The notes: generated from the letters alone by a model not told the origin. A stretch of 64,000 nucleotides of DNA from Candidatus Saccharimonadota bacterium (GCA_017405245.1 JAFRAU010000008.1:1-64000), one strand, 5' to 3'. Counted from the first letter of the stretch, positions 1-64,000 are shown. Made by a program: numbers and translations.

Positions 1-1440
1 ATCCTCTCAGGTACTTATTCTAACACTCTACTCTTTACTGCTGCGGCTAATCCTCCGTATGTGGGGTATACGTTAAAGTTCAATCCTAACATTGATGGCG
101 CCGGAGGGTCAGGGTCTGGCAGTGATATTGCATCCAATATGCCAGCTACTATGACAGAAACCGTCATGGCTACGTCCTACAAGTTTACAGTACCTAGTAC
201 GGTGCCGACTAGACCAGGATACAGGTTCATTGGATGGAGCAAGGTAGCAGCTCACACTATGGGTACTCCTAACCCTAAGGATAATGGTTCTGGGACAGAC
301 AATCTCTATGTAGCAGGAGATAAGATAGAAGTAGTAGCGGAAGACATGAGTGATCTTTCTGACGTTAAGGCAGAAGCTACTATCTATGCTATTTGGGCTA
401 ATGAATATACTTATACGATTACCTATAACTGTAATTCTGGAAGTGGTTGTCCTTCCAACTTCTCTACTAGTGAAATCACTTCTTCTTATACTTATACTAT
501 TTCTAGTACGGAACCGACTAGAACTAACTATAACTTTACTGGCTATCTAGGGTCTGATGGTACGACTTACCAGGCAGGCGCAAATGTAGCACTAAGTTCT
601 AGCAAGCTTTCTGTAACACTTACGGCACAGTGGGAACAATCTGCCCCGGCGTTCTTTACTATCACTTATATGCAGGATATGACACCTAGTGTCTGTGACT
701 CGGTCACGACCCCGGCAATATCAGCCACTACATCAGATACTACTGGTGCTTATAATGGCAATACTAGTTACGTGCCAGAAACTACCTTAATAGATTATCG
801 TGGTACAGACGGTACCGGTACTGCAAGTAGTCCTGCGACTGGCTCTAATAAAAGAACCTATACCGTCAGAAAACTAGCGGATGGCAACTGCTGGATGGCA
901 GAAAACCTGAAACTTACCCTCACTAACAACCAATCGGTATTAGTCGGTACCTTCTCTGGTGGAGAAACCAGTTGGACACCAACAGGAGATGGAGCGGGAA
1001 ACGACTACAATGAGGCAATCAACGCTAATACCAAGGCTGATGTAAATGGTGGTAACTGGTACTACCCTTGGTACGCTGCCACTGCTGGGCAAGGAGCACA
1101 AACTAGTAATCCTACCATTTCCCAATCTATCTGTCCTAAGGGTTGGAAGCTACCAAATGGCGGCGCTAATACCGCTCCAAGCTTCCAGAGCATAGTAGAT
1201 ACCTACTCTGCCACTACACCTGATAAAATCAAAGCTGCACCTTTATCCTATACTGCGGTCGGCAGCTACTACTCCGGCAGTCCGGCCAATACGTCCTACG
1301 GTTACTACTGGTCAGCTAGTCCTTATACTAGCACTAGTAACTACGCGTACGGTCTGCGCTTCACTACAAGTAGCGTCGGCCCCCAGGGCAACAGCAGCAA
1401 CTACCGCGGGTTTTCCGTCCGTTGTGTTGCTATTCCTTAG
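1..1440 (+). CDS. DGR1 variable target protein, 5' partial
   Basis: The reading frame is open from base 1, so the start lies before the window; the first in-frame GTG at 61 is not a credible start. Two InlB-type B-repeat-like modules come first (conserved PTRPGYRFIGW and PTRTNYNFTGY, each ending in a W-containing strand). A FISUMP-like C-type-lectin fold follows (CWMAENLKL, CPKGWKLPNGG, YYWSAS, SVRCVAIP). The last ~62 codons are the variable repeat. The protein is probably surface exposed and binds a ligand through its diversified C-terminus; that role is inferred from known DGR targets. The residues before the first B-repeat (GTYSNTLLFTA) match a module in the DGR2 target at 36698-38752, so the two targets are related. 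Confidence 0.88.
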   Translation: MLSGTYSNTLLFTAAANPPYVGYTLKFNPNIDGAGGSGSGSDIASNMPATMTETVMATSYKFTVPSTVPTRPGYRFIGWSKVAAHTMGTPNPKDNGSGTDNLYVAGDKIEVVAEDMSDLSDVKAEATIYAIWANEYTYTITYNCNSGSGCPSNFSTSEITSSYTYTISSTEPTRTNYNFTGYLGSDGTTYQAGANVALSSSKLSVTLTAQWEQSAPAFFTITYMQDMTPSVCDSVTTPAISATTSDTTGAYNGNTSYVPETTLIDYRGTDGTGTASSPATGSNKRTYTVRKLADGNCWMAENLKLTLTNNQSVLVGTFSGGETSWTPTGDGAGNDYNEAINANTKADVNGGNWYYPWYAATAGQGAQTSNPTISQSICPKGWKLPNGGANTAPSFQSIVDTYSATTPDKIKAAPLSYTAVGSYYSGSPANTSYGYYWSASPYTSTSNYAYGLRFTTSSVGPQGNSSNYRGFSVRCVAIP

Positions 1441-1468
1441 TCTCGCCGCTTTTCGCCGCGCGATCTCT
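1254..1468 (+). repeat. DGR1 variable repeat (VR1)
   Basis: This 215-bp segment aligns without gaps to the reverse complement of 3718-3932. I count 22 differences; 21 fall where the template has A, replaced by G, T or C, and one is G to C. Changed codons are almost all template AAC/AAT codons in the target C-terminus. The last ~60 bp, including the stop codon and 28 bp beyond it, are identical to the template and would act as the homing region. Adenine-specific replacement is the diagnostic mark of DGR mutagenic retrohoming. Confidence 0.96.
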
Positions 1469-1676
1469 AACCCAATTGAAAGAGAAAGAGCGATAGTGAA
1501 AAATAGAGCAAAATGGAACAGGAAAATGCAAGTGAAAATTGCATAAAAAGAAGAAAAAGTAGTCCTAGAAAGCATAAATGAAGGTTGCACAAAGGAGAAA
1601 AAGAATAGCTCTAATGAAATGCAAGTAGAGATTGCAGAAAAAGTTTTTGATAAAAAGTATAAAGCTAGGTGAGAAC
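1469..1676 (+). other. Spacer between VR1 and accessory gene
   Basis: No gene is visible. The region is purine-rich. Two similar segments, near 1531-1552 and 1619-1636, carry ATGCAA followed by TTGCA, so each could fold as a short hairpin. No GC-rich hairpin like the one after VR2 is visible next to VR1. Confidence 0.5.
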
Positions 1677-2513
1677 ATGAGAAAAGGTTTGGGAAAAAGA
1701 AAAGATGACCAAATAAGAAAATCAATGAAAGGTAGAGCGGAGAAAGCTGCCTATGATCACCGTAAAGAACAGGTGATGGAACGCGAGAAAGAGAATGACA
1801 AATTAATAATTTTGTTCAGGTCTAATGAAAACTGGTGGAAGATAGCAGGAAACTCTGTACTCTACTATACTAAATTGGTGGCTCCGAGGCTGAAAAAAAG
1901 TGTGAAAGTTTGGCCAGATAGAGATTATGTAGCGCCGTCTAAGGAGGGTATTGTCCAAGTTCGAGATTTGAAAAAGTTTATTGACGAGGTAGAATCTTTG
2001 AATTATACAATTAAGCCAGGAACAGGCGAAGACTACTTGGCGGTAGAACTGGGGTATAAAGTGACTCAGGAAGAGCTTAATACCATGGTGGAAGAAGAAT
2101 CGCGAAAATGGGAGATGTCGGATAGGATGTTAATGCCGGCTGTAATTTGGCCGACGATTAAAACATTGTTACTTGAAATTTTAAGAACGATGTGGGAGAT
2201 GACGAGGAAATTAGATGCGGTGGCGCAGAGAGCATTTGGCAATGAATTAATGTACTTAGTCAATGATGCGATAAAAGCATTAAGCCTTGCGGCGCACGAA
2301 AGAATGGAATCAAGGGAAGCACTAGTACAAATTACGGATGATGTAGATGAGATAGAGGGCTTAATGCTAGGTGCGACGGCGATTCGGATTTTTTCTTCTG
2401 AACAGAATTATAATCTTGCGACGACACTGATGAAATTAAAAGATGCGATTACAAAAGAAAGTAATAAAATTGAAAAAGAAGAACGAAAAAGGAAGAGACG
2501 TGAAAAAGAGTGA
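1677..2513 (+). CDS. DGR1 accessory protein, MutS-domain-I-like plus Avd-like helical bundle
   Basis: The ATG at 1677 has an AGGTGAG ribosome-binding site seven bases upstream and is preferred to the upstream TTG at 1632. The 278-aa protein has a basic N-terminus. Residues ~40-140 resemble MutS mismatch-recognition domain I (LIILFRSNENWWKIAG, with WW where MutS has the FYE aromatic). A long helical region follows (~145-255) that could be the four-helix Avd-type bundle, and the tail is highly charged. A paralogue sits in the same place in DGR2 (38970-39944). MutS-like and Avd accessory proteins are known beside DGR reverse transcriptases; Avd binds RT and template RNA. The gene overlaps the RT gene by 14 bp, so the two are probably co-translated. 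The fold assignment is by eye. Confidence 0.72.
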   Translation: MRKGLGKRKDDQIRKSMKGRAEKAAYDHRKEQVMEREKENDKLIILFRSNENWWKIAGNSVLYYTKLVAPRLKKSVKVWPDRDYVAPSKEGIVQVRDLKKFIDEVESLNYTIKPGTGEDYLAVELGYKVTQEELNTMVEEESRKWEMSDRMLMPAVIWPTIKTLLLEILRTMWEMTRKLDAVAQRAFGNELMYLVNDAIKALSLAAHERMESREALVQITDDVDEIEGLMLGATAIRIFSSEQNYNLATTLMKLKDAITKESNKIEKEERKRKRREKE

Positions 2514-3624
2514 CGGTACTTTTTGGGATAAAATTAATGAAGAGTGGTTGTCGCATAGCCTTTATATTGCATTTTTGGAAGCGCGTAAAGGAAAACTAAA
2601 AACGGCTGATGAGTATAACTTTGAAATATATTGGAGAGAAAATATCAGACGGTTGACGAGATGTATTCTGGATAAGAAGTATGAACCAAGTAGAAGCGTT
2701 GCTTTTATAATTAGAAAGCCAGTGATTAGAGAAATTTTTGCGGCGCCGTTTAGAGATAGAGTAGTACATCATCTTTTATATAATGAAGTTGCGGAGTGGT
2801 GGGACAGGAGACTAATAAATAATTCTTTTTCTTGCAGAAAGGAAAAGGGCGTACTCTATGGAATAAAAAGATTAGAAAAAGATATTGCTAGGGCATCAAA
2901 TAATTATACTAAAAAAGCGTACGTGATTAAGTTGGATGTACAAGGGTATTTTATGAGTTTGTCGAGAAGAGACCTTTTTAAGAGAGCGGTGTGGGGACTT
3001 AAAAAGCAATTTCCAAGGAGAGGGCCGAAATATCAACTGCTAAAATATCTGTGGCACCAAATAATTTTTGACGATCCAGTAAAGGGCGTAAGGCTAAGAA
3101 GACCGCTTGATTCATGGAAAGATTTGGCGGTGAATAAAAGCTTGTTGCATCAGCCAAAAGGTAGAGGGATTGTGATTGGTAATTTATCGTCGCAGCTTCT
3201 TTCTAATATCTATCTGGATTTGCTCGATAGATTTGTGAAACAAAAATTGGGGTATAAATATTATGGTAGATATGTAGATGATTTTTATATAGTTGTATCG
3301 GAAGAAGACTATTTGCAGGCAAAGAGAGATATAAAAGTGATAGAAGAATATCTTTTATCACTAGGACTAATATTACACCCTAAGAAACGTTATATTCAGA
3401 GCATTGATAAGGGTGTAAATTTTTTAGGGATGGTGTTATATCCACATAAGATTGTACCTGGGAAAAGATTCAAGGGAGAATTTTATAAGGCGGTACATGA
3501 ATGCGTGATGGGGCATCGTAAAACAGAAGCAATTATCTCATACCTCGGATATTGCAAACATTGTAATGCAAAAATGCTATGCAAGAAGATGTTTGATAGT
3601 GTAGGATGGGAGTATAGATATTGA
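2500..3624 (+). CDS. DGR1 reverse transcriptase
   Basis: Start is GTG 2500, nine bases after a GGAAGAG site, and it aligns with the N-terminus of the DGR2 RT; the upstream ATG at 2443 lies inside the accessory gene. The 374-aa protein shows the RT palm: LDVQGYF near residue 145, IGNLSSQ near 226 and the catalytic YVDD near 258. The IGxxxSQ motif is typical of DGR RTs, where group II introns and retrons have QGxxxSP. No maturase or endonuclease domain is present. It would copy TR1 RNA with adenine infidelity into cDNA that replaces VR1. Its C-terminus (DSVGWEY) is shared with the DGR2 RT. Confidence 0.95.
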   Translation: MKKSDGTFWDKINEEWLSHSLYIAFLEARKGKLKTADEYNFEIYWRENIRRLTRCILDKKYEPSRSVAFIIRKPVIREIFAAPFRDRVVHHLLYNEVAEWWDRRLINNSFSCRKEKGVLYGIKRLEKDIARASNNYTKKAYVIKLDVQGYFMSLSRRDLFKRAVWGLKKQFPRRGPKYQLLKYLWHQIIFDDPVKGVRLRRPLDSWKDLAVNKSLLHQPKGRGIVIGNLSSQLLSNIYLDLLDRFVKQKLGYKYYGRYVDDFYIVVSEEDYLQAKRDIKVIEEYLLSLGLILHPKKRYIQSIDKGVNFLGMVLYPHKIVPGKRFKGEFYKAVHECVMGHRKTEAIISYLGYCKHCNAKMLCKKMFDSVGWEYRY

Positions 3625-3717
3625 CTTGCGGTTTTGTTTTTGGGGTGCTGAGTTATGATTTTGTGAGACGGTGGCATCTTAGAGATATTTGGCCTTGCCT
3701 GGTAGGGTGGGATTCTC

Positions 3718-3932
3718 AGAGATCGCGCGGCGAAAAGCGGCGAGACTAAGGAATAGCAACACAACGGACGGAAAACCCGTTGTTCTTGTTGTTGTTGTTC
3801 TGGGGGTTGACGCTACTTGTATTGAAGTTCAGATTGTACGCGTTGTTACTATTGCTAGTATAAGGACTAGCTGACCAGTAGTAACCGTTGGACGTATTGT
3901 TCGGACTGCCGGAGTTGTAGTTGCCGACCGCA
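3718..3932 (-). repeat. DGR1 template repeat (TR1), antisense to RT
   Basis: Read on the minus strand, this is the invariant template for VR1: same 215-bp length, no indels, with clustered AAC/AAT codons where VR1 has varied residues. It lies 93 bp downstream of the RT stop and points towards it, so TR RNA and RT mRNA would be convergent. In the best-studied DGRs TR usually lies on the RT strand. Confidence 0.95.
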
Positions 3933-4113
3933 CCAGTGTAACAAACACTCCTTTGGAAAAAGAGGGCCAGCTTTTGAAGTCGCAGAGTCCTCGTGAGGGC
4001 AAAGCACTAGGTATTAGCCTTATGACGATAAGGGTGGCCCTGATCTCTGAGTAGATAATCCTGGCAGTAAGATTTTAATCTTCTGGTGGATTGCCCACCC
4101 TAGGGTAATTATA
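3933..4113 (-). promoter_or_regulatory. Putative promoter and structured leader of TR1 RNA
   Basis: On the minus strand a TATAAT box (4108-4113) precedes a hairpin (GGTGG/CCACC, about 4085-4099). A nested structure follows: GGGCCA (3964-3969) pairs with TGGCCC (4035-4040) around a six-bp, four-nt-loop hairpin (4018-4033). RNA started here would run into TR1. No convincing -35 box is visible. Transcription from this site is inferred. Confidence 0.5.
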
Positions 4114-4165
4114 GCACCCGTGGTTTTTAGAGCGTGTGGTTTTATGGTACCTGGTTTTAGAGTAC

Positions 4166-4218
4166 TTGCGAAATTCAATGAAGTGTGATATTCTCAATGA
4201 AGATAGATAATTTCATTG
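4166..4218 (+). promoter_or_regulatory. Promoter and likely operator of the vapBC-like operon
   Basis: TTGCGA (4166-4171) and TATTCT (4189-4194) are 17 bp apart. CAATGAA occurs at 4176-4182 and 4195-4201, in the spacer and on the -10 box, and its inverse TTCATTG lies at 4212-4218. Repeats over the promoter fit autorepression by the AbrB-type antitoxin, as known for this family. Confidence 0.5.
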
Positions 4219-4230
4219 AAAAAGGATAAC

Positions 4231-4617
4231 ATGGAACAGGACGCGAAAAGTGGAAATGATAACATCGTGGATGCGGAAGCCTTAAAGAAGGCGGAGGAAA
4301 TAGAAAGTACAATACTTGTGAAAGATGCAGCTGTGACGAAATCTGGGCAGATGAGCTTACCAAGAGACGTGGCGGACGCGCTCGGAGTAGAGTATGGAAA
4401 GAGTAGGGTAAGGCTCGTAGTGAAAAAAGATGGAACCGTAATGATAAAACCGGTCAAAAATGTGATGGAAAGATTTAGAGAGTTAAGAAAGAGATTTACC
4501 CCAGAGCAAAAACGGTTGATTAGAAAAAACATGGGGAAAACTGTGGCGGAACTGAGAAGACAGTGGGATAATTCGCCAGAGGGAAAAGCCTACTACAAGG
4601 AGAGATATGGAGCGTAG
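4231..4617 (+). CDS. AbrB/MazE-type antitoxin (VapB-like)
   Basis: Start ATG 4231 follows an AAGGA site by five bases; an upstream TTG at 4216 is less likely. The 128-aa protein has an acidic N-terminus, then an AbrB/SpoVT swapped-hairpin-like domain (TKSGQMSLPRDVADALGV, then RLVVKKDGTVMIKP). The basic helical C-terminus (MERFRELRKRF, EGKAYYKERYGA) probably wraps the toxin. It overlaps the PIN-domain gene by 11 bp, the usual antitoxin-toxin layout. It should neutralise that RNase and repress the operon. Its position beside the DGR1 template may reflect an accessory island. Confidence 0.78.
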   Translation: MEQDAKSGNDNIVDAEALKKAEEIESTILVKDAAVTKSGQMSLPRDVADALGVEYGKSRVRLVVKKDGTVMIKPVKNVMERFRELRKRFTPEQKRLIRKNMGKTVAELRRQWDNSPEGKAYYKERYGA

Positions 4618-5014
4618 TAACGAGGAAATTGATACTAATATTTTAGTGAGAATGGTACTGGGGGATAGGCCGGATATTGAAAATGACTTACAAAAGCTAT
4701 TGGAGCGAGAGGGCGTGGAATATTATGTAGACGACATGGCAATATCGGAGTTGGTTTATGTACTAGAAAAAAATTATAAATTTTCGCGAGCGATGCTAGC
4801 AGATGAGATAGATATATTGATGGAGGCTAATTCGAATTTCTTAGTAAATAAAATTGTGAAAAAAGTGTTAGCAATATATGTGACACATCCGAAATTGTCG
4901 TTTAATGATTGCTATTTGGTAGCGAGGACGGAAGAAAGAGGGAATTATCCGCTGTGGACTTTGGACCATAAGCTAGCGACGCAGTGCGAAGTGGCAAAAG
5001 AGCTGGGTCGATAA
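4607..5014 (+). CDS. PIN-domain ribonuclease toxin (VapC-like)
   Basis: The 135-aa protein starts at an ATG after a GGAG site inside the antitoxin gene. PIN acidic residues are visible: D in IDTNILVRM near residue 9, E in ISELVYVLE, D in SFNDCYLVA and D in LWTLDHKLA. This set coordinates metal in VapC-type endoribonucleases that cleave tRNA or rRNA. Length is normal for VapC. The N-terminus is slightly longer than minimal (MERSNEE before the first Asp). Confidence 0.82.
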   Translation: MERSNEEIDTNILVRMVLGDRPDIENDLQKLLEREGVEYYVDDMAISELVYVLEKNYKFSRAMLADEIDILMEANSNFLVNKIVKKVLAIYVTHPKLSFNDCYLVARTEERGNYPLWTLDHKLATQCEVAKELGR

Positions 5015-5169
5015 CTTTAAATAATGGAAAATCGCAACTTTAAATAATTGCCCCTGTTATGGCGGGGGCCTGACTTTAAATAGTGGGAAATCGGGAGTTT
5101 AAAAATGTTGTAAAAAATACATTTTTTGGTTAATTTGGTGTATAATAGAGTGAAAGAAAGCGAGGTATA
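5015..5169 (+). repeat. Short direct repeats and GC hairpin after vapC
   Basis: AACTTTAAATAAT occurs at 5013-5025 and 5036-5048, and a variant at 5072-5084; two copies are followed by AAATCG. Between them GCCCC (5050-5054) can pair with GGGGC (5065-5069). No T-run follows, so it is not a clear terminator. A TATAAT box at 5141-5146 should drive the next gene. Confidence 0.5.
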
Positions 5170-5472
5170 ATGTTAGACGTGTTTATTACATCGAGGGTGA
5201 GACGGAAAATCTTAGTAGTTTTTGCGAAATATCCGGATTTTAAGACGCACACGAGAGGCCTTTCTAAGCTGATTAAGGAAGACCCGGGGAATATTCAGAG
5301 GGAGCTTGCTCGACTAGAAAAGGGGAAATTCTTGATAATGACTAGGAAGGGAAATACTAATGTTTACCAGACGAATAAGCAGTTTCCACTACTGAAAGAA
5401 CTCCAAAGTATGGTGATAAAAAGTCAGCAGATGAGTAGTCAAAAGGGTCAGCAAAGTAAAACTATTGGGTAA
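5170..5472 (+). CDS. Small winged-helix DNA-binding protein
   Basis: This is a 100-aa protein with an ArsR/MarR-like winged helix: RRKILVVFAKYP (helix 1), RGLSKLIKEDPGNIQRELARLEK (helix-turn-helix) and FLIMTRKGNTNVYQTNK (wing). The pattern resembles the stand-alone HTH proteins often found next to minimal nucleotidyltransferases, though none is adjacent here. A hydrophilic Gln/Ser-rich tail follows. No cysteine metal site is visible. It probably acts as a local repressor; its target cannot be told from the sequence. Confidence 0.65.
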   Translation: MLDVFITSRVRRKILVVFAKYPDFKTHTRGLSKLIKEDPGNIQRELARLEKGKFLIMTRKGNTNVYQTNKQFPLLKELQSMVIKSQQMSSQKGQQSKTIG

Positions 5473-5559
5473 AATAGGCTACACTGTGGGCGGAAGTTAG
5501 CAGAGTAAGTGTAAAAGTGCTAAAAATACTTAAAAGGCGCTTAGCAACAGAGGTGAAAG

Positions 5560-7227
5560 TTGAGTAAAATATTTGAACAGTTGATGCGGGTGAGGGGGAT
5601 AGGTGAGGATTTTTTGCATCCAAAATACGAGAAATTGTCTAAGCCAGAAAACTTGCCAGATATAGATAAGGCAGTGGAGCGGCTAAATACAGCAAAAGAA
5701 CGGAAAGAAAAAGTACTGATTTATGGGGATTATGACGTGGACGGAGTGACAGCGACAACGATTTTGTATGAAACGCTGAAATTGATGGGGATAGCAGAGG
5801 TGGAAACCATGCTACCGGATAGGTTTAAAGATGGATATGGCATGAGCAGGCGGCTGGTTTCGCGAGCGAAGGAAACAGGGGTGAGCCTAGTAGTGACGGT
5901 GGATTGCGGAAGTAATAACGGAGAGATAGTAGAGGAGCTGAATAAAGCGGCCGTGGATGTGATTGTGACGGACCATCATGAAATTGCCGGGGAGCTTCCG
6001 CAAGCGGTAGCAGTGGTGAGCCCGAAGAGAGAAGATTTTCGGAGGAAAGTGCTAGATAGACAGGCGCAGATAGTAGCAAACAAGGAGAAGCTAGTAGACT
6101 TTTCTGGGCTAGGAGAACTATCCGGAGCGGGGGTGGCATTTATGCTGGCGGTAGCTCTAAAAAATGCTGGGCTGATTCCAGAAGGACAGGAAAAATGGCT
6201 GCTGGATCTTGCGATGATTGGAACGATTTGTGATGCGATGATACTCACAAAAGACAACCGAATTATCTGTAAATATGGGGCGGTGGTGCTTTCTAAGACG
6301 AAGCGACCAGGACTTATGGAGCTAATGCGTGTGGCGGGAATGAATAAAATTAACACCGAGGGAATAGGGTTCCAACTGGGGCCGAGGCTTAATGCAGCTG
6401 GACGGATGGAGACAGCGGAGATTGCGCTAAACCTTCTAAAAACAAAGTCCAAGGTAAAGGCGGCAAGGTATGCGGAGGACTTAAACAGGTTGAACGCAGA
6501 GCGCCGCGCACAACAGAACCGGGCGATGGAAGAACTAGCTTCTTCTGGGGTAGGTGAGGAGCCAGTGATAGTGGTAAAAGGTAACTATGGAGAGGGGATA
6601 GTAGGAATTATTGCAGGGAGAATTACAGAGCAATACAAGAGACCGAGTTTTGTACTGACGGAGGTAGACGGAGTGTTAAAAGGGTCTGGGCGAAGTTTTG
6701 GGGAATTTAACTTAGCGGAGGCACTGAAAAATTGCTCGGAGATACTACTTTCTGGCGGAGGGCATGCGGCGGCTTGCGGAATGAGTATAAAACAAGAGAA
6801 TTTTGAGGAATTTAAGGAGCGGGTTAATGGCTATTATCGGTCCTTAGGGCTAAAAAACCAAGAGAGATTCTTAGATGTCAAGGAAGATATAAGTGTATCA
6901 GAGCTAGATAAGCTGAACTTGGAGCTAATGGAGGAAATAGCGCAATTAGAACCTTTTGGTGAAGGTAATCCGGAGCCGATTTTTCTACTTCCAGATATGT
7001 TCGTGCAGGATGCAGGGACGATTGGGATAAACGGTAAACATCTGAGGATACTAATAAGGGACGATAACGGAAAGACGATGAAGCTTGTAGCATTTAATGC
7101 GCCGAAGGAGTGGACTGAGGTGCGACCAGGGGCGAGAGTGAGCGTTTTTACTGTACTCTCGGAAAATGAATGGCAGGGAACACGGAGCGTCGAGGGGAGG
7201 ATTTTGAAATTAAGGGTTGAAATGTAG
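5560..7227 (+). CDS. recJ: Single-stranded-DNA-specific exonuclease RecJ
   Basis: A TTG start lies four bases after AGGTG. The 555-aa protein has the DHH phosphoesterase motifs (YGDYDVDGVTA near residue 50, VTVDCGS, VTDHHEI), the DHHA1 domain with LSGGGHAAACGM near residue 400, and a C-terminal OB-like region. RecJ degrades ssDNA 5' to 3' in recombination and repair; the motif I and DHH metal-binding residues are intact. Length is normal. It stands close before rpsU. Confidence 0.94.
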   Translation: MSKIFEQLMRVRGIGEDFLHPKYEKLSKPENLPDIDKAVERLNTAKERKEKVLIYGDYDVDGVTATTILYETLKLMGIAEVETMLPDRFKDGYGMSRRLVSRAKETGVSLVVTVDCGSNNGEIVEELNKAAVDVIVTDHHEIAGELPQAVAVVSPKREDFRRKVLDRQAQIVANKEKLVDFSGLGELSGAGVAFMLAVALKNAGLIPEGQEKWLLDLAMIGTICDAMILTKDNRIICKYGAVVLSKTKRPGLMELMRVAGMNKINTEGIGFQLGPRLNAAGRMETAEIALNLLKTKSKVKAARYAEDLNRLNAERRAQQNRAMEELASSGVGEEPVIVVKGNYGEGIVGIIAGRITEQYKRPSFVLTEVDGVLKGSGRSFGEFNLAEALKNCSEILLSGGGHAAACGMSIKQENFEEFKERVNGYYRSLGLKNQERFLDVKEDISVSELDKLNLELMEEIAQLEPFGEGNPEPIFLLPDMFVQDAGTIGINGKHLRILIRDDNGKTMKLVAFNAPKEWTEVRPGARVSVFTVLSENEWQGTRSVEGRILKLRVEM

Positions 7228-7239
7228 CACGCAATCTGG

Positions 7240-7245
7240 TATAAT
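7240..7245 (+). promoter_or_regulatory. -10 box of rpsU
   Basis: TATAAT ends ten bases before the rpsU ATG, leaving almost no room for a leader or ribosome-binding site. Confidence 0.6.
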
Positions 7246-7255
7246 GGGGTGCAAT

Positions 7256-7474
7256 ATGGCAATAAAAGTTACAAGAAAAGATCAGAGTGAGGCGAACGAG
7301 AATATTATTCGTCGTTTTAATCGCAAGGTTTTACAGAGTGGTATGATGCCGCTAGTGAAGTCCCAGATGCGCTTTGAAAAGCCAATTTCTAAGCGTGAAC
7401 GTCGCAAGAAGGCAATTCTTAGAGAGATTCGCAAGGCCGAGAAGGCAGAGCGAATAAAACTCGGTCTGAAATAA
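7256..7474 (+). CDS. rpsU: 30S ribosomal protein bS21
   Basis: This 72-aa basic protein has the S21 pattern: short N-terminal strand (MAIKVTRKDQ), NIIRRFNRKV, then a long Arg/Lys helix (KRERRKKAILREIRKAEKAER). ATG 7256 fits the family N-terminus; starting at 7217 would place the promoter inside the gene. bS21 sits near the 3' end of 16S rRNA in the small subunit. A terminator follows at once, so it is probably monocistronic. Confidence 0.88.
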   Translation: MAIKVTRKDQSEANENIIRRFNRKVLQSGMMPLVKSQMRFEKPISKRERRKKAILREIRKAEKAERIKLGLK

Positions 7475-7479
7475 CCTAG

Positions 7480-7512
7480 AAATCGCTGAGGAATAAAACT
7501 TCGGCGATTTTT
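7480..7512 (+). terminator. Intrinsic terminator after rpsU
   Basis: A 12-bp stem (AAATCGCTGAGG with CTTCGGCGATTT, one or two wobble pairs) and a 7-nt loop are followed by further T residues. Confidence 0.8.
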
Positions 7513-7551
7513 CTGTGGTATACTAGAAGTAGAGATGAAAAAGGAGGAGTG

Positions 7552-8175
7552 ATGATTATATTCTTTGGACCGGCAGGAAGTGGCAAGAGCACACAGGGGC
7601 GGAAAATTGCGGATACCTATGGATGGCGGTGGCTATCAGTAGGGCAGGTGCTAAGAGACACTGGCAATTTTGATGAGATTCTGAAAAATGGCGAGTTAGT
7701 AGATGATGAGACGGTGGTGAAGTTGATGGATAAGCAGATTGCTTTTGCGGATGCGGAGGGAATGGAGATTATTCTAGATGGATACCCAAGAGATTTGAAA
7801 CAAACAGAAATAATGTTAAATAATCCGAAATCGGAGTTTTTTGGGAAGCTGACGGGTGCGGTTGTACTGGATGTGCCAAAGGAAGAACTATGGCGCAGAA
7901 TTGAAGAACGAGGCAGAAGTGACGATACGCGTGAGGTAGTGGAGAAGCGATTTAAAATTTTCGAACAAAATATTTGTTCAATTTTACCCCTGCTCACGGA
8001 GCGTAATGTGCCGGTTGTGACGGTGAACGGAGTGGGGGAATTTGATGAGGTGACCAAGCGAATTACAAAAGTTATTCAAAAGATGGTGCCGGAAATGGTG
8101 AAAGTGATGGCATTAGACGACCCGGAAAGTATTGAAAATGACGCGTTAGAACGAGAGAAAAGCTACGGCGAGTAA
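7552..8175 (+). CDS. adk: Adenylate kinase family protein
   Basis: ATG 7552 follows an AGGAGG site, with a TATACT -10 box at 7519-7524. The protein (~207 aa) has the P-loop GPAGSGKSTQ near residue 7, the AMP-site DGYPRDLKQ near residue 85 and a LID-region arginine cluster (RRIEERGRSDDTREVVEKRF). It has no zinc-binding LID. It would interconvert AMP, ADP and ATP. A C-terminal extension (~25 aa, acidic) is unusual. A related nucleoside monophosphate kinase cannot be excluded, but a following map gene is a common adk neighbour. Confidence 0.8.
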   Translation: MIIFFGPAGSGKSTQGRKIADTYGWRWLSVGQVLRDTGNFDEILKNGELVDDETVVKLMDKQIAFADAEGMEIILDGYPRDLKQTEIMLNNPKSEFFGKLTGAVVLDVPKEELWRRIEERGRSDDTREVVEKRFKIFEQNICSILPLLTERNVPVVTVNGVGEFDEVTKRITKVIQKMVPEMVKVMALDDPESIENDALEREKSYGE

Positions 8176-8202
8176 ATGGAAAAAAGTGAGTTTTAGAGGA
8201 AA

Positions 8203-8988
8203 ATGTATGCAAAAAAATGGACTATGGGAGAGAGAATGGATAAGCAAAAAATTAGCGCAATGAGAGAAGGTGGGAAGATACTGGGTGGACTGCTTAGAGA
8301 CCTTAAAGAATACGTGAAACCTGGAATGAGTGAAAAAGAGATAGATGCCTGGGTGCGGGCTGAGGTGGTAAAACGTGGAGCGATAGTGGCTTATGACGAG
8401 CTAACAGAGAAATTTCCAGGGGCGATTTGTATATCGGTAAACGAGGAGTTAGTACACGGTGCACCGTCAGATTATATCTTGGAGGCCGGAGATAAAGTTT
8501 CTTTTGATATGGTGATTAAATATAAGGGATATTATACAGACTCGGCTTTTACGATGATAGTAGGTGGCGATAAGGCTGGTTCTCCGGCAGTAAGAAGAAT
8601 GATTTCTGTGACAGAGAGTGCGCTTGATGCAGGAATATCCGAGGTGAGACCAGGGGTGCATTTAGGGGATATTGGCGCGGCCGTAGAGAAAGTTCTAAGA
8701 CAGGGAAAACTGGGAGTAATAGAAAACTATGTCGGACATTTTATTGGAAAAGAGATGCATATGCCGCCAGATGTGCCAAATTATGGCCGCAAGGGGCATG
8801 GATACGTGCTAAAACCGGGCGATACGCTTTGTATTGAGCCGATGTCGTCTCTGGGTAAGCCGACTAATCATGTGGCAGATGATGGGAGTCATTGGACGGT
8901 GGTGATGAATGACGGGTCGTTTGGATGTCACTGTGAGCATACGGTGCTAGTGACGGAAGATGGACGTGAAGTGCTGACGTTGCCATAA
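8203..8988 (+). CDS. map: Methionine aminopeptidase, type I
   Basis: The 261-aa pita-bread metalloprotease shows the substrate His in ELVHGAP and the metal ligands: Asp in FDMVIKYKGYYTDSA (two), His in GHFIGKEMH, Glu in CIEPMSS and Glu in HCEHTVLV. It removes N-terminal Met from nascent proteins. Start ATG 8203 has GAGG upstream; ATG 8236 (MDKQKISAMREGG) is also possible and matches the usual family N-terminus better. No zinc-finger extension is present. Confidence 0.92.
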   Translation: MYAKKWTMGERMDKQKISAMREGGKILGGLLRDLKEYVKPGMSEKEIDAWVRAEVVKRGAIVAYDELTEKFPGAICISVNEELVHGAPSDYILEAGDKVSFDMVIKYKGYYTDSAFTMIVGGDKAGSPAVRRMISVTESALDAGISEVRPGVHLGDIGAAVEKVLRQGKLGVIENYVGHFIGKEMHMPPDVPNYGRKGHGYVLKPGDTLCIEPMSSLGKPTNHVADDGSHWTVVMNDGSFGCHCEHTVLVTEDGREVLTLP

Positions 8989-9014
8989 AATCCTTTACAA
9001 CAAAGTTTTTATGC

Positions 9015-9020
9015 TATAAT
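9015..9020 (+). promoter_or_regulatory. -10 box of ftsA, leaderless layout
   Basis: TATAAT ends six bases before the ftsA ATG, with TTTACA at 8994-8999 as possible -35. The start codon should be at or next to the transcript 5' end. Confidence 0.6.
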
Positions 9021-9026
9021 TAGTGT

Positions 9027-10247
9027 ATGGATGAGGTAGCGAAGTACGCGATTGGTTTAGATGTTGGTACAGAGAATGTACGAGCAGTGGTAGCCACGGT
9101 GAATCACGATGGTGATATTTCTGTAATAGGATATAATGAAGGAGCTAACGCCGGGATGCGTAAAGGGGTGGTGGCGAACTTGACTGGGCCAGCGGACTCG
9201 ATTGATAAGATGCTAGGCGAAGTAGAACGGATGAGCGGGATTGAAGTTAATTCGGCTTATACCTCTATCAATGGTGCACACGTAATGAGCGTGAAAGCAG
9301 ATGGTATGATAGCAGTTGGCCCGGAAGACCATGAAATTACAGATGCCGACATGAAACGCGTGGAACAGGCGGCGGTGATAGGTAGAGTGCCAGCTAACAG
9401 AGATATTTTAGATGTATTGCCATTATCTTATACATTAGATGGACAGAGTGGAATAAAAGATCCACTTGGAATGACTGGGTCAAGATTGGAGCTAAAAGCA
9501 AGCGTGATTTCTGCGCTGGCGCCAAACTCGTTAAATTTAAGAAAAGCCACTGAGGGGGCGAGGGTACAGTCGGAGAAACTAATACCGAGTGTGGTGGCCG
9601 GAGCTAGGGCCGTACTTTCTGAAAAACAGAAAGAAAATGGTGTGGCGGTGATTGATTTAGGTGCAGCGACGACTGGGGTGGCGATTTTTGAAGAGGGTGA
9701 TTTGCAATATGTGGGAGTGTTACCGGTAGGAGCGAACAATATTACTAATGACCTAGCAATAGTACTACAAATTGATACCAGTATAGCAGAAGATATTAAG
9801 AGGAGATTTGCCGGGGAAACTGACGAGACGGTGGACGGAGATATTTTGATTAGACATGGTAAAGAAGAATTGGTCTTTTCTAAGGCAGAGATAGATGAGA
9901 TTATTGAGGCGCGCTTGTCTGAAATATTTGAAGGAGTCAGAAAAGAGTTAAAAGCAGCTAAATACGATCATAAATTACCAGAGGGGATGGTACTAATCGG
10001 CGGCGGAGCGAATCTAAATGGTGTGGTTGAATTTGCGAAGCAAGCGCTTGAAGCTTCAATTAAGATAGGGATTCCGACGGGTCTTGGCGGAGTAGCAGAT
10101 GCGATAGAAAAGCCGGAGTATGCGGCGGCAATAGGACTGGCGATAACGGCAGTGAGAGAGAATGGAATTCGAGCGGAGCACGGAAAGTCTAAGAAGGGTG
10201 GCAAATCTTCTGGTGGGCTATTCTCAAAGCTTTTCCATAAGTTCTAG
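9027..10247 (+). CDS. ftsA: Cell division protein FtsA
   Basis: The 406-aa actin-fold ATPase has [17 protein letters not shown] (phosphate 1) near residue 6, [17 protein letters not shown] (phosphate 2) near 210 and [11 protein letters not shown] (adenosine motif) near 325. The basic Gly/Lys linker and C-terminal [10 protein letters not shown] fit the amphipathic membrane-targeting helix. FtsA anchors FtsZ filaments to the membrane, and ftsZ follows directly. No ribosome-binding site is visible. Confidence 0.95.
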
Positions 10248-10277
10248 TTTAATACAATATATTGGCATTAAAATATA

Positions 10278-10304
10278 TTGACAGAGTGAATTTTGTGCTA
10301 TAAT
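10278..10304 (+). promoter_or_regulatory. ftsZ promoter
   Basis: TTGACA (10278-10283) and TATAAT (10299-10304) are 15 bp apart, with TGC just before the -10 as an extended element. A ~25-nt leader with a GGA site precedes ftsZ, so ftsZ can be expressed apart from ftsA. Confidence 0.7.
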
Positions 10305-10335
10305 GGAAGTAATTATCGTAAAGTGAGGAATTAAA

Positions 10336-11571
10336 ATGCCTGAAATTAAGCCAACAGAGGTGGAAAGCACAGCAAGTATCAAGGTAGTGGGGGTAGGTGG
10401 AGCCGGTGGCTCTGCTGTTGATAGAATGAGGGAAGTCGGATTATCTGGGGTGGAATTTGTGGCAGTTAACACTGATGCACAGGCGCTGCACCATTCTGCG
10501 GCTGATAATAAGGTGAGAATTGGTAAAGGCCTAGGTGCAGGTGGTGATCCAGAGAAAGGTCGTGAGGCTGCTGAGGAGAGCCGAGAGAATATTGGCAAGG
10601 CACTGGAAGGTGCTGATATGGTCTTTATTACCTTGGGTGCTGGTGGTGGTACTGGATCTGGGGCTGGGCCAATTGTGGCGCAAGAAGCTCATCAGAGAGA
10701 TATCTTGACGGTTGGTGTAGTAACGAAGCCTTTTACTTTTGAGGGTGCGAAGCGTAGAGAAAATGCAGAAACGGCAATTGAACAGCTTTCTCATGAGGTA
10801 GATGCATTAATTACAATCCCGAATGATAGATTGCTTCAAACAATTGACCCGAGGACGCCACTACTAGAAACCTTTAAGATTGCAGATGATGTTTTGCGCC
10901 AAGGTGTGCAAGGAATCTCTGAGCTTATTACAGAACATAGCTTGATTAACTTGGACTTTGCAGATGTGAAAGCAATTATGAAGAATGCGGGTTCAGCGCT
11001 GATGGGAATCGGTAGAGCGAGCGGGGAAAATAGAGCGGTACTGGCCGCACAGCAAGCAATTGAGTCGCCACTGATTGAGGTAAAAATTGAAGGGGCAAGA
11101 GGAGTATTATTCTCTGTGGCTGGCGGATACGATATGAGTATGTCTGAGATTCAGGAAGCGGCGGAAGTGATTACTGGGGCGGTTTCTCCTGACGCGAACA
11201 TAATTTTTGGGGCTTCAATTCGTCCAGAGCTGGAAGATGAGATTGTGATTACGGTGGTAGCAACAGGATTTGACTCTGACTATTACAGAGATATGGAACG
11301 CGGGGTAACAAATAACGCAAGAGCAAGTGTAGAGCCAGAAACAGAACAGGTTGCGACTGATAAGGAAGAGGACAGCGTCGTAACAGAGGGAGGGGCGTCA
11401 GTAGACCTGAAAGATTTAGGTGAAAAGAAGCCAACAGTGTCATCAGAGGACTTTACAAAAGAGACGCCAGAGAATATGTGGGATTCTATCCGTTCCGAGG
11501 CGGATGAAGAAGAAGATGACCTTGATGTTCCACCTTCACTGAGAGCAAGACTCAGAAGAAAAGCAAAATAA
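10336..11571 (+). CDS. ftsZ: Cell division protein FtsZ
   Basis: The 411-aa tubulin homologue begins with a short tail, then [16 protein letters not shown]. The GTP-binding signature [12 protein letters not shown] lies near residue 98 and the synergy loop [11 protein letters not shown] near 210. An acidic linker (~320-395) ends in a basic tip ([13 protein letters not shown]) where the FtsA-binding peptide would be expected; a canonical DIPAFLR-like peptide is not obvious. It polymerises as the division ring. Confidence 0.97.
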
Positions 11572-11578
11572 AACAGAA

Positions 11579-11605
11579 TTAGCACTCTACACGTGAGAGT
11601 GCTGA
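11579..11605 (+). promoter_or_regulatory. CIRCE-like inverted repeat
   Basis: TTAGCACTC, nine bases, then GAGTGCTGA. It differs from the classic CIRCE operator (TTAGCACTC-N9-GAGTGCTAA, bound by HrcA) at one base. It lies between ftsZ and the NrdR-like gene, not before groE or dnaK. It may instead be a weak 3'-end hairpin of ftsZ, but no T-run follows. Confidence 0.6.
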
Positions 11606-11660
11606 ATCTTTATGAGAGGATAGTCAGAAGAAGTACTGACTGGGTGATAAAAGAGGTAAG

Positions 11661-12128
11661 ATGGCGTTAGGAATTAAGATAGGAGATAGCAAGGTTCTGG
11701 AAAGTCGAGAGACGACTGATGGAACGATGATCAGAAGGCGCCGTATGACTTCGGATGGCAAGCATAGATTTACTACTTATGAGCGGATTGAAATGCCGAC
11801 AATTATGGTGCGGAAGCGGAGTGGCAATAAAGAAGAGTTTGATAGGGATAAGCTAATAAATTCGGTAAGACGGAGTGTTGGCAAGTTCTTTAATTCTTCA
11901 CTAGAAGTAGAAGAGGTAGTAGATAAGGTGATGGACCGGATTTATGAGACGGGAAAAGAAGAAGTAACGTCAAAAGAAATTGGAGAAAATACTCTGGATG
12001 TGTTGGCGGAAGTAAATGAGGTGGCATACGTAAGGTTTGCGAGCGTGTTTCAGGAATTCAGGTCGCTTGCTGAGTTTGAACAAATTATTAAAGAGCAGAA
12101 ACGAAAAAAAGAAAGGATGGGGAAATGA
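11661..12128 (+). CDS. nrdR: NrdR-like regulator lacking zinc-ribbon cysteines
   Basis: The 155-aa protein keeps the NrdR layout: an N-terminal DNA-binding part ending in RRRRMTSDGKHRFTTYER, then an ATP-cone (IMVRKRSGNKEEFDRDKL, KEIGENTLDVLAEVNEVAYVRFASVFQEF). In the family four cysteines form a zinc ribbon before and within this N-terminal part. Here the positions read MALGIKIGDS and MTSDGK, with no cysteine at all. DNA binding may therefore be altered or metal-free. NrdR normally represses ribonucleotide reductase genes in response to dATP/ATP; none is in this window. ATGA overlap couples it to the next gene. Confidence 0.85.
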   Translation: MALGIKIGDSKVLESRETTDGTMIRRRRMTSDGKHRFTTYERIEMPTIMVRKRSGNKEEFDRDKLINSVRRSVGKFFNSSLEVEEVVDKVMDRIYETGKEEVTSKEIGENTLDVLAEVNEVAYVRFASVFQEFRSLAEFEQIIKEQKRKKERMGK

Positions 12129-12394
12129 GGTTAGTGTTGCTATGGAGTGAAGAAACGGATTATGCCAGCGAGGTGCGAGAATGGCTAAGGGACTTTGCGC
12201 ATGATACGGGAGGAAAAGAAATTGAGAGTCTAGATCCAGCGTCACGCGAAGGGGAGAGTCTTGCGACAGCGTATGACGTATTGCAATTTCCAGCGATAAT
12301 GCTGCTTGATGATGACGGGAGATTACTTCAAATTTGGAAGGGGACACCGATGCCTCAGATAGAACAAGTGGCTTTTTGGGCTAAGGATGTGTAA
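12125..12394 (+). CDS. Small thioredoxin-fold protein without CXXC
   Basis: The 89-aa protein starts with a beta strand (MRLVLLWSEETDYASEV) where thioredoxins carry WCxxC, but no cysteines are present. A cis-Pro-like segment (LQFPAIMLLDDDGRLLQIWKG) supports the fold. Redox chemistry is therefore unlikely; a binding or chaperone role is possible but unproven. It overlaps the NrdR-like gene by four bases. Confidence 0.6.
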   Translation: MRLVLLWSEETDYASEVREWLRDFAHDTGGKEIESLDPASREGESLATAYDVLQFPAIMLLDDDGRLLQIWKGTPMPQIEQVAFWAKDV

Positions 12395-12478
12395 GAGCGT
12401 GAACAGGTTGTTTATTTAGATGTGATACCGCTTGTACATGGGGTTACCGCTTATTTTTTGAAAGATTTAAAAATATGC

Positions 12479-12484
12479 TATAAT
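12479..12484 (+). promoter_or_regulatory. -10 box of HD-domain gene, leaderless layout
   Basis: TATAAT with upstream TGC ends seven bases before the ATG at 12492. Confidence 0.6.
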
Positions 12485-12491
12485 AATAGTA

Positions 12492-13124
12492 ATGACACTG
12501 CGAGACAAAGCTAATGAGATTTTTCTGTGGGGCCTAGATAAGAGAAAGGACCGGATTGTTTCTGCGTGGGAAAATCATTCACGAGGGGCAGCGGAAGTGG
12601 CGGAAAAAATTGCTGAGCGGGTCGGAATGGACAAAGAAAAAGCTTATGTCATGGGGCTACTTCATGATATTGGTAGGTGCTATGGGCCAGATACCGGGAT
12701 GGAGCACATTATTGATGGGTATAATATTTTGATGGAAAAAAATATGCCGGAAATTGCTAGGGTATGCTTAACACATTCGTTTAATCCAAAAGAAAAGGTT
12801 AACGAAATTAATCTGAAAAATCCGGAGGAAGATGCTTTTTTGAAAAGGTTTCTTGTTGAGACGGAGTATGATGATTACGACAGGCTGATACAACTGGCAG
12901 ATTTTATGGCGGGAGCACACGGCGTAACTACGATTGAACGGAGATTTTGCAGTGTATTATGGAGGCATGGGCTAAAAAGTCCAGCTGAGGATTTGACGAC
13001 GCTCTATAAGATTAAAAATTATTTTGATAAAAAAGCAGGAATAGATGTTTATGAAATTTTTCACGAGAAGATTGCTACCACACCGTTTGAGGGGATACCT
13101 GGAAAAATAGAAACTATAATATAA
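12492..13124 (+). CDS. HD-domain phosphohydrolase
   Basis: The 210-aa protein has the HD metal set: H in WENHSRGAAEVAEKIAERVG (~30), HD in MGLLHDIGRCYG (~58), H in MEHIIDGYNIL and D in LIQLADFMAGAHG (~138). HD proteins hydrolyse phosphoester bonds of nucleotides or related substrates; this layout resembles YqeK/dGTPase-like single-domain members. The exact substrate cannot be read. It lies just before ileS. Confidence 0.75.
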   Translation: MTLRDKANEIFLWGLDKRKDRIVSAWENHSRGAAEVAEKIAERVGMDKEKAYVMGLLHDIGRCYGPDTGMEHIIDGYNILMEKNMPEIARVCLTHSFNPKEKVNEINLKNPEEDAFLKRFLVETEYDDYDRLIQLADFMAGAHGVTTIERRFCSVLWRHGLKSPAEDLTTLYKIKNYFDKKAGIDVYEIFHEKIATTPFEGIPGKIETII

Positions 13125-13148
13125 TTGAAGGCGAGAGAAAGGAGTAGT

Positions 13149-16100
13149 ATGAAGTACCAACCAAGAAAAAGAGCAATTGAATATGAGAAAGCACTCGTTT
13201 TGTGGTGGAAGAAGAACCGAATTTTTGAGAAGTCAGTAGAGCAGCGGGCGGCTCATAATTCTTATGTGTTTTATGATGGGCCACCATTTATTACGGGTTT
13301 ACCGCATCACGGAACACTACTCTCTTCAATTGTGAAAGATGCAGTACCAAGATTTTGGACTATGCGTGGTAAGCGCGTAGAAAGAAAATGGGGTTGGGAT
13401 TGTCATGGGTTGCCAGCAGAAAATTTTGTAGAAAAGCAACTAGGGATTACTGATAGACGAGATATTGGGACAAAATGGAGCCTAGAAGATTACATTATAA
13501 AGGCGCGTGAAAGCATGGTAGCAAGTAGTGCACTATGGGAAGGTACGATTGACAGAGTGGGGCGCTGGGTAGATTTTAGAAATGGCTATCGGACGATGGA
13601 CAAGAACTTTATGGAGAGTGTCTGGTGGGCATTTAAGAAACTGTATGATGCAGGTAAGATTTATGAGGGCCGGAAGGTGCTGATGTATGACACGAAGTTT
13701 GCGACACCAGTGTCGAAAGCGGAAGTGACTATGGATAATGACGCGTATAGAGAGGTAACGGATCCGTCGGCGTATGTGAAGTTTAAGGTTTTGTCTCAGG
13801 AACAGCTTAAAAATATTCTAGCTGATACTAATGCAAATGGAGATGGGGCGACGGTGTACCTACTAGCTTGGACGACGACGCCGTGGACACTGCCGGCGAA
13901 TCTAGCTCTTGCGGTAAATCCAGAAATGGACTATGCATTGTACGAGGTGGGAGGAGAACTACTTATCATGGCGACGGCCTTAGCGGATAAGGTGCTAGTA
14001 GATGACAAGCTGGGAAAAGAGGGAAAATCTGGCACTCTGGAACAGAGAGTGCTAAAAACCTTCTCTGGAAAAGAACTGGTCGGCTTAGAATATGAGCCAC
14101 TAATTGAGACTGTGCCTTATGACTCGCGAAAGAAAGATACGTATCACGTATTAGCGGGTGATTTTGTGTCATCAGAAGATGGTACGGGGATTGTTCATAT
14201 TGCGCCGGCGTATGGCGAAGATGACTATCAGCTAATGATAGACAGTGACGTCGATTTTGTGGACGTATTAGATGATAACGGCTACTATTTACCGGAGATG
14301 GCGGAAAAATTACATGAGCTAGGTGTGCGTGATACGGATGAAAATGGAATAGAAATTTGGGCTGGGAATAAGTTTATCGCAAAGTGTCTGGAAGAAAAGG
14401 GAATTGTCTATAAAATTGAGTATATTAAACATGAATATCCGTTTAATCCACGGTCAAAGCAACGTATAATGTATCGGGCGTTTCCGAGCTGGTTCTTTGA
14501 CGTGCAAAATGCGAAGCCGCTAATGCTGGAACAAAACGAGAATATTAATTGGTTTCCGGAATATCTGAAACATGGTAGATTTGCTAAAAACATTGAACAA
14601 GCACCGGACTGGAACTTGTCGCGTGATAGATTCTGGGCAACAGCAATGCCGGTCTGGAAGAGTGATGCAGGCACCGTGAAAGTAGTGGGAAGCTATGACG
14701 AACTATATGAACTTTCTGGGGTGAGACTAGAAGATTATCACAGACCATGGGTAGATGAAGTCGAATTTGATGCATATGTTAAAGATGGGGAGATAGTAGA
14801 CAAATCGGCTAAGGGGGCGAAAAAAGAGCATTTTAAGCGGATAGAAAAAGTGCTGGACTGTTGGTTTGAAAGCGGCTCGATGCCATTTGCGCAGCTACAC
14901 TATCCGTTTGAGAATAAGGAAAAATTTGAGAATAATTATCCGGCAGACTTTATCGTGGAATATGTAGGGCAGGTAAGGGCATGGTTCTATTATGTCCACG
15001 TAGTAAACACTGCGCTGTTTTCTAAAAATGCATACCTAAATGTAATTACAACTGGTACATTGGCAGGAAATGATGGTAGAAAGATGAGTAAGTCGCTAGG
15101 GAATTTTACTGACCCGAATGAACTGATGGATAAATATTCGGCAGATTCGTTGAGGTTACTACTTCTTTCTAGTCCAGTACTAGCGGGGGAGGATTTTGCG
15201 TTGATTGATAAAGACGTGAGTGATGTTGCAAGGAAGCTTACGATGATTTGGAATGTATACGATTTCTTTATTACGTACGCTAATGTGGACGATTTTGATT
15301 ATCATACGAGCGGATTTTCGGATATATTACTTCAAGATGCAGAAACTAAGAAACTTGGGGCAGGGAGTGCTGCTTTCAGTGAGAAAGAATTGACTGCTAG
15401 TCTTGCGAATGATTTGGATAAATGGATTGTGTCGAGGGTATATCAACTTAGAGACGAGATTACGGAGGGAATGGAAGAATATAATCTTCCAAAAGCGACG
15501 GCGGGAATATTGCCGTTTGTGGATGACCTTTCGAATTTCTTTGTACGAAGAAGCAGAAGAAGGTTTTGGAAATCGGAAGACGATAACGATAAAATTGAGG
15601 CTTATGCGACATTACACTACGTACTACTTTATCTGAGTAAAATTATTGCTCCGTTTGTTCCATTTCTTGCTGAGGAGCTGTACCATAATTTGACTGGAAA
15701 AAACGGTTCTTCTGATTCGGTACACCTTTTGGATTGGCCGGAGAAATCGGAGATTGATATGGATGTAGTCCAGAAGATGGCAAGGACGAGAGAGATTATC
15801 TCCGAAGGTTTGGCGATGAGAATGAATAAGTCGGAAACAGAGGAGCAGATAAAAATTAGGCAACCGCTTTCTAGCCTGATGTATGATGGAGAAAAATTGC
15901 TGGCGGAATATGAGCAGATGATTGCGGACGAGGTCAATGTTAAAAAAGTTATTCACGGCAAGGAAATGAAGCTCAATAAAAAATTAACAGAATTGCTCAA
16001 AAAAGAAGGGCAGGCGCGGGAGCTTATTCGAGTGGTGCAGGCGGCTAGAAAAAAGGCCGGACTGAACGTTGATGATAGAATAAAGCTCTATGTATCATGC

Positions 16101-16247
16101 AAGATGGAGCCAGAGTTCTCCAAGATGTTGATGCAAGAGGTACTTGCAGAAGAATTTAGTATGGATGGAGACGTAAAAAACTATGTCTACGACGAGATTG
16201 CAAAGGTAAATAATGAGCAAATAACGCTTAGCTTAGAAAAAGCATAA
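13149..16247 (+). CDS. ileS: Isoleucyl-tRNA synthetase (type 2-like)
   Basis: ATG 13149 follows GGAG; the upstream TTG at 13125 is not needed. The 1032-aa class I synthetase has GLPHHGTL as HIGH motif near residue 52, WGWDCHGLPAE, a CP1 editing domain (AWTTTPWTLPANLALAV) and GRKMSKSLGN near 645. The C-terminal anticodon-binding region is long. Sequence around HIGH resembles the eukaryote/archaea-like type 2 enzyme, which is often less sensitive to mupirocin. It charges tRNA-Ile and edits Val. Confidence 0.95.
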   Translation: MKYQPRKRAIEYEKALVLWWKKNRIFEKSVEQRAAHNSYVFYDGPPFITGLPHHGTLLSSIVKDAVPRFWTMRGKRVERKWGWDCHGLPAENFVEKQLGITDRRDIGTKWSLEDYIIKARESMVASSALWEGTIDRVGRWVDFRNGYRTMDKNFMESVWWAFKKLYDAGKIYEGRKVLMYDTKFATPVSKAEVTMDNDAYREVTDPSAYVKFKVLSQEQLKNILADTNANGDGATVYLLAWTTTPWTLPANLALAVNPEMDYALYEVGGELLIMATALADKVLVDDKLGKEGKSGTLEQRVLKTFSGKELVGLEYEPLIETVPYDSRKKDTYHVLAGDFVSSEDGTGIVHIAPAYGEDDYQLMIDSDVDFVDVLDDNGYYLPEMAEKLHELGVRDTDENGIEIWAGNKFIAKCLEEKGIVYKIEYIKHEYPFNPRSKQRIMYRAFPSWFFDVQNAKPLMLEQNENINWFPEYLKHGRFAKNIEQAPDWNLSRDRFWATAMPVWKSDAGTVKVVGSYDELYELSGVRLEDYHRPWVDEVEFDAYVKDGEIVDKSAKGAKKEHFKRIEKVLDCWFESGSMPFAQLHYPFENKEKFENNYPADFIVEYVGQVRAWFYYVHVVNTALFSKNAYLNVITTGTLAGNDGRKMSKSLGNFTDPNELMDKYSADSLRLLLLSSPVLAGEDFALIDKDVSDVARKLTMIWNVYDFFITYANVDDFDYHTSGFSDILLQDAETKKLGAGSAAFSEKELTASLANDLDKWIVSRVYQLRDEITEGMEEYNLPKATAGILPFVDDLSNFFVRRSRRRFWKSEDDNDKIEAYATLHYVLLYLSKIIAPFVPFLAEELYHNLTGKNGSSDSVHLLDWPEKSEIDMDVVQKMARTREIISEGLAMRMNKSETEEQIKIRQPLSSLMYDGEKLLAEYEQMIADEVNVKKVIHGKEMKLNKKLTELLKKEGQARELIRVVQAARKKAGLNVDDRIKLYVSCKMEPEFSKMLMQEVLAEEFSMDGDVKNYVYDEIAKVNNEQITLSLEKA

Positions 16248-16382
16248 GTAAAGCATAAGCATTGTGAATTATAGCACAAGCGGAATAAGAAATTAATGTA
16301 TGCAGGTCGCCTGAGGGTACAAATTATGGGCGATAGAACAGGGGTAGATTTGACAAATTATCAAAATAAAGCATAAAAGGTA

Positions 16383-16411
16383 TTGACTTTTTTGCAAAAG
16401 TGTGCTAGTAT
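16383..16411 (+). promoter_or_regulatory. Promoter of the 58-aa gene
   Basis: TTGACT (16383-16388) and TAGTAT (16406-16411) are 17 bp apart with TGC before the -10. A ~95-nt leader follows. The rest of 16248-16382 shows no gene. Confidence 0.7.
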
Positions 16412-16512
16412 AGAAGACAGTTAGATAATAAAACAAACATTCTAACAAACAAAGCATCTTAGGATATAACCTTAGTGCGGAGTAGAAAAACAAAAAGAAA
16501 GGAAAAAAGCCT

Positions 16513-16689
16513 ATGTCAAAAACTAATATCAACGTAACGAAGAGAGGAAATACTGCTTCTTTTGATTCAGGATTAGAATTTCAGGTGATAGGTGGAAGCG
16601 AAGCAAAAGAAAGAAAATATCGCTCTCCAAAAACTATCAGTGCAGCCGCAAAAGCAGCAATCGAACTCTTTTCAATGGAGGTAGCATAG
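16513..16689 (+). CDS. Small hypothetical protein, 58 aa
   Basis: This short gene has its own promoter, an AAAGGA site and a strong terminator, so it is likely real. The peptide begins MSKTNINVTKRGNTASFDSG and ends with an alanine-rich helix (SAAAKAAIELFSMEVA). I do not recognise the family. No transmembrane segment or cysteine is visible. Confidence 0.65.
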   Translation: MSKTNINVTKRGNTASFDSGLEFQVIGGSEAKERKYRSPKTISAAAKAAIELFSMEVA

Positions 16690-16718
16690 TAATGTAAAAA
16701 ATAGGTGCGTTACGCATC

Positions 16719-16747
16719 AAAAAACCGAACGCTAAGTTCGGTTTTTT
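16719..16747 (+). terminator. Intrinsic terminator
   Basis: A perfect 12-bp stem (AAAAAACCGAAC with GTTCGGTTTTTT) around GCTAA, with a T-run. It is symmetric and could work in both directions. Confidence 0.9.
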
Positions 16748-16765
16748 GGTATTTTGAAAAAAGGC

Positions 16766-16793
16766 TTGACAAATTTAGTATAAGTATTAAAAT
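16766..16793 (+). promoter_or_regulatory. Promoter of the surface operon
   Basis: TTGACA at 16766-16771, then an AT-rich TATTAAAAT -10 region about 17 bp on. A ~60-nt leader with AAAGG follows, then the gene at 16854. Confidence 0.55.
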
Positions 16794-16853
16794 GGGGGTA
16801 GAAAAGGTCAATATTATCAAATTATCAAAACAAAAACGAAAGGTCTCCACACT

Positions 16854-17330
16854 ATGGATAATAATGATATAAATACTAATTCGGCTGCTCCGGTTGATGC
16901 GGCCGCGGACATAAATGTCGATCTCACAGATGATAAGACGATTGACTTATTTATCGAAGGGATTATGGAAGAAAAAGGGATTTCTTCCGAAAGCGAAGAG
17001 CTAAAACAAGATATTTTTGCAGATCTTAAAACTAGGCTATTAGAAGAGATTGATAGGTCGCTAGTTGCGGCTCTTCCGGATGAAAAATTAGACGAGCTTT
17101 CTAAAATTGTAGCGAGCGAAGGCCAAGTTGCTCCGGAAACTGTTGGGAAGATGGTAGAAGAAGCTAAATTGGACGTAGAAGAAATCGTGGGTGTGACGAT
17201 GGCAAGATTTCGTGAGCTTTATTTAGGTGAAGATGCGGAAAACGCAGAACCGATTGAGGCTGATGCGGCTTCCTCTTCCGATACGGAATCTGGCAACGCG
17301 AACGTGTCGCCGGTAGAAACGGAGAATTAA
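16854..17330 (+). CDS. Acidic hypothetical protein (DUF5663-like?)
   Basis: The 158-aa protein is strongly acidic with Asp/Ala/Ser-rich ends. The central ~85 residues are predicted helical (TIDLFIEGIMEEKG, LKTRLLEEIDRSLVAALPDEKLDELSKIV). That pattern recalls the small helical DUF5663-type proteins seen in Patescibacteria, a weak match made by eye. It sits one base before the giant gene, suggesting a partner role. No signal peptide is visible. Confidence 0.6.
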   Translation: MDNNDINTNSAAPVDAAADINVDLTDDKTIDLFIEGIMEEKGISSESEELKQDIFADLKTRLLEEIDRSLVAALPDEKLDELSKIVASEGQVAPETVGKMVEEAKLDVEEIVGVTMARFRELYLGEDAENAEPIEADAASSSDTESGNANVSPVETEN

Positions 17331-17331
17331 T

Positions 17332-20300
17332 ATGGCGGGAGAATTTGCAAATTTTGTGAGCCCTACGGCTACCGGGGAAAACTTTGCGGGTACGGAGACT
17401 CCGCAGGGTGATGCGACTGGTCGTGGTGGCGAAAATCAACCGATGAATAATGATAGTGTGAACCAGTCGATGAATAATAATGATATGAATCGACCAACTA
17501 ATAATGATAATGAAAATCAACCGGCGCCGTTTGAAAATGCAAATAACGGTAGCGAAAGAAAAGAATTTTCTGATGCAAGAATCGCTGCTATCTTGCAGGG
17601 AATGGGAAAGGAAGCTCTGCTGCTTTCTGAGCTAGACCTTAATGATAAAATGGGTGGCAAGAAAGATACGGCTTTAATTATTTCAGAAGTGGATAGAACT
17701 GATAAGAAAAATGCAGTAAATGAAGCGGTTGAGAAAAAGTTGTCTGGGCATGCTGTACAGAATTTCTTCATGTTCAAGCCAGTATTTGCTTCGATTTATC
17801 GGGCGATGGCGACGAATGCAGTGAGAAAAGCGGGGAATACCGAGGCGGCGTTTAATGCATTAGGTGTGAAGGCTGGTAGCAAAATAAATAAAGACGGCGC
17901 AGAGTTTACAAGGATGCGAGCGAGGCTGGCACTTGACGAGGCTGGATTTGGGGATAAGACTGTTGCTGAGGTAGATGCCGATACTAGCATGACTCTAAAC
18001 AAAAATGAGCACATCGAAAGTATTGGCGGAAGAAGTGCCAATAAAGTTAATAAGGCATTAAAAGATTTGTTCAGCGAGATTTCCAAGGCGGAGAACGCAG
18101 AGCAAAGAAAAGCTGCAAGAGCAGAATTTGACCAGAAGCTAAATGAATTTCAGCAAGAAGGGATGTTTGGCGACCAAAAGGCAACACTTGGTCAAAAAAT
18201 ATTGGAGAGTAGACCAGTCCAGTTTTTGATTGGGGATCATAGCAAGCGGACTACTTCTGAGCTGGATAGCCTTAAAAGTGCTGCGGACGGAGTAGAAATT
18301 TTGGCGCAGCATAAAGTTGCGGAAGATAGGTTTAATAATTATATCGACACGCACGTATCGCTTTATAATGCCTCAATGAAGGAGGGTGTATACACACAGC
18401 AAAAAGTGAATAGCGTAATGGCGTCAGTTGCAGCAGGGGGAGTAGTAGGCGGTATATTATATACAGTAGCGGGTAGAGGGGCAAGGTCTACGGCAAAATC
18501 GCAGGTACTATCAGAGGCAATGAAAACCGTGGCAAGTGAAGCGTCGACAGAATTAGCTCAGAGGATGGCAGCTAATGCATTGGCTGGTGGTGTAGTAGGT
18601 GCTGCGTTTGGTGCGGCGCGAGGTGCTCAACAGGCAAGAGTAAAGATGTCCGAGGCGGAAATTAAGGCAGCAACATCGGCGAAGGCAATTGAAACAAAAG
18701 AAGAACGTGCAGCAAAAGCAGCGGAAGAGGCGAAACGCAGAGCGGAAGCACAGGCAAATGGCGAAAAGCCGTTTGATTTACAAATTGATATAGACAGTAT
18801 ACCGGAAGCTAAGGCTAAGGAAAGTATATTTAAGAAAATCGGTAATATTAAGAAGAAACTAACTGGTGAGAATAAATACGAAGGTAGACTCGAAGAGATT
18901 CGTGACCGAAAAAGTGCGAAAGAGTTATACGACAGATTAGAGCGCCAGAATGACATGATGGAAGTCTTAGAAGGTGGCGACAGACTAGGAAAACTAAAAG
19001 AACTAGCTAGCGAGCCGGAGAGATTTGTAAGGATGCTGACTGAGCTTTCTGGAAGTGAAAATGTAAAAGGATTTATTGAAAAGAATAGCGGTAAACTTAC
19101 GACTGAGACACTTGAAAAAATTGCAGAACTAAGAGCAAGACCTGAAAATCGGGAAATTGATGAACTTATTTCTGAGACGGTTTCAAAGGCGATGGAGCAT
19201 AATCGAAAGAAGCTGAATGCGGCGGAGCTACAAAATATTAAGGATAGGTATTTTGATCTGTTCATGAATCCAGATACAAAGAATGTAGCAAGAAGTAATC
19301 TGATGGATACGATTGCTGAAATTCAAGCCAGAAACGAAGTATCAGCAGATAACAAAATTGATTTGATTTCTTATTCGAAAGGGAACGTATCGAGAGAAAG
19401 ATTTCTTTTAGCGCAGAAGATGACGGAAGCAAGAGGCAAATGGTTGAATGGTGATAACTATGAAAACACTATGCAAGGGAAAATTGCAGAACGCGTGGAA
19501 GAGTTAACTGCTGAGAATAAGAAAGCAGGAAAAGAACGAGCAAAATTTATTGTACGACAAGCAATGGTAGATGCGATTACTGGTGGCATGATTGGTGCGG
19601 CGGCTGGTGCGGTGCTAACTTATGCCAAGGCGCAGCCATGGTGGGGTAAGAAAGCGGAAGCTGTTAATAACAACGCAGAAACTCCGGATACAGAAACGAC
19701 GGATGAGACTCAGGCAGCTGTAAGCGGCGAGACTAATGGTGTGAGTAATGCTGCGACAGAATCTGAGCCGGAAGCAGCAAGAGAATTGACGGAGGCCGAA
19801 CCTGAATCGACGGAAGCTGTGACAGATGCAGTTGATGCTGAGAACGTAGCGGCGGCGGGTGCAGCCGAGACGGTTGCCTCCGAAGAAGCTATACCAGTAG
19901 AAACTGATGTGGTGGCTGGTGAAACGGAAATGCCGAGCGGAGTAGTTTTGGAGCCGGACACTGATGGTGGATACGCAGTTGTGATTAATGGCGAAAAAGT
20001 GATTGGTGATGGTGACGAAGCAGGAATCCATTTTGACGCGGAGACTGGACAAATCGAGAATTCAGATTTAGAAATCTTACGTGAAAGAGTAGGTGATTTT
20101 AGACTCAGTATCGACCGTGAACCACTGCCAAGTGCCAGAGCGGTAAGAGGCCTTTCTGAATATTTCAGCAAGGAAAATACAGATTACTTTAATGAGAACG
20201 CAGAAGCAGGATTCAAAATTACGAATATAGAAAATAGAACCTGGATAGCCAATGATAATGGTAGTCCGATGGCGAGTGTAAGCGTGGTTCAGAATCCAAC

Positions 20301-22320
20301 TGAGGCGGTGATAAACGAAGGCGACATCGTACTAAATGTTGCACCAAATGGTGAGGGTGTAGATGTTTCTAACTTGCAAGTGATGCTCACTCCAAGTAAA
20401 GAGATGGCCGGTATGGGTGTAGTGCTTGACGTGGCGGAAGATGGTACAGTGATAGTTCCAGCGGATTCGGTAGCGGCAAGTATGTTCTCTGAGGGTGGCA
20501 ACTTTAATGGTGGCTATATGGAAGTAGTACAGGCGGCCGAAGGTGGCGAAGGAAACTATAACGTACTAAGTACCTTAGTTGGAGCAAATAAGCTGGAAGA
20601 TGTTCAGTTTACTAATGCGATGGATAAGGTAACGTATACTTATAACTTTGGCGATACTGAAATTACGGCGCCGGGTGATGTAAGAATTGCGTTTGATATG
20701 CACAATGTGGGCGCGGAGTCACTACGTGATAGTGGCCCGGTGGAATATATACATACAGCACCAGAAATTTCTGAGGAAAGTTTAGCAAGTGGCGAGGTGC
20801 CAGTGTTTGATCCAGATGCTTCCCAGAACACAATTATGATAAACGGTATGGGCAGCGGAGATACAAATGAAGCAATATCGATGCCGACGAGGTCTGGTAA
20901 TTTCTCGGAAATGTATGATCCATTCTTCTCTGGTGAAAAAGACGCGGAAGCGCTTAACGGTCCAAACTTAGTTCGTGCATTGATTGATCCAGATAGAGAG
21001 ATGGGTGATGCGGACGCTAACGCGGCGTTAGTTGAAGCGGTAGAAAGCGGTAATCTAAGCACTGATCTCGTGATGAATAGATACCTAGAAGAAGTAGGTA
21101 ATTCTCCGGAGCAAATCGTAGAGATGCGAGCGATGCTTGGTGACTTTAAGTTCGACATCGACGGTGACGGAGTAGAGGAACTAGTAGATACAGAAGCAGA
21201 AGTTAATGCCGTAGCGGACATTTTAAAGAACTCAGCAGAACCAGATGGATACAGTGCATTTGTAAATGATACCTTTGCAAGATTATACGACAGGCTAAAT
21301 GGCGGCGAAATTAGAGTAGTAAATTACTCCGATGAGCCATACGATTATACGACACTAGGGTATAAAAACGACGAAAATAACGTGTTCCATCTCTTTGCTA
21401 GGAAGAAGAGTGCGTGTAGTGGTATAGGCATAGAATTCTTGGATAAAGATGGGAAATCGGTTTATGATTTCGATACGGCAAGAAAAATGTGGGGTCTACC
21501 TTCTAATGCAAGACTCGCGCATGTGACAGAGAGATTAAACTGTTGCCAAAAAACAGCAGACGTAAACTGGATTAAGAAGGCAACACAAGCAGTAGCTAGG
21601 GAACAGCAGGTGGTGGCACCAATTCCGACCACTACTACGACGACCACTACTACAACGTTTATTCCGAACCAGCCAATTCCTGGTACGCCGATTACGCCAA
21701 CACCTGGACCTGGGCCAGCACCTGGACCTGGGCCAGCACCTGGACCTGGGCCATCTCCAACACCTATTCCTGATAACCCATTAGCTCCAAAGACGGATTA
21801 TAACCCATGGGGAAATGACGCTAATCCAAATCAGGGTCTTTCGCCTGAAATGGGAACGACTGGCGGTACGCCAATCCAGGCAGGACAAGAAAATATCCCG
21901 GTGGTTGATACGACTGGCGTAAATACAAATCCGGCAGCACAACAAGATTGGGCGGAAGCACCTACACCGGCTGTGCAAGACACAGGTACTGGTGGACTAG
22001 TAGACAATACTGGCGGTGGTATGTCTGATGCGGAAAAGGCGGCGGCATTTGCAGAGAGGACGTCTGGTGGCGGAGAATCTTCTGATGTTAATATCGACAG
22101 TGTAGGCGGTTCGGACTCTGGCGGTGGTTCTGATAGCTCGTTTGGCGGAGGAGATTCCGGTGGCGGCTCTGATGGCGGTGGTTCAGACTCTGGCGGCGGT
22201 GATTCTGGCGGTGACTCCGGTGGTGATTCTGGCGGAGACGGCGGTTCGGATTCCGGTGGCGATTCTGGAGGGGGAGATTCTGGCGGTGACTCCGGTGGTG
22301 ACTCTGGGGGAAGTGAATAA
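17332..22320 (+). CDS. Giant acidic glycine-zipper protein, probable surface protein
   Basis: At 1662 aa this is the largest gene here. Residues 1-80 are Asn/Asp-rich low complexity. A helical region follows, with two Gly/Ala hydrophobic segments (~360-380, ~410-425) and a long charged coiled-coil-like stretch (~430-740). A third membrane-like segment (ITGGMIGAAAGAVLTYA, ~748) leads to an acidic, Thr/Glu-rich region and beta-rich domains (~860-1420). Near 1432 is a poly-Thr run, then Pro-Gly repeats (GPGPAP), and the last ~75 residues are Gly/Ser/Asp repeats. There is no classical N-terminal signal. It may span the envelope with its C-terminus outside; function unknown. Confidence 0.8.
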   Translation: MAGEFANFVSPTATGENFAGTETPQGDATGRGGENQPMNNDSVNQSMNNNDMNRPTNNDNENQPAPFENANNGSERKEFSDARIAAILQGMGKEALLLSELDLNDKMGGKKDTALIISEVDRTDKKNAVNEAVEKKLSGHAVQNFFMFKPVFASIYRAMATNAVRKAGNTEAAFNALGVKAGSKINKDGAEFTRMRARLALDEAGFGDKTVAEVDADTSMTLNKNEHIESIGGRSANKVNKALKDLFSEISKAENAEQRKAARAEFDQKLNEFQQEGMFGDQKATLGQKILESRPVQFLIGDHSKRTTSELDSLKSAADGVEILAQHKVAEDRFNNYIDTHVSLYNASMKEGVYTQQKVNSVMASVAAGGVVGGILYTVAGRGARSTAKSQVLSEAMKTVASEASTELAQRMAANALAGGVVGAAFGAARGAQQARVKMSEAEIKAATSAKAIETKEERAAKAAEEAKRRAEAQANGEKPFDLQIDIDSIPEAKAKESIFKKIGNIKKKLTGENKYEGRLEEIRDRKSAKELYDRLERQNDMMEVLEGGDRLGKLKELASEPERFVRMLTELSGSENVKGFIEKNSGKLTTETLEKIAELRARPENREIDELISETVSKAMEHNRKKLNAAELQNIKDRYFDLFMNPDTKNVARSNLMDTIAEIQARNEVSADNKIDLISYSKGNVSRERFLLAQKMTEARGKWLNGDNYENTMQGKIAERVEELTAENKKAGKERAKFIVRQAMVDAITGGMIGAAAGAVLTYAKAQPWWGKKAEAVNNNAETPDTETTDETQAAVSGETNGVSNAATESEPEAARELTEAEPESTEAVTDAVDAENVAAAGAAETVASEEAIPVETDVVAGETEMPSGVVLEPDTDGGYAVVINGEKVIGDGDEAGIHFDAETGQIENSDLEILRERVGDFRLSIDREPLPSARAVRGLSEYFSKENTDYFNENAEAGFKITNIENRTWIANDNGSPMASVSVVQNPTEAVINEGDIVLNVAPNGEGVDVSNLQVMLTPSKEMAGMGVVLDVAEDGTVIVPADSVAASMFSEGGNFNGGYMEVVQAAEGGEGNYNVLSTLVGANKLEDVQFTNAMDKVTYTYNFGDTEITAPGDVRIAFDMHNVGAESLRDSGPVEYIHTAPEISEESLASGEVPVFDPDASQNTIMINGMGSGDTNEAISMPTRSGNFSEMYDPFFSGEKDAEALNGPNLVRALIDPDREMGDADANAALVEAVESGNLSTDLVMNRYLEEVGNSPEQIVEMRAMLGDFKFDIDGDGVEELVDTEAEVNAVADILKNSAEPDGYSAFVNDTFARLYDRLNGGEIRVVNYSDEPYDYTTLGYKNDENNVFHLFARKKSACSGIGIEFLDKDGKSVYDFDTARKMWGLPSNARLAHVTERLNCCQKTADVNWIKKATQAVAREQQVVAPIPTTTTTTTTTTFIPNQPIPGTPITPTPGPGPAPGPGPAPGPGPSPTPIPDNPLAPKTDYNPWGNDANPNQGLSPEMGTTGGTPIQAGQENIPVVDTTGVNTNPAAQQDWAEAPTPAVQDTGTGGLVDNTGGGMSDAEKAAAFAERTSGGGESSDVNIDSVGGSDSGGGSDSSFGGGDSGGGSDGGGSDSGGGDSGGDSGGDSGGDGGSDSGGDSGGGDSGGDSGGDSGGSE

Positions 22321-22349
22321 TTAAAAGGGAAGAAAGGAGAAAAACAAAA

Positions 22350-23699
22350 ATGAAAAATGCATTTAAATTTAAAAGAATAGCAGTTTTACCAGTAGCAGTT
22401 TTGGCGTTTGCGGCAACTTTCTTCCAGTTCCGTGATGCGTCGGCGGTGGTAGAAACTTCTTGGGGGCCACAGGACAGACCAACGTATACTTGGGATAGTC
22501 CAGCGGACCATATTACCTTTAATTCGATTACGGACAATCCGAATATTGGTGATGAGCGGAATTTCGTGAGAGTGAGGAAAGTCGGTGACACTGGCTATAA
22601 TACAGATGTTCTTGATCTAGAAGTGGGACAAGAATATGAGGTGTTTGTCTATTACCACAATGATGCATCGGCGTCACTTAATGCTAGTGGTAAGGGTATT
22701 GCTAGTGGTGTAAGGATGCGCTCGGAATTTCCAAGTGTATTAAATGATGGCGAAGACGGCGTAGTAACGGCTTATATCTCTGCGGCAGATTCTGACCCGA
22801 AGATGGTCTGGGATACGGCTTTTCTTAGAGCACACGGTACGGTGTATTTGAACTTTGTGCCAAATTCAGCAGTGATCCATAATGGTGGTTCTTCTAATGG
22901 AACAGTACTTTCTGGTGATGCGATGCTTGGTGAGGAAGGTATAACCTTAGCATATTGGAATGATATGTGGGGAATGGTGCCTGGATGTAACGAATATGGT
23001 GGATATGTTACTTATAGAATTAAGGTAGACCAGCCAAATTTTGAAGTTGACAAAAAGGTTGCACTCTCTGAAATGCCAGATAATTATAAAGATGAAATTA
23101 TTACAGTTCCAGGAGATACGCTAAATTTCCGCATTAACTATAAGAATACTGGTACGACTGAACAGACTGGTGTAACGGTGCATGACCTTTTGCCAGATGG
23201 GCTAACTTATATCACGGGGACAACTTTTGCGGGGTCTACCCGCCATCCAGAAGGTTCACAATCTCCGGAAGTGCTATTTACCGAGGGATTAGGCCTGGGG
23301 GCGATGATTGCAGGAGAAGAAGCTTGGGTGACATATCAGGCAAAACTGTCAGATTCGCAGGAGATTTTCCCATGCGGAGATACAGAAATATATAACGCGT
23401 CTTATATTGCGACTAATGACGGACGTAATTCCGATAAGACGAAAATAATTGTGCGTCGAACTTGTGAAAGTAGCAATAAAGTTCCATCCACGCTACCGAC
23501 GACTGGTCCAGGAGAAATAGTGATGGCGGTAATTATTGTATTAGTAATTGGCGGTGGTGGTTTCTACTTCTATAAGTCACGCAAAATGCTAAAAAAGGTC
23601 ACAGATAACGCAGGTGATGGCAACACGATGAATACTGAGATGACTGGTGATATCGTGAAAGATAGCATCCAGACCCCGATTAAAGAAGATAAAAAATAG
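22350..23699 (+). CDS. LPTTG-anchored surface protein with DUF11-like domain
   Basis: The 449-aa protein has an N-terminal signal peptide (RIAVLPVAVLAFAATFFQF, cleavage after ASA). A beta-rich ectodomain contains a DUF11-type module (~240-360; PGDTLNFRINYKNTGTTEQ, VHDLLPDGLTYI). A sortase signal follows: LPTTG, a hydrophobic stretch, then positive YKSRKMLKK. The tail after it is unusually long (~30 aa). A sortase would anchor it to the cell wall; no sortase gene is in this window. It follows the giant protein by 29 bp with a strong GAAAGGAG site, so the two are probably co-transcribed. Confidence 0.88.
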   Translation: MKNAFKFKRIAVLPVAVLAFAATFFQFRDASAVVETSWGPQDRPTYTWDSPADHITFNSITDNPNIGDERNFVRVRKVGDTGYNTDVLDLEVGQEYEVFVYYHNDASASLNASGKGIASGVRMRSEFPSVLNDGEDGVVTAYISAADSDPKMVWDTAFLRAHGTVYLNFVPNSAVIHNGGSSNGTVLSGDAMLGEEGITLAYWNDMWGMVPGCNEYGGYVTYRIKVDQPNFEVDKKVALSEMPDNYKDEIITVPGDTLNFRINYKNTGTTEQTGVTVHDLLPDGLTYITGTTFAGSTRHPEGSQSPEVLFTEGLGLGAMIAGEEAWVTYQAKLSDSQEIFPCGDTEIYNASYIATNDGRNSDKTKIIVRRTCESSNKVPSTLPTTGPGEIVMAVIIVLVIGGGGFYFYKSRKMLKKVTDNAGDGNTMNTEMTGDIVKDSIQTPIKEDKK

Positions 23700-23758
23700 T
23701 TTAGACTTCACAAATGAGCAAAAACGTGGTAGAATATAGGTAGTAATAAAGGAATAAT

Positions 23759-24067
23759 ATGAAGAAAGCAGTTATTTTAGTGGGCGGGAAACAATATCTC
23801 GTCGCTGAATCAGAGACCCTACGGGTGGACCTCCTCCCGGCAGGAACAAAAGAGCTCGAAACTTCCGCTTTGCTTCTTATTGATGGTGACAAAACTACGG
23901 TTGGGACACCAGAGGTAAAGGGCGTAAAGGTTTCGGCAAAGGTGGTAGAAGATAAGGTTGCCGGAGACAAAGTCCGTGTTATCCGTTATCATTCTAAAAA
24001 GCGTGTTCATACTGAGACTGGACATCGCCAAAAGTACTCTGTGATTGAAATTACAAGTATTAAATAG
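23759..24067 (+). CDS. rplU: 50S ribosomal protein bL21
   Basis: The 102-aa protein matches L21: KAVILVGGKQYLVAESETLRVDLL, the central VGTPEVKGVKVSAKVVED, and the RNA-binding KVRVIRYHSKKRVHTETGHRQKYS near the C-terminus. An AGGA site precedes ATG; TAGAAT upstream could be the -10. It contacts 23S rRNA in the large subunit. The usual partner rpmA (bL27) is not adjacent. Confidence 0.93.
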   Translation: MKKAVILVGGKQYLVAESETLRVDLLPAGTKELETSALLLIDGDKTTVGTPEVKGVKVSAKVVEDKVAGDKVRVIRYHSKKRVHTETGHRQKYSVIEITSIK

Positions 24068-24080
24068 ATATAGCTAGTTA

Positions 24081-24191
24081 AGGAAATCCACGTAAATAGT
24101 TTTTCCATTCAGCTAATATGCAATTAGGCATTTTGTTGCAGTGTGAACTGACGTTTATGAATGGAAAAATCTATTTACGTAAGGATTTCCT
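24081..24191 (+). repeat. Long bulged hairpin upstream of parA (copy A)
   Basis: A 31-nt arm (24081-24111) pairs with a 34-nt arm (24158-24191): 9 bp, a two-base TT bulge on the 3' arm, 10 bp, a one-base bulge, 12 bp. The 46-nt loop (24112-24157) starts GCTAATATGCAATT and ends with GCAGTGTGAACTGACGTTTA, which can form a small CAGT-GTGA-ACTG hairpin. A second copy at 25951-26060 keeps the loop and the outer stem but has a different, still complementary, inner stem. Confidence 0.85.
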
Positions 24192-24225
24192 ATTGTTACT
24201 TTAATACCCCTGAGAAAAATACTTA

Positions 24226-24237
24226 CGTGAATTTCCT
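24226..24237 (-). promoter_or_regulatory. Lone half-site of the hairpin element before parA
   Basis: On the minus strand this reads AGGAAATTCACG, identical to the outer 5' arm of copy B. It lies 26 bp before the parA -10 box and may be a protein-binding site. Confidence 0.45.
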
Positions 24238-24263
24238 TTTTGCGTTTTTTAGCATAAGTGTGA

Positions 24264-24269
24264 TATAAT
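24264..24269 (+). promoter_or_regulatory. -10 box of parA
   Basis: TATAAT ends ten bases before the parA ATG, with no visible ribosome-binding site. Confidence 0.55.
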
Positions 24270-24279
24270 ATATATCAAT

Positions 24280-25050
24280 ATGGCTATTGTGATTTCAGTC
24301 ACTAATCAAAAGGGTGGTGTGGGGAAGACTACTACGGCAGTAAATCTGGGGTATTTTTTAGCGAAAGATAAACAAAAGGTTTTAATTATTGATTTTGACC
24401 CTCAGGGAAATGCGACCTCTGGCTTAGGAGTAAGTAAAGACGATTTAGAATTATCTATGACAGATGTGACGATGGGGCAGGCGGCGCTCTCTCAGGCAAT
24501 TTGCGAGACTAAATTCAAGAATCTTTATATTGCTCCGACAACACCAGAGTTAGCTAATGCGGAAGTAGAATTAAATAAACTGAATCAAAAATTTGTACAA
24601 CTTAAAAATGCAATTCTTTCAGTGAACAATCAATTTGATTATATTATTATCGATTCGCCACCGTCACTTTCGCTTCTGACGGTGAACGGGATGATTGCGG
24701 CAGAGTATTTATTACTCCCGGTGCAGACTGAATTTTATGCACTGGAAGGGGTGGCGCAGCTACTTGAAACGATGAGTCTAGTGAAAAAGGTGAATCCTAA
24801 TTTAAAACTTCTAGGGGTGCTAGCAACGATGTATGACAAAAGGACTTCACTTTCAGTAGAAGTATTAGAGGAAGTGAAAAAATACTTTAAGGATAAGGTA
24901 TTTAAGACATTAATACCAAGAAATGTACGTGTTGCGGAAGCACCTAGTCACGGAGCGCCGATTGGGAGTTATGATAAATTTTCTAAGGGAGCAAAAGCCT
25001 ATAAAGACTTAGCTCGTGAAGTAGAGGAAAGAACAGGAGTAAAAAAATGA
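24280..25050 (+). CDS. parA: Chromosome partitioning ATPase ParA (Soj)
   Basis: The 256-aa protein has the deviant Walker A KGGVGKTTT near residue 11, LIIDFDPQGNATSGLG (Walker A'), and YIIIDSPPSLSLLT (Walker B). It lacks the N-terminal HTH of plasmid type Ia ParA, so it is the chromosomal Soj type. It works with ParB to move the origin region. Long hairpin elements lie on both sides of the parAB pair. Confidence 0.95.
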   Translation: MAIVISVTNQKGGVGKTTTAVNLGYFLAKDKQKVLIIDFDPQGNATSGLGVSKDDLELSMTDVTMGQAALSQAICETKFKNLYIAPTTPELANAEVELNKLNQKFVQLKNAILSVNNQFDYIIIDSPPSLSLLTVNGMIAAEYLLLPVQTEFYALEGVAQLLETMSLVKKVNPNLKLLGVLATMYDKRTSLSVEVLEEVKKYFKDKVFKTLIPRNVRVAEAPSHGAPIGSYDKFSKGAKAYKDLAREVEERTGVKK

Positions 25051-25106
25051 CATTAGCAGCGATATTTTTGATTAGGAAAATCATACTAAAAAGGAGGGGA
25101 AGATAA
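25047..25106 (+). CDS. Tiny ORF bridging parA and parB
   Basis: A 19-codon ORF (MTLAAIFLIRKIILKRRGR) starts in an ATGA overlap with the parA stop and ends in a TAATG overlap with parB. It is hydrophobic then basic. It may only serve translational coupling; an independent product is doubtful. Confidence 0.3.
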   Translation: MTLAAIFLIRKIILKRRGR

Positions 25107-25942
25107 TGGCAAAACATGGACTCGGACGAGGATTTGAGAGCTTAATTCCGACAGAGCTAGTGAATATAGATTTTGACCCAACGGCAGAAGATGATAAGGG
25201 AAAACTGGTAGAGATTGAGCTTGATAAAATTGTTAGAGATGAGGAACAGCCAAGAAAAGAATTTAGCGAGAAGGCCTTAAATGAGCTAGCGAGTTCTATT
25301 AAGCAATTTGGAGTTTTGTCTCCAATTGTAGTGGTTAAAAAAGATGATGGTTATCAGATTGTAGCAGGCGAAAGGCGATGGCGAGCAGCAAAACTAGCGG
25401 GACTTGATAAAATTCCAGCTATTATTAGGACGCTTGATGCACAAAATAGGTTGGAGCTTTCGATTATTGAAAATGCACAGAGAGAAGATCTTAATGCGAT
25501 TGAGCTTGCAACGGCTTATGCGAAACTTAAAAGTCAATTTAATATGACCGACCAAGATGTAGCGGATAGAGTAGGAAAGAGCAAGAGTTCTGTAATAAAT
25601 ACTCTGAGACTGCTAAAACTGCCAGAGTCAGCGCAGAAAGCGATGCAGGAGCACCATATATATGAAGGGGTGATGCGGCCACTCATATCCGCAGACCCAG
25701 AGATTATTGAGGAAGCATTACCGAGACTCGTGGCAGAAGATTGGACAGCTAGGCAGGTGGAACAGTTTGTAGCAAGTAAGAAGAAAAAGAGTTCTGCAAA
25801 AGCCACAAAAACGAGTACTTATGCGAAGCAAGAAGTAAAGTTGACCGATAAGTATGCAGCAAAGGTAAGGATTGGGGTGAAGTCGGTGACGTTTTCGTGC
25901 AAAAATGAGGAAGAGCTGAAAAAGCTACTCAGCAAGTTTTAA
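25106..25942 (+). CDS. parB: Chromosome partitioning protein ParB
   Basis: The 278-aa protein starts KHGLGRGFESLIP, typical of chromosomal ParB. It has the CTPase motifs (EQPRKEF, GERRWRAAKLAG near 92), a helix-turn-helix (MTDQDVADRVGKSKSSVINTLRLLKLP, ~148-172) and a basic linker before the dimerisation tail. AGGAGGGG precedes the start. It binds parS and activates ParA. I found no canonical parS (TGTTTCACGTGAAACA) in the window. Confidence 0.95.
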   Translation: MAKHGLGRGFESLIPTELVNIDFDPTAEDDKGKLVEIELDKIVRDEEQPRKEFSEKALNELASSIKQFGVLSPIVVVKKDDGYQIVAGERRWRAAKLAGLDKIPAIIRTLDAQNRLELSIIENAQREDLNAIELATAYAKLKSQFNMTDQDVADRVGKSKSSVINTLRLLKLPESAQKAMQEHHIYEGVMRPLISADPEIIEEALPRLVAEDWTARQVEQFVASKKKKSSAKATKTSTYAKQEVKLTDKYAAKVRIGVKSVTFSCKNEEELKKLLSKF

Positions 25943-25950
25943 TGCCTGTT

Positions 25951-26060
25951 AGGAAATTCACGACACCAAGTTTTCTGCCCTGCTAATATGCAATTCGTCA
26001 TCATCGTGCAGTGTGAACTGACGTTTAAGGGCTGAAAACTTGGCGTCGTAAGAATTTCCT
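25951..26060 (+). repeat. Long bulged hairpin downstream of parB (copy B)
   Basis: A 31-nt arm (25951-25981) pairs with a 33-nt arm (26028-26060), with the same two-base TT bulge nine pairs in as copy A. The 46-nt loop (25982-26027) matches copy A except in its middle. Inner stem bases differ from copy A but remain complementary apart from two mismatches. It separates convergent parB and rel and may also end transcription. Confidence 0.85.
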
Positions 26061-26061
26061 T

Positions 26062-27492
26062 CTATCCACTTAGTTTGGTGAGTTGTTGTTTTAGTTTTTG
26101 TCTAGCGTGAGGAGTAATAATTTTATCAAACCAGGAAGCTTTGGCGGTAGGATTTTTGCTGGTGATGATTTCGACGATGTCGCCATGTTTTAATTTGGTA
26201 TTTAGGCTGCTCATTTTGCCGTTGATTTTTACGCCTTGGACACGACCACCGATTTCTGAATGAAGTCGATAAGCAAAATCTAATGGGAGCGAACCTTTTG
26301 GCAAATCAATAATGTCTCCCTTAGGAGTGTATACGAAAATCTTGTCAGCAAAAAGATTTAGGCGTAATTTTTTAATATCGACTTTTTTGCCGGCACGAAG
26401 TTTGGCGGCGGTGTCTTGGAGTTCGGTAATCCAAAGTAGGGAAGTAGGAAGATGCTGAATCTTGCCGGTGCGATAGCTTTCGGTTAATTTTTGTTCGTTA
26501 TAATAGAAACTGGCGGCAAGGCCACGTTCGGCATACTCATGCATTTCGTGCGTACGAATTTGAAATTCGATGACTTTTTTGTCTTTGGTGATAACGGTCG
26601 TGTGGAGGGATTGATAACCGTTTTGTTTAGGCATGGCAATATAATCTTTAATACGGCCATTCATGGGCATATATAGAGAGTGAATGATGCCAAGGGTGAG
26701 ATAGCAATCGGTGATATCGTTAACGATAACACGAAGTGCGGTAAGATCATAAATTTCACCCATATTCTGATTGTGCTTGGCAAGTTTTTTATGAAGAGAA
26801 TAGACAGATTTGACACGTCCAGAAATCTGAAATTTAATTTTTTCGCGGCCAAGTGCTTCTGATACTTCCTTTCTAATTTTCTGCATAGTTTTTTCGGCGG
26901 ACTGGTTGTATTTTTCGATGATGTCACTTAGCTCGCGGTAGCGCTTAGGGTCGACATAAGAAAAAGCAATGTCGGCCATCTCTACGCGAAGGCGCCCCAT
27001 GTTAAGACGGTCAGCGAGTGGAGCAAAAACTTCCAGACTTTCTTTGGCAATCTTTTTTTGCTTGTCGGGCGGGAGAGCGGAAAGAGTGCGGAGATTATGC
27101 AGACGATCGGCGAGTTTTATGATAAGGACGCGAATATCGGCGCCAGTTGCAACTAAAAGGCGTAAGAGGTTATCCTTAGTACTGGGAAGGTAAGTATCAA
27201 GGTCTCTCATGCCAGAGCGGGCATCGCCTAATTTAGTGACGCCATCTACTAGAAACGCAACTTGCTCACCGAACTCATCTCTAATTTGTTTAATAGTAAT
27301 AGAGGTGTCTTCTACGGTGTCATGCAAAACTGCGGCAATGATAGTGTCTTCGTCCATACCCCAATCTTCGACGATTTTCATAACGGCTAACGGGTGAGAA
27401 ATGTAAGGGTCACCAGATTTTCTGAGCTGACCTTCGTGAGCGGAAGTAGCGAGCTTAATAGCTTTTTTAACGCGAGTACTTTCTGTCTTCAT
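26062..27492 (-). CDS. rel: RelA/SpoT-family (p)ppGpp synthetase-hydrolase, short form
   Basis: The 476-aa protein has an HD hydrolase domain (ISHPLAVMKIVEDWG, AAVLHDTVEDT), a synthetase domain (GRVKSVYSLHKKL, RIKDYIAMPKQNGYQSLHT, FQIRTHEMHEYAERGLAA) and a TGS domain (DKIFVYTPKGDIIDLPKGS). It ends soon after TGS, so the zinc-finger and ACT domains of ~700-aa Rel proteins are missing. Motifs suggest both synthesis and hydrolysis of (p)ppGpp. A minus-strand TATAAT (27499-27504) lies six bases before ATG. Confidence 0.92.
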   Translation of the reverse strand: MKTESTRVKKAIKLATSAHEGQLRKSGDPYISHPLAVMKIVEDWGMDEDTIIAAVLHDTVEDTSITIKQIRDEFGEQVAFLVDGVTKLGDARSGMRDLDTYLPSTKDNLLRLLVATGADIRVLIIKLADRLHNLRTLSALPPDKQKKIAKESLEVFAPLADRLNMGRLRVEMADIAFSYVDPKRYRELSDIIEKYNQSAEKTMQKIRKEVSEALGREKIKFQISGRVKSVYSLHKKLAKHNQNMGEIYDLTALRVIVNDITDCYLTLGIIHSLYMPMNGRIKDYIAMPKQNGYQSLHTTVITKDKKVIEFQIRTHEMHEYAERGLAASFYYNEQKLTESYRTGKIQHLPTSLLWITELQDTAAKLRAGKKVDIKKLRLNLFADKIFVYTPKGDIIDLPKGSLPLDFAYRLHSEIGGRVQGVKINGKMSSLNTKLKHGDIVEIITSKNPTAKASWFDKIITPHARQKLKQQLTKLSG

Positions 27493-27596
27493 GTAATTAT
27501 TATAGCATTTTATATAGTGAAGAGTTTGCTATGTTTTTGTGTTCATATGCTCTCCTGCTTTATGTTGGTAATTTGTAAATAAGGGGTAAGGTGTGT

Positions 27597-27602
27597 TATA
27601 AT
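27597..27602 (+). promoter_or_regulatory. -10 box of rnhA
   Basis: TATAAT overlaps the upstream ATG at 27601 and lies ten bases before ATG 27613, which supports the downstream start. Confidence 0.5.
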
Positions 27603-27612
27603 GAGGGCAGAT

Positions 27613-28029
27613 ATGAGAATATTGTGGACTGATGGTAGTGCCTCGCCTAATCCTGGACCAGGCGGGTTTGCTGTGATAGAAGATGGAAAGCCTGTGGCAC
27701 TAGGGAGCGAAAAAGAGTCTACCAATATCAGAATGGAAGGTCTGGCTCTTATTTCGGCACTGGAACTGTTAGGGGGTGCGCCAGGAAAAATTTATACCGA
27801 TTCGGAATTTTGGATAAATACATTAACGAAATGGGCGCCAAAATGGGAAGCCAATCAGTGGCAAAAGGAACATGGCAAGATTAAGAATCTAGCAATGGTA
27901 AAGAAACTTTATACTCTATATAAGTACTCTAAGGTGGAGCTAGTTTGGACGAAAGGACACGTTGGTACAGAGATGAACGAAGTCGCAGATGAATGGGCAA
28001 ATAAAGCAAGGAAAGGAGAAAGCCTATGA
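27613..28029 (+). CDS. rnhA: Ribonuclease HI family protein
   Basis: From ATG 27613 the protein is 138 aa. RNase H features are LWTDGSASPNPGPGGFAV (first Asp), MEGLALISALELL (Glu), KIYTDSEFWINTL (second Asp), VELVWTKGHVGTEMNEVADEWA (His and last Asp). It cleaves RNA in RNA-DNA hybrids. Length is near the 155-aa norm. It overlaps the next gene by four bases. Confidence 0.9.
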   Translation: MRILWTDGSASPNPGPGGFAVIEDGKPVALGSEKESTNIRMEGLALISALELLGGAPGKIYTDSEFWINTLTKWAPKWEANQWQKEHGKIKNLAMVKKLYTLYKYSKVELVWTKGHVGTEMNEVADEWANKARKGESL

Positions 28030-28592
28030 AAAGGGTGACGATTAAAGTAAAAGTGGATAATCTTCCGGAATTTGAGCGGAGAATGAGGGAAATTGACCTT
28101 GAATTTGAGCCGACACTTTATCAACACGACAGAGTTTATGTGCCGCGAGGGTATAAGCGGGGAATGAATTTGCCGAGGTTGGTAATGCGAACGGAAATGA
28201 AATCGGTGGATCAGCCGGCAAAATACAAGCTGATATTAAAGAGACACATTGAGGATAGCGGTATAGAGATTACGGATCGGTCGGAGATTAAAGACTATTC
28301 GGAAATCGTGAATATGATTCACCAGCTAGGATTTGTGCTAGCTACCGAGGTAAGCAGACGGAGGAAGAGGATTGTACTAGGGGAGACATCGAGAATCTAT
28401 CTTGATAAGGTGGATAAATTGCCAGGATATTACGTAAAAATCGAGACGTCATTAGATGAAAAGGACAAGGTGTCTGAGGTAATGGAAGATTTGCAACGGA
28501 CGCTGAAATTGTTCCATTTGTCCAAGAAAGAAATTTCGCATGAATCATATTTTGAGATGATTCAGAAAAATGATATAATGGGCGTAAAGTAG
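28026..28592 (+). CDS. CYTH-domain protein
   Basis: The 188-aa protein has alternating charged strands of the triphosphate-tunnel fold (KYKLILKRHIEDSGIEITDRSEIKD; RRRKRIVLGETSRIYLDKVDKLPGYYVKIE). This is the class IV adenylate cyclase/thiamine triphosphatase superfamily. The N-terminal ExExK is not intact (VTIKVKV), so substrate is uncertain. It overlaps rnhA. Confidence 0.68.
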   Translation: MKRVTIKVKVDNLPEFERRMREIDLEFEPTLYQHDRVYVPRGYKRGMNLPRLVMRTEMKSVDQPAKYKLILKRHIEDSGIEITDRSEIKDYSEIVNMIHQLGFVLATEVSRRRKRIVLGETSRIYLDKVDKLPGYYVKIETSLDEKDKVSEVMEDLQRTLKLFHLSKKEISHESYFEMIQKNDIMGVK

Positions 28593-28621
28593 AATAACCT
28601 GTAAAAATAAGAGAGGTAACT

Positions 28622-29590
28622 ATGGAAGATAAAATTGATGTTTTTCAGTGGGCGAATGAAGTAGACGAGATAAAGAACAATGTCTCGGTGGAGCTATTTT
28701 TGTTTAATAAAAACTACACACCTTACAAGGTGAGATATTCTGATTCTTTGACTGGTAATGTAAAAGAAATGTTTATGAATGTGGCGATTAAGTACGTAAT
28801 TGAAGAGGCTGATAAGGGACTGGAATGTAGAGAATATGAAATGTCTGATGGGGAAGACAAGGTGATTTACAGAACGAATCTTGCCAAGGTAGGAAGAGCA
28901 GAAACACTGATTCATTTGATTGAGAATGAATATAAGGATATTGATTATTTCTCTGATAATGAGTATGAGTTTAAGAAAATAAAGGGAATTATTGCTAAGT
29001 TTTCCTATCCGGGCGGGGATAAGGGAACGAAGACGTTTTATATTGCAAAGGGGATTGCAGCGTCATCTGCTATTAAGGGCGCGCAATCTTGGGAGCTAAA
29101 CGGAGAAAGTTTTGAGCCCTTTTCAGCTGAGGTTGCGATCAAGATGCCGACAGACAATCAGGTGGCAATTATTGATAAGACGGTGATAATTTTTAACCAG
29201 CCAAAATTTGAGGCGCTGTTTCAATATGATTATAAGGCTCAGGTGATTGCGGAAGAAAAAGCGAAGGAACTACAAGAAAAATATAAGTTGAAATTGTCAG
29301 AAGGACTGACACTGAATGAACTCTTGCAAGATAAGAAACCATTGCTTAAAAAAGTGCAGGCTTTTGATCTTGAAAATGAGATGAGTCAAGAACAGCTGAT
29401 TGATTATGCTGACCAGATGGACTTAGAGCTTCTAACTGGTGAGGATGGGTATATAGATATATTAGACGAGAAGGAACTGACTAAATTTGTAAATCTAGTG
29501 AATGAAGATTATTATATTTCTCCGGTGAATGGCAGAAGATACGAAATAAAATCGAAAAAGCTGTTGGAAGACACGGAAGAAGGTAAGTAG
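28622..29590 (+). CDS. KwaB-like DUF4868 protein
   Basis: The 322-aa protein starts after a GAGGT site. It resembles the DUF4868 family, which includes the Kiwa antiphage protein KwaB: NNVSVELFLFNKNYTPYKV near the start, a middle strand region, then VAIIDKTVIIFNQPKFEALFQY near residue 180 and a charged helical C-terminus. KwaB acts with the membrane protein KwaA; no KwaA-like gene is adjacent, and neighbours are rnhA, a CYTH gene and xseA. A defence role is therefore open. Confidence 0.55.
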   Translation: MEDKIDVFQWANEVDEIKNNVSVELFLFNKNYTPYKVRYSDSLTGNVKEMFMNVAIKYVIEEADKGLECREYEMSDGEDKVIYRTNLAKVGRAETLIHLIENEYKDIDYFSDNEYEFKKIKGIIAKFSYPGGDKGTKTFYIAKGIAASSAIKGAQSWELNGESFEPFSAEVAIKMPTDNQVAIIDKTVIIFNQPKFEALFQYDYKAQVIAEEKAKELQEKYKLKLSEGLTLNELLQDKKPLLKKVQAFDLENEMSQEQLIDYADQMDLELLTGEDGYIDILDEKELTKFVNLVNEDYYISPVNGRRYEIKSKKLLEDTEEGK

Positions 29591-29605
29591 TCTGGGGTGG
29601 CTAAG

Positions 29606-30772
29606 ATGGATGAAGACTTTTTTGCGGAAATTGACGCGATAAATGAGAAATATAAGCAAGAAAAGCAGAAAAAGCAAGAAATAGAAAAATATAGTGTTTC
29701 AGAGTTTTTAGATCTTGTCAATGGCACGCTAGAATATGCCTATACAGGGGTAGTAGTAGAGGGTGAAGTTGACAGTTTTAAGGTTAATCAAGGAAAATGG
29801 GTGTTTTTTGACTTGAAAGACAAGGATGGGGCAACGGTAAGTTGTTTCTTGCCAGTATTTCAACTTAGAGTGCCACTAGAAGATGGTATGAAAATAATGG
29901 TAAAGGCACTGCCGAAAGTGACAAGATGGGGGCGGTTTTCCTTAACGGTAAAGCAGATTATGCCGGTGGGGGAGGGAAGTATTAAGAAAGGATTTGAGCT
30001 GCTAAAACTGAAACTCGAAAAAGAGGGACTGTTTGACCCAGCGAGAAAGCGGAAGATTCCGGAGAACTTAGTAAAGATAGGTGTAATTTCTTCGACGCAG
30101 GCGGCGGGATATGCGGATTTTTGCAAGATTATTAATAGTAGGTGGGGTGGACTTGAAATCCAAGTTGCGCATACGCAGGTACAGGGAATGAACGCGGCTG
30201 ACCAGATGATTTCGGCGCTAAGATATTTTAATGAACAGGCCGAGGTACAGATAATTGCAATTATAAGAGGCGGTGGAAGTGCAGATGACCTAGCAGTATT
30301 TAATGATGAGGCCTTAGCACGAGAAGTTGCAGGATCGAGGATTCCGGTGATAACAGGAATTGGACATGAAGTGGACGAAAGCCTAGTAGACCTTGTGGCA
30401 GATATAAGAGCTTCGACACCGTCTAATGTGGCGGAAATGTTGACTGCGGATAAAGGAGCAGAAAAAATTAAGGTCGTCAGGAATATTAGAGAGATTGGCA
30501 ATCGAATAACTCAGGAAATAGAACATCTTCAAGGTGAACTTAACTCGAAGCTAAATCGAATACAAGATGAGGCTGAACATAAGATTGATACGGCAATAGA
30601 GCAGGTGAGAGCCAAGGAAAAGCTGCTGAATGGGCTAAATCCGGATAGAGTATTAAAACAAGGTTATGCGTTAGTATCCGGGGACATAATAGAGGGAAAT
30701 GTTGTAAAAATTACAACATTTGAAGCGTTGGCGGAGGCGGAAATTATTAAAGTTAAAGAAAGAAAAGAGTAA
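29606..30772 (+). CDS. xseA: Exodeoxyribonuclease VII large subunit
   Basis: ATG 29606 is preferred over GTG 29597 for its spacing to GGGGTGG. The protein (~388 aa) has an N-terminal charged helix, an OB fold (VVVEGEVDSFKVNQGKWVFFDLKD), the catalytic core (KIGVISSTQAAGYADF, IIRGGGSADDLAVFND, RIPVITGIGHEVDESLVDLVADIRASTPS) and a coiled coil. With XseB it degrades ssDNA from both ends. xseB follows. Confidence 0.94.
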   Translation: MDEDFFAEIDAINEKYKQEKQKKQEIEKYSVSEFLDLVNGTLEYAYTGVVVEGEVDSFKVNQGKWVFFDLKDKDGATVSCFLPVFQLRVPLEDGMKIMVKALPKVTRWGRFSLTVKQIMPVGEGSIKKGFELLKLKLEKEGLFDPARKRKIPENLVKIGVISSTQAAGYADFCKIINSRWGGLEIQVAHTQVQGMNAADQMISALRYFNEQAEVQIIAIIRGGGSADDLAVFNDEALAREVAGSRIPVITGIGHEVDESLVDLVADIRASTPSNVAEMLTADKGAEKIKVVRNIREIGNRITQEIEHLQGELNSKLNRIQDEAEHKIDTAIEQVRAKEKLLNGLNPDRVLKQGYALVSGDIIEGNVVKITTFEALAEAEIIKVKERKE

Positions 30773-30829
30773 AATCGAGTAAACTTATGTAAAATGACGA
30801 AAGTAAAAGGACAAAGGAAAGGTAATACC

Positions 30830-31030
30830 ATGGAAGAAAAGAAGTCAATTAGCGATAAAATAAAAGAACTAGATATGGCGGTAGATTGGTTCTATTCGGA
30901 TGAATTTAGCCTTGATACTGCAACCGAAAAATATAAGTCGGCGATAAAATTAGCAAAAGAAATTGAGACGGATTTAGATAGTCTTAAAAATGAAATTACA
31001 GTAATTCAAAAGGACTTTACAAAAGAATAA
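30830..31030 (+). CDS. xseB: Exodeoxyribonuclease VII small subunit
   Basis: ATG 30830 gives a 66-aa two-helix protein (ISDKIKELDMAVDWFYSDEFSLDTATEKYKS pattern of the family, with F-L-aromatic spacing). ATG 30794 upstream would add a non-conserved tail. It is the regulatory partner of XseA. Confidence 0.85.
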   Translation: MEEKKSISDKIKELDMAVDWFYSDEFSLDTATEKYKSAIKLAKEIETDLDSLKNEITVIQKDFTKE

Positions 31031-31039
31031 AATAAGCGT

Positions 31040-31045
31040 TATAAT
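31040..31045 (+). promoter_or_regulatory. -10 box before 31052, leaderless layout
   Basis: TATAAT ends six bases before the ATG at 31052. Confidence 0.55.
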
Positions 31046-31051
31046 AGATAT

Positions 31052-31849
31052 ATGGATAATCAACCGTTTCAGCCGAGTTATGGCAATCAGCCGATGCAGA
31101 ATCAATCACAATCTGGACCGATGGGCCAGTCTCAGATGGCGCAGCCGATGGGCGGGTCTTTTGGTTCTCCAATGCAACAGACTGCACGATTAGTGCCAGT
31201 GGCAAAGCCAGGTGCTAATAAAAGTACTATTTATATGATTTTGCTCATTATTGTGGGTCTTGTGGCGGTGACATTTATAGCGTTATTTATCTGGATGTTT
31301 TCTAAATGGGATACAGCGCAAAGTGATGTAGATAGTCAGGTGAGTGCTGCGGTGGCAAGTGCAGTAAACGAGAAAGCTGAGGAACTAGAAAATCAATTTA
31401 TTGAAAGAGAAAAACAGCCGTATCAGATATTTGCTGGGCCGGCAGATTATGGAGAATTATCTTTTGAATATCCAAAAACATGGAGCGTATATGAGGCAAA
31501 AGCGGCTACCTCTGGTGGTGATTATGAGGCGTATTTGAATCCAGGTAAAGTTTATCCAATAGGTAATGACACGATAAATGCGCTCAGGGTGATTATTAAG
31601 GACCAGGCGTATGATACCTATATTAAGGCTTATGATAACTATGTGAGAAATGGACGTCTTACGGTTTCGGTAAGGCCAATTAATGGGGAAAATGCCAATC
31701 TTTATACCGGGGAACTGCCAGGTACGAAGCTTCAAGGTATTGTGGCGGTGTTTAAGATTAGGGATAAGGCCGCAGTTTTGCAAACCGATGCGATGATTTT
31801 TGAGCAAGATTTCCAGAGAGTTTTGGATACTGTGCGATACAACCAATAG
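31052..31849 (+). CDS. Membrane-anchored hypothetical protein
   Basis: The 265-aa protein has an N-terminal Gln/Met/Pro-rich cytoplasmic tail (~1-55), one transmembrane helix (IYMILLIIVGLVAVTFIALFI, ~57-80), a short coiled coil and a beta-rich extracellular domain (LSFEYPKTWSVYEAK, then YPIGNDTINALRVIIKDQAY). The FEYPKTW strand recalls PsbP-like or DUF4367-like folds, but I cannot assign it. It probably faces outside. Confidence 0.65.
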   Translation: MDNQPFQPSYGNQPMQNQSQSGPMGQSQMAQPMGGSFGSPMQQTARLVPVAKPGANKSTIYMILLIIVGLVAVTFIALFIWMFSKWDTAQSDVDSQVSAAVASAVNEKAEELENQFIEREKQPYQIFAGPADYGELSFEYPKTWSVYEAKAATSGGDYEAYLNPGKVYPIGNDTINALRVIIKDQAYDTYIKAYDNYVRNGRLTVSVRPINGENANLYTGELPGTKLQGIVAVFKIRDKAAVLQTDAMIFEQDFQRVLDTVRYNQ

Positions 31850-31944
31850 CTTTCATTTTGGTTAGTGACTACATCAGGTTTTTTGCGGAATATTTTTCTG
31901 CACGGAGGGCTTTTGTGGAATAAATTTTGACTAGATGCTTATGC

Positions 31945-31974
31945 TTGATTTCAAAAAGTTTGTTGTGATAGAAT
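31945..31974 (+). promoter_or_regulatory. Promoter of the histidine kinase gene
   Basis: TTGATT (31945-31950) and TAGAAT (31969-31974) are 18 bp apart; the -10 ends six bases before ATG. The rest of 31850-31980 shows no gene. Confidence 0.6.
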
Positions 31975-31980
31975 GAAAAT

Positions 31981-32667
31981 ATGGAGAGTGAGGTAAATGG
32001 TATTTTGGTGGCAGCGCATGAGCTAAAAGCACCGCTAGGGCTTTTAAGACAACTAGCGCTTTCGATGGAATATGCAGAGGACGAGGGGGAGCTTAAAAAA
32101 ATTCAAAAACAGATGGTAGGTGTATCGGAGAGAGCTTTAAGGCAAGTCCAAGATTTAACAAAAATTGGTAGGTTAGATGAAAAAATGTTTGAGATGGAGC
32201 CAGTGGCGGTAAGAGCGGTATGTGATGAGGTAACCGAGGAACTGAGATATCTTTATAGATTTAATCACCGGAATTTAGTGATAGATTATCGAAATAGAGC
32301 TAGACTGGTGGTAGCTAACAGAGAGCTTCTTAAAAGTATTGTCTATAATTTTTGTCTTAATGCAATGCAATATTCTGGGGAAGATACTGAAAGTGAGCTG
32401 AATTTGTATGATAAATACGATAAGGTAAAACTAGAAGTGCGGGATTTTGGGCCGGCACTGCCAATGGATGTATGGCGGAGTCTCAAAAAAGGCTGGGTGG
32501 AAAAACCGACGAGTATTGCTATGCGGCCAGGAAGCTCTGGATTAGGACTTTATATTGCATCTAAATTTTCTCAGTACATGAATGCGAAAGTGGGAGCAAT
32601 TAGACATAGAGATGGAACGAGTTTTTTCGTGGAGCTACCAGTATCAAGACAAGCGAGATTGTTCTAA
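31981..32667 (+). CDS. Cytoplasmic sensor histidine kinase
   Basis: The 228-aa protein starts almost directly with the H box (VAAHELKAPLGLLRQ, phospho-His near 13), then N box (SIVYNFCLNAMQYS), G1 (VRDFGPALP) and G2 (GSSGLGLYIAS). There is no membrane segment or sensor domain, so the signal must be internal or come from a partner. It overlaps the response regulator by one base (TAATG). Confidence 0.86.
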   Translation: MESEVNGILVAAHELKAPLGLLRQLALSMEYAEDEGELKKIQKQMVGVSERALRQVQDLTKIGRLDEKMFEMEPVAVRAVCDEVTEELRYLYRFNHRNLVIDYRNRARLVVANRELLKSIVYNFCLNAMQYSGEDTESELNLYDKYDKVKLEVRDFGPALPMDVWRSLKKGWVEKPTSIAMRPGSSGLGLYIASKFSQYMNAKVGAIRHRDGTSFFVELPVSRQARLF

Positions 32668-33020
32668 TGATATATATAATAGATGACGACAAGATAATGG
32701 CGGAGTGTGTGGCGCGAGTAGCGAAAAAGTTAGGAAGAGAAACACGCATTTTTAGTAATGGAATTGAAGCGATGGCGGAAATAGATAGGGAACTGCCGGA
32801 GTTATTATTTTTAGATATATTGCTTGATGGACCAGATGGATTCACTTTTCTAAACGAGCTGGTGTCGTATAGCGATACGGAAAAGATACCAGTAGTAATT
32901 GTAACGGGGCTAACACTTTTTAATACCAGTTTTTCTGATTATGGAGTAGTGAGGGTATTAGACAAGAATAAGATGCGGCCAGAGGAAATAGAGGAGGCGA
33001 TTATAAAATATGGCCGGTAG
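32667..33020 (+). CDS. Single-domain response regulator
   Basis: The 117-aa receiver domain has the acidic pocket (YIIDDDK), phospho-acceptor Asp in LFLDILLDGPDG (~52), Thr in VIVTGLT and Lys in VLDKNKM. No output domain is present, so it likely acts through protein contacts. It pairs with the kinase upstream and overlaps recO by 11 bp. Confidence 0.86.
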   Translation: MIYIIDDDKIMAECVARVAKKLGRETRIFSNGIEAMAEIDRELPELLFLDILLDGPDGFTFLNELVSYSDTEKIPVVIVTGLTLFNTSFSDYGVVRVLDKNKMRPEEIEEAIIKYGR

Positions 33021-33687
33021 AAACATAAAAACGCAAGCAATCGTATTGAGGCGGACAAATTACGGTGAGGCGGATAGGATTCTTAAAATTTTGACACCAG
33101 AAGGGAAGATGTCAGTGATGGCGAAGGGGGTAAGAAAAGAAAAATCAAAACTAGCGGGAGGGGTGGAGATGTTTTCTCTGTCAGAGGTAGTGCTGCTTCA
33201 AGGTAAATCAGAGATGTTAACTTTGACATCGGCAAAGGCAGTAGAGTTTTACCAGAATTTACTCACGAATTTGGATGCGCTAGAAGTGGCGGCGGAGATT
33301 TTGAAAAAAGTATCAAAAGCAGCGGAGATGGTAGATAACCCGGGATTTTTTAAGTTGACAGTGCAGACGCTCAGAGCACTGAATAAAAAGAAAGATAAAA
33401 GCGTAGTGCTGACTTATTTTTACTTTAATTTGGCGGCGCTTCTCGGAGAACAGATAAACCTTTATACGGATATAACTGGGGAAAAATTGAAGCAAGGACA
33501 GACTTATGCTTGGGAAAGTATAGAAAAAGCATTAAGGCCAACAACGGCGGGCAAAATATCTGAAAATGAAATAAAGGTGATGCGGCTGATGCTTTCGGCA
33601 GAGTTAAGTCTAGTGCTGAAAGTGACAGGGATAGATAAGATGGTCGAGGAGCTTCTTTTTATTGCCAAATCCCTAAATCAGATGTGA
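33010..33687 (+). CDS. recO: DNA repair protein RecO
   Basis: The 225-aa protein has the N-terminal OB domain of RecO (KTQAIVLRRTNYGEADRILKILTPEGKMSVMAKGVRKEKSKL pattern) and a helical C-terminal domain. The four cysteines of the usual zinc site are absent. It helps RecF/RecR load RecA on SSB-coated DNA. Confidence 0.85.
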   Translation: MAGRNIKTQAIVLRRTNYGEADRILKILTPEGKMSVMAKGVRKEKSKLAGGVEMFSLSEVVLLQGKSEMLTLTSAKAVEFYQNLLTNLDALEVAAEILKKVSKAAEMVDNPGFFKLTVQTLRALNKKKDKSVVLTYFYFNLAALLGEQINLYTDITGEKLKQGQTYAWESIEKALRPTTAGKISENEIKVMRLMLSAELSLVLKVTGIDKMVEELLFIAKSLNQM

Positions 33688-33693
33688 TATAAT
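33688..33693 (+). promoter_or_regulatory. -10 box of glyS, leaderless layout
   Basis: TATAAT (in TGATATAAT) ends six bases before the glyS ATG. Confidence 0.55.
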
Positions 33694-33699
33694 AATTAT

Positions 33700-35019
33700 A
33701 TGAGCAAACTAGAAGATATTGTAAACTTATGCAAGAGACGTGGGTTTATTTTTCCAGGTAGTGATATTTATGGCGGAATGGCTGGAACCTGGGACTTTGG
33801 CCCGCTAGGGACTGTGCTTAAAAGAAAAATTATGAATGCGTGGTGGGAGTTTTTTGTAGAAAAAAGAGACGATATTTACGGTGTAGATGCAGCGATTATT
33901 ATGAATCCTAGGACATGGAAAGCATCTGGACACACAGAGACGTTTTCTGACCCGCTAGTAGAATGTATGAATTGTAAAGGAAGATTTAGGGCGGATAAGC
34001 TGGGGGATTTCCAGGCGGATGTAACCAAGTTAGATTTAGATAAGGCGCTCGTGAAATGTCCGACTTGTGGTCAGCATGCTTGGGGTGAGGTGAGACAATT
34101 TAATATGATGTTCTCTACGCATGTCGGAGCAGTGTCGGATGAAACAAGCGAGGCGTATCTCAGGCCAGAGACGGCACAAGGGATTTTCACGAATTATAAG
34201 AACGTAGTAGATACGATTTATCCGAATATACCGTTTGGAATTGCACAACAGGGAAAAGCATTTAGAAATGAAATTTCGCCGAGAGATTTTATTTTTCGCT
34301 GTCGGGAGCTAGAACAGATGGAGATTGAGTACTTTGTGCATCCTGATACTTGGAAAGAGAATTTTGAGAAGATACTAAAAGAATGTCATGACTTTTTAGA
34401 AAATAAGATGAAACTACCAGCAGAAATGATTCATGATGTAGAGGTGGAGGGGGCAGATCTCGCACACTATTCTAAACGGACGATAGACGTGGAATTCGAC
34501 TTTCCGATTGGTAGAGAAGAATTGATGGGAATAGCGTATAGGACGGATTTTGATCTTAATAATATTGCGCGTGAGAGTGGCAAAAACATGGAATACAGAG
34601 ATAAGAATACTGGGGAGAGTTTTGTGCCACACGTGATAGAACCAAGCTTTGGGGTAGAGAGGCTAGTGATGGCGGTGCTGACGGCAGCATACGAAGAAGA
34701 TACCGTGGGTGACTCAGCACGGGTGGTATTGAGGCTGCCGGAAGAACTAGCGCCGTATAGATTTTGCGTATCACCACTTCTTAAAAATAAGCCGGAGCTA
34801 GTTGAAAAAGCTAAGGAAGTTTATACAAAGCTTCGTGAAAAATACGGAAATGTGACTTGGGATGATTCTGGGAATATTGGCAAACGTTATCGCAAGCAAG
34901 ATGAGATTGGCACGCCAAAATGTATAGTGATAGATTTTGACACACTGTCCGATAACACGGTAACGGTGCGTGATAGAGATACAGCGGAGCAGGTGAGAGT
35001 AGAGATAAAGGAATTATAG
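33700..35019 (+). CDS. glyQS: Glycyl-tRNA synthetase, dimeric type
   Basis: The 439-aa class II synthetase has motif 1 (NPRTWKASGHTETFSDPLVEC), a zinc-like CxxC pair (CMNCKGRF, CPTCGQ), motif 2 (FRNEISPRDFIFRCRELEQMEIEYF), motif 3 (PSFGVERLVMAVL) and a C-terminal anticodon-binding domain. This is the alpha2 form found in archaea, eukaryotes and many bacteria, not the alpha2-beta2 form. Confidence 0.95.
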   Translation: MSKLEDIVNLCKRRGFIFPGSDIYGGMAGTWDFGPLGTVLKRKIMNAWWEFFVEKRDDIYGVDAAIIMNPRTWKASGHTETFSDPLVECMNCKGRFRADKLGDFQADVTKLDLDKALVKCPTCGQHAWGEVRQFNMMFSTHVGAVSDETSEAYLRPETAQGIFTNYKNVVDTIYPNIPFGIAQQGKAFRNEISPRDFIFRCRELEQMEIEYFVHPDTWKENFEKILKECHDFLENKMKLPAEMIHDVEVEGADLAHYSKRTIDVEFDFPIGREELMGIAYRTDFDLNNIARESGKNMEYRDKNTGESFVPHVIEPSFGVERLVMAVLTAAYEEDTVGDSARVVLRLPEELAPYRFCVSPLLKNKPELVEKAKEVYTKLREKYGNVTWDDSGNIGKRYRKQDEIGTPKCIVIDFDTLSDNTVTVRDRDTAEQVRVEIKEL

Positions 35020-35032
35020 AGAACCAATAATA

Positions 35033-35563
35033 TTATTTCTTGTTCCAGCGGTCGATAGCGTCAGCGATAACTTGTTTGGCTTCTTCTGCGTCACCGAATT
35101 TTTCTACTTTGGTGGTACCAGGTTTCTTTAAGTCTTTGTAGTGATTAAAGTGAAACTCAATTTGCTCTAATATACGTTTTGGTAAGTCGGAAAGGGAATT
35201 ATAGGCATCACCATTATTACGGTCGTCTGCGGGAACGCAGATAATTTTGTCGTCGACCTCGCCATCGTCGACAAATTTCATGACGCCGAGAACCTTGGCA
35301 GTAAGATAAATACCGGTAGTCAAAGGTTGGTCAGTAATGATGAGAGCGTCTAGCTCGTCGCCGTCTTCGTCCAAGGTCTGAGGAATAAAACCATAGTTGG
35401 TAGGTTTTGCGAAAGCGATAGGCTCGATACGGTCGAGCATGAAACAGGCCTTCTCCCTATCCCATTCAATTTTGTGGTTACTGTCGGTTGGAATTTCTAC
35501 GACAACGTTAATTTCGCCATCCTTATAATTACCTGGGGTTAAAATTTTGTTAAAATCTGCCAT
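35033..35563 (-). CDS. ppa: Inorganic pyrophosphatase
   Basis: The 176-aa family I PPase has the metal signature DEDGDELDALI near residue 65, VVEIPTDSNHKIEWDRE at the substrate site and YNSLSDLPKRILEQIEFHFNHYKDL. A GGAG site precedes ATG, with a minus-strand TATAAT at 35594-35599. It drives biosynthesis by removing PPi. A divergent second gene starts at 63699. It is convergent with glyQS. Confidence 0.95.
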   Translation of the reverse strand: MADFNKILTPGNYKDGEINVVVEIPTDSNHKIEWDREKACFMLDRIEPIAFAKPTNYGFIPQTLDEDGDELDALIITDQPLTTGIYLTAKVLGVMKFVDDGEVDDKIICVPADDRNNGDAYNSLSDLPKRILEQIEFHFNHYKDLKKPGTTKVEKFGDAEEAKQVIADAIDRWNKK

Positions 35564-35709
35564 GTTACTCCTTTTTTTGATGTAGTTTTATTTATTATAT
35601 CATATTGTAACGGATATGCTTGCGAAAAAGACACATATAGACATATAATTCATATAGAAATTGATTTATTTGGCTAGAATCTTATAGAAATACATATTAT
35701 ATAACTAAA

Positions 35710-36243
35710 ATGACACAAAGGAGAAGTGTGGAGAAAGTTGATGAACATAATTTTGCATTTATTGATGCGCAGAATTTATATAAAAGCTTAAAAAATGCTG
35801 GATGGAAGTTGGACTATCATAAATTTAGAAAATATCTAAGAAAAAGATATAAAATTGTTAAAGCGATTGTTTTTATTGGAAAACAAGAGAGATATAGACA
35901 ACAGTATGCAGCATATCACAGGGCGGGATTTGAATTAGAATTTAAAGAAGCGGTGCCGTACAGAAGAAACGATGGGAAGATAGATATGAAGGCCAATGTG
36001 GACGTAGACTTAACTGTGGGAGTACTTGGAAAATATAATGGTCATTATGATAAAGCCGTAGTAGTAAGTGGGGATGGGGATTTTTTGCCGCTATATTCTT
36101 TTTTGAGAAGATCGGGAAAGTTAAAGGCGATTCTGATACCAAGCTATGATGAAAGGCCACTGGTTTTAGACGAGCAGGAATTAAGGGAATATAGAGTTTT
36201 TATGGATGACCCAATCGAGAAAACAGAGCTCCTAGTTGGCTAA
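35710..36243 (+). CDS. NYN-domain nuclease-like protein (LabA/DUF88 type)
   Basis: The 177-aa protein has FAFIDAQNLYKSL (first Asp, ~18), DVDLTVGVLGKY and VVVSGDGDFLPLYSFLRRSGK, the PIN-like acidic site of NYN proteins. These are thought to process RNA. A terminator follows. It lies just upstream of DGR2. The 146-bp gap before it holds only AT-rich sequence with possible promoter. Confidence 0.82.
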   Translation: MTQRRSVEKVDEHNFAFIDAQNLYKSLKNAGWKLDYHKFRKYLRKRYKIVKAIVFIGKQERYRQQYAAYHRAGFELEFKEAVPYRRNDGKIDMKANVDVDLTVGVLGKYNGHYDKAVVVSGDGDFLPLYSFLRRSGKLKAILIPSYDERPLVLDEQELREYRVFMDDPIEKTELLVG

Positions 36244-36250
36244 TAGTAGC

Positions 36251-36277
36251 AAAAATGCCCCTGCGTGAGGCATTTTT
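36251..36277 (+). terminator. Intrinsic terminator after the NYN gene
   Basis: AAAAATGCC pairs with GGCATTTTT around a nine-base loop. Confidence 0.85.
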
Positions 36278-36329
36278 ATCGCACTGCTCTGGGCGGTACC
36301 GTAGGAGTTTATCCCTACGGCGGCGTGAT

Positions 36330-36391
36330 CCAGTCTGCATAGCCTGACTCCGGAAAATGATTCTGGTCGGGGAGCCCGCGGGAGGGATTGC
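36330..36391 (+). repeat. 62-bp direct repeat, copy 1
   Basis: This 62-bp segment recurs exactly at 36483-36544. It is GC-rich against an AT-rich background (contains GACTCCGGAAAATG and GGAGCCCGCGGGAGGG). A hairpin CCGTAGG/CCTACGG (36299-36320) lies just before it. Confidence 0.9.
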
Positions 36392-36482
36392 TTTATAAAG
36401 ATAAAGTCATAGCCCTGTGCTAACGTGCGCCTAATTACATGATAAAGGACTTTTTGTAAAAAAGCAAGTACCTTGTACTTAA

Positions 36483-36544
36483 CCAGTCTGCATAGCCTGA
36501 CTCCGGAAAATGATTCTGGTCGGGGAGCCCGCGGGAGGGATTGC
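36483..36544 (+). repeat. 62-bp direct repeat, copy 2, plus partial third
   Basis: It is identical to 36330-36391. A truncated third copy (GACTCCGGAAAA, ~36549) follows. The pair lies 56 bp before the promoter of the DGR2 target gene. I see no gene in 36279-36599. Confidence 0.9.
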
Positions 36545-36599
36545 ATGGCATGACTCCGGAAAAAATGTGGTATTTGTGGAAAAGTGAATAAAAAAACAC

Positions 36600-36628
36600 T
36601 TGCTTTATGGTTTTCGGTTATGTATAAT
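36600..36628 (+). promoter_or_regulatory. Promoter of DGR2 target gene
   Basis: TTGCTT (36600-36605) and TATAAT (36623-36628) are 17 bp apart. A ~60-nt leader with a strong GGGAGGT site precedes ATG 36698. Confidence 0.75.
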
Positions 36629-36697
36629 GGATTTATCGAGGCTGTCTTAGCATAGTCTTGGGAGATTAAATATACAAAATATAAGGGAGGTCCAAAG

Positions 36698-38752
36698 ATG
36701 GGCAAAATAAATCAGCCTAATCGGACGCGCGGTAGCCTAGCTAGTAGATCGAGGCTAGGGATAATCGCACGCTTCAAGGGTTCGAGGACGGCTAGAAAGA
36801 TCTTTACGGGTGCAGTACCAGTATTTTTGCTGGCGTTTGTGGCGGCTTTTATGTCGACATCAATTTTTGCTCCGGCAGAATTGTCGGATGCGGCAACACA
36901 AGTTAGTGCAACACTAAACGAGGTCGATTACTTTATCAACATTGACTCTGAGGCGGTAGCTATCAATGTTGATGCATATCCTGGTGAAGGTAGAACATCA
37001 GTTGTAAAGAGCACAGTTAAAACTAAGACAAATGCGCCGGGTGGCTATAAGTTATATCTCGGTATGGATTCCTCTGCGACTAGCACTGGTCTCTGTCTTG
37101 AAACGGATTCGTCTGAGTGTATAAGTACTCTGACGGCGGCGACACCTGCGTCGCAGTCGGTACTAGCGGCGAATACCTGGGGCTATGCAATTTCAAGTAG
37201 TTCTTCTGGGGTACCAAGTACTTGGACGACGGTACCGTCAGTCGTGACTAATGCGGTTCCGTCTGAGGTCACACAGACTTTTGCGGCCGTACCGGAGAGC
37301 GGTGATGATCAGCTAATCCAGAGTGGTAGCGCAAATGCGACATCAGCTTCTGATACCAACTATACTCCCGTAGATGTGTATTATGGAGTTCGTGCAACGA
37401 TTGCTAAGCCGGCTGGTACTTATTCTAATACAGTAGCTTATACAGCAGTAGGGAACGCATCTACTACTCCGACTGTCTTTGGACTTTCACCGGCGACTTA
37501 TGCTAGGCCGTCGACACTTTCAGCATCAAGTGTAGGAACAGCATCAACACAGACACTAGTTGCGACTACTAGTATTTATACTAACTGGCCGGGGGCTAGT
37601 ACACCAGAAACTGCTCCGACAATTACCTTAACTGGTGGACCAAAGAACACGACTTATACTTGTACGAATCCAACACAGTACGTAGAAAATAGTGTGCTAA
37701 AAGTATCCTGTACACTCCCACAGGCTTATGCGGCAAACTATACTATGAGGATTCAGGTACCGGATTTTGGCATTGACTATTCGCAACCATATCAGTATAC
37801 AACTACTTGGTCAACCGTATCGTTCATGCAGGAGATGCCATTCGGGCCGTCTACGACGACAACTACATCTAGCCCTACTAACCAAAAAGTTTGTGATACG
37901 GCAGGTACAGTAACAACTTCTATGGTAAACGCAACGTCAGCGAAGGTGCCAGAAGTGTTCCTAGCGGATGTGAGAAGTGCGGATAAAGGTGGCTATATTC
38001 AGAGCGGCAAATATCGCATTAGAAAGCTCGCAGACCAGCACTGCTGGATGACAGAGAACTATGCCTTCCCACAACAGACTTCGCAGTATTATTACAGCTA
38101 TGATACCAACCTTACTCAGGATATGGGTTCAAGTCTCGGATATACGACTCTTAGTAGCGGTGTAATCAGGTGGAGACCATCTAATAACTACATCACACAA
38201 AGCGATCTAACATCTTGTCCATCTGGTGGTCCGACAGATACGACTGTGACGAATGATCACACCTACTATGGCTACGGCTCATCATGTAGCTCTGATACAG
38301 CGACTACGGCCGATACGACTTCGACTTCTGGTCAAGCAGCAGAAACACAAAAGATTGGTGCCTACTACAACTGGGCTGCGGCAACAGCTAGGTCTGGTGG
38401 CGACAGTGGGGATGCGCCAAACAGTGTGTGTCCGTACGGATGGAGACTACCGAGCGGCGGAAGTAGCAGTACAGATTATTCCTTCGCAAAGCTCATGAAT
38501 ACTTATGGGTATGGCAACAACTCCACCGGCTCTACCAAAGCCCGCCGGTATCCGCTTTCGTATATATTCTCCGGCAACTACTACTGGGGTAATGGTAACC
38601 TGAACAATCAGGGCGCGTACGGCTACTGGTGGTCTACTTCGGCGTATTCTAGTACCAATGCTTACCATTTGTACATGAATAGCTCGGTACTTAGTCCGCA
38701 GCATAACAATAATAAGGCCTACGGCTTTTCTCTCCGTTGCGTCGCCCTCTAA
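36698..38752 (+). CDS. DGR2 variable target protein, surface FISUMP/C-type-lectin-like
   Basis: The 684-aa protein has a basic N-terminus and a signal or anchor helix (GAVPVFLLAFVAAFMSTSIF, ~45-65). A Ser/Thr-rich beta domain follows with GTYSNTVAYTAVGN (~240), then an Ig-like linker and a FISUMP domain (~385-684; LADQHCWMTENY, CPYGWRLPSGG, YWWSTS, SLRCVAL). Its last ~70 codons are VR2. The fold matches known DGR targets, where varied residues line the ligand-binding face. It is probably displayed on the cell surface; the ligand (host cell or phage) is unknown. Confidence 0.92.
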   Translation: MGKINQPNRTRGSLASRSRLGIIARFKGSRTARKIFTGAVPVFLLAFVAAFMSTSIFAPAELSDAATQVSATLNEVDYFINIDSEAVAINVDAYPGEGRTSVVKSTVKTKTNAPGGYKLYLGMDSSATSTGLCLETDSSECISTLTAATPASQSVLAANTWGYAISSSSSGVPSTWTTVPSVVTNAVPSEVTQTFAAVPESGDDQLIQSGSANATSASDTNYTPVDVYYGVRATIAKPAGTYSNTVAYTAVGNASTTPTVFGLSPATYARPSTLSASSVGTASTQTLVATTSIYTNWPGASTPETAPTITLTGGPKNTTYTCTNPTQYVENSVLKVSCTLPQAYAANYTMRIQVPDFGIDYSQPYQYTTTWSTVSFMQEMPFGPSTTTTTSSPTNQKVCDTAGTVTTSMVNATSAKVPEVFLADVRSADKGGYIQSGKYRIRKLADQHCWMTENYAFPQQTSQYYYSYDTNLTQDMGSSLGYTTLSSGVIRWRPSNNYITQSDLTSCPSGGPTDTTVTNDHTYYGYGSSCSSDTATTADTTSTSGQAAETQKIGAYYNWAAATARSGGDSGDAPNSVCPYGWRLPSGGSSSTDYSFAKLMNTYGYGNNSTGSTKARRYPLSYIFSGNYYWGNGNLNNQGAYGYWWSTSAYSSTNAYHLYMNSSVLSPQHNNNKAYGFSLRCVAL

Positions 38753-38756
38753 TTAG
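38544..38756 (+). repeat. DGR2 variable repeat (VR2)
   Basis: This 213-bp segment aligns without gaps to the reverse complement of 41251-41463. I count 14 differences, every one at a template A (to G, T or C). The last ~27 bp, including the stop, are identical to the template although they contain A residues, which fits the homing region where cDNA starts. Confidence 0.96.
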
Positions 38757-38765
38757 CAACCTGGC

Positions 38766-38785
38766 GGTGCGACCTCTGTCGCACC
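38766..38785 (+). promoter_or_regulatory. Hairpin just downstream of VR2
   Basis: GGTGCGAC, CTCT, GTCGCACC: an eight-bp stem with a four-nt loop, nine bases after VR2 ends. In Bordetella phage BPP-1 a hairpin of similar size just past VR is needed for efficient homing. Confidence 0.75.
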
Positions 38786-38818
38786 CCAAGTTGCGAGAGA
38801 AAACGGTGGAAAAGTGAG

Positions 38819-38887
38819 CCCTTGGACCATAGATTTCCACGGGGACAAGCGAAGCGCTGTTCCCTGGAAATCTGGTATCACCAAGGG
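38819..38887 (+). repeat. Long imperfect hairpin between VR2 and accessory gene
   Basis: CCCTTGG pairs with CCAAGGG (38881-38887), AGATTTCCA with TGGAAATCT, then GGGACA with TGTTCC and AGCG with CGCT. The near-continuous stem covers 69 bp. It may stabilise the target mRNA end or regulate the RT operon. Confidence 0.75.
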
Positions 38888-38969
38888 CGAACGCCGTAAG
38901 ATGGAGCAAAGAAAGTAAAAGTAAAATTTTTTCCTGAAATTGAATAGACTAAACCAACTGGGAGATAAA

Positions 38970-39944
38970 ATGGTCAAGCAAGCGCAACTGCCACTAAAAA
39001 TAGAATCAAAAAAGGGAATTCCCGCGCCTGTGGCGCGGCAAATTTTTAGCTCGAAAAATAAGGTAGCTAAGAAAGTAGTACCTAAGAAGAAGGCATATGA
39101 TAGACTGATGGAACAAGTGGAAGAATATGACAAGAAAAGACTGAAACAAAAGAATGATGAGAAGGCGGCAGTGCAGAGAAAAATTGCGACGAGGTACCAA
39201 GAGATAAAGTCGAAAGTATTTGAAATGGAAATGACTAATAATTCACGAGTGATAGTCTTTTCTTCTGGACCAGGGTGGTATAAAATTGGCGGAAAATCCG
39301 CCCTTATTTATGTCCACATGCTGGCGCCAAGAATCGGGATAGAGCCTTCGATTAAAATAGACCGGGATTTTTATTCTAAATTCGAAGAGGGAATAGTCTC
39401 AATAAGACACCTGGACCTGTTGAAAGAAAACTTTGAGAAAATCGGGGTGAAGGTAGAGAGCGAGACTAGCGAGATGGTGATATTCAAGCTAGAAAAGCCA
39501 GTGACGAAGACGGAAATGAGGACGATTAAGAATATCAGGGACGAGAGGGAACAGAGGGTTAATCAAATTGTGGAAACAAAGAAAGTCTACCCTTCTATTT
39601 CTGCTTTAATGCGCAAAATTAATCAAGATATGCGCAATAAATATATTCATTGCGCGGGAAATGATAGGACCTATATTATAGAAGACCTTGCGAAGACGAC
39701 ACTGAAATCGACGGTGGATTTGACGTTAATATCTAATGGTGTGATTGAAGCAAGGAACGGTCTTCTTGTGATTTATAAGAGAAATGAGGAATTGAAGGCT
39801 TACCTCATGAATCTAATGGAACTCGGAATATTCGAAGTGAAAGAAACGCTAAGAATGGAAAATGATTTGGTGGATGTAAACACCATGATTAAAGCTGAGC
39901 TGAAAAAGATAGGAGGAAAGAATAATGATACCGGAAAGGTATAA
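38970..39944 (+). CDS. DGR2 accessory protein, MutS-domain-I-like plus helical bundle
   Basis: ATG 38970 follows GGGAG by five bases. The 324-aa protein has a long basic N-terminus (KNKVAKKVVPKKKAYDRLMEQ), a MutS-domain-I-like region (~95-190; RVIVFSSGPGWYKIGGKSALIYVHMLAP) and a helical C-terminal part (~215-310; YPSISALMRKINQDMRNKYIHC). It is a paralogue of 1677-2513 in the same operon position. The predicted role is RNA or RT binding during mutagenic retrohoming. It overlaps the RT gene by 20 bp. Confidence 0.72.
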   Translation: MVKQAQLPLKIESKKGIPAPVARQIFSSKNKVAKKVVPKKKAYDRLMEQVEEYDKKRLKQKNDEKAAVQRKIATRYQEIKSKVFEMEMTNNSRVIVFSSGPGWYKIGGKSALIYVHMLAPRIGIEPSIKIDRDFYSKFEEGIVSIRHLDLLKENFEKIGVKVESETSEMVIFKLEKPVTKTEMRTIKNIRDEREQRVNQIVETKKVYPSISALMRKINQDMRNKYIHCAGNDRTYIIEDLAKTTLKSTVDLTLISNGVIEARNGLLVIYKRNEELKAYLMNLMELGIFEVKETLRMENDLVDVNTMIKAELKKIGGKNNDTGKV

Positions 39945-41082
39945 GAGACGCAACGGCCAGGAATTTTCTGAATGGCTATTTCACATGCTTTTCTTGGCAT
40001 ATTTAGATGCGAGGAAAGGAAAGCGAAAGACCGAAGATGAGAAGAAGTTTGAAGAAAATGCAGTGGAAAATTTGCTGAGACTAAGAGATGATATTTTGGA
40101 AAGGAAGTATGAGCCAAGTGCCGGGATAGCTTTTACAGTGCATGATCCGGTGCTGAGAGAAATTTTTGCGGCGCCGTTTAGAGATAGGGTGGTGCATCAT
40201 TTTATTTATAATATGGTGGCAGAATGGTGGGACAAGCGGCTAATATATGATTCTTATTCTTGTAGAGTGGGGAAAGGTGTGCTGAAAGGAATACAGAGGC
40301 TCAGAAAGCAGGAAAATTCGGCAATCAGAGAGTTCAAGGAGCCAGTCTATATTGTGAAGATGGATATACAGGGATATTTTATGAGCTTACCAAGGAAAAA
40401 TTTGTATGAGCAGGCAGTAGAAGGATTAAAACAACAATTTGGAAACAGTAGAGTGGAGACAAACGGACACGAGAAATGGCCACGAGAGTATTATGTGATA
40501 AAGTATTTGTGGCGAAAAATTATTTTTGACGACCCGACTAAGGGAGTGAAAAAGCGGGGTAATCCGAAAGAGTGGCTAGTAATGCCGACTTCTAAGAGCC
40601 TGTTTTGCCAGCCGGAAGGTATTGGCATAGTGATTGGGAATTTGTCGTCGCAGCTACTTTCTAATATTTATTTAGATGCACTGGATAGATATATAAAATT
40701 TACGTTAGGATATAAATACTATGGTAGATACGTGGACGATTTTTTCATTTTAGTTCCTAAAAGTAAGTTAGAGATGGCGATGCGAGATGTGGAGGTGATA
40801 CGAGTGTTTTTATCTGGACTAGGGCTAAAACTTCATCCGAAAAAGCTTTACGTGCAGAATATTAATCGGGGTACGACGTTCCTCGGTACGAGAGTGTATC
40901 CGAATCGGATTTTGCCAGGGCCGAGAATTGTGAAGCGGTACAAGTTGGCGGTAAGAAAAGTAGCGAATGGACGAGCGGATATTAGTACACTAGTATCCTA
41001 TATGGGGCTAGTAAAACATTTTAAGTCGACGAAAATTCAGAAGAAGATTTTTGATAGCGTGGGGTGGGAATATAACGCGTAA
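39925..41082 (+). CDS. DGR2 reverse transcriptase
   Basis: ATG 39925 follows GGAGG. The 385-aa RT has MDIQGYF, IGNLSSQ near residue 237 and YVDD near 269, and aligns along its length with the DGR1 RT (shared REIFAAPFRDRVVHH, GYKYYGRYVDDF, DSVGWEY). The IGxxxSQ motif marks it as DGR type. It would convert TR2 RNA to A-mutated cDNA for VR2. RT1 and RT2 are similar but clearly diverged, so the duplication is not recent. Confidence 0.95.
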   Translation: MIPERYKRRNGQEFSEWLFHMLFLAYLDARKGKRKTEDEKKFEENAVENLLRLRDDILERKYEPSAGIAFTVHDPVLREIFAAPFRDRVVHHFIYNMVAEWWDKRLIYDSYSCRVGKGVLKGIQRLRKQENSAIREFKEPVYIVKMDIQGYFMSLPRKNLYEQAVEGLKQQFGNSRVETNGHEKWPREYYVIKYLWRKIIFDDPTKGVKKRGNPKEWLVMPTSKSLFCQPEGIGIVIGNLSSQLLSNIYLDALDRYIKFTLGYKYYGRYVDDFFILVPKSKLEMAMRDVEVIRVFLSGLGLKLHPKKLYVQNINRGTTFLGTRVYPNRILPGPRIVKRYKLAVRKVANGRADISTLVSYMGLVKHFKSTKIQKKIFDSVGWEYNA

Positions 41083-41094
41083 GGTTATTTTATG

Positions 41095-41219
41095 ATTTTT
41101 TGATGTCGCTTATGGCTTTTTTGATGCCGCTTATTGTTTTTTTGATGTCGCTTATGGTTTTTTTGATGTTGCTTATGGTTTTTTGATGTTGCTTATGGTT
41201 TTGGGTGTTGTTTATGGCT
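41095..41219 (+). repeat. Tandem ~21-bp repeats between RT2 and TR2
   Basis: About six degenerate copies of a unit like TTTTTTGATGTCGCTTATGG. The T-runs may end RT transcription on the plus strand, while TR2 RNA would run into them from the other side. Confidence 0.85.
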
Positions 41220-41250
41220 TCGGTGGGGGCCTGGAAAGTTCACTGAATAA

Positions 41251-41463
41251 CTAATTAGAGGGCGACGCAACGGAGAGTTAAGCCGTTGGCCTTATTATTG
41301 TTATTCTGCGGATTAAGTTCCGAGCTATTCATGTTCAAATTGTAAGCATTGGTACTAGAATTTGCCGAAGTAGACCACCAGTTGCCGTTCGTGCCCTGAT
41401 TGTTCAGGTTACCATTACCCCAGTAGTAGTTGCCGGAGAATATATACGAAAGCGGATACTGGC
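41251..41463 (-). repeat. DGR2 template repeat (TR2), antisense to RT
   Basis: Minus-strand template for VR2, 213 bp, no indels, with AAC/AAT-type codons at varied sites. It lies 168 bp after the RT stop and points towards it, as in DGR1. TR1 and TR2 differ, so each RT probably serves its own target, though exchange is possible. Confidence 0.95.
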
Positions 41464-41791
41464 ATAGCCCTGGGACTTAGAGGTAGCTTTAATCAAGTTA
41501 GTGGCGTACCACTAACGGAGAAATTCGCTTTTATGCGGCGCTTTCTTGACTTTTATAGTTTTTGGCGTCGCGTGTTTTTGCGGGTTATCCTCAACTTTGC
41601 AGTTTTTAAGGAGCGCCGCGTTTTTTGCGAGATGTGATCTTGTAAAAACAAGAGTACCTCCGAATTTTCCATCTTTTATTCTGGCAAGGAACAACTTTTT
41701 AAATCTCCCGTTCCTTGGCGAATAAAGGCCCCCTGGGGATATTATATAATACGGAATTAATGGTAGCAGTAGCCGAACTCTTGAAAATAAT
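41464..41791. other. TR2 upstream flank with 8-bp hairpin
   Basis: GTTAGTGG (41497-41504), CGTA, CCACTAAC (41509-41516) is a perfect eight-bp, four-nt-loop hairpin 33 bp from the TR2 edge; it would lie in the 5' leader of TR2 RNA. No plus-strand gene is visible. A minus-strand ORF at 41512-41949 has no start signal or recognisable domain. Confidence 0.55.
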
Positions 41792-41965
41792 ATGAGATTA
41801 GCCTTCAAACAGTCCACCAATATCATTGTTGATTTACAGCGTCTAGGCCTACCGGACGAAAAGAGCGTTGGGGTAGTAAAAAGACGTGCTAAGAAATTGG
41901 GCAAAAAATGTAGAATAATGGTAATTACAAAAACGAAGAAAATCATCAAGTTTTACAATGAGTAA
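41792..41965 (+). CDS. Small basic protein, 57 aa, doubtful
   Basis: The peptide begins MRLAFKQSTNIIVDLQ and is Lys/Arg-rich (VVKRRAKKLGKKCR). Its ATG overlaps the stop of an 11-codon ORF (MVAVAELLKII, 41759-41794) that starts shortly after a TATAAT box, suggesting coupling. I do not recognise it; it could be chance. Confidence 0.35.
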   Translation: MRLAFKQSTNIIVDLQRLGLPDEKSVGVVKRRAKKLGKKCRIMVITKTKKIIKFYNE

Positions 41966-41968
41966 GGC

Positions 41969-41998
41969 TTGACGAGGCGGTAATCTATCTGGTATAAT
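41969..41998 (+). promoter_or_regulatory. Promoter of candidate small RNA
   Basis: TTGACG (41969-41974) and TATAAT (41993-41998) are 18 bp apart. Confidence 0.75.
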
Positions 41999-42004
41999 GT
42001 GAGT

Positions 42005-42051
42005 ATTAGAGGTACAGCACTGCTGCATAGCGGAACCAAGGCCTCTTTTTT
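42005..42051 (+). ncRNA. Candidate ~47-nt small RNA
   Basis: It lies between a good promoter and a hairpin (AGAGG 42008-42012 with CCTCT 42042-42046) running into TTTTTT. No ORF fits. It may be an sRNA or an attenuated leader; the only gene near is the ATPase 280 bp on, which has its own promoter. Confidence 0.5.
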
Positions 42052-42136
42052 GTGCTCAGGCGGTCACACATGTGAAAAAATAGGGTTATTATATCGCAGT
42101 GTAGCCGTAGGGTTAAGATTCTTTGGTATACAACGG

Positions 42137-42236
42137 GGAAAAATGCAACTTTTTCCCACGAGTTTGGGATAAAAAATGCAGGTTTTTCCCACGAGTTTGG
42201 GAGAAAAAATGCAACTTTTTCCCACGAGTTTTCTGA
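42137..42236 (+). repeat. 33-bp tandem repeat, three copies
   Basis: Units begin with ATGCA at 42143, 42176 and 42209 (exact 33-bp period) and contain TTTTTCCCACGAGTTTGGGA. They lie just before the 23-bp array and the ATPase promoter. Confidence 0.9.
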
Positions 42237-42297
42237 AAAGTGTATAACAAAATACCTGAAAAGTGTATAACAAAATCCTTGAAAAGTGTATAATGAA
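42235..42297 (+). repeat. 23-bp tandem repeat, three copies
   Basis: GAAAAGTGTATAA recurs at 42235, 42258 and 42281 (23-bp period). The third copy forms the -35 region of the ATPase promoter: TTGAAA 42279-42284, TATAAT 42302-42307, 17-bp spacer. Confidence 0.9.
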
Positions 42298-42333
42298 ATG
42301 ATATAATAGAGACATAATAAGCAGGAGCGTGTT

Positions 42334-43617
42334 ATGACATTAGAAAAAGAGAACTATATTCCGAGACTTGTTGACGAAAAAGTAGAAAAATTCTTAAAGG
42401 TTTTTGGTGCAGTATCTATCGAGGGTCCAAAATGGTGTGGTAAAACCTGGACCGGACTTAGGCATGCGGAGACGGTTTCATATTTAACTGACAATAGCAC
42501 AAAGGAATTGGCGCAGGTAGATCCTAAATATATTTTTACGGATAAAAAACCGCAGCTACTTGACGAATGGCAAGTTGTTCCGCAGATTTGGGATGCTGTG
42601 AGGCACGCTTGTGATGAATCCGGAAGGCCGGGAAACTTTATTTTAACGGGGTCTACTAGCCTAGAAAAAAGCGATGCGGAAAATGAAGTGTATCACTCTG
42701 GGACTGGGCGGATTACTACTCTTAGGATGCAACCGATGAGTCTTTTGGAGTCTGGCGATTCTACTGGTGAAGTCTCTCTTAAAAAAATGCTCGATGGTGA
42801 TTTTGTTGAAAAAAATACAGGAATGATTGAATTGCCTGACATTGCTAGCATAATTGTGAGGGGTGGATGGCCAAGCGTCATCAAAATGTCGGCGGAGGAT
42901 GCGTCCGAAGTATCTAAAAGCTATATTGATTCTGTGGTATCTAAGGATATTCACGAGAGAAAGGACCGCAAAAGAGATTCTGAAAAGATGAGAATGCTAA
43001 TTAAGTCCTTGGCGCGCAACGAGTCTTCTGTTGCAAGAAATGATACTCTTGTTAGAGATATTGAGTCTTATGAAGGCGAAAAAGAATTAATAGAAAGTAG
43101 GCACACCGTGACAGATTACCTTGGCGTTTTAGAGTCTTTATATTTGACTGCTAATCAGCCATCGTTTTCCTTGAATTATCGTTCATCTGAAAGAATTGGT
43201 AAGTCTGCAAAGAGGCACTTGGTGGATCCGTCTCTTTCTTGTGCGGTGTTGGGGCTATCACCTGAGAAACTAATGCAAGATTATCATACATTTGGACTTA
43301 TGTTCGAGTCGCTTGTGGAAAGGGATTTAAGAATATACGCAGAGTATTTAGACGGAAAGCTGTATCATTTTAGAGATAACACATCTGGCGATGAAGTAGA
43401 TGCAATTGTAGAATTTAGCGATGGGCGTTATGGTGCGATAGAAATTAAACTGGCTGATAATGCTATTTCTGATGCCAAGAAGAGCTTAGTGGAGTTTCGT
43501 GATAAAGCTGAAAAAAAGCCGGATTTTATGTGTATTGTGGTGGGACATATTGCGGCGGCATATAGAGATCCAGAGACAGGGATTTATATTGTGCCATTTT
43601 TATCTCTTGGAGCATGA
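42334..43617 (+). CDS. AAA ATPase with DUF4143 domain
   Basis: The 427-aa protein starts after GGAG. It has a modified Walker A (GPKWCGKTW near 31), Walker B-like LLDEWQ, arginine-containing ILTGSTS sensor (AAA_14) and a C-terminal DUF4143 nuclease-like region (GDEVDAIVEFSDGRYGAIEIKL). Such proteins are frequent in archaea and host-associated or reduced bacteria, with unclear, possibly mobile or defence, roles. It stands alone behind two repeat arrays. Confidence 0.88.
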   Translation: MTLEKENYIPRLVDEKVEKFLKVFGAVSIEGPKWCGKTWTGLRHAETVSYLTDNSTKELAQVDPKYIFTDKKPQLLDEWQVVPQIWDAVRHACDESGRPGNFILTGSTSLEKSDAENEVYHSGTGRITTLRMQPMSLLESGDSTGEVSLKKMLDGDFVEKNTGMIELPDIASIIVRGGWPSVIKMSAEDASEVSKSYIDSVVSKDIHERKDRKRDSEKMRMLIKSLARNESSVARNDTLVRDIESYEGEKELIESRHTVTDYLGVLESLYLTANQPSFSLNYRSSERIGKSAKRHLVDPSLSCAVLGLSPEKLMQDYHTFGLMFESLVERDLRIYAEYLDGKLYHFRDNTSGDEVDAIVEFSDGRYGAIEIKLADNAISDAKKSLVEFRDKAEKKPDFMCIVVGHIAAAYRDPETGIYIVPFLSLGA

Positions 43618-43800
43618 CGAAACCGAACAGGATTTAACGAAAAAACCGAACAGGGAACCGAACGGAATGTGAACACGAGTGGCCGTGCTGCAATCATATC
43701 TTGTTCGGTTTGTATATAATAAGTCTATTCTAATGTCAATGAACAGTTTTCCACAGATACGGTGGAAAACTAAATTTGGCTAAAAAAGTGGAAAAATAGC
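43618..43800. other. Repeat-bearing gap after the ATPase
   Basis: ACCGAAC occurs three times in 43621-43665 and inverted as GTTCGGT near 43709, so the region can fold as a terminator-like structure. Nothing coding is seen. Confidence 0.45.
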
Positions 43801-43801
43801 C

Positions 43802-44118
43802 TTGACTTTTTAGGAAAAGTTGTGCTAAACTAAGGACAAGTGGAATTACAAATACAAAAACCACAGAAAAAATTAAGAAACGAACATTAAAAAAGTTTGA
43901 GGTTGGCCAACTAGGAGTTTTGGCGCGCGTTTAGGATACGCGAAACGAAAACCGTAGGCACATCTTTTAAACACCTCCCAATTAACTCTAATGAACAACC
44001 ATCACACATTAAGTCTCTCAACGACTACGAACTCCTGTTCGTGGTGACAACGTGTGTTTTATAACAAAAACCATACAAAAACAAACACGACAAAATTTCT
44101 AGTTGGGCGATCTCAAAC
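43802..44118 (+). ncRNA. Candidate structured RNA upstream of rsmH
   Basis: A promoter (TTGACT 43802-43807, TAAACT 43826-43831, 18-bp spacer) precedes a segment closed by long-range pairing: GTTTGAG (43895-43901) with CTCAAAC (44112-44118) and CCAACTAG (43907-43914) with CTAGTTGG (44099-44106), separated by a 5x5 internal loop. Inside are CGCGT/ACGCG and CGAAC/GTTCG hairpins. No ORF of note. It is not recognisable as tmRNA or RNase P RNA. Confidence 0.5.
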
Positions 44119-44141
44119 GTCGTCAAATCCAGTATATATGT

Positions 44142-44147
44142 TATAAT
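44142..44147 (+). promoter_or_regulatory. -10 box of rsmH, leaderless layout
   Basis: TATAAT ends seven bases before the rsmH ATG. Confidence 0.6.
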
Positions 44148-44154
44148 ATATACA

Positions 44155-45042
44155 ATGGAAGAACACCACAAGCCAGTGTTACTAAATGAAGTATTGCGAG
44201 TGCTTGATCCGAAAAAAGGAGAATCATACCTTGATCTCACTGCGGGATATGCGGGTCATGCGAGTGCGATTTTGGATGTAACGCGGAATTATAAAAATTC
44301 TTGTCTGGTAGACAGGGACGATTATGCGGTGAAGGTCTTGAAGTCGAAGTACGAAAGTGAAGGCTTGAAGATTTTGCATATGGACTTTTATAGTGCGGCG
44401 CTACAATGTTTACAGTGTGGAAATACTTTTGATTTAGTACTAGCTGACCTAGGGGTGTCTTCTCCGCAACTGGATAATGGAAATAGAGGATTTTCTTTCT
44501 CTAAGTCTGGTGCTCTCGACATGCGTATGGACAGGCGGCAGGAACTTTCTGCGGCTGAGATTGTGAATAAATGGAGCGAGAGGGAACTGATTGATATTTT
44601 TGAGAAGTATGGAGAAATGAGTCCGGGGTTTTCTAGAAAGGTTGCGAGAGTCATCAGGGAAAATAGGCCTTTTTATGATACGAAGGTGCTGGCGGATGCT
44701 ATTTCTGGTAATGCGAGGCATACGCGAGTACATCCGGCGACTAAGGCTTTCCAGGCGATTAGAATTGTCGTGAATGATGAACTTTCGCAGATTGAGAAAA
44801 CCATGCCTATCTTACCGAAATTATTAAATCCGGGTGGAAGAGTGGCTATTATTACATTCCATAGTCTAGAAGATAGGATAGTGAAAGACTACTTTAAAAA
44901 TGCGAGTAGCATGGGGGAAGAGTCTGAGCTTATATTAATTAATAAAAGCCCTATTATTGCGGAGAAAGTGGAGTTAGTTAACAACCCACGAGCAAGATCT
45001 GCTAAGCTTAGGGCTGCTATTCGTAGTTCGAATAGCTCCTAG
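44155..45042 (+). CDS. rsmH: 16S rRNA (cytosine-1402-N4)-methyltransferase
   Basis: The 295-aa protein matches RsmH (MraW): HKPVLLNEVL, DLTAGYAGHASAIL (SAM site), DLVLADLGVSSPQLDNGNRGFSF and FQAIRIVVNDELSQIE, ending RARSAKLRAAIR. It methylates the ribosomal P-site and commonly opens the dcw division cluster, as here. mraZ, its usual neighbour, is absent. Confidence 0.95.
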   Translation: MEEHHKPVLLNEVLRVLDPKKGESYLDLTAGYAGHASAILDVTRNYKNSCLVDRDDYAVKVLKSKYESEGLKILHMDFYSAALQCLQCGNTFDLVLADLGVSSPQLDNGNRGFSFSKSGALDMRMDRRQELSAAEIVNKWSERELIDIFEKYGEMSPGFSRKVARVIRENRPFYDTKVLADAISGNARHTRVHPATKAFQAIRIVVNDELSQIEKTMPILPKLLNPGGRVAIITFHSLEDRIVKDYFKNASSMGEESELILINKSPIIAEKVELVNNPRARSAKLRAAIRSSNSS

Positions 45043-45105
45043 CATAGTAGGGCGACTCGTGATTGTTAAAAATAAAAAAATAAAATAAACAAAAAGGAGG
45101 CAAAT

Positions 45106-45171
45106 ATGCCACGTCAAATCATTGTCGCTAACAAATCACGCGCACAAAAAGTGAAAGTACACTTTCGCTAA
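45106..45171 (+). CDS. 21-aa basic peptide
   Basis: It has a strong AAGGAGG site seven bases before ATG and a short basic sequence (MPRQIIVANKSRAQ, then KVKVHFR). I do not recognise it. It could be a small ribosome- or RNA-binding peptide, or a leader peptide for the structured region that follows. Confidence 0.5.
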   Translation: MPRQIIVANKSRAQKVKVHFR

Positions 45172-45179
45172 ATTATTTT

Positions 45180-45404
45180 GACCCTCGTTGCTCAGAATAG
45201 AGCAGCAGGGTCTCATGTGGAGGGAAACCTCCGTCCAAGGTTAGAGCCTTGGTAGGTGTTTTATAATATATGACCTTCCCGGAGTGGACCTTAATCCACT
45301 TATAGCTCTGGATAAGACAACCACTCCGGTCTTAGGATATATAGATGACACCAAGTAATAAAATATGGGCCGGTAGTGGGAGATGCACGGAGGCCTACCA
45401 CTTT
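45180..45404 (+). ncRNA. Candidate multi-hairpin RNA after the 21-aa ORF
   Basis: Successive stems: GACCCT/AGGGTC with TGCTC/GAGCA (45180-45212), GGAGG-GAAA-CCTCC (45219-45232), CCAAGG/CCTTGG (45235-45252), CCGGAGTGG/CCACTCCGG (45279-45329) and GGTAG/CTACC (45372-45399) before TTTT. A TATAAT at 45262-45267 could mark an internal promoter. No known class is recognisable. A 10-codon ORF with AAGGA lies at 45423-45455. Confidence 0.5.
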
Positions 45405-45497
45405 TGAGTCTAAAAAGGAAAAATGATGAGAAGTAAATTTTCTAAAATTTTCTAAAATACAAACATAATATATAGGAATCGTAAAAAGGAAAAATAA

Positions 45498-45842
45498 ATG
45501 CGAAACGAATATGTATCAAGGCGAGGAATGATAAACAATTCTTGGTCTCGCAACCAAAACACAGTTAGACATACGACAAGAAGGCTGGGGAGCCTGAGTA
45601 CGGCGGCGATTTTCGGAATGATGGTGCTGATTTTGGGATTGATATATGCGACGCAGAGTGTAAAAGCGACATCCTATGATTATGAAATATCGAATGTAGA
45701 GAGTGAGATTTCTGATCTTGAAGCGAAAAAAGAAGATTTAGCCGTAGAAAGAGCAAGACTGACATCAATTGCAGCGGCAGAAAACTCCCAAGTGGCTTCC
45801 AATATGCCAGATGGACAAGTTTCTGGTTATGCTAATGAATAA
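45498..45842 (+). CDS. FtsL-like division protein
   Basis: The 114-aa protein has a basic cytoplasmic N-terminus, one transmembrane helix (AAIFGMMVLILGLIYATQS, ~36-54) and a coiled coil (ISNVESEISDLEAKKEDLAVERARL). Position between rsmH and ftsI is that of ftsL. Sequence alone would not tell FtsL from FtsB/DivIC. Confidence 0.72.
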   Translation: MRNEYVSRRGMINNSWSRNQNTVRHTTRRLGSLSTAAIFGMMVLILGLIYATQSVKATSYDYEISNVESEISDLEAKKEDLAVERARLTSIAAAENSQVASNMPDGQVSGYANE

Positions 45843-45846
45843 ATGA

Positions 45847-45852
45847 TATAAT
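45847..45852 (+). promoter_or_regulatory. -10 box of ftsI, leaderless layout
   Basis: TATAAT (in TGATATAAT) ends six bases before the ftsI ATG. Confidence 0.55.
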
Positions 45853-45858
45853 GTAGTA

Positions 45859-47589
45859 ATGAAGACTAGACTGAAAGTCTTAAAAATTGGGCTTGCTATT
45901 GCCGCGGTGGTGATACTTTTTCAGCTGTTTTTGATTCAGATTATTCAGCATAATACTTGGGTGAAACGAGCGGAAGACGAACATATCGTACAGAGTACGA
46001 TTAAAGCGCGGCGAGGGGAAATCTACTTGATGGATGGTGAGACACCGACGGTCGCAGTCATGAACGAGACAGTATATTCGGTGATTATTGATCCGATGCT
46101 GGCGGATAAAACAGAGGTAGAGACGGCTTTGAAGCCGATTTTGGGTAACAATTTGACGAGTAGTTTTGATGAGGCATTTTCGGATAAGACGCGGCGATAT
46201 TATGTGCTAGCGAGAGGAGTGAAACGTGAAGCGGCGGAGAAGGTACGTGACGCGGGGGTGGCTGCGGTGTATCTGAAACAGGAAAATGCGAGAGTGTATC
46301 CTGAGGGGCAGATGGCATCATCTCTGCTTGGGTTTGTGAATACCGAAGGTAAGGGGCAATACGGAGTAGAAGGGGCACTAGATAAAGAGCTGTCCGGAGA
46401 AGACGGGATACTCAAAACGGTGACAGATGTGAATAATGTAGCACTGTCGATTGGTGATGATAACGTACGAGTGCCGGCAAAAGATGGTAAAAACGTGGTA
46501 CTTTCGATTGATAGAAATATACAATATAAGATGGAGCAATATTTAAAAGAGCAAATGGAAAGCTCAAAAGCAGAACATGCGGCTGGACTAGTGATGAATC
46601 CGAAGAATGGGGAAGTTTGGGCGCTAGCGAATCTACCAACGTATGATGCGGCAAACTATGCAGAAGTGGAAGATGCAAGTGTATTTGTAAACGAACCGCT
46701 AGAAAGTGCTTATGAGCCGGGTTCGATGTGTAAGACTTTCTCTTTTGCATCGGCAATAGACCAGGGAAAAATGACGCCACAGTCGACTTATGTAAATAAT
46801 GGCTATTTGATGGTGGATGAGTGGAAAATCGAAAATGCCTATAAGGGGATGCTTGGAACGATTACTATGCAGACGGGGCTAGATTATTCGTTAAATACAT
46901 CATCAATGACGGCATTAATGTGGCTAGGTGGGAATCCGAATCAGATTACGCAGGCTGGAAAAGATTTATTATATCAGTACTATCATGATAAATTTGGGTT
47001 TGGTGAATATACGGGTATTGAATTATTCGAGGCGCCGGGTGTAATAACAAAACCGGATGCAGAAGACGCGTACAATTCTAGATATGCGAATATGACATTT
47101 GGACAGGGTATGCAAATTACAATGATGCAGCTTGCGGCGGCATTTTCTTCGGTAATAAATGGAGGTGATTTTTTCCGACCGACGGTGGTGGCCGGGGAAG
47201 TAACGGAGACAGGAGAGTTTTTGTATCAAGATTTTCCGGAGGCAGTGCGGACAACTATCTCCGCGGAGACCTCTAAGACGATGCGAGAGATGCTGTACAA
47301 TGTCCGGTCGTATAAGCGAACGCAAGGAATAGATAAGCCAGGGTATTATGTGGGTGGTAAGACTGGGACAAGCCAGGGAATTAAAGACGGTGCATATACA
47401 TTTGATGAAACGGTAGGAAACTATATCGGATTTGGCGGGGCAAGTGACGGAAACTTGCCAGAGTATGTTATAATGGTAAAGATATGGGGGGAAGGCAAGA
47501 AGATGGAAGGCGAGAAGGATGCTATGCCAATTTTCGACAAAATGAGCCAATATATGATAGACTATTTACAAATAAAACCAGGGAACTAA
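45859..47589 (+). CDS. ftsI: Peptidoglycan transpeptidase FtsI (PBP3-like)
   Basis: The 576-aa protein has an N-terminal membrane anchor (KIGLAIAAVVILFQLFLIQII), a pedestal domain (KARRGEIYLMDGE; ARVYPEGQMASSLLGFVN) and a transpeptidase domain with SxxK (EPGSMCK, ~294), SxN (YSLNTSS, ~354) and KTG (GGKTGTSQG, ~500). It crosslinks septal peptidoglycan with FtsW. Confidence 0.94.
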   Translation: MKTRLKVLKIGLAIAAVVILFQLFLIQIIQHNTWVKRAEDEHIVQSTIKARRGEIYLMDGETPTVAVMNETVYSVIIDPMLADKTEVETALKPILGNNLTSSFDEAFSDKTRRYYVLARGVKREAAEKVRDAGVAAVYLKQENARVYPEGQMASSLLGFVNTEGKGQYGVEGALDKELSGEDGILKTVTDVNNVALSIGDDNVRVPAKDGKNVVLSIDRNIQYKMEQYLKEQMESSKAEHAAGLVMNPKNGEVWALANLPTYDAANYAEVEDASVFVNEPLESAYEPGSMCKTFSFASAIDQGKMTPQSTYVNNGYLMVDEWKIENAYKGMLGTITMQTGLDYSLNTSSMTALMWLGGNPNQITQAGKDLLYQYYHDKFGFGEYTGIELFEAPGVITKPDAEDAYNSRYANMTFGQGMQITMMQLAAAFSSVINGGDFFRPTVVAGEVTETGEFLYQDFPEAVRTTISAETSKTMREMLYNVRSYKRTQGIDKPGYYVGGKTGTSQGIKDGAYTFDETVGNYIGFGGASDGNLPEYVIMVKIWGEGKKMEGEKDAMPIFDKMSQYMIDYLQIKPGN

Positions 47590-47602
47590 ACTAGGAGAAA
47601 AG

Positions 47603-48634
47603 ATGCTAGAAATGAAAATTAGTAATGAGATGTTTTACGGGTTATTACTAGCACTGGGCTCATTTCTTTTGGCGATGTTTCTGACGCCAATCTATACACA
47701 TTTTGCGTATAAGTATAAGTTCTGGAAGAAGCAGAAAAAGACGACAGTAGACGGAAAGCTTTTGCCGATAATGACAAAACTTCATGCGCATAAATTTAAG
47801 CGCGTTTTTCCGACGATGGCGGGAATCGTCGGCGTGATAACAGTAGGAGTAGTGACGTATTTCTGTAACTGGGATAGGGGCCAGACATGGTTGCCACTGT
47901 TAGGATTTCTCGGCGGGGCATTTGTGGGACTGATTGACGATCTTATCAATGTATTTGGTGATGGGCATGGAGCAGCAGGGCTGAGGGCGCCGGTGAAATT
48001 TGCGATGATTACAGTAGTAGGAGTGGCGCTAGGATGGTTTTTCGCGGTCAAGCTGGGATGGAGTTCGATTCATATTCCATTTATTGGGGAGTGGGTTTTG
48101 CCGGAATTTTTGATGATAGCGATATTTGCATTTGCGGTGGTGGCGACATCTAATGCGGTTAATATTTCTGATGGGCTTGACGGTCTCGCGGGAGGGCTAA
48201 TGATGGTAGCTTATGGGGCGTTCGGAATTATTGCACTGTTCCAAGGACAATGGATGCTTGCAGGATTCTGTTTGACGGTAATGGGGTGGCTACTCTCGTA
48301 TGTGTGGTTCAACGTGCCGCCAGCGAGATTTATGATGGGGGATGTCGGGTCATTTGCACTGGGGGCAGGTCTTGGGGTAGTGGCGATGATGACAAATTCG
48401 TTCTTTTTACTTCCGATTATTGGTGGACTTTTAGTTGTGGAAGCAGGGTCATCACTGTTACAGATTATTTGGAAAAAGGTATTTAAGCATAAACTACTGA
48501 TTTCTGCGCCAATTCACCATCATTTAGAGGCTAAGGGGTGGGGCGAGGCTAAAATTGTGATGCGATTTTGGGTGATAGCTGGAATTTTGGCGCTGATTGG
48601 AGTATTTGTAGCAGCAGCTGGGGGAATAGTGTAA
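47603..48634 (+). CDS. mraY: Phospho-MurNAc-pentapeptide translocase MraY
   Basis: The 343-aa polytopic protein has about ten hydrophobic segments. MraY motifs: FPTMAGIVG, GLIDDLINVFGDGHGAAGLRAP, NAVNISDGLDGLAGG, MGDVGSFALG and PIHHHLEAKGWGEAKIVMRFW. It makes lipid I. GGAG precedes the start. Confidence 0.95.
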   Translation: MLEMKISNEMFYGLLLALGSFLLAMFLTPIYTHFAYKYKFWKKQKKTTVDGKLLPIMTKLHAHKFKRVFPTMAGIVGVITVGVVTYFCNWDRGQTWLPLLGFLGGAFVGLIDDLINVFGDGHGAAGLRAPVKFAMITVVGVALGWFFAVKLGWSSIHIPFIGEWVLPEFLMIAIFAFAVVATSNAVNISDGLDGLAGGLMMVAYGAFGIIALFQGQWMLAGFCLTVMGWLLSYVWFNVPPARFMMGDVGSFALGAGLGVVAMMTNSFFLLPIIGGLLVVEAGSSLLQIIWKKVFKHKLLISAPIHHHLEAKGWGEAKIVMRFWVIAGILALIGVFVAAAGGIV

Positions 48635-48724
48635 GTGGCGTGGGGCTTTCTTTCGGAAAGAAACCTAGTGTGATTTGAAAGTCAGGACACGCGCCTGACT
48701 TTCAAATGGTATGAGGAGTTGTGG

Positions 48725-48730
48725 TATAAT
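48725..48730 (+). promoter_or_regulatory. -10 box of ftsW, leaderless layout
   Basis: TATAAT ends six bases before ATG 48737, which decides that start over the upstream TTG 48719. Confidence 0.6.
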
Positions 48731-48736
48731 AGTGTT

Positions 48737-49945
48737 ATGCGTAAGCATAAGAGCGAAAGATGGATTGCAGTTCTGACGCTGATTTTGATGGCGATAGGGC
48801 TGATTGTGATATATGCAATTGGTCCGCAGAGGGCGAATTTTATTAATGCGACGGCCGCGCCAGAAGACCAGATAGGGGTGAATAGTTTTTTTGTTAAGCA
48901 ATTAATTTCGGTGACTTTATCAGTAGGAGTGTTTATCTTTGCGTTTAAATATCCGTATGACAAACTAAGAGAATTTTCTAAGTGGATAATGCTTGCGGGG
49001 TTGGTGCTTTCAGCGGTACTTTTGGTTTCTTCGTGGATGAACTTGCCACTAGCGGTCTGCGAGATGGGCGGTTGTAGATGGATAAACGTAGGCGTAACGA
49101 CGTTTCAGCCAGCAGAAGTCTTAAAACTTGGGCTAGTGTTATACCTGGCACAGCTTGCGGCTAAGTGGAAGAAAGAAGGGAAGCTAGAAAGTAGAGATTT
49201 CTTACAACCATATCTAATTGTGTCGGTGCTAGCACTAATCTTTACGGTGGTATTTCAAAAAGATTTGGGAACAGGAATTGCGGTAGCAGCAATAATACTT
49301 GGAATCTTATTTATGAGCGGAATTAAAATCCAGTATTTTGTGGCGGTACTTTTAGTTTTTCTAGCGGCGGGACTGGCGTCGATTGTAATGTCACCACATA
49401 GGTTAGAGAGGATGGCGACATTTTCTGGTGATGGAAGTACAGATGAGAATTATCATATTGACAATGCTAAAATGGCGATTGGAACTGGCGGGCTATTTGG
49501 TGTGGGAATAGGGAATAGTGTGCAGGCAACGGGGTATCTGCCGGAGTCGATTAATGACTCGGTGTTTGCGGTAATGGGGGAAACATTTGGATTTGTAGGA
49601 CTTGCAGTGATTGTACTAGTGTTCTTTTTACTACTGGCGAGGATATTAAAGGTGTCTTCTGGGCTTGATACAGAGCGGAGCCTGGTGGTGATAGGAGTGT
49701 TCTCCTGGGTGGCAGCGCATGTAATTGTGAATATTGCCTCGATGACTGGGTTGATTCCGCTAACAGGTATAACGTTGCCACTGCTTTCTTATGGTGGAAC
49801 AAGTATGGTGTTTATTTCGTTTGGACTTGGATTGGTTTTGCAACTTTCGTGTTATACTGGAAGAGAGGTAAAAAGAAATGAAGATATTAGTGGTCGGCGG
49901 GGGGTCCGGGGGACATATTACGCCAGCCGTCGCGGTAGTGCGTGA
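48737..49945 (+). CDS. ftsW: SEDS glycosyltransferase FtsW
   Basis: From ATG 48737 the protein is 402 aa with about ten membrane helices. SEDS motifs: TTFQPAEVLKLGLVLYLA, QKDLGTGIAVAA, ENYHIDNAKMAIGTGGLFGVGIG and PLTGITLPLLSYGGTSMVF. It polymerises lipid II at the septum with FtsI. Its last 68 bases overlap murG. Confidence 0.94.
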   Translation: MRKHKSERWIAVLTLILMAIGLIVIYAIGPQRANFINATAAPEDQIGVNSFFVKQLISVTLSVGVFIFAFKYPYDKLREFSKWIMLAGLVLSAVLLVSSWMNLPLAVCEMGGCRWINVGVTTFQPAEVLKLGLVLYLAQLAAKWKKEGKLESRDFLQPYLIVSVLALIFTVVFQKDLGTGIAVAAIILGILFMSGIKIQYFVAVLLVFLAAGLASIVMSPHRLERMATFSGDGSTDENYHIDNAKMAIGTGGLFGVGIGNSVQATGYLPESINDSVFAVMGETFGFVGLAVIVLVFFLLLARILKVSSGLDTERSLVVIGVFSWVAAHVIVNIASMTGLIPLTGITLPLLSYGGTSMVFISFGLGLVLQLSCYTGREVKRNEDISGRRGVRGTYYASRRGSA

Positions 49946-51203
49946 AATTTTGAAGTTAAAACCAAGAGCCAGAGTGGAGTTCTGGACGGATAGGAAGTAC
50001 TACAAAAATGTTGTAAAAATTACAACAGAAATAGGGGTAGGCTGGGGTGATGAGGCTCGACTTTCTGGTAAAAGGCAGTATATTAGAGTGCGTAAGGTGA
50101 TGGCGGGAAAATTTCACCGCTATGCCTCTTGGAAATTGAAAGATTATTTTGAGAATTTTGGCACTACCCTAAAAGATATAGTGTGGGGGAATATCGTAGG
50201 GTTTTTTGGATTTATTGGAGGTATATTCCAAAGCTTTTTTAGGATGGTCTTAAAAGAAAATCGGCCAGATGTGATTTTTTTGAAAGGTGGATTTGTGGGT
50301 CTGCCAGTAGGGCTAGTTGCGAGGTTGCTTAAAATACCATACGTGGTACACGAAAGTGATGCGGTGCCGGGGTTGGCTAATAGGATACTAATGCGGCACG
50401 CTAGGGTGGTCGCTTTGTCAGGGCATTCTTCTTCGTCAGCAGATGCGCTTCTCGTTCGCGGTACAAAAAGTACCGCTCACTCCGATGCTCCTGCTTCCTC
50501 GAATAATACTCCTGACAGAGCGACCAAGAGTACTGCCCAATCTGTGGTGGTGACTGGTGTGCCGGTGGCGCCGGAATTTAGGGTGGTAAGTAAAACCCGC
50601 CAGGAACAGCTAAAAAAAGCTTTTGGTTTCCCAGTAGACAAACCGCTAGTAGTGGTAACCGGCGGAAGCCAGGGGGCGCTCCATATTGATGAGGCGATAC
50701 GAGAAATTTTGCCGGAAATGCTAAAATTTGCTAGCGTGGGCCTAGTGGCAGGTAGAAAATTATATGAAGATATGGTGGACCTTAAAAAATACGAGACGTG
50801 GGATAAAGCAAAGCTACAATCTAACTTTCGAATGTGGGCATTTAATTCGGCGATGCATGAGTTGCTTGGTGCAGCAGATGTAGTAATATCGAGGGCTGGG
50901 GCGACGACAATTGCGGAGCTTGCCGCTCTGAAAAAAGCAGTAATTTTAGTGCCGTTTGAAAAATTACCTGGTAGCCATCAGGTAAAAAATGCAGAAAGAC
51001 TAGTAGAGATGGGCGCAGTAGCGATGATAGGTGATGAGAGAATGGTAGAACAACCAGGAGTGTTACTAGAATTAACACAGAAATTAGTAAGCAAACCAAA
51101 AATTAGAGAAGATTTGGCTCGAAAACTGCATGAGACGTATAAGCCAGAAGCAGCGCTTGATCTTGCTAAAATTTTAATTAGTGAAGCGCAGGACGTAATG
51201 TAA
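49878..51203 (+). CDS. murG: UDP-GlcNAc transferase MurG with insertion
   Basis: The 441-aa protein starts with the family N-terminus MKILVVGGGSGGHITPA, supported by GAGGT, although this lies 68 bp inside ftsW. Other motifs: DVIFLKGGFVGLPVGLVA, VHESDAVPGLANRI, VVTGGSQGALHIDEAI and SRAGATTIAELAALKKAVILVPF. It makes lipid II. It is ~80 aa longer than usual; about 40 residues (~187-226) form a Ser/Thr/Ala-rich insert between the two domains, with a duplicated ATKSTA/GTKSTA motif. A second extra segment (~45-120) is Lys/Phe-rich and membrane-like. Confidence 0.93.
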   Translation: MKILVVGGGSGGHITPAVAVVREILKLKPRARVEFWTDRKYYKNVVKITTEIGVGWGDEARLSGKRQYIRVRKVMAGKFHRYASWKLKDYFENFGTTLKDIVWGNIVGFFGFIGGIFQSFFRMVLKENRPDVIFLKGGFVGLPVGLVARLLKIPYVVHESDAVPGLANRILMRHARVVALSGHSSSSADALLVRGTKSTAHSDAPASSNNTPDRATKSTAQSVVVTGVPVAPEFRVVSKTRQEQLKKAFGFPVDKPLVVVTGGSQGALHIDEAIREILPEMLKFASVGLVAGRKLYEDMVDLKKYETWDKAKLQSNFRMWAFNSAMHELLGAADVVISRAGATTIAELAALKKAVILVPFEKLPGSHQVKNAERLVEMGAVAMIGDERMVEQPGVLLELTQKLVSKPKIREDLARKLHETYKPEAALDLAKILISEAQDVM

Positions 51204-51204
51204 T

Positions 51205-51759
51205 ATGCGTGAAAAAAAGGGTGAGATAACGGATATGGTAAGAGTAGGACGTACTATTTCGCAAGAATGGGAACGTCAAGAATCTGAATCTGAGAGGTTT
51301 GCGGCTAGAAAAAAGCAAAAGCAGCTTAAAGTTGTTAAATTACTTTTGATAGTTGCGGTGCTGGGAGTGATTGTGGCGATAGTAGTATTCGAGATTTCTG
51401 GATGGCTAGATAGAAGAGAGAAAGTAGAAGCCGCGCGAAATACGCCTCAGCCAACAGTGAGCGTTATAGATGAGGACAATAGCGGAGTAACCGCTAGGAT
51501 GAAAGAATATGTGGCGGTATTAGAGCAAGATTTTGCGGATTTGTCTTATAAGGTGAATCGGGCAGTAGTGCCGTCTGGTAAGAACAGGGAAATTCACGTG
51601 TTCTTGGATGGCTATGACTTTTACATTAAGTTTAATATCGATAGAGGGACAGCGGTCAGCGCAGAAGATGCGGACAGGATGATTAGATACGTCAAAGAGA
51701 AAAATATTACCCCGCAATATATAGATGTAAGAATAGAGGGAAAAGGGTACTATAAGTAA
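51205..51759 (+). CDS. FtsQ/DivIB-like protein, short
   Basis: The 184-aa protein has a charged N-terminus, one transmembrane helix (VVKLLLIVAVLGVIVAIVVF, ~47-67) and a C-terminal extracytoplasmic domain ending in ITPQYIDVRIEGKGYYK, like the FtsQ end that contacts FtsB. It is shorter than FtsQ and a full POTRA domain is not obvious. Its place after murG supports FtsQ. Confidence 0.65.
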   Translation: MREKKGEITDMVRVGRTISQEWERQESESERFAARKKQKQLKVVKLLLIVAVLGVIVAIVVFEISGWLDRREKVEAARNTPQPTVSVIDEDNSGVTARMKEYVAVLEQDFADLSYKVNRAVVPSGKNREIHVFLDGYDFYIKFNIDRGTAVSAEDADRMIRYVKEKNITPQYIDVRIEGKGYYK

Positions 51760-51806
51760 CCTGGTAGAGAAAAGCTATCTAGCTGAGTAGAGAACTGGGT
51801 GATAAT

Positions 51807-51824
51807 ACAGGGGTAGACCCCTGT
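51807..51824. repeat. Perfect palindrome ACAGGGGT/ACCCCTGT
   Basis: Two inverted copies of ACAGGGGT two bases apart, 48 bp after the ftsQ-like gene. The same 7-mer recurs through the region. Confidence 0.85.
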
Positions 51825-52121
51825 TAGGTGGTTATAAGTTCGGTTTTTGTTCGGGAAGGGAAACAAAGCGGATTTTTTTTTGAGGGGTTTTAAAATCGAA
51901 TTTGTGTGGGAGTGGGGTCTAACAGGGGAGGGAAACAAGCGGGGAAAGGAAAATGGGGAAATGTCAAATTTGGCGAATTTTAGCGGATTTTGGGGTGAAT
52001 TTAGGCTAAAATGGAGCGTCTAACAGGGGTGGACGTGAAAAAGTAATTCCAGAAGAGGTCGGAAGAGGTTGCCATAGGGCGATGCAACGGATGGTTTTAC
52101 TCGACTATTATCTCACTTAAT

Positions 52122-52204
52122 CGCTCCAAATACACGTCTGTTAGGCGGACCTGCGGCGCGGATGGAACGCGTACTCGGTCCGTAACAGGTGTGTATTTGG
52201 AGCG
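52122..52204. repeat. 83-bp bulged hairpin
   Basis: Perfect 14-bp outer arms (CGCTCCAAATACAC, GTGTATTTGGAGCG), a GT/GT internal loop, then CTGTTA-GG-CGGACC paired with GGTCCG-TAACAG leaving a two-base bulge, around a GC-rich loop. The design recalls the parAB-flanking hairpins. Confidence 0.85.
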
Positions 52205-52280
52205 GTTCGATAAAACTAGCATACTATTCTTCTGTTTAATCTATTATGGTAGTATAAATTGCTTATATAGATACCACCTG

Positions 52281-52318
52281 GTTTAATGTCGTAAAAGATA
52301 CATTGTGCGACATTAAAC
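52281..52318. repeat. 11-bp inverted repeat
   Basis: GTTTAATGTCG and CGACATTAAAC are separated by 16 bases. Perfect arms; role unknown. Confidence 0.8.
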
Positions 52319-52469
52319 ATTTAACAAAAAGTTGATAAAGTATACGTCGGATGTGAGTCGATTTTTGGCAGATTTCTGGTGTTGCTTTTGATTTTGTATG
52401 TATTTCCCCACTCACGCGTGTTTCTAGGCACTTTTTATATGTTTCATGAGTCTTTATACGTTTATGCTT

Positions 52470-52500
52470 AAAAAAGGCCCTACATCGCGTCCTAGGGCCT
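52470..52500 (-). terminator. Terminator of the minus-strand ATPase gene
   Basis: AGGCCCTA/TAGGGCCT hairpin; on the minus strand it is followed by TTTTTT. It lies ~250 nt past the ATPase stop. Confidence 0.75.
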
Positions 52501-52701
52501 AGGATTTCAGATAACAGGGGCGGTACAGGGGTCGAACAGGTAGAATAAGATATAGTAACAGGGGTGAATGAGAGATTAACAGGGGTGAAAGCGAGATTAA
52601 CAGGGGAGAATAGATGGCCGAAATTTCAAAACTATATGTAGATAGGGGTGAAAACAGGGGTGACATGAGTGTCATGATAGCCTTAGCAGGGGTAGAGAAC
52701 T

Positions 52702-52732
52702 AGTAATTCCCCAGATTTTCAGGGGAATTACT
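52702..52732. repeat. 11-bp inverted repeat near the ATPase stop
   Basis: AGTAATTCCCC and GGGGAATTACT around nine bases. No T-run; possible RNA-stabilising stem for the minus-strand mRNA. Confidence 0.75.
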
Positions 52733-52753
52733 GTGTCTTGGGTAGTAGAATCC

Positions 52754-55618
52754 TTAGTTAGCGGAAGGCGATTCTTTACGATTTCCGTGATGCTTGTTGC
52801 TGTGACGCTTATTATATCGTCTATGCTTAAAAGACGCGTTAGCGTGGCTCTCGTGGGCTTCTGGGGTATGTTTTGGAGAGCCTTGGACGTCGTTTTCTGA
52901 TTTATCCTGTTTGCTACTAGTTGGAGTTTCAGAGTTTTCTTGCTGTTCTCGTTCTCTGGTGGCCTGTTCTACCATCTTACCTAAATCTTTGAGCCCAGGG
53001 CGGCCTTCCTTATCTTCGGCGGTATTAGGGGAGATTTTAAGCTTCTTAAAGTCGTCTTTGGGGGTGGCGCGGAAAGTGTAGCTTTTTTTAGAAATGGTAA
53101 TTCCCTGTTCGGGCGCATTATCAACAGAGGTCGACCCCTGTAAATTCCCTGCGGCGCCGGCTATGCGTCCGCTATCTGATAATTCCCTTTTATATTTTTC
53201 TGACTGCTCAATGGTCTCTTTGATTTCTTCTTCTACTTCCGCGCGTGGGCGAGAATATTTTGCTCTGGAAGACTCAATAATAGCAGCGAAGTTATCTTTT
53301 GGTGTTTGCGGAATAGATAGAGTAGTGGCAGAGAAAGCCGGAACTTTCTCGCCGCCGATAATCATGCTAATGACAAAGTTGCGGTTATTAAGGGAGAGTA
53401 GATCCTGAGATTCAAAGGTCGGTTCAAATTGCTTAGAGAGAAGCGGAGCATCGTCCGCAGAGACGCGGAAGGAGATAGTAGTACCGACGTTGCCAAAGAC
53501 GGCGTCGCGGACATTATCACTCATTTGAGAAATATACTGGTTAGCGACGGTCAGATTGAGACCGTATTTTCTTGCCTCAGAGAGAATAACTGCAAAACTG
53601 TCAGTGGCGAAATTTTGGAACTCATCTACGTAAAGATAGAATGGGCGGCGGCTTTCAACATCTGGAATATCGGAGCGACTCATGGCGGCAAGTTGGATCT
53701 TGGTCACGAGGAAAGCGCCAAGAATACCAGCGTTGTCCTCACCGATAAGACCCTTTGATAGATTGACGACTAAGATTTTGCCTTCATCCATGATACGGCG
53801 TACATCAAAAGAGGACTTTGGCTGACCGATAATATTTCTGATAATAGGATTAGCGGTAAATGCCCCTACCTTATTAAGTACAGGCGCAATACTTTCATTG
53901 ACTTGTTTTTCATTCCACTGACCAAATTCATGCTTCCAGAATTGCAGAACGGTGACGTCTTTACAGTAGTCTAGGGTCTCTTTTCTAAAATCTTTATCTG
54001 TAAGCATACGGGAAATATCAAGAAGTGTAGTTTCTGGGCGGTCTAAGAGTGCTAAGAGAGTGTAGCGCAAGATATGTTCTAGGCGAGGACCCCATGAGTC
54101 GCCAAACATGCGTTTAAGTACGCCAATAACTTCGGAGGTAACATTGGGCTTTCTGGATGGGTCGGATAGCTCTAAGGGATTAAAAGCGACAGGATATTCA
54201 GTATCTGCTGGATTAAAGTAGATAACGTCCTTGATGCGTTTTTCTGGTACAAAACGAAGGTTATTTATAGCAAAATCCCCATGCGGGTCAATAATGCAGT
54301 AGCCTTGGTCGTAAAAAATATCAGAGAGAGCAAAAAGTTCTAGCATTCCGGATTTACCAGCGCCAGTCTGGCCAATGATATAGACGTGACGTGAACGATC
54401 GCGGCGAAGCATGCCGAACTGGTGATTGATACCCCGGAAATTAGTGAGACCAAAAGCGGATATTTCCTTATCTGATGCAGAATTTCCGGTGATAAGAGGA
54501 AGCTGAGCAGGGGGTTCAGCTGTCTTAGAGGTGGCCCAGACGATATTAGGGGTTTCTACGGAGGTGTGGGGTAAATGATAAACGGAAGCAAGCTCGGAGA
54601 TATTTAAGATGAAGCCGTGGTCGGTAAATTGACGCATTTTATAAGCATCTAATGCGGCTTTGTCGAAAGTACCGCCAAGGCTCTTGAACCCGTTAAGGTT
54701 GGTAGAGTTGTACTGCTTGAAGGTGCCAACGAGAGCCTGCATATTGAGCTTGGCATCAGTTTGGTCGGAGCCGAGATAAGCTAGACGAATTTTGACTTCG
54801 TAACCAAGTTTGGTGGCTTTCTCTTCGGCTTTGGCGATTTGGGTTTTAGCACGCTCTGATAATTCTACTTTGGCTGGCGCACCGTCGGGACCACTCTCTG
54901 GTGGGCGGAATAGTGCCCCAAAGGCTGTGACGATCCAAACCCAGTCGATACCGAGAAAATTGAATGATCTCCTACCGCTTTTAACTTTCTGGACCCACTT
55001 ATCAGTGGTGGATTTGTGCCAGTCGTCTGGGATAGGACGGGTGAGAATTTGAATCCAGAGCTCCTCGTCCTTGTCGGGGTTAAGCTTGGCCAGAGTACCA
55101 GTGATACCAGCCAGTGGGTCGACTTCGAAATTCTCGAAGGTCTTGATTGGTAAGACCTCATTCTCTGTTAAGGTGATTTCTGAGGAATATGCTACGGGAT
55201 GATTTACATGCTTGTCGACATAGTCTTCTTTGACTTTATAAATCTGGACTGATGGATATTGAGCATAAATTTGGCCTTCGACAAAGCTTTGTAATACCTT
55301 AGGCACCCAGACAAAGAAGCGAATTTGTCCGCCGGTAGAGACGATTTCAAAGCTGAGATGCTCTTGAACACCGCCACTGTTTTTAAGCTCTGTCCTATCT
55401 CTTAAAATACCATGAAGCGATGCAAAAAGCTGCTCTGCGGCGAGCTCTTTTTTGTCATTAGTGCGAGGTATTTCGAGCATCAAAAGTACACTGTCGACGT
55501 TTAGAACTTTAAGACGGTTAATTTTTTTGTAGTTACGATAGGTCAAAAAACCGAGGATAGCCACTATCGGAATCCAGACAATCGGCATTAAAATAAAGTG
55601 AATAATTCCTGCTAGCAT
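52754..55618 (-). CDS. VirD4/TraG-like ATPase, membrane-anchored
   Basis: The 954-aa protein starts with a hydrophobic anchor (GIIHFILMPIVWIPIVAILGFLTY), has an ~350-aa N-terminal domain, then a HerA/VirD4-type motor: Walker A IGQTGAGKSGM (~415), DPHGDFA, Walker B FYLYVDEFQNF (~650) and LTVANQYISQM. The last ~190 residues are charged and disordered, His/Arg/Lys-rich at the end. Such type IV secretion-like coupling ATPases are common in Saccharibacteria. A DNA or protein transfer role is inferred; no other T4SS gene is adjacent. Confidence 0.85.
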   Translation of the reverse strand: MLAGIIHFILMPIVWIPIVAILGFLTYRNYKKINRLKVLNVDSVLLMLEIPRTNDKKELAAEQLFASLHGILRDRTELKNSGGVQEHLSFEIVSTGGQIRFFVWVPKVLQSFVEGQIYAQYPSVQIYKVKEDYVDKHVNHPVAYSSEITLTENEVLPIKTFENFEVDPLAGITGTLAKLNPDKDEELWIQILTRPIPDDWHKSTTDKWVQKVKSGRRSFNFLGIDWVWIVTAFGALFRPPESGPDGAPAKVELSERAKTQIAKAEEKATKLGYEVKIRLAYLGSDQTDAKLNMQALVGTFKQYNSTNLNGFKSLGGTFDKAALDAYKMRQFTDHGFILNISELASVYHLPHTSVETPNIVWATSKTAEPPAQLPLITGNSASDKEISAFGLTNFRGINHQFGMLRRDRSRHVYIIGQTGAGKSGMLELFALSDIFYDQGYCIIDPHGDFAINNLRFVPEKRIKDVIYFNPADTEYPVAFNPLELSDPSRKPNVTSEVIGVLKRMFGDSWGPRLEHILRYTLLALLDRPETTLLDISRMLTDKDFRKETLDYCKDVTVLQFWKHEFGQWNEKQVNESIAPVLNKVGAFTANPIIRNIIGQPKSSFDVRRIMDEGKILVVNLSKGLIGEDNAGILGAFLVTKIQLAAMSRSDIPDVESRRPFYLYVDEFQNFATDSFAVILSEARKYGLNLTVANQYISQMSDNVRDAVFGNVGTTISFRVSADDAPLLSKQFEPTFESQDLLSLNNRNFVISMIIGGEKVPAFSATTLSIPQTPKDNFAAIIESSRAKYSRPRAEVEEEIKETIEQSEKYKRELSDSGRIAGAAGNLQGSTSVDNAPEQGITISKKSYTFRATPKDDFKKLKISPNTAEDKEGRPGLKDLGKMVEQATREREQQENSETPTSSKQDKSENDVQGSPKHTPEAHESHANASFKHRRYNKRHSNKHHGNRKESPSAN

Positions 55619-55725
55619 TTACAATTACTATTTTAGCATAACTTTAAAAAATGGTGTAGAGAAAGTTCTGTATTTAATATTCTGAGAAATTTTCTCTTAT
55701 AACAGCAAAAAGTATAATCTTCAAA

Positions 55726-56760
55726 TTACTTCTCTGCGATTTTGTAAGAGTTTTTACCGACTTTTTCGAAGAAATCTTTATTTTGTAGATTTAAGAGAAT
55801 GGTGGTTTCTTTGACCTTGCGAGAATGAAGAACCTCTCTCACGATTTCTTCCCTGGTGAGAGGTTTATTGGCTTTTCCTAAAATATCTTTAATGATGTCT
55901 GAGACAGTTCCCTTCTTGTATCCCCAGGAATCTAAGGCGTAAATACCGCGACCGATTAGCACAAAACGAGAATCCTTGATTAATTCGTTGTGGATAGCCT
56001 GGATAGTGACATTTTTGCGCTTAAAATTAGATTCTGCGATGGCGGCAGCGATATCAGCAAAATGCATCGGCTCTTTCTTGTTCTCTAATACTACAAAGAT
56101 TTTATCACGAATGTTCTTAGGATTGACTGTCGGCCACTTAGCGAGACCCCAGAGGCCGTTTAGAGAAGCCAAAAGTTTAGAAATGGATGCAATAGCCTCA
56201 ATATGGGAAGGATGCTCATAGTTTAGCTTACTATCAAGCTCATCTAAGGTCATTGGCTGCTTATTTTTCTTGATAAGAGTGACGATCTCGTCGACTTTTT
56301 TCTTGATTTCTGGGGCAGTACCATATTCAGCGATACCGATGGCAGCGTGGTACTGGTCATTTTCATCAATAGTGGTAAGAACAGAGGAAATATTGCCAAG
56401 AAAAGCAAGGCCAGCACGTTCTTTTGTGGTAGTTTTGCGGCCGTAAATCTTGTCGGCAAGAGTGGAAACGCGGGCGATGCGACCGGTCTCGGTCAGATTG
56501 CGGATGATGACCTTTTCGGCGGCAGCTAACTCGCTGATTTCACCTTCTTCGGAACAGACACGAAGGCGAATTAAAATGGCTTTTTCTAGCTGACGAACGC
56601 GCTCTCTGGTGATAGATAACATATCACCAATTTGTTCAAGCGTTTCTCTTTGACCGGTCAGTCCGAAACGCCTAGAAATAATCTCTTTTTCGCGGTCCTG
56701 CTCAATTACTTTTAGGCTGCCTTTAATCGCATTTGCGACTGTTTCCGCATTCTGTTCCAT
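55726..56760 (-). CDS. Sigma-70 region 4 / HARE-HTH fusion protein
   Basis: The 344-aa protein has a sigma region 4-like helix-turn-helix at its N-terminus (RRFGLTGQRETLEQIGDMLSITRERVRQLEKA pattern, ~28-65) but no sigma region 2. The rest contains two or three winged-helix HARE/RpoE-delta-like units (KKNKQPMTLDELDSKL, NKKEPMHFADIAAAIAES, ANKPLTREEIVREVL). It may modulate RNA polymerase or DNA access rather than act as a sigma factor. Confidence 0.85.
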   Translation of the reverse strand: MEQNAETVANAIKGSLKVIEQDREKEIISRRFGLTGQRETLEQIGDMLSITRERVRQLEKAILIRLRVCSEEGEISELAAAEKVIIRNLTETGRIARVSTLADKIYGRKTTTKERAGLAFLGNISSVLTTIDENDQYHAAIGIAEYGTAPEIKKKVDEIVTLIKKNKQPMTLDELDSKLNYEHPSHIEAIASISKLLASLNGLWGLAKWPTVNPKNIRDKIFVVLENKKEPMHFADIAAAIAESNFKRKNVTIQAIHNELIKDSRFVLIGRGIYALDSWGYKKGTVSDIIKDILGKANKPLTREEIVREVLHSRKVKETTILLNLQNKDFFEKVGKNSYKIAEK

Positions 56761-56808
56761 TAAATTTATTCCTTTATTCCACCTCTGATATTATTATTCA
56801 TTTTGCTT

Positions 56809-56837
56809 ATGATAGCATATTTTTTGCAAAATGTCAA
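56809..56837 (-). promoter_or_regulatory. Promoter of the sigma4-HARE gene
   Basis: On the minus strand TTGACA (56832-56837), 17 bp, TATCAT (56809-56814), then a ~40-nt leader with AAGGA. The rest of 56838-57046 holds only possible topA 3' structure. Confidence 0.75.
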
Positions 56838-57046
56838 CTGGATATTTATAACTTTCTGTATTCTATTTTATCACATTTTTTACAATGTCAATAATTTATT
56901 TTACGAAACTTTAAAAATAAGCGGAATTATGCAAGAATATGGTATTGTTGGTACGTCAAAAAAGCCAATTTTTGTGGTTTTTAGCAATGCTGACGGCTAG
57001 TAGCGGCAGAGCAGCGTAGTCTGCGAGAAGCGCTGGTTCTATACTA

Positions 57047-59476
57047 CTATTTTTTAGTTTTCGTCTTGCTTTTTGATGTAGTTTTCTTAGCGGTTTTTCG
57101 CTTGTGTGGGGCATGCCTAGAAGTGGAGCGTGGCTTTTCTGCTAGGATTTTTTCTGCTTCCTCACGAGTTAACTTTTTAGGGTCAATTTCCTTAGGAATT
57201 TTGGCGTTGTTGCGGCGGCCAGGACCTTTGACATAAGGGCCATAGGCGCCACTTATAATCATGATTTCTCCCCAATCGGCGATGATACTGTCTATTTTAG
57301 CTTGATATAGTGGCTCAGCTTCTTTTAAGGTAATCTTATAGGGATCGTAGCCTTTCATTGGTATATTGTAGCTACCAGCTTTAAGATATGGGCCGAATGG
57401 TCCGGCGGCAGCAATAATTTCCGTACCGTCTTTGGCGTTACCAAGAGAACGTGGTAAGACTGGGAGCGAGAGTTGTTTTAGGGCCTGCTCTAAGGTAACA
57501 GTTTTGACCGTAGCACCCTTAGGGAGTGGTGCAAAGCGTGGTTTTTCACCAGATTCTTTTTCATTTTCACCTAATTGGATAAATCCGCCGTTTTTACCGA
57601 TTTTAGCATAGATATTCTTCCCTGTTTTAGGGTCTATGCCAAGAGCATTAGCGTTGTTATACCTAGCGATATCATCTGAATCTTTGACTAGCTTAGCGAA
57701 TGGAGTGTAAAAATCGCGTAACATCTTGACTTTTTCGAGCTTTTTCTCGGCGATTTTATCAAGCTTGGTCTCAACATCAGCGGTAAAACCATAGTCGACT
57801 ATTTGGTCAAAATGATCTGTAAGAAAGTCAGCGACCAATTCTCCGACGGGGGTAGGTATGAGCTTGCCTTTGTCGGAACCGGTTTTTTCTGTGACAATAC
57901 GCTTTTCGATTGAAGTACCAGAGGCGGACTCATTATCCATGATTATTTCCGTAATCTTACGCTCTTTACCGTCGCTTTCGCCTTTTTTGACGTAGCCGCG
58001 AGCCTGGATGGCATTCATGATGGAAGCATAAGTGGACGGACGGCCAATCCCTAGTTCCTCTAATTTTTTAACAAGAGAACCCTCTGTATAACGGGCGGGC
58101 GGACGCTCAAAAGTTTGACGGGCGACTATCTGAGAGATATTACAAGTGTCACCCTGCTTTAATTCTGGAAGTTCTAATTCTTTGGACTTACCATAAACTT
58201 TGAGAAAGCCGTCAAATACGATGATTTCTCCCTTGGCAATGAAGGTGACGGTATCCTTTTTGCGAAGGCTGAGGTCACCAGTTTTTTCTGCCGAATCGCT
58301 CACGGCCGCTCGGCCAAGGGAGTCGGCAGAAAAAACTGGTTTCCCGCCTTCGCAGATGAGTTTTACAGTGGTACGATTAACGACGGCGTTTGACATTTGT
58401 GTAGCCAGAGTACGAGAGCGAATTAGCTGATATAGTTTACGCTCAAAATCGTTACTACCCGCAGTTTCTTTCTCTATATGAGTAGGGCGAATAGCTTCAT
58501 GTGCCTCTTGGGCGCCAGCTGATTTAGTCTTAAAATGTCTGACTTTAAGATAGTTTTCGCCATAATTATTCTTAATGTAATTGGCAATATTGCCCAGAGC
58601 CTGGCTGCTAAGATTTAGAGAATCTGTACGATGGTAGGTAATGTGGCCGGCTTGGTAAAGTCCTTGGGCAGCACGCATAGTAGTTGAAGAAGAAAAGCCA
58701 AGTTTAGCATTAGCCTCTATCTGCAAGGCGGCCGTGGCAAGTGGTACTGGATTAGGCTTTAAAGCTTCGGTCTGCTCGACGCTAGAAACACTACACTTGG
58801 CCCCTAGAAGCGATTTTAAGAGCTTTTCAGCTTGGGCTTCGGTAGCTGGGCCTTCTCCATCCAAAGTTCCAGAAAAAGAGGCCTGAGGGTGTCCACCGGT
58901 AAAATCACCAGTAATTTTGAAGGAAGATTTGCTGTCAAATTTTTCAATTTCGCGTTCTTTTTCAACAATAAGACGTAGAGCCGGACTCTGGACACGGCCA
59001 GCACTGATGGCACCGGGAACTTTTTTACGAACAACGCCCGATAAGTCATACCCTACTAGCATATCTAAGGTCTGACGAGCTTGTTGGCTCATAACCATAT
59101 CCATATCGACTTTCCGAGGGTGCTTGACGGCATCTTCTAGGGCTGGCTTGGTGATTTCATGAAAAGTAATGCGATTAGTATTTTTAGGAAGATTAAGGAC
59201 TTCTAAGAGATGCCAAGAAATTGATTCCCCTTCGCGGTCTTCATCTGTCGCTAGCCAGATAGTATCGGCGGATTTGGCGGCTTTTTCGAGGTCTTTAACG
59301 ATTTTTTTATGGTCTTCGTCAATTTCGTAAGTAACGGCAAAATCATGGTCGACGTCTACCTTGGTATCTTTTCTGATGTGACCGACAGAGGACATGACTT
59401 TAAAATCTGATCCTAGGTATTTTTCGATAGTCTTAGCCTTAGCAGGCGACTCGACAATAACTAAATTCTTGGACAT
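57047..59476 (-). CDS. topA: DNA topoisomerase I
   Basis: The 809-aa type IA enzyme has Toprim motifs (NLVIVESPAKAKTIEKYLG; TDEDREGESISWHL), the active Tyr in ITYHRTDSLNLS (~280), GRVQSPALRLIVEKE and IGRPSTYASIM. The C-terminus has basic Topo-C repeats (GKNGGFIQLGE, GPFGPYLKAG, GAYGPYVKGPG) instead of zinc fingers and ends in a Lys-rich tail. It relaxes negative supercoils. A minus-strand TATAAT (59483-59488) lies six bases before ATG. Confidence 0.95.
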   Translation of the reverse strand: MSKNLVIVESPAKAKTIEKYLGSDFKVMSSVGHIRKDTKVDVDHDFAVTYEIDEDHKKIVKDLEKAAKSADTIWLATDEDREGESISWHLLEVLNLPKNTNRITFHEITKPALEDAVKHPRKVDMDMVMSQQARQTLDMLVGYDLSGVVRKKVPGAISAGRVQSPALRLIVEKEREIEKFDSKSSFKITGDFTGGHPQASFSGTLDGEGPATEAQAEKLLKSLLGAKCSVSSVEQTEALKPNPVPLATAALQIEANAKLGFSSSTTMRAAQGLYQAGHITYHRTDSLNLSSQALGNIANYIKNNYGENYLKVRHFKTKSAGAQEAHEAIRPTHIEKETAGSNDFERKLYQLIRSRTLATQMSNAVVNRTTVKLICEGGKPVFSADSLGRAAVSDSAEKTGDLSLRKKDTVTFIAKGEIIVFDGFLKVYGKSKELELPELKQGDTCNISQIVARQTFERPPARYTEGSLVKKLEELGIGRPSTYASIMNAIQARGYVKKGESDGKERKITEIIMDNESASGTSIEKRIVTEKTGSDKGKLIPTPVGELVADFLTDHFDQIVDYGFTADVETKLDKIAEKKLEKVKMLRDFYTPFAKLVKDSDDIARYNNANALGIDPKTGKNIYAKIGKNGGFIQLGENEKESGEKPRFAPLPKGATVKTVTLEQALKQLSLPVLPRSLGNAKDGTEIIAAAGPFGPYLKAGSYNIPMKGYDPYKITLKEAEPLYQAKIDSIIADWGEIMIISGAYGPYVKGPGRRNNAKIPKEIDPKKLTREEAEKILAEKPRSTSRHAPHKRKTAKKTTSKSKTKTKK

Positions 59477-59532
59477 AATATTATTATAACATTACTGTCA
59501 AGCGTAAGCGGCGACGAGGGCGAGAGTAGAAT

Positions 59533-59883
59533 CAAAAAGCCCCTGGACGGGGTTAGGTAAGGGTGGGCATCACCTAACCCCATCTAGGGGCTCTTTGAGT
59601 ACCCCACAACGCTTCTTTTACCAGATACCGGGGAAGCCCCGGAAGCGCGACCCACCTCACACAAAATTGGGGCCCGCCGGTTATGGGGGTTGCTGTGCCC
59701 TCGAAGTAGTTCCTTTCTAAGTGGAGGTAATACTTATAATCTTATAACCTTTAAGAAATTATAAGACCGAAAGGACTTCAAGAACACGCAACTTCTGCTG
59801 CTATTTTAGCAAAAGTATGCTACAATAGAAGTAGAAATTATGATTTATTTAGGTGCAGTTGGAGCTTTTTGTGGCTCCAAACT
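59533..59883 (-). ncRNA. Candidate ~350-nt structured RNA between topA and dprA
   Basis: A consensus minus-strand promoter (TTGACT 59913-59918, 17 bp, TATAAT 59890-59895) and a strong terminator (59538-59592 stem, then TTTTT) bound the segment. Inside: a 5' hairpin (GGAGC/GCTCC), a long arm in which TTGC, GTG, CTTGAAGT and CCTTTC pair with GAAAGG, ACTTCGAG, CAC and GCAA around CTTATAA/TTATAAG, and CGCTTC/GAAGCG enclosing CCGGGG/CCCCGG. Length is like tmRNA or RNase P RNA, but their conserved motifs are not seen. Confidence 0.65.
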
Positions 59884-59889
59884 GATTTC

Positions 59890-59918
59890 ATTATAGCACA
59901 CTTAAAAAAATAAGTCAA
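59890..59918 (-). promoter_or_regulatory. Promoter of the 350-nt RNA
   Basis: TTGACT and TATAAT with 17-bp spacer on the minus strand, the best consensus match in the window; dprA starts 20 bp away on the other strand. Confidence 0.8.
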
Positions 59919-59937
59919 CACTTTTTTCATATTTTTT

Positions 59938-60945
59938 ATGAAAATCAATGAAATTCGACCCCAAGAGCATATTTTTACAGAGAAGTTAAAAACGCTTGCG
60001 CTTATTCCAAAAATGTTGTATTTTTATGGAAAATTGCCGGTTTTGGGAGAAAATAGTACAAAAGAGGGGGCGCAGAAAGGAGACTTAGCGCAAGAACTGA
60101 CGAGTAGTTTATTACGAAAATCGTCGGAAAGGGGCCTAGAACGCCCCAGAACGGTCGCAATAGTAGGTTCGCGAAAGAATACTGCTTACGGTAAGGAAGT
60201 GGCTTATAGAGCCGCGTATGAGGCTGCAAAGGCTGGTGCGGTAGTGGTTTCTGGTCTGGCCTACGGAATAGATAGTATTGCCCACAGGGGTGCGCTAGAT
60301 GCTGGCGGCATAACAGTAGCTGTGTTAGGGACGCCGATTACGGAAATATACCCCAGAGAACACGAACGACTGGCACGAGAAATAATTGACAGGGGTGGAG
60401 CGGTAATATCAGAGTATAGCCAGTCGGATTTGCCGGCTGGAAAAACAGAGATAAGAACGAGGTTTTTAGCCAGAAATCGGATTATTGCGGGACTTTCTGA
60501 TGTGGTGGTCATCGCGGAAGCGGCGGCAAGAAGTGGGAGTTTGAATACGGCGATGCACGCATTAGATATTGGGGCGGATTTAATGGCGGTGCCAGGCGAT
60601 ATAAATAGGCTTAATTCTGAGGGGTGTAATCGCTTGCTCTCTCAGGGAGCGATCCCCTATACGGGGCCAGATGCTCTTTTAGGGTTGCTCTTTCCGGAGA
60701 GATTAGCAAGAAAAAAGAGTAAGAAAAAAGATCGAGAGAGTGAAATTCTAAAACAGGTGTCGTTGTTTGCTGAAACAGAGGTAGAACAGAAGGTACTAAT
60801 GTCGATAATGACAGGGCTAAATGATGGTGATGAGATTATTAAGAAATTAGAGCTTCCTGCTACGGATTTTTCTCAGGCGATAACGATGCTAGAAATAAAA
60901 GGGGCAATAAAGGCGCTTGGAGCTAATAGATGGATGGAGGTGTAA
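59938..60945 (+). CDS. dprA: DNA processing protein DprA
   Basis: The 335-aa protein has the Rossmann-like core (TVAIVGSRKNTAYGKEVAY; VSGLAYGIDSIAHRGALDAGG; TRFLARNRIIAGLSDVVVIAEA) and a C-terminal winged helix (VEQKVLMSIMTGLNDGDEII). It loads RecA on incoming ssDNA in transformation. No ribosome-binding site is visible; TACAAT at 59821-59826 may be a -10 box. Confidence 0.94.
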   Translation: MKINEIRPQEHIFTEKLKTLALIPKMLYFYGKLPVLGENSTKEGAQKGDLAQELTSSLLRKSSERGLERPRTVAIVGSRKNTAYGKEVAYRAAYEAAKAGAVVVSGLAYGIDSIAHRGALDAGGITVAVLGTPITEIYPREHERLAREIIDRGGAVISEYSQSDLPAGKTEIRTRFLARNRIIAGLSDVVVIAEAAARSGSLNTAMHALDIGADLMAVPGDINRLNSEGCNRLLSQGAIPYTGPDALLGLLFPERLARKKSKKKDRESEILKQVSLFAETEVEQKVLMSIMTGLNDGDEIIKKLELPATDFSQAITMLEIKGAIKALGANRWMEV

Positions 60946-61027
60946 ACGACTAAACAATAATAAAACGTTTGATGTTATAGTTGCAATTGAGCGCGTGTGT
61001 ACGCATTACGAAGAGCTAGTGGCCTTT

Positions 61028-61576
61028 TTATTTTAGCCAATCGTCGATTTGCTGACAGGCATTTCTAAGAATAGCAGGAAGATGCTCTTTCTCTGAGGCG
61101 GTAAACTTGCTGAGGACAAAATCGATGTCGCCGGTTTTGCGGCGGAGATTATCATCGGTGCCGAGGCGGAGACGCGGGAAGGAATCTGTACCTAACTCCC
61201 TGATGGCGGATTTTAGGCCGTTATTTCCACCGTCGGAACCTTTTTCGCGGAAGCGAATTTTGCCAAAATCTAGGTTAAAATCGTCACAGATGATAAGAAT
61301 ATCTTTTGGTGTGATTTTATAGAAATGAGCAAAGGCTTGAATAGAGCGTCCGACTTCATTGTAATAGGTTTGAGGCTTGATGAAAATAAATTGTTCTGTA
61401 CCTGGCAAATTCAGAGAGCCAGCATTGGTTTTTAGCCAGACAGCATTAAATTTGTCGGTTTTTTCCCAGGTAAGATTTTTGATTTTGGTATAGAAATCTA
61501 GGGTAAGAAAGCCAAAATTATGTCGAGTAAAGTTATATTTGCTCTCTGGGTTGCCAAAGCCTATGACTAGTTTCAT
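61028..61576 (-). CDS. pth: Peptidyl-tRNA hydrolase
   Basis: The 182-aa protein has VIGFGNPESKYNFTRHNFGFLTLD (catalytic His), FIKPQTYYNEVGRSIQAF, IICDDFNLDFGKIRFREKGSDGGNNGLKSAI (catalytic Asp) and RLRLG. It recycles peptidyl-tRNA. It overlaps der by four bases. Confidence 0.95.
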   Translation of the reverse strand: MKLVIGFGNPESKYNFTRHNFGFLTLDFYTKIKNLTWEKTDKFNAVWLKTNAGSLNLPGTEQFIFIKPQTYYNEVGRSIQAFAHFYKITPKDILIICDDFNLDFGKIRFREKGSDGGNNGLKSAIRELGTDSFPRLRLGTDDNLRRKTGDIDFVLSKFTASEKEHLPAILRNACQQIDDWLK

Positions 61577-62979
61577 TTTTGACCTTTCTGGGAGGCATGG
61601 ATGGATTTTGAGTTAGACTTGCGATCGTCATGATTATCACTACGGAAAGAAAAGAAGATAGGAGTGCCTAGATATGGGTAAAATTCGCGGATTTTGCGCT
61701 CCAAAAACCGCTTATAAGACCAGTGAAGTAGTGACAAGTCGTGGCCATGGATGACGAACCAAGGTGGATTCGTGTCTGTCTGTACGATATATTTGGGCTT
61801 TGGATGAGTGTTTTTGAGGCCGGCTGGAAGATGCTCAGATATACTTGTGCGCAATATCTTGTTCAAATCCGGAGTTTTGATTTGATGGTGGCGGGCTTCG
61901 TCGATTTCTAGGGCGACGTCGAAGATTTTAGTGACGTTTTTGCCAGTTTCGGCACTAGTGATAATAACAGGGGCGAAAGGTAGAAAATCATAATCTTTCT
62001 CTAAGCTATCAAGGAGAAAATCTGCACTGGTGCGGTTCTTAATATTGGAATCACCAAAGAAATTGGTAGGGGTGGCATTTTCTAAGAGATCGGATTTAGT
62101 AACTATCATAATAATGCCTTTACCTGCATTGATAATTTGGCCGGCGAGAGATTGGTCGAGTTTGCTATGAGGCTCGGTGGAATCAATTAAGAGACAACAA
62201 ATGTCAGATTCTTCAATGGCAGCAAGAGTGCGAATGGCCGAAAATTTCTCTATACCAACCTCGCGTTTACCGGGTTTTCTAAGCCCTGCCGTATCTAAAA
62301 TTTCTAAATCTCGACCTTTAAAACGTACTTCTGCACGGTTTACATCTCTGGTTGTCCCTTGACGGCTACTTACGACGGCTTGCTGTTTTTTGCCAAGAGC
62401 GTTAAACAAGCTAGATTTACCGACGTTAGGACGGCCAATAAGCGCAATTTTAAGAGGAGGTTTCTTATGCTCGCCAGAAGGACTTTCAAAAGTTCCTAAG
62501 GCTCTTAAAATTTCACTTTTTACTTCTTTGATTCCCTGTCCGGTAGTTGCAGAGGTGCGGAAAATGTGTTCTTCTGGGATGCCGAGAGCGCGAAACTCGT
62601 TAATATCCAAGGCTTCGCCCCGGTCGGATTTATTCAAAATGAGAAAAACTGGTTTTTTGGAGCGCAGGGCGGATTTTGCAATGTTTTTATCGTGATGGTT
62701 GAAGAATTTAGTGCTGTCTAAGGTGAGCAAAATTAGGTCGGATGCGTCGATTGCGCCTTCAATTTGGTCTTGGATACTAGCTTCGAAATCGTCTTCGGGA
62801 TTTTTTAAGCCAGCGGTGTCGATTAAAAGAAAACGATTGTCGATTTTGGCGGAAACATTGTCGCGCGTAGTTCCCTCTTCCCTGGCGACGATGGCGATAT
62901 TTTTGCGCGCAAAACGATTAAGCAGGCTAGATTTGCCAGCATTAGTCTGACCAATTAAAGCGACAATGGGTAATTTCAT
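61573..62979 (-). CDS. der: Ribosome biogenesis GTPase Der
   Basis: The 468-aa protein has two G domains: GQTNAGKSSLLN, DTAGL and NKSD (first), GRPNVGKSSLFN, DTAGLRKPGK and TKSD (second), then a KH-like domain. Der is needed for 50S assembly. The C-terminal tail is charged. A minus-strand TATGAT (62986-62991) lies six bases before ATG. Confidence 0.95.
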   Translation of the reverse strand: MKLPIVALIGQTNAGKSSLLNRFARKNIAIVAREEGTTRDNVSAKIDNRFLLIDTAGLKNPEDDFEASIQDQIEGAIDASDLILLTLDSTKFFNHHDKNIAKSALRSKKPVFLILNKSDRGEALDINEFRALGIPEEHIFRTSATTGQGIKEVKSEILRALGTFESPSGEHKKPPLKIALIGRPNVGKSSLFNALGKKQQAVVSSRQGTTRDVNRAEVRFKGRDLEILDTAGLRKPGKREVGIEKFSAIRTLAAIEESDICCLLIDSTEPHSKLDQSLAGQIINAGKGIIMIVTKSDLLENATPTNFFGDSNIKNRTSADFLLDSLEKDYDFLPFAPVIITSAETGKNVTKIFDVALEIDEARHHQIKTPDLNKILRTSISEHLPAGLKNTHPKPKYIVQTDTNPPWFVIHGHDLSLLHWSYKRFLERKIREFYPYLGTPIFFSFRSDNHDDRKSNSKSIHASQKGQK

Positions 62980-63036
62980 AAATATATCATAACATATTTT
63001 ATCGGAAAAAGGAAGGATAAGCGGAACGATAAAAAT

Positions 63037-63058
63037 GAGCCCGCTTGATGGCGGGCTC
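63037..63058 (-). terminator. Terminator of the minus-strand gene 63064-63546
   Basis: GAGCCCGC/GCGGGCTC stem with six-base loop, followed on the minus strand by ATTTTTA. Confidence 0.85.
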
Positions 63059-63063
63059 GGGTG

Positions 63064-63546
63064 CTAAATGTTGATAACTCTACCCAGGAATCCCTGGGGT
63101 ACACCCGTTATGGAGGGCCGTGACGGGGATGACGGTGCCGAATTTTCGGCGGCACGCTTTTCTGAGCGGGCTTTTAAGACTGCGCCCTCAGCTTTTGCGG
63201 CACGCTTTGCGGCGTCCTCGGCTAGCTTTCTCGATTTCTTGATGATTTCTGACATGTTTTCCATGCCGTCTTCTGCGATAAGTAGCTCCTCGTATCGTTC
63301 CGTGGTGGCAATGATGCCATTATGACTTTTTCTGAGCCGCAAAATTTTGACTTTGATAGGCTCACTATCGAGCTCGTCAATCTTGCGTTTTCCGACGATA
63401 CCTATACCCCCAGCTACATTGAGCGCATTATATATGCCCTTTTTCTCGATTTCATTAAAAACTGCCTTAATGGCAGTGAGTTTGTCGTACGGATGACCGT
63501 CTGACATTCTAATGAAATACCAGTCCTTTAAATATGGTTTTTTCAT
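63064..63546 (-). CDS. Hypothetical protein, 160 aa
   Basis: ATG at 63546 follows a GAGGAGGA site and is preferred to one 14 codons upstream. The N-terminal ~90 residues look like a small mixed domain (KKPYLKDWYFIRMSDGHPYDKL, NALNVAGGIGIVGK); then a charged Ala/Lys helix (KLAEDAAKRAAKAEGAVLKA) and a Ser/Pro tail. I do not recognise it. A minus-strand promoter (TTGACT 63657-63662, TATAAT 63635-63640) precedes it. Confidence 0.65.
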   Translation of the reverse strand: MKKPYLKDWYFIRMSDGHPYDKLTAIKAVFNEIEKKGIYNALNVAGGIGIVGKRKIDELDSEPIKVKILRLRKSHNGIIATTERYEELLIAEDGMENMSEIIKKSRKLAEDAAKRAAKAEGAVLKARSEKRAAENSAPSSPSRPSITGVPQGFLGRVINI

Positions 63547-63686
63547 GAGAATTCTCCTCCTCTCAAAGTACGAGAGTTTATAGTCCACAGACGGTTATCA
63601 TCTGTTACAAAAACTAAAAACCCTTACCTATGTCATTATACCACTGTTTTTATGAAAGTCAAGAGGCGCAGTGCGGAAAGGATTGA

Positions 63687-63692
63687 TATAAT
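63687..63692 (+). promoter_or_regulatory. -10 box of second pyrophosphatase, leaderless layout
   Basis: TATAAT ends six bases before ATG 63699. Confidence 0.55.
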
Positions 63693-63698
63693 AGAAAA

Positions 63699-64000
63699 AT
63701 GGACACAAAAGATTATATTGGAAAAACAATAACTATCAAAATTGACCGTGCGATGGGAAGTAAACATCCAAAGCATGGGTTTATTTATCCACTAAATTAT
63801 GGCTATGTGTCGGATACGAAATCTGGTGATGGTGAGGAACTGGATGCATACCTTTTGGGTGTTTTTGAGCCGGTAGGTGAATATACTGGGAAATGTATTG
63901 CGGTAATTACGCGAAAAGATGATAATGATGATAAGTTAATCATTGTTCCAGAAGATAAAAAATATGATAAGAATCAAATTTTGGCTTTGACGGAGTTTCA
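63699..64000 (+). CDS. Divergent family I pyrophosphatase-like protein, 3' partial
   Basis: The frame runs off the window after ~100 codons. HGFIYPLNYGYVSD and GDGEELDAYLLGVFEP match the PPase core, but the signature has Glu where the first ppa (35033-35563) has Asp (DGEELD against DGDELD). VIIVPEDKK-like sequence follows. It may be a PPase paralogue with another substrate. Confidence 0.72.
   Translation, partial: MDTKDYIGKTITIKIDRAMGSKHPKHGFIYPLNYGYVSDTKSGDGEELDAYLLGVFEPVGEYTGKCIAVITRKDDNDDKLIIVPEDKKYDKNQILALTEF

What the first reader, a model, noticed from the sequence alone, without database searches (positions are those of the whole stretch)
36698..41463. Second, independent DGR in the same window
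DGR2 repeats the DGR1 layout with its own RT, accessory gene and template. All 14 VR2/TR2 differences are at template adenines. Two full DGRs within ~40 kb in a reduced genome is unusual, and RTs, accessory genes and targets are paralogous but diverged.
Basis: partly seen in the sequence, partly recalled or inferred. Interest (0 to 1): 0.85.

Follow-up and report, generated by a model that had tools for sequence, protein, structure and literature searches.

The report
DGR with a silent cassette library
A tiny host-dependent gut bacterium carries a genuine gene-mutating retroelement, and scattered around its genome are about fifty unexpressed spare copies of the mutated protein tip, as if the element's past products were stored for re-use.

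Summary
36698-41463 is a complete diversity-generating retroelement (DGR2): target gene, accessory gene, reverse transcriptase and inverted template. All 14 TR2/VR2 differences lie at template adenines. The RT is nearest to the BPP-1 DGR RT among solved structures, the accessory ends in an Avd fold, and a hairpin follows VR2. Having two DGRs is not unusual: 14 related Saccharibacteria assemblies show two or three.

The surprise lies outside the window. The genome holds about 50 further copies of VR2's start, headed by a 47-nt element that is nearly invariant, synonymous positions included. Only VR2 sits in a full-length gene. The rest are headless C-type-lectin-like tails in arrays and singles. 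About twelve differ from TR2 mainly at adenines (14-29 A changes, 2-10 others); the rest are older. 44 of 45 are open and in frame (about 14 expected). A sister species repeats this with its own element (86 copies, 80/80 open); a third has about 150 candidate segments and no RT found.

Best reading: DGR2 writes variants at one expressed adhesin, and a library of silent cassettes stores, mixes and probably returns them. Transfer into VR2 is inferred, not shown. I found no report of this in the open-access papers searched.

The parts
36698..38752 (+). Target gene 2 (684 aa): putative secretion signal at the N-terminus, C-terminal FISUMP/Fib_succ_major domain that carries VR2; the only full-length gene in the genome found to bear the cassette element
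   Evidence: Pfam PF09603 E 3.1e-8, TIGR02145 E 6.7e-11; only copy with a long in-frame N-terminus, 629 codons; signal read by eye
38521..38567 (+). 47-nt cassette element CTCCACCGGCTCNACCAAAGCCC|GCCGGTATCCGCTTTCGTATATAT; its first 23 nt are absent from TR2
   Evidence: 50 genome copies of the 32-nt core, 37 perfect, 0 in the reversed-pattern control; alignment
38544..38756 (+). Variable repeat VR2 (213 nt, through the stop codon)
   Evidence: 14/14 differences from TR2 at template A
38766..38785 (+). Hairpin GGTGCGAC-CTCT-GTCGCACC (8-bp stem, 4-nt loop), 9 nt after VR2; the position and shape known to be needed for BPP-1 homing, loop sequence not GRNA
   Evidence: BPP-1 precedent PMC3240598
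38970..39944 (+). Accessory protein (324 aa): N-terminal alpha/beta domain plus C-terminal Avd-type four-helix bundle (residues 203-319)
   Evidence: AF2 pLDDT 88.6; BPP-1 Avd 4dwl Z 14.3, rmsd 1.7 over 109 residues
39925..41082 (+). Reverse transcriptase RT2 (385 aa), motifs VIGNLSSQ and YVDD
   Evidence: RVT_1; family profile best PDB hit 8ub7 BPP-1 DGR RT E 2.2e-32, next 2e-9; alignment
41093..41217 (+). Five-copy ~21-nt tandem repeat between RT2 and TR2 (would lie 3' of TR in the TR RNA); role unknown
41251..41463 (-). Template repeat TR2, sense on the minus strand
   Evidence: TR opposite to the RT in 56 of 57 related loci
1254..1468 (+). VR1 of DGR1 (target gene 61-1440)
   Evidence: 21/22 differences at A
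1632..2513 (+). Accessory gene of DGR1
   Evidence: 26% to ACC2, E 7e-18
2443..3624 (+). RT1 of DGR1
3718..3932 (-). TR1 of DGR1

Best explanation
DGR2 is a working-type DGR: TR2 RNA is copied by RT2 with its Avd-fold partner, adenines are miscopied, and the cDNA replaces VR2, the tip of one secreted C-lectin-like adhesin (the mechanism is established for BPP-1; here its marks are shown). Around this one expression site the genome keeps a library of about 50 headless cassettes. Each is a 47-nt constant start, a 180-200 nt variable tip and a short tail. The cassettes descend from DGR2-written variants (shown for about a dozen, inferred for the older ones), stay coding-competent (shown) and have exchanged or re-acquired segments (shown for four pairs, two species). 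The proposed function is a silent donor archive: stored tips recombine into VR2 through the constant start, and new tips written by DGR2 enter the library (both inferred).
For: DGR2. Cassette origin: against TR2 the twelve closest cassettes show 14-29 A changes with only 2-10 other changes, e.g. C19:1282 20 A / 2 other. Cassettes carry 23 nt of target gene that TR2 lacks, so they derive from VR-type DNA and not from template alone. Silent: only VR2 has an N-terminal domain in frame (629 codons; median upstream extension 23 codons; 13 of 51 have any ATG there). Coding constraint: 44/45 open and in frame against 14.3 expected, 15/16 indels in frame, P 8e-7; at non-template-A sites third codon positions vary about twice as much as first and second. 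Element conserved beyond protein need: third-position variability 0.035 against 0.28 in the body. Replicated in G071: 86 copies of its own element, A-biased youngest copies, 35/35 indels in frame (P 2e-17), 80/80 open. G030 has three cassette families, DGR-type NNC/NNT codons and 17/17 open frames in the family tested, but no RT found. Chimeras: C51:3478/C19:13477 and three G071 pairs share a 5' part and differ in the 3' part.
Against: No cassette-to-VR2 transfer was seen: VR2 is TR2 with A changes only, so its present state came from the DGR. An apparent match between G071's expressed VR and a cassette proved to be the same gene split between two contigs. All four chimeras share the 5' part, which fits 3'-anchored retrohoming into cassettes as well as recombination anchored on the 5' element. 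The cassettes keep only about 9-17 nt of 3' identity with VR2 in this genome. Promoters were not tested.
Confidence: 0.52

Rival explanations
1. The cassettes are extra targets that DGR2 rewrites in place (a one-template, about fifty-target DGR in trans); storage and return to VR2 play no part.
For: A-only or nearly A-only marks in a dozen cassettes; chimeras with independent A-only 3' halves on a shared 5' half, as partial retrohoming would leave; G071 tail-to-tail cassette pairs form 7-9 bp hairpins with 4-6 nt loops; trans writing is seen for DGR1 at the C41 gene, 19 A / 2 other.
Against: Cassettes have no N-terminal domain, so rewriting them alone has no product; none of 45 cassettes in this genome has a perfect hairpin of 7 bp or more just downstream, while VR2 has one; their 3' homology to TR2 stops early; most are far too diverged at non-A sites to be current targets.
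Confidence: 0.23
2. Site-specific shuffling (shufflon- or integron-like): the 47-nt element is a recombination site and a tyrosine recombinase moves or inverts cassettes into the target gene.
For: Sharp left edge and near-invariant element with a single free base; direct and convergent arrangements; units that carry other genes, including CdiA_C-like nucleases; two tyrosine recombinases, one on array contig C19.
Against: No recombinase beside arrays or target; G071's and G030's elements differ in sequence; chimeras break inside the body, not at the element.
Confidence: 0.15
3. Relics: dead copies of VR ends scattered by recombination, with no role.
For: Mostly no start codons, many insertion sites, some next to CLec gene ends.
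Against: Open frames far above expectation in two genomes and in-frame-only indels; divergence of the coding kind; element conserved at silent sites. Young copies of an expressed gene could pass some of these tests, but not the diverged ones.
Confidence: 0.1

Closest known systems
Saccharibacteria/CPR cellular DGRs (Patescibacteria clade 2 and other CPR lineages; PMC8144416, PMC10907252)
   Same: RT, Avd-fold accessory, A-specific TR/VR, FISUMP/C-lectin-like target; TR downstream of the RT on the opposite strand, which is the norm here (56 of 57)
   Different: To my knowledge published CPR DGRs are described with one or a few complete targets; here one complete target is accompanied by about 50-86 headless VR cassettes
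Bordetella phage BPP-1 DGR
   Same: RT family, Avd fold, hairpin after VR, template-adenine mutagenesis
   Different: Avd has an extra N-terminal domain here; inverted TR; no cassette library in BPP-1
Silent-cassette antigenic variation: vlsE of Borrelia, pilE/pilS of Neisseria, TprK of Treponema (53 donor cassettes, PMC10063172)
   Same: One expression site, many headless silent copies with shared flanks and preserved frames (vls: PMC11499132), mosaic sequences
   Different: In those systems no reverse transcriptase is involved (own knowledge); here one supplies new sequence. Transfer to the expression site is not shown here
Thiohalocapsa PB-PSB1 multi-DGR genome (PMC10907252)
   Same: Several DGRs and remote targets in one genome
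   Different: 15 target genes, not silent fragments

Membership tests
Diversity-generating retroelement | TR/VR pair that differs only or mainly at template adenines | tested here: met
   14/14, P about 3e-8
Diversity-generating retroelement | RT of the DGR group with intact catalytic motif | tested here: met
   Nearest solved RT is the BPP-1 DGR RT (E 2.2e-32 against 2e-9 for the next); YVDD and LSSQ motifs
Diversity-generating retroelement | Avd-type accessory protein | tested here: met
   Residues 203-319 match 4dwl Avd, Z 14.3; helical bundles give high Z in general, but S23-family and DGR Avd chains top the list
Diversity-generating retroelement | Hairpin/cruciform just downstream of VR | tested here: met
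   8-bp stem, 4-nt loop, 9 nt from VR2; loop CTCT is not the phage consensus GRNA
Diversity-generating retroelement | C-type-lectin or similar fold in the target | tested here: inconclusive
   FISUMP/Fib_succ_major profile match; AF2 model failed, pLDDT 41; no PDB sequence match
Diversity-generating retroelement | Active retrohoming | not testable with these tools
   No reads; a related locus pair shows A-site VR divergence with near-identical TRs
Silent-cassette antigenic variation (vls/pilS/tprK kind) | Single full-length expression site plus many headless copies | tested here: met
Silent-cassette antigenic variation (vls/pilS/tprK kind) | Preserved reading frames and shared flanking sequence in silent copies | tested here: met
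Silent-cassette antigenic variation (vls/pilS/tprK kind) | Segmental mosaicism among copies | tested here: met
   Four chimeric pairs; retrohoming could also produce them
Silent-cassette antigenic variation (vls/pilS/tprK kind) | Gene conversion from silent copy into the expression site | not testable with these tools
   Needs population or time-series long reads
Integron | Integrase gene adjacent to the array | tested here: not met
   Nearest tyrosine recombinase is about 8 kb from the C19 array, the other on another contig
Shufflon | Recombinase inverting segments between short inverted sites in the expressed gene | tested here: inconclusive
   Convergent cassettes exist, but none adjoins VR2

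The most novel reading that the evidence does not exclude
A heritable archive for retroelement-made variants: the DGR invents receptor tips at one expression site, successful tips are banked as silent cassettes, and the bank feeds recombination back into the site. It would be a prokaryotic write-store-recall system for surface recognition that can outlive its reverse transcriptase (G030).
Probability: 0.35. Interest if true: 0.93.

Novelty: new variant of a known kind. Interest (0 to 1): 0.77.

Why it matters
A DGR on its own forgets: each round overwrites the last variant. A library of preserved DGR products around a single expression site would give such a system memory and let recombination mix retro-made variants, joining two diversification strategies known, as far as I can tell, only apart. 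It occurs in host-dependent ultra-small bacteria whose means of recognising hosts are poorly known, and it can be tested directly with long-read metagenomes of ruminant gut samples. It also warns that surveys that look only near the RT miss these fragments.

Tried and rejected
(1) Contig C31's three-cassette array was first counted as a second array type; one end is 99.9% identical over 1213 nt to G071 and the other also matches G071, so it is treated as contamination. (2) A 59-nt identity between G071's expressed VR and a 'cassette' looked like gene conversion, but the upstream sequence is the same gene split between contigs C12 and C29; dropped. (3) The first open-frame count for G071 (0/80) was a frame error of mine; corrected to 80/80. 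(4) AF2 of the target's C-terminal domain failed (pLDDT 41), so no fold claim. (5) Motif CAGTGAACTTTCCA just 3' of TR is shared by DGR2, G071 and RGIG5655 only (3 of 28): clade-specific, not general. (6) Papers on DGRs with cassettes, silent donors, cassette arrays or Saccharibacteria antigenic variation: nothing describing this found; two key DGR surveys asked for by DOI are not held, so prior description is not excluded. (8) Long upstream extensions in some G071 cassettes probably come from frames that run on through neighbouring cassettes (inferred), so they are not taken as N-terminal domains.

Full report
WHAT IS THERE. The window is contig C17 of an 810-kb, 51-contig genome (92% complete, 3.8% contamination). 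RT relatives are Candidatus Saccharibacteria MAGs, mostly from ruminant guts. Between 36698 and 41463 lie a 684-aa target gene, an accessory gene, an RT gene and a template repeat on the opposite strand. TR2 and VR2 are 213 nt long and differ at 14 positions, all adenines in TR2 (chance about 3e-8). The RT family's nearest solved structure by far is the BPP-1 DGR RT, and it has YVDD and LSSQ motifs. The accessory gene has no Pfam or NCBIfam hit, but its confident model (pLDDT 88.6) ends in an Avd-type four-helix bundle (4dwl, Z 14.3) behind an alpha/beta domain that I did not identify. An 8-bp hairpin with a 4-nt loop follows VR2 by 9 nt, where BPP-1 needs one (PMC3240598). DGR2 is therefore a genuine member of the DGR family.

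IS THE PAIR UNUSUAL? No. Of the 80 best related loci, 14 assemblies supply two or three (counted), and literature records multiple DGRs in CPR bacteria (PMC10907252). RT1 and RT2 group with different RTs of the same sister genome G071, so they are old paralogues. The inverted TR is the rule: 56 of 57 related loci. Two more RTs on contigs C44 and C45 may be contaminants: C44 is 96.6% identical to a contig of another MAG over 3.8 kb.

THE LIBRARY. Searching the genome with TR2 gave 57 matches, many in arrays on C19 and C51 at roughly 220-300 nt spacing, others singly on other contigs, one just past the window's end (C17:64057-64260). Most begin with the same element, CTCCACCGGCTCNACCAAAGCCC GCCGGTATCCGCTTTCGTATATAT: 50 copies of the 32-nt core with at most three mismatches, 37 perfect, none in the control. 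The first 23 nt belong to the target gene and are absent from TR2. A variable C-lectin-like tip follows, then CTCTCCGTT and a short tail of a few recurring types. Only the window's target gene joins this element to a protein; the copies as a whole have a median of 23 open codons upstream.

WHERE THE CASSETTES COME FROM. Against TR2, the twelve closest cassettes have 14-29 changes at its 59 adenines in the compared stretch and 2-10 at all other positions, which is the DGR's mark. Others have 16-55 non-adenine changes and must be older or stem from earlier templates; some share non-A changes with each other, as copies of an older template would.

ARE THEY ALIVE? In 45 cassettes with a clear end, 44 are open and in frame, against 14.3 expected if the same non-A changes fell at random (log10 P -28), and 15 of 16 length changes keep the frame (P 8e-7). 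Outside template adenines, third codon positions vary about twice as much as the others. The element is conserved at silent positions too, so it is constrained as DNA. The random-placement test assumes TR2 as the ancestor, which is only approximate for old cassettes.

OTHER SPECIES. G071 (RGIG2364, goat ileum) has the orthologous DGR2 (RT 72% identical) and 86 copies of its own element. Its youngest cassettes are A-biased, 35 of 35 length changes are in frame, and 80 of 80 are open. Many stand tail to tail. G030 (97% complete) has about 150 candidate segments, three cassette families in the stretches read, each with its own constant start, and DGR-type hypervariable NNC/NNT codons, yet no RT by two searches. 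Its RT may be lost or simply unbinned.

HOW IT MAY WORK. Shown: DGR2 is intact; cassettes carry its marks; they stay coding; segments have been exchanged or rewritten. In the four chimeric pairs the 5' part is shared and the 3' part differs (C51:3478 with C19:13477; three in G071). In one G071 pair both 3' parts are nearly A-only but independent. This fits repeated 3'-anchored retrohoming on a line of cassettes, or copying of successive states of one expressed gene, or recombination anchored on the 5' element. In this genome the cassettes lack the downstream hairpin (0 of 45 with a stem of 7 bp or more), which speaks against efficient in-place writing; in G071 some tail-to-tail junctions do form hairpins, so it is not excluded there. 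Inferred: that cassettes return to VR2 by recombination, that the protein is a surface adhesin, and that variation helps in binding hosts or evading something.

NOVELTY. Each half is known: DGRs, and silent-cassette antigenic variation (vls, pilS, TprK; PMC11499132, PMC10063172). I found no report of the two together in the open-access papers held; two key DGR surveys were not readable. I class it as a new variant of a known kind and keep the write-store-recall reading as the novel case.

Noticed in passing
G000 C17:64057-64260 (just beyond the window's end at 64000; L067): Single TR2-type cassette at the contig end; the only copy that keeps the template's A at position 4 of TR.
   Followed up: yes
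L064 15171-15587; L065 1642-2100, 2088-2423, 2957-3394: Other genes sit inside cassette arrays: two CdiA_C-like nucleases, a DUF5674 protein and an unknown, like cargo or toxin-antitoxin genes.
   Followed up: partly
L075 (C41) 1926-2110: Full-length CLec gene elsewhere in the genome differs from TR1 at 19 A and only 2 other sites: DGR1 appears to write in trans.
   Followed up: partly
G000 C5:28608, C23:14642, C41:2310 (in L072, L073, L075): Cassettes lie tail to tail against the 3' ends of DGR1-type CLec genes, with the junction at or near the stop codon.
   Followed up: partly
window 36330-36391 and 36483-36544: Perfect 62-nt direct repeat just upstream of the target gene.
   Followed up: no
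window 24081-24168 and 25951-26038: 88-nt direct repeat, 74% identical, flanking two genes.
   Followed up: no
L005 (C44) versus L123 (RGIG8814): TRs differ by 1 nt while VRs differ at 26 sites, 24 at template A: a sign of DGR activity between near-identical loci.
   Followed up: yes
accessory protein, window 38970-39944, residues 39-201: A conserved alpha/beta domain fused in front of the Avd bundle; it recalls MutS domain I by eye, untested.
   Followed up: no
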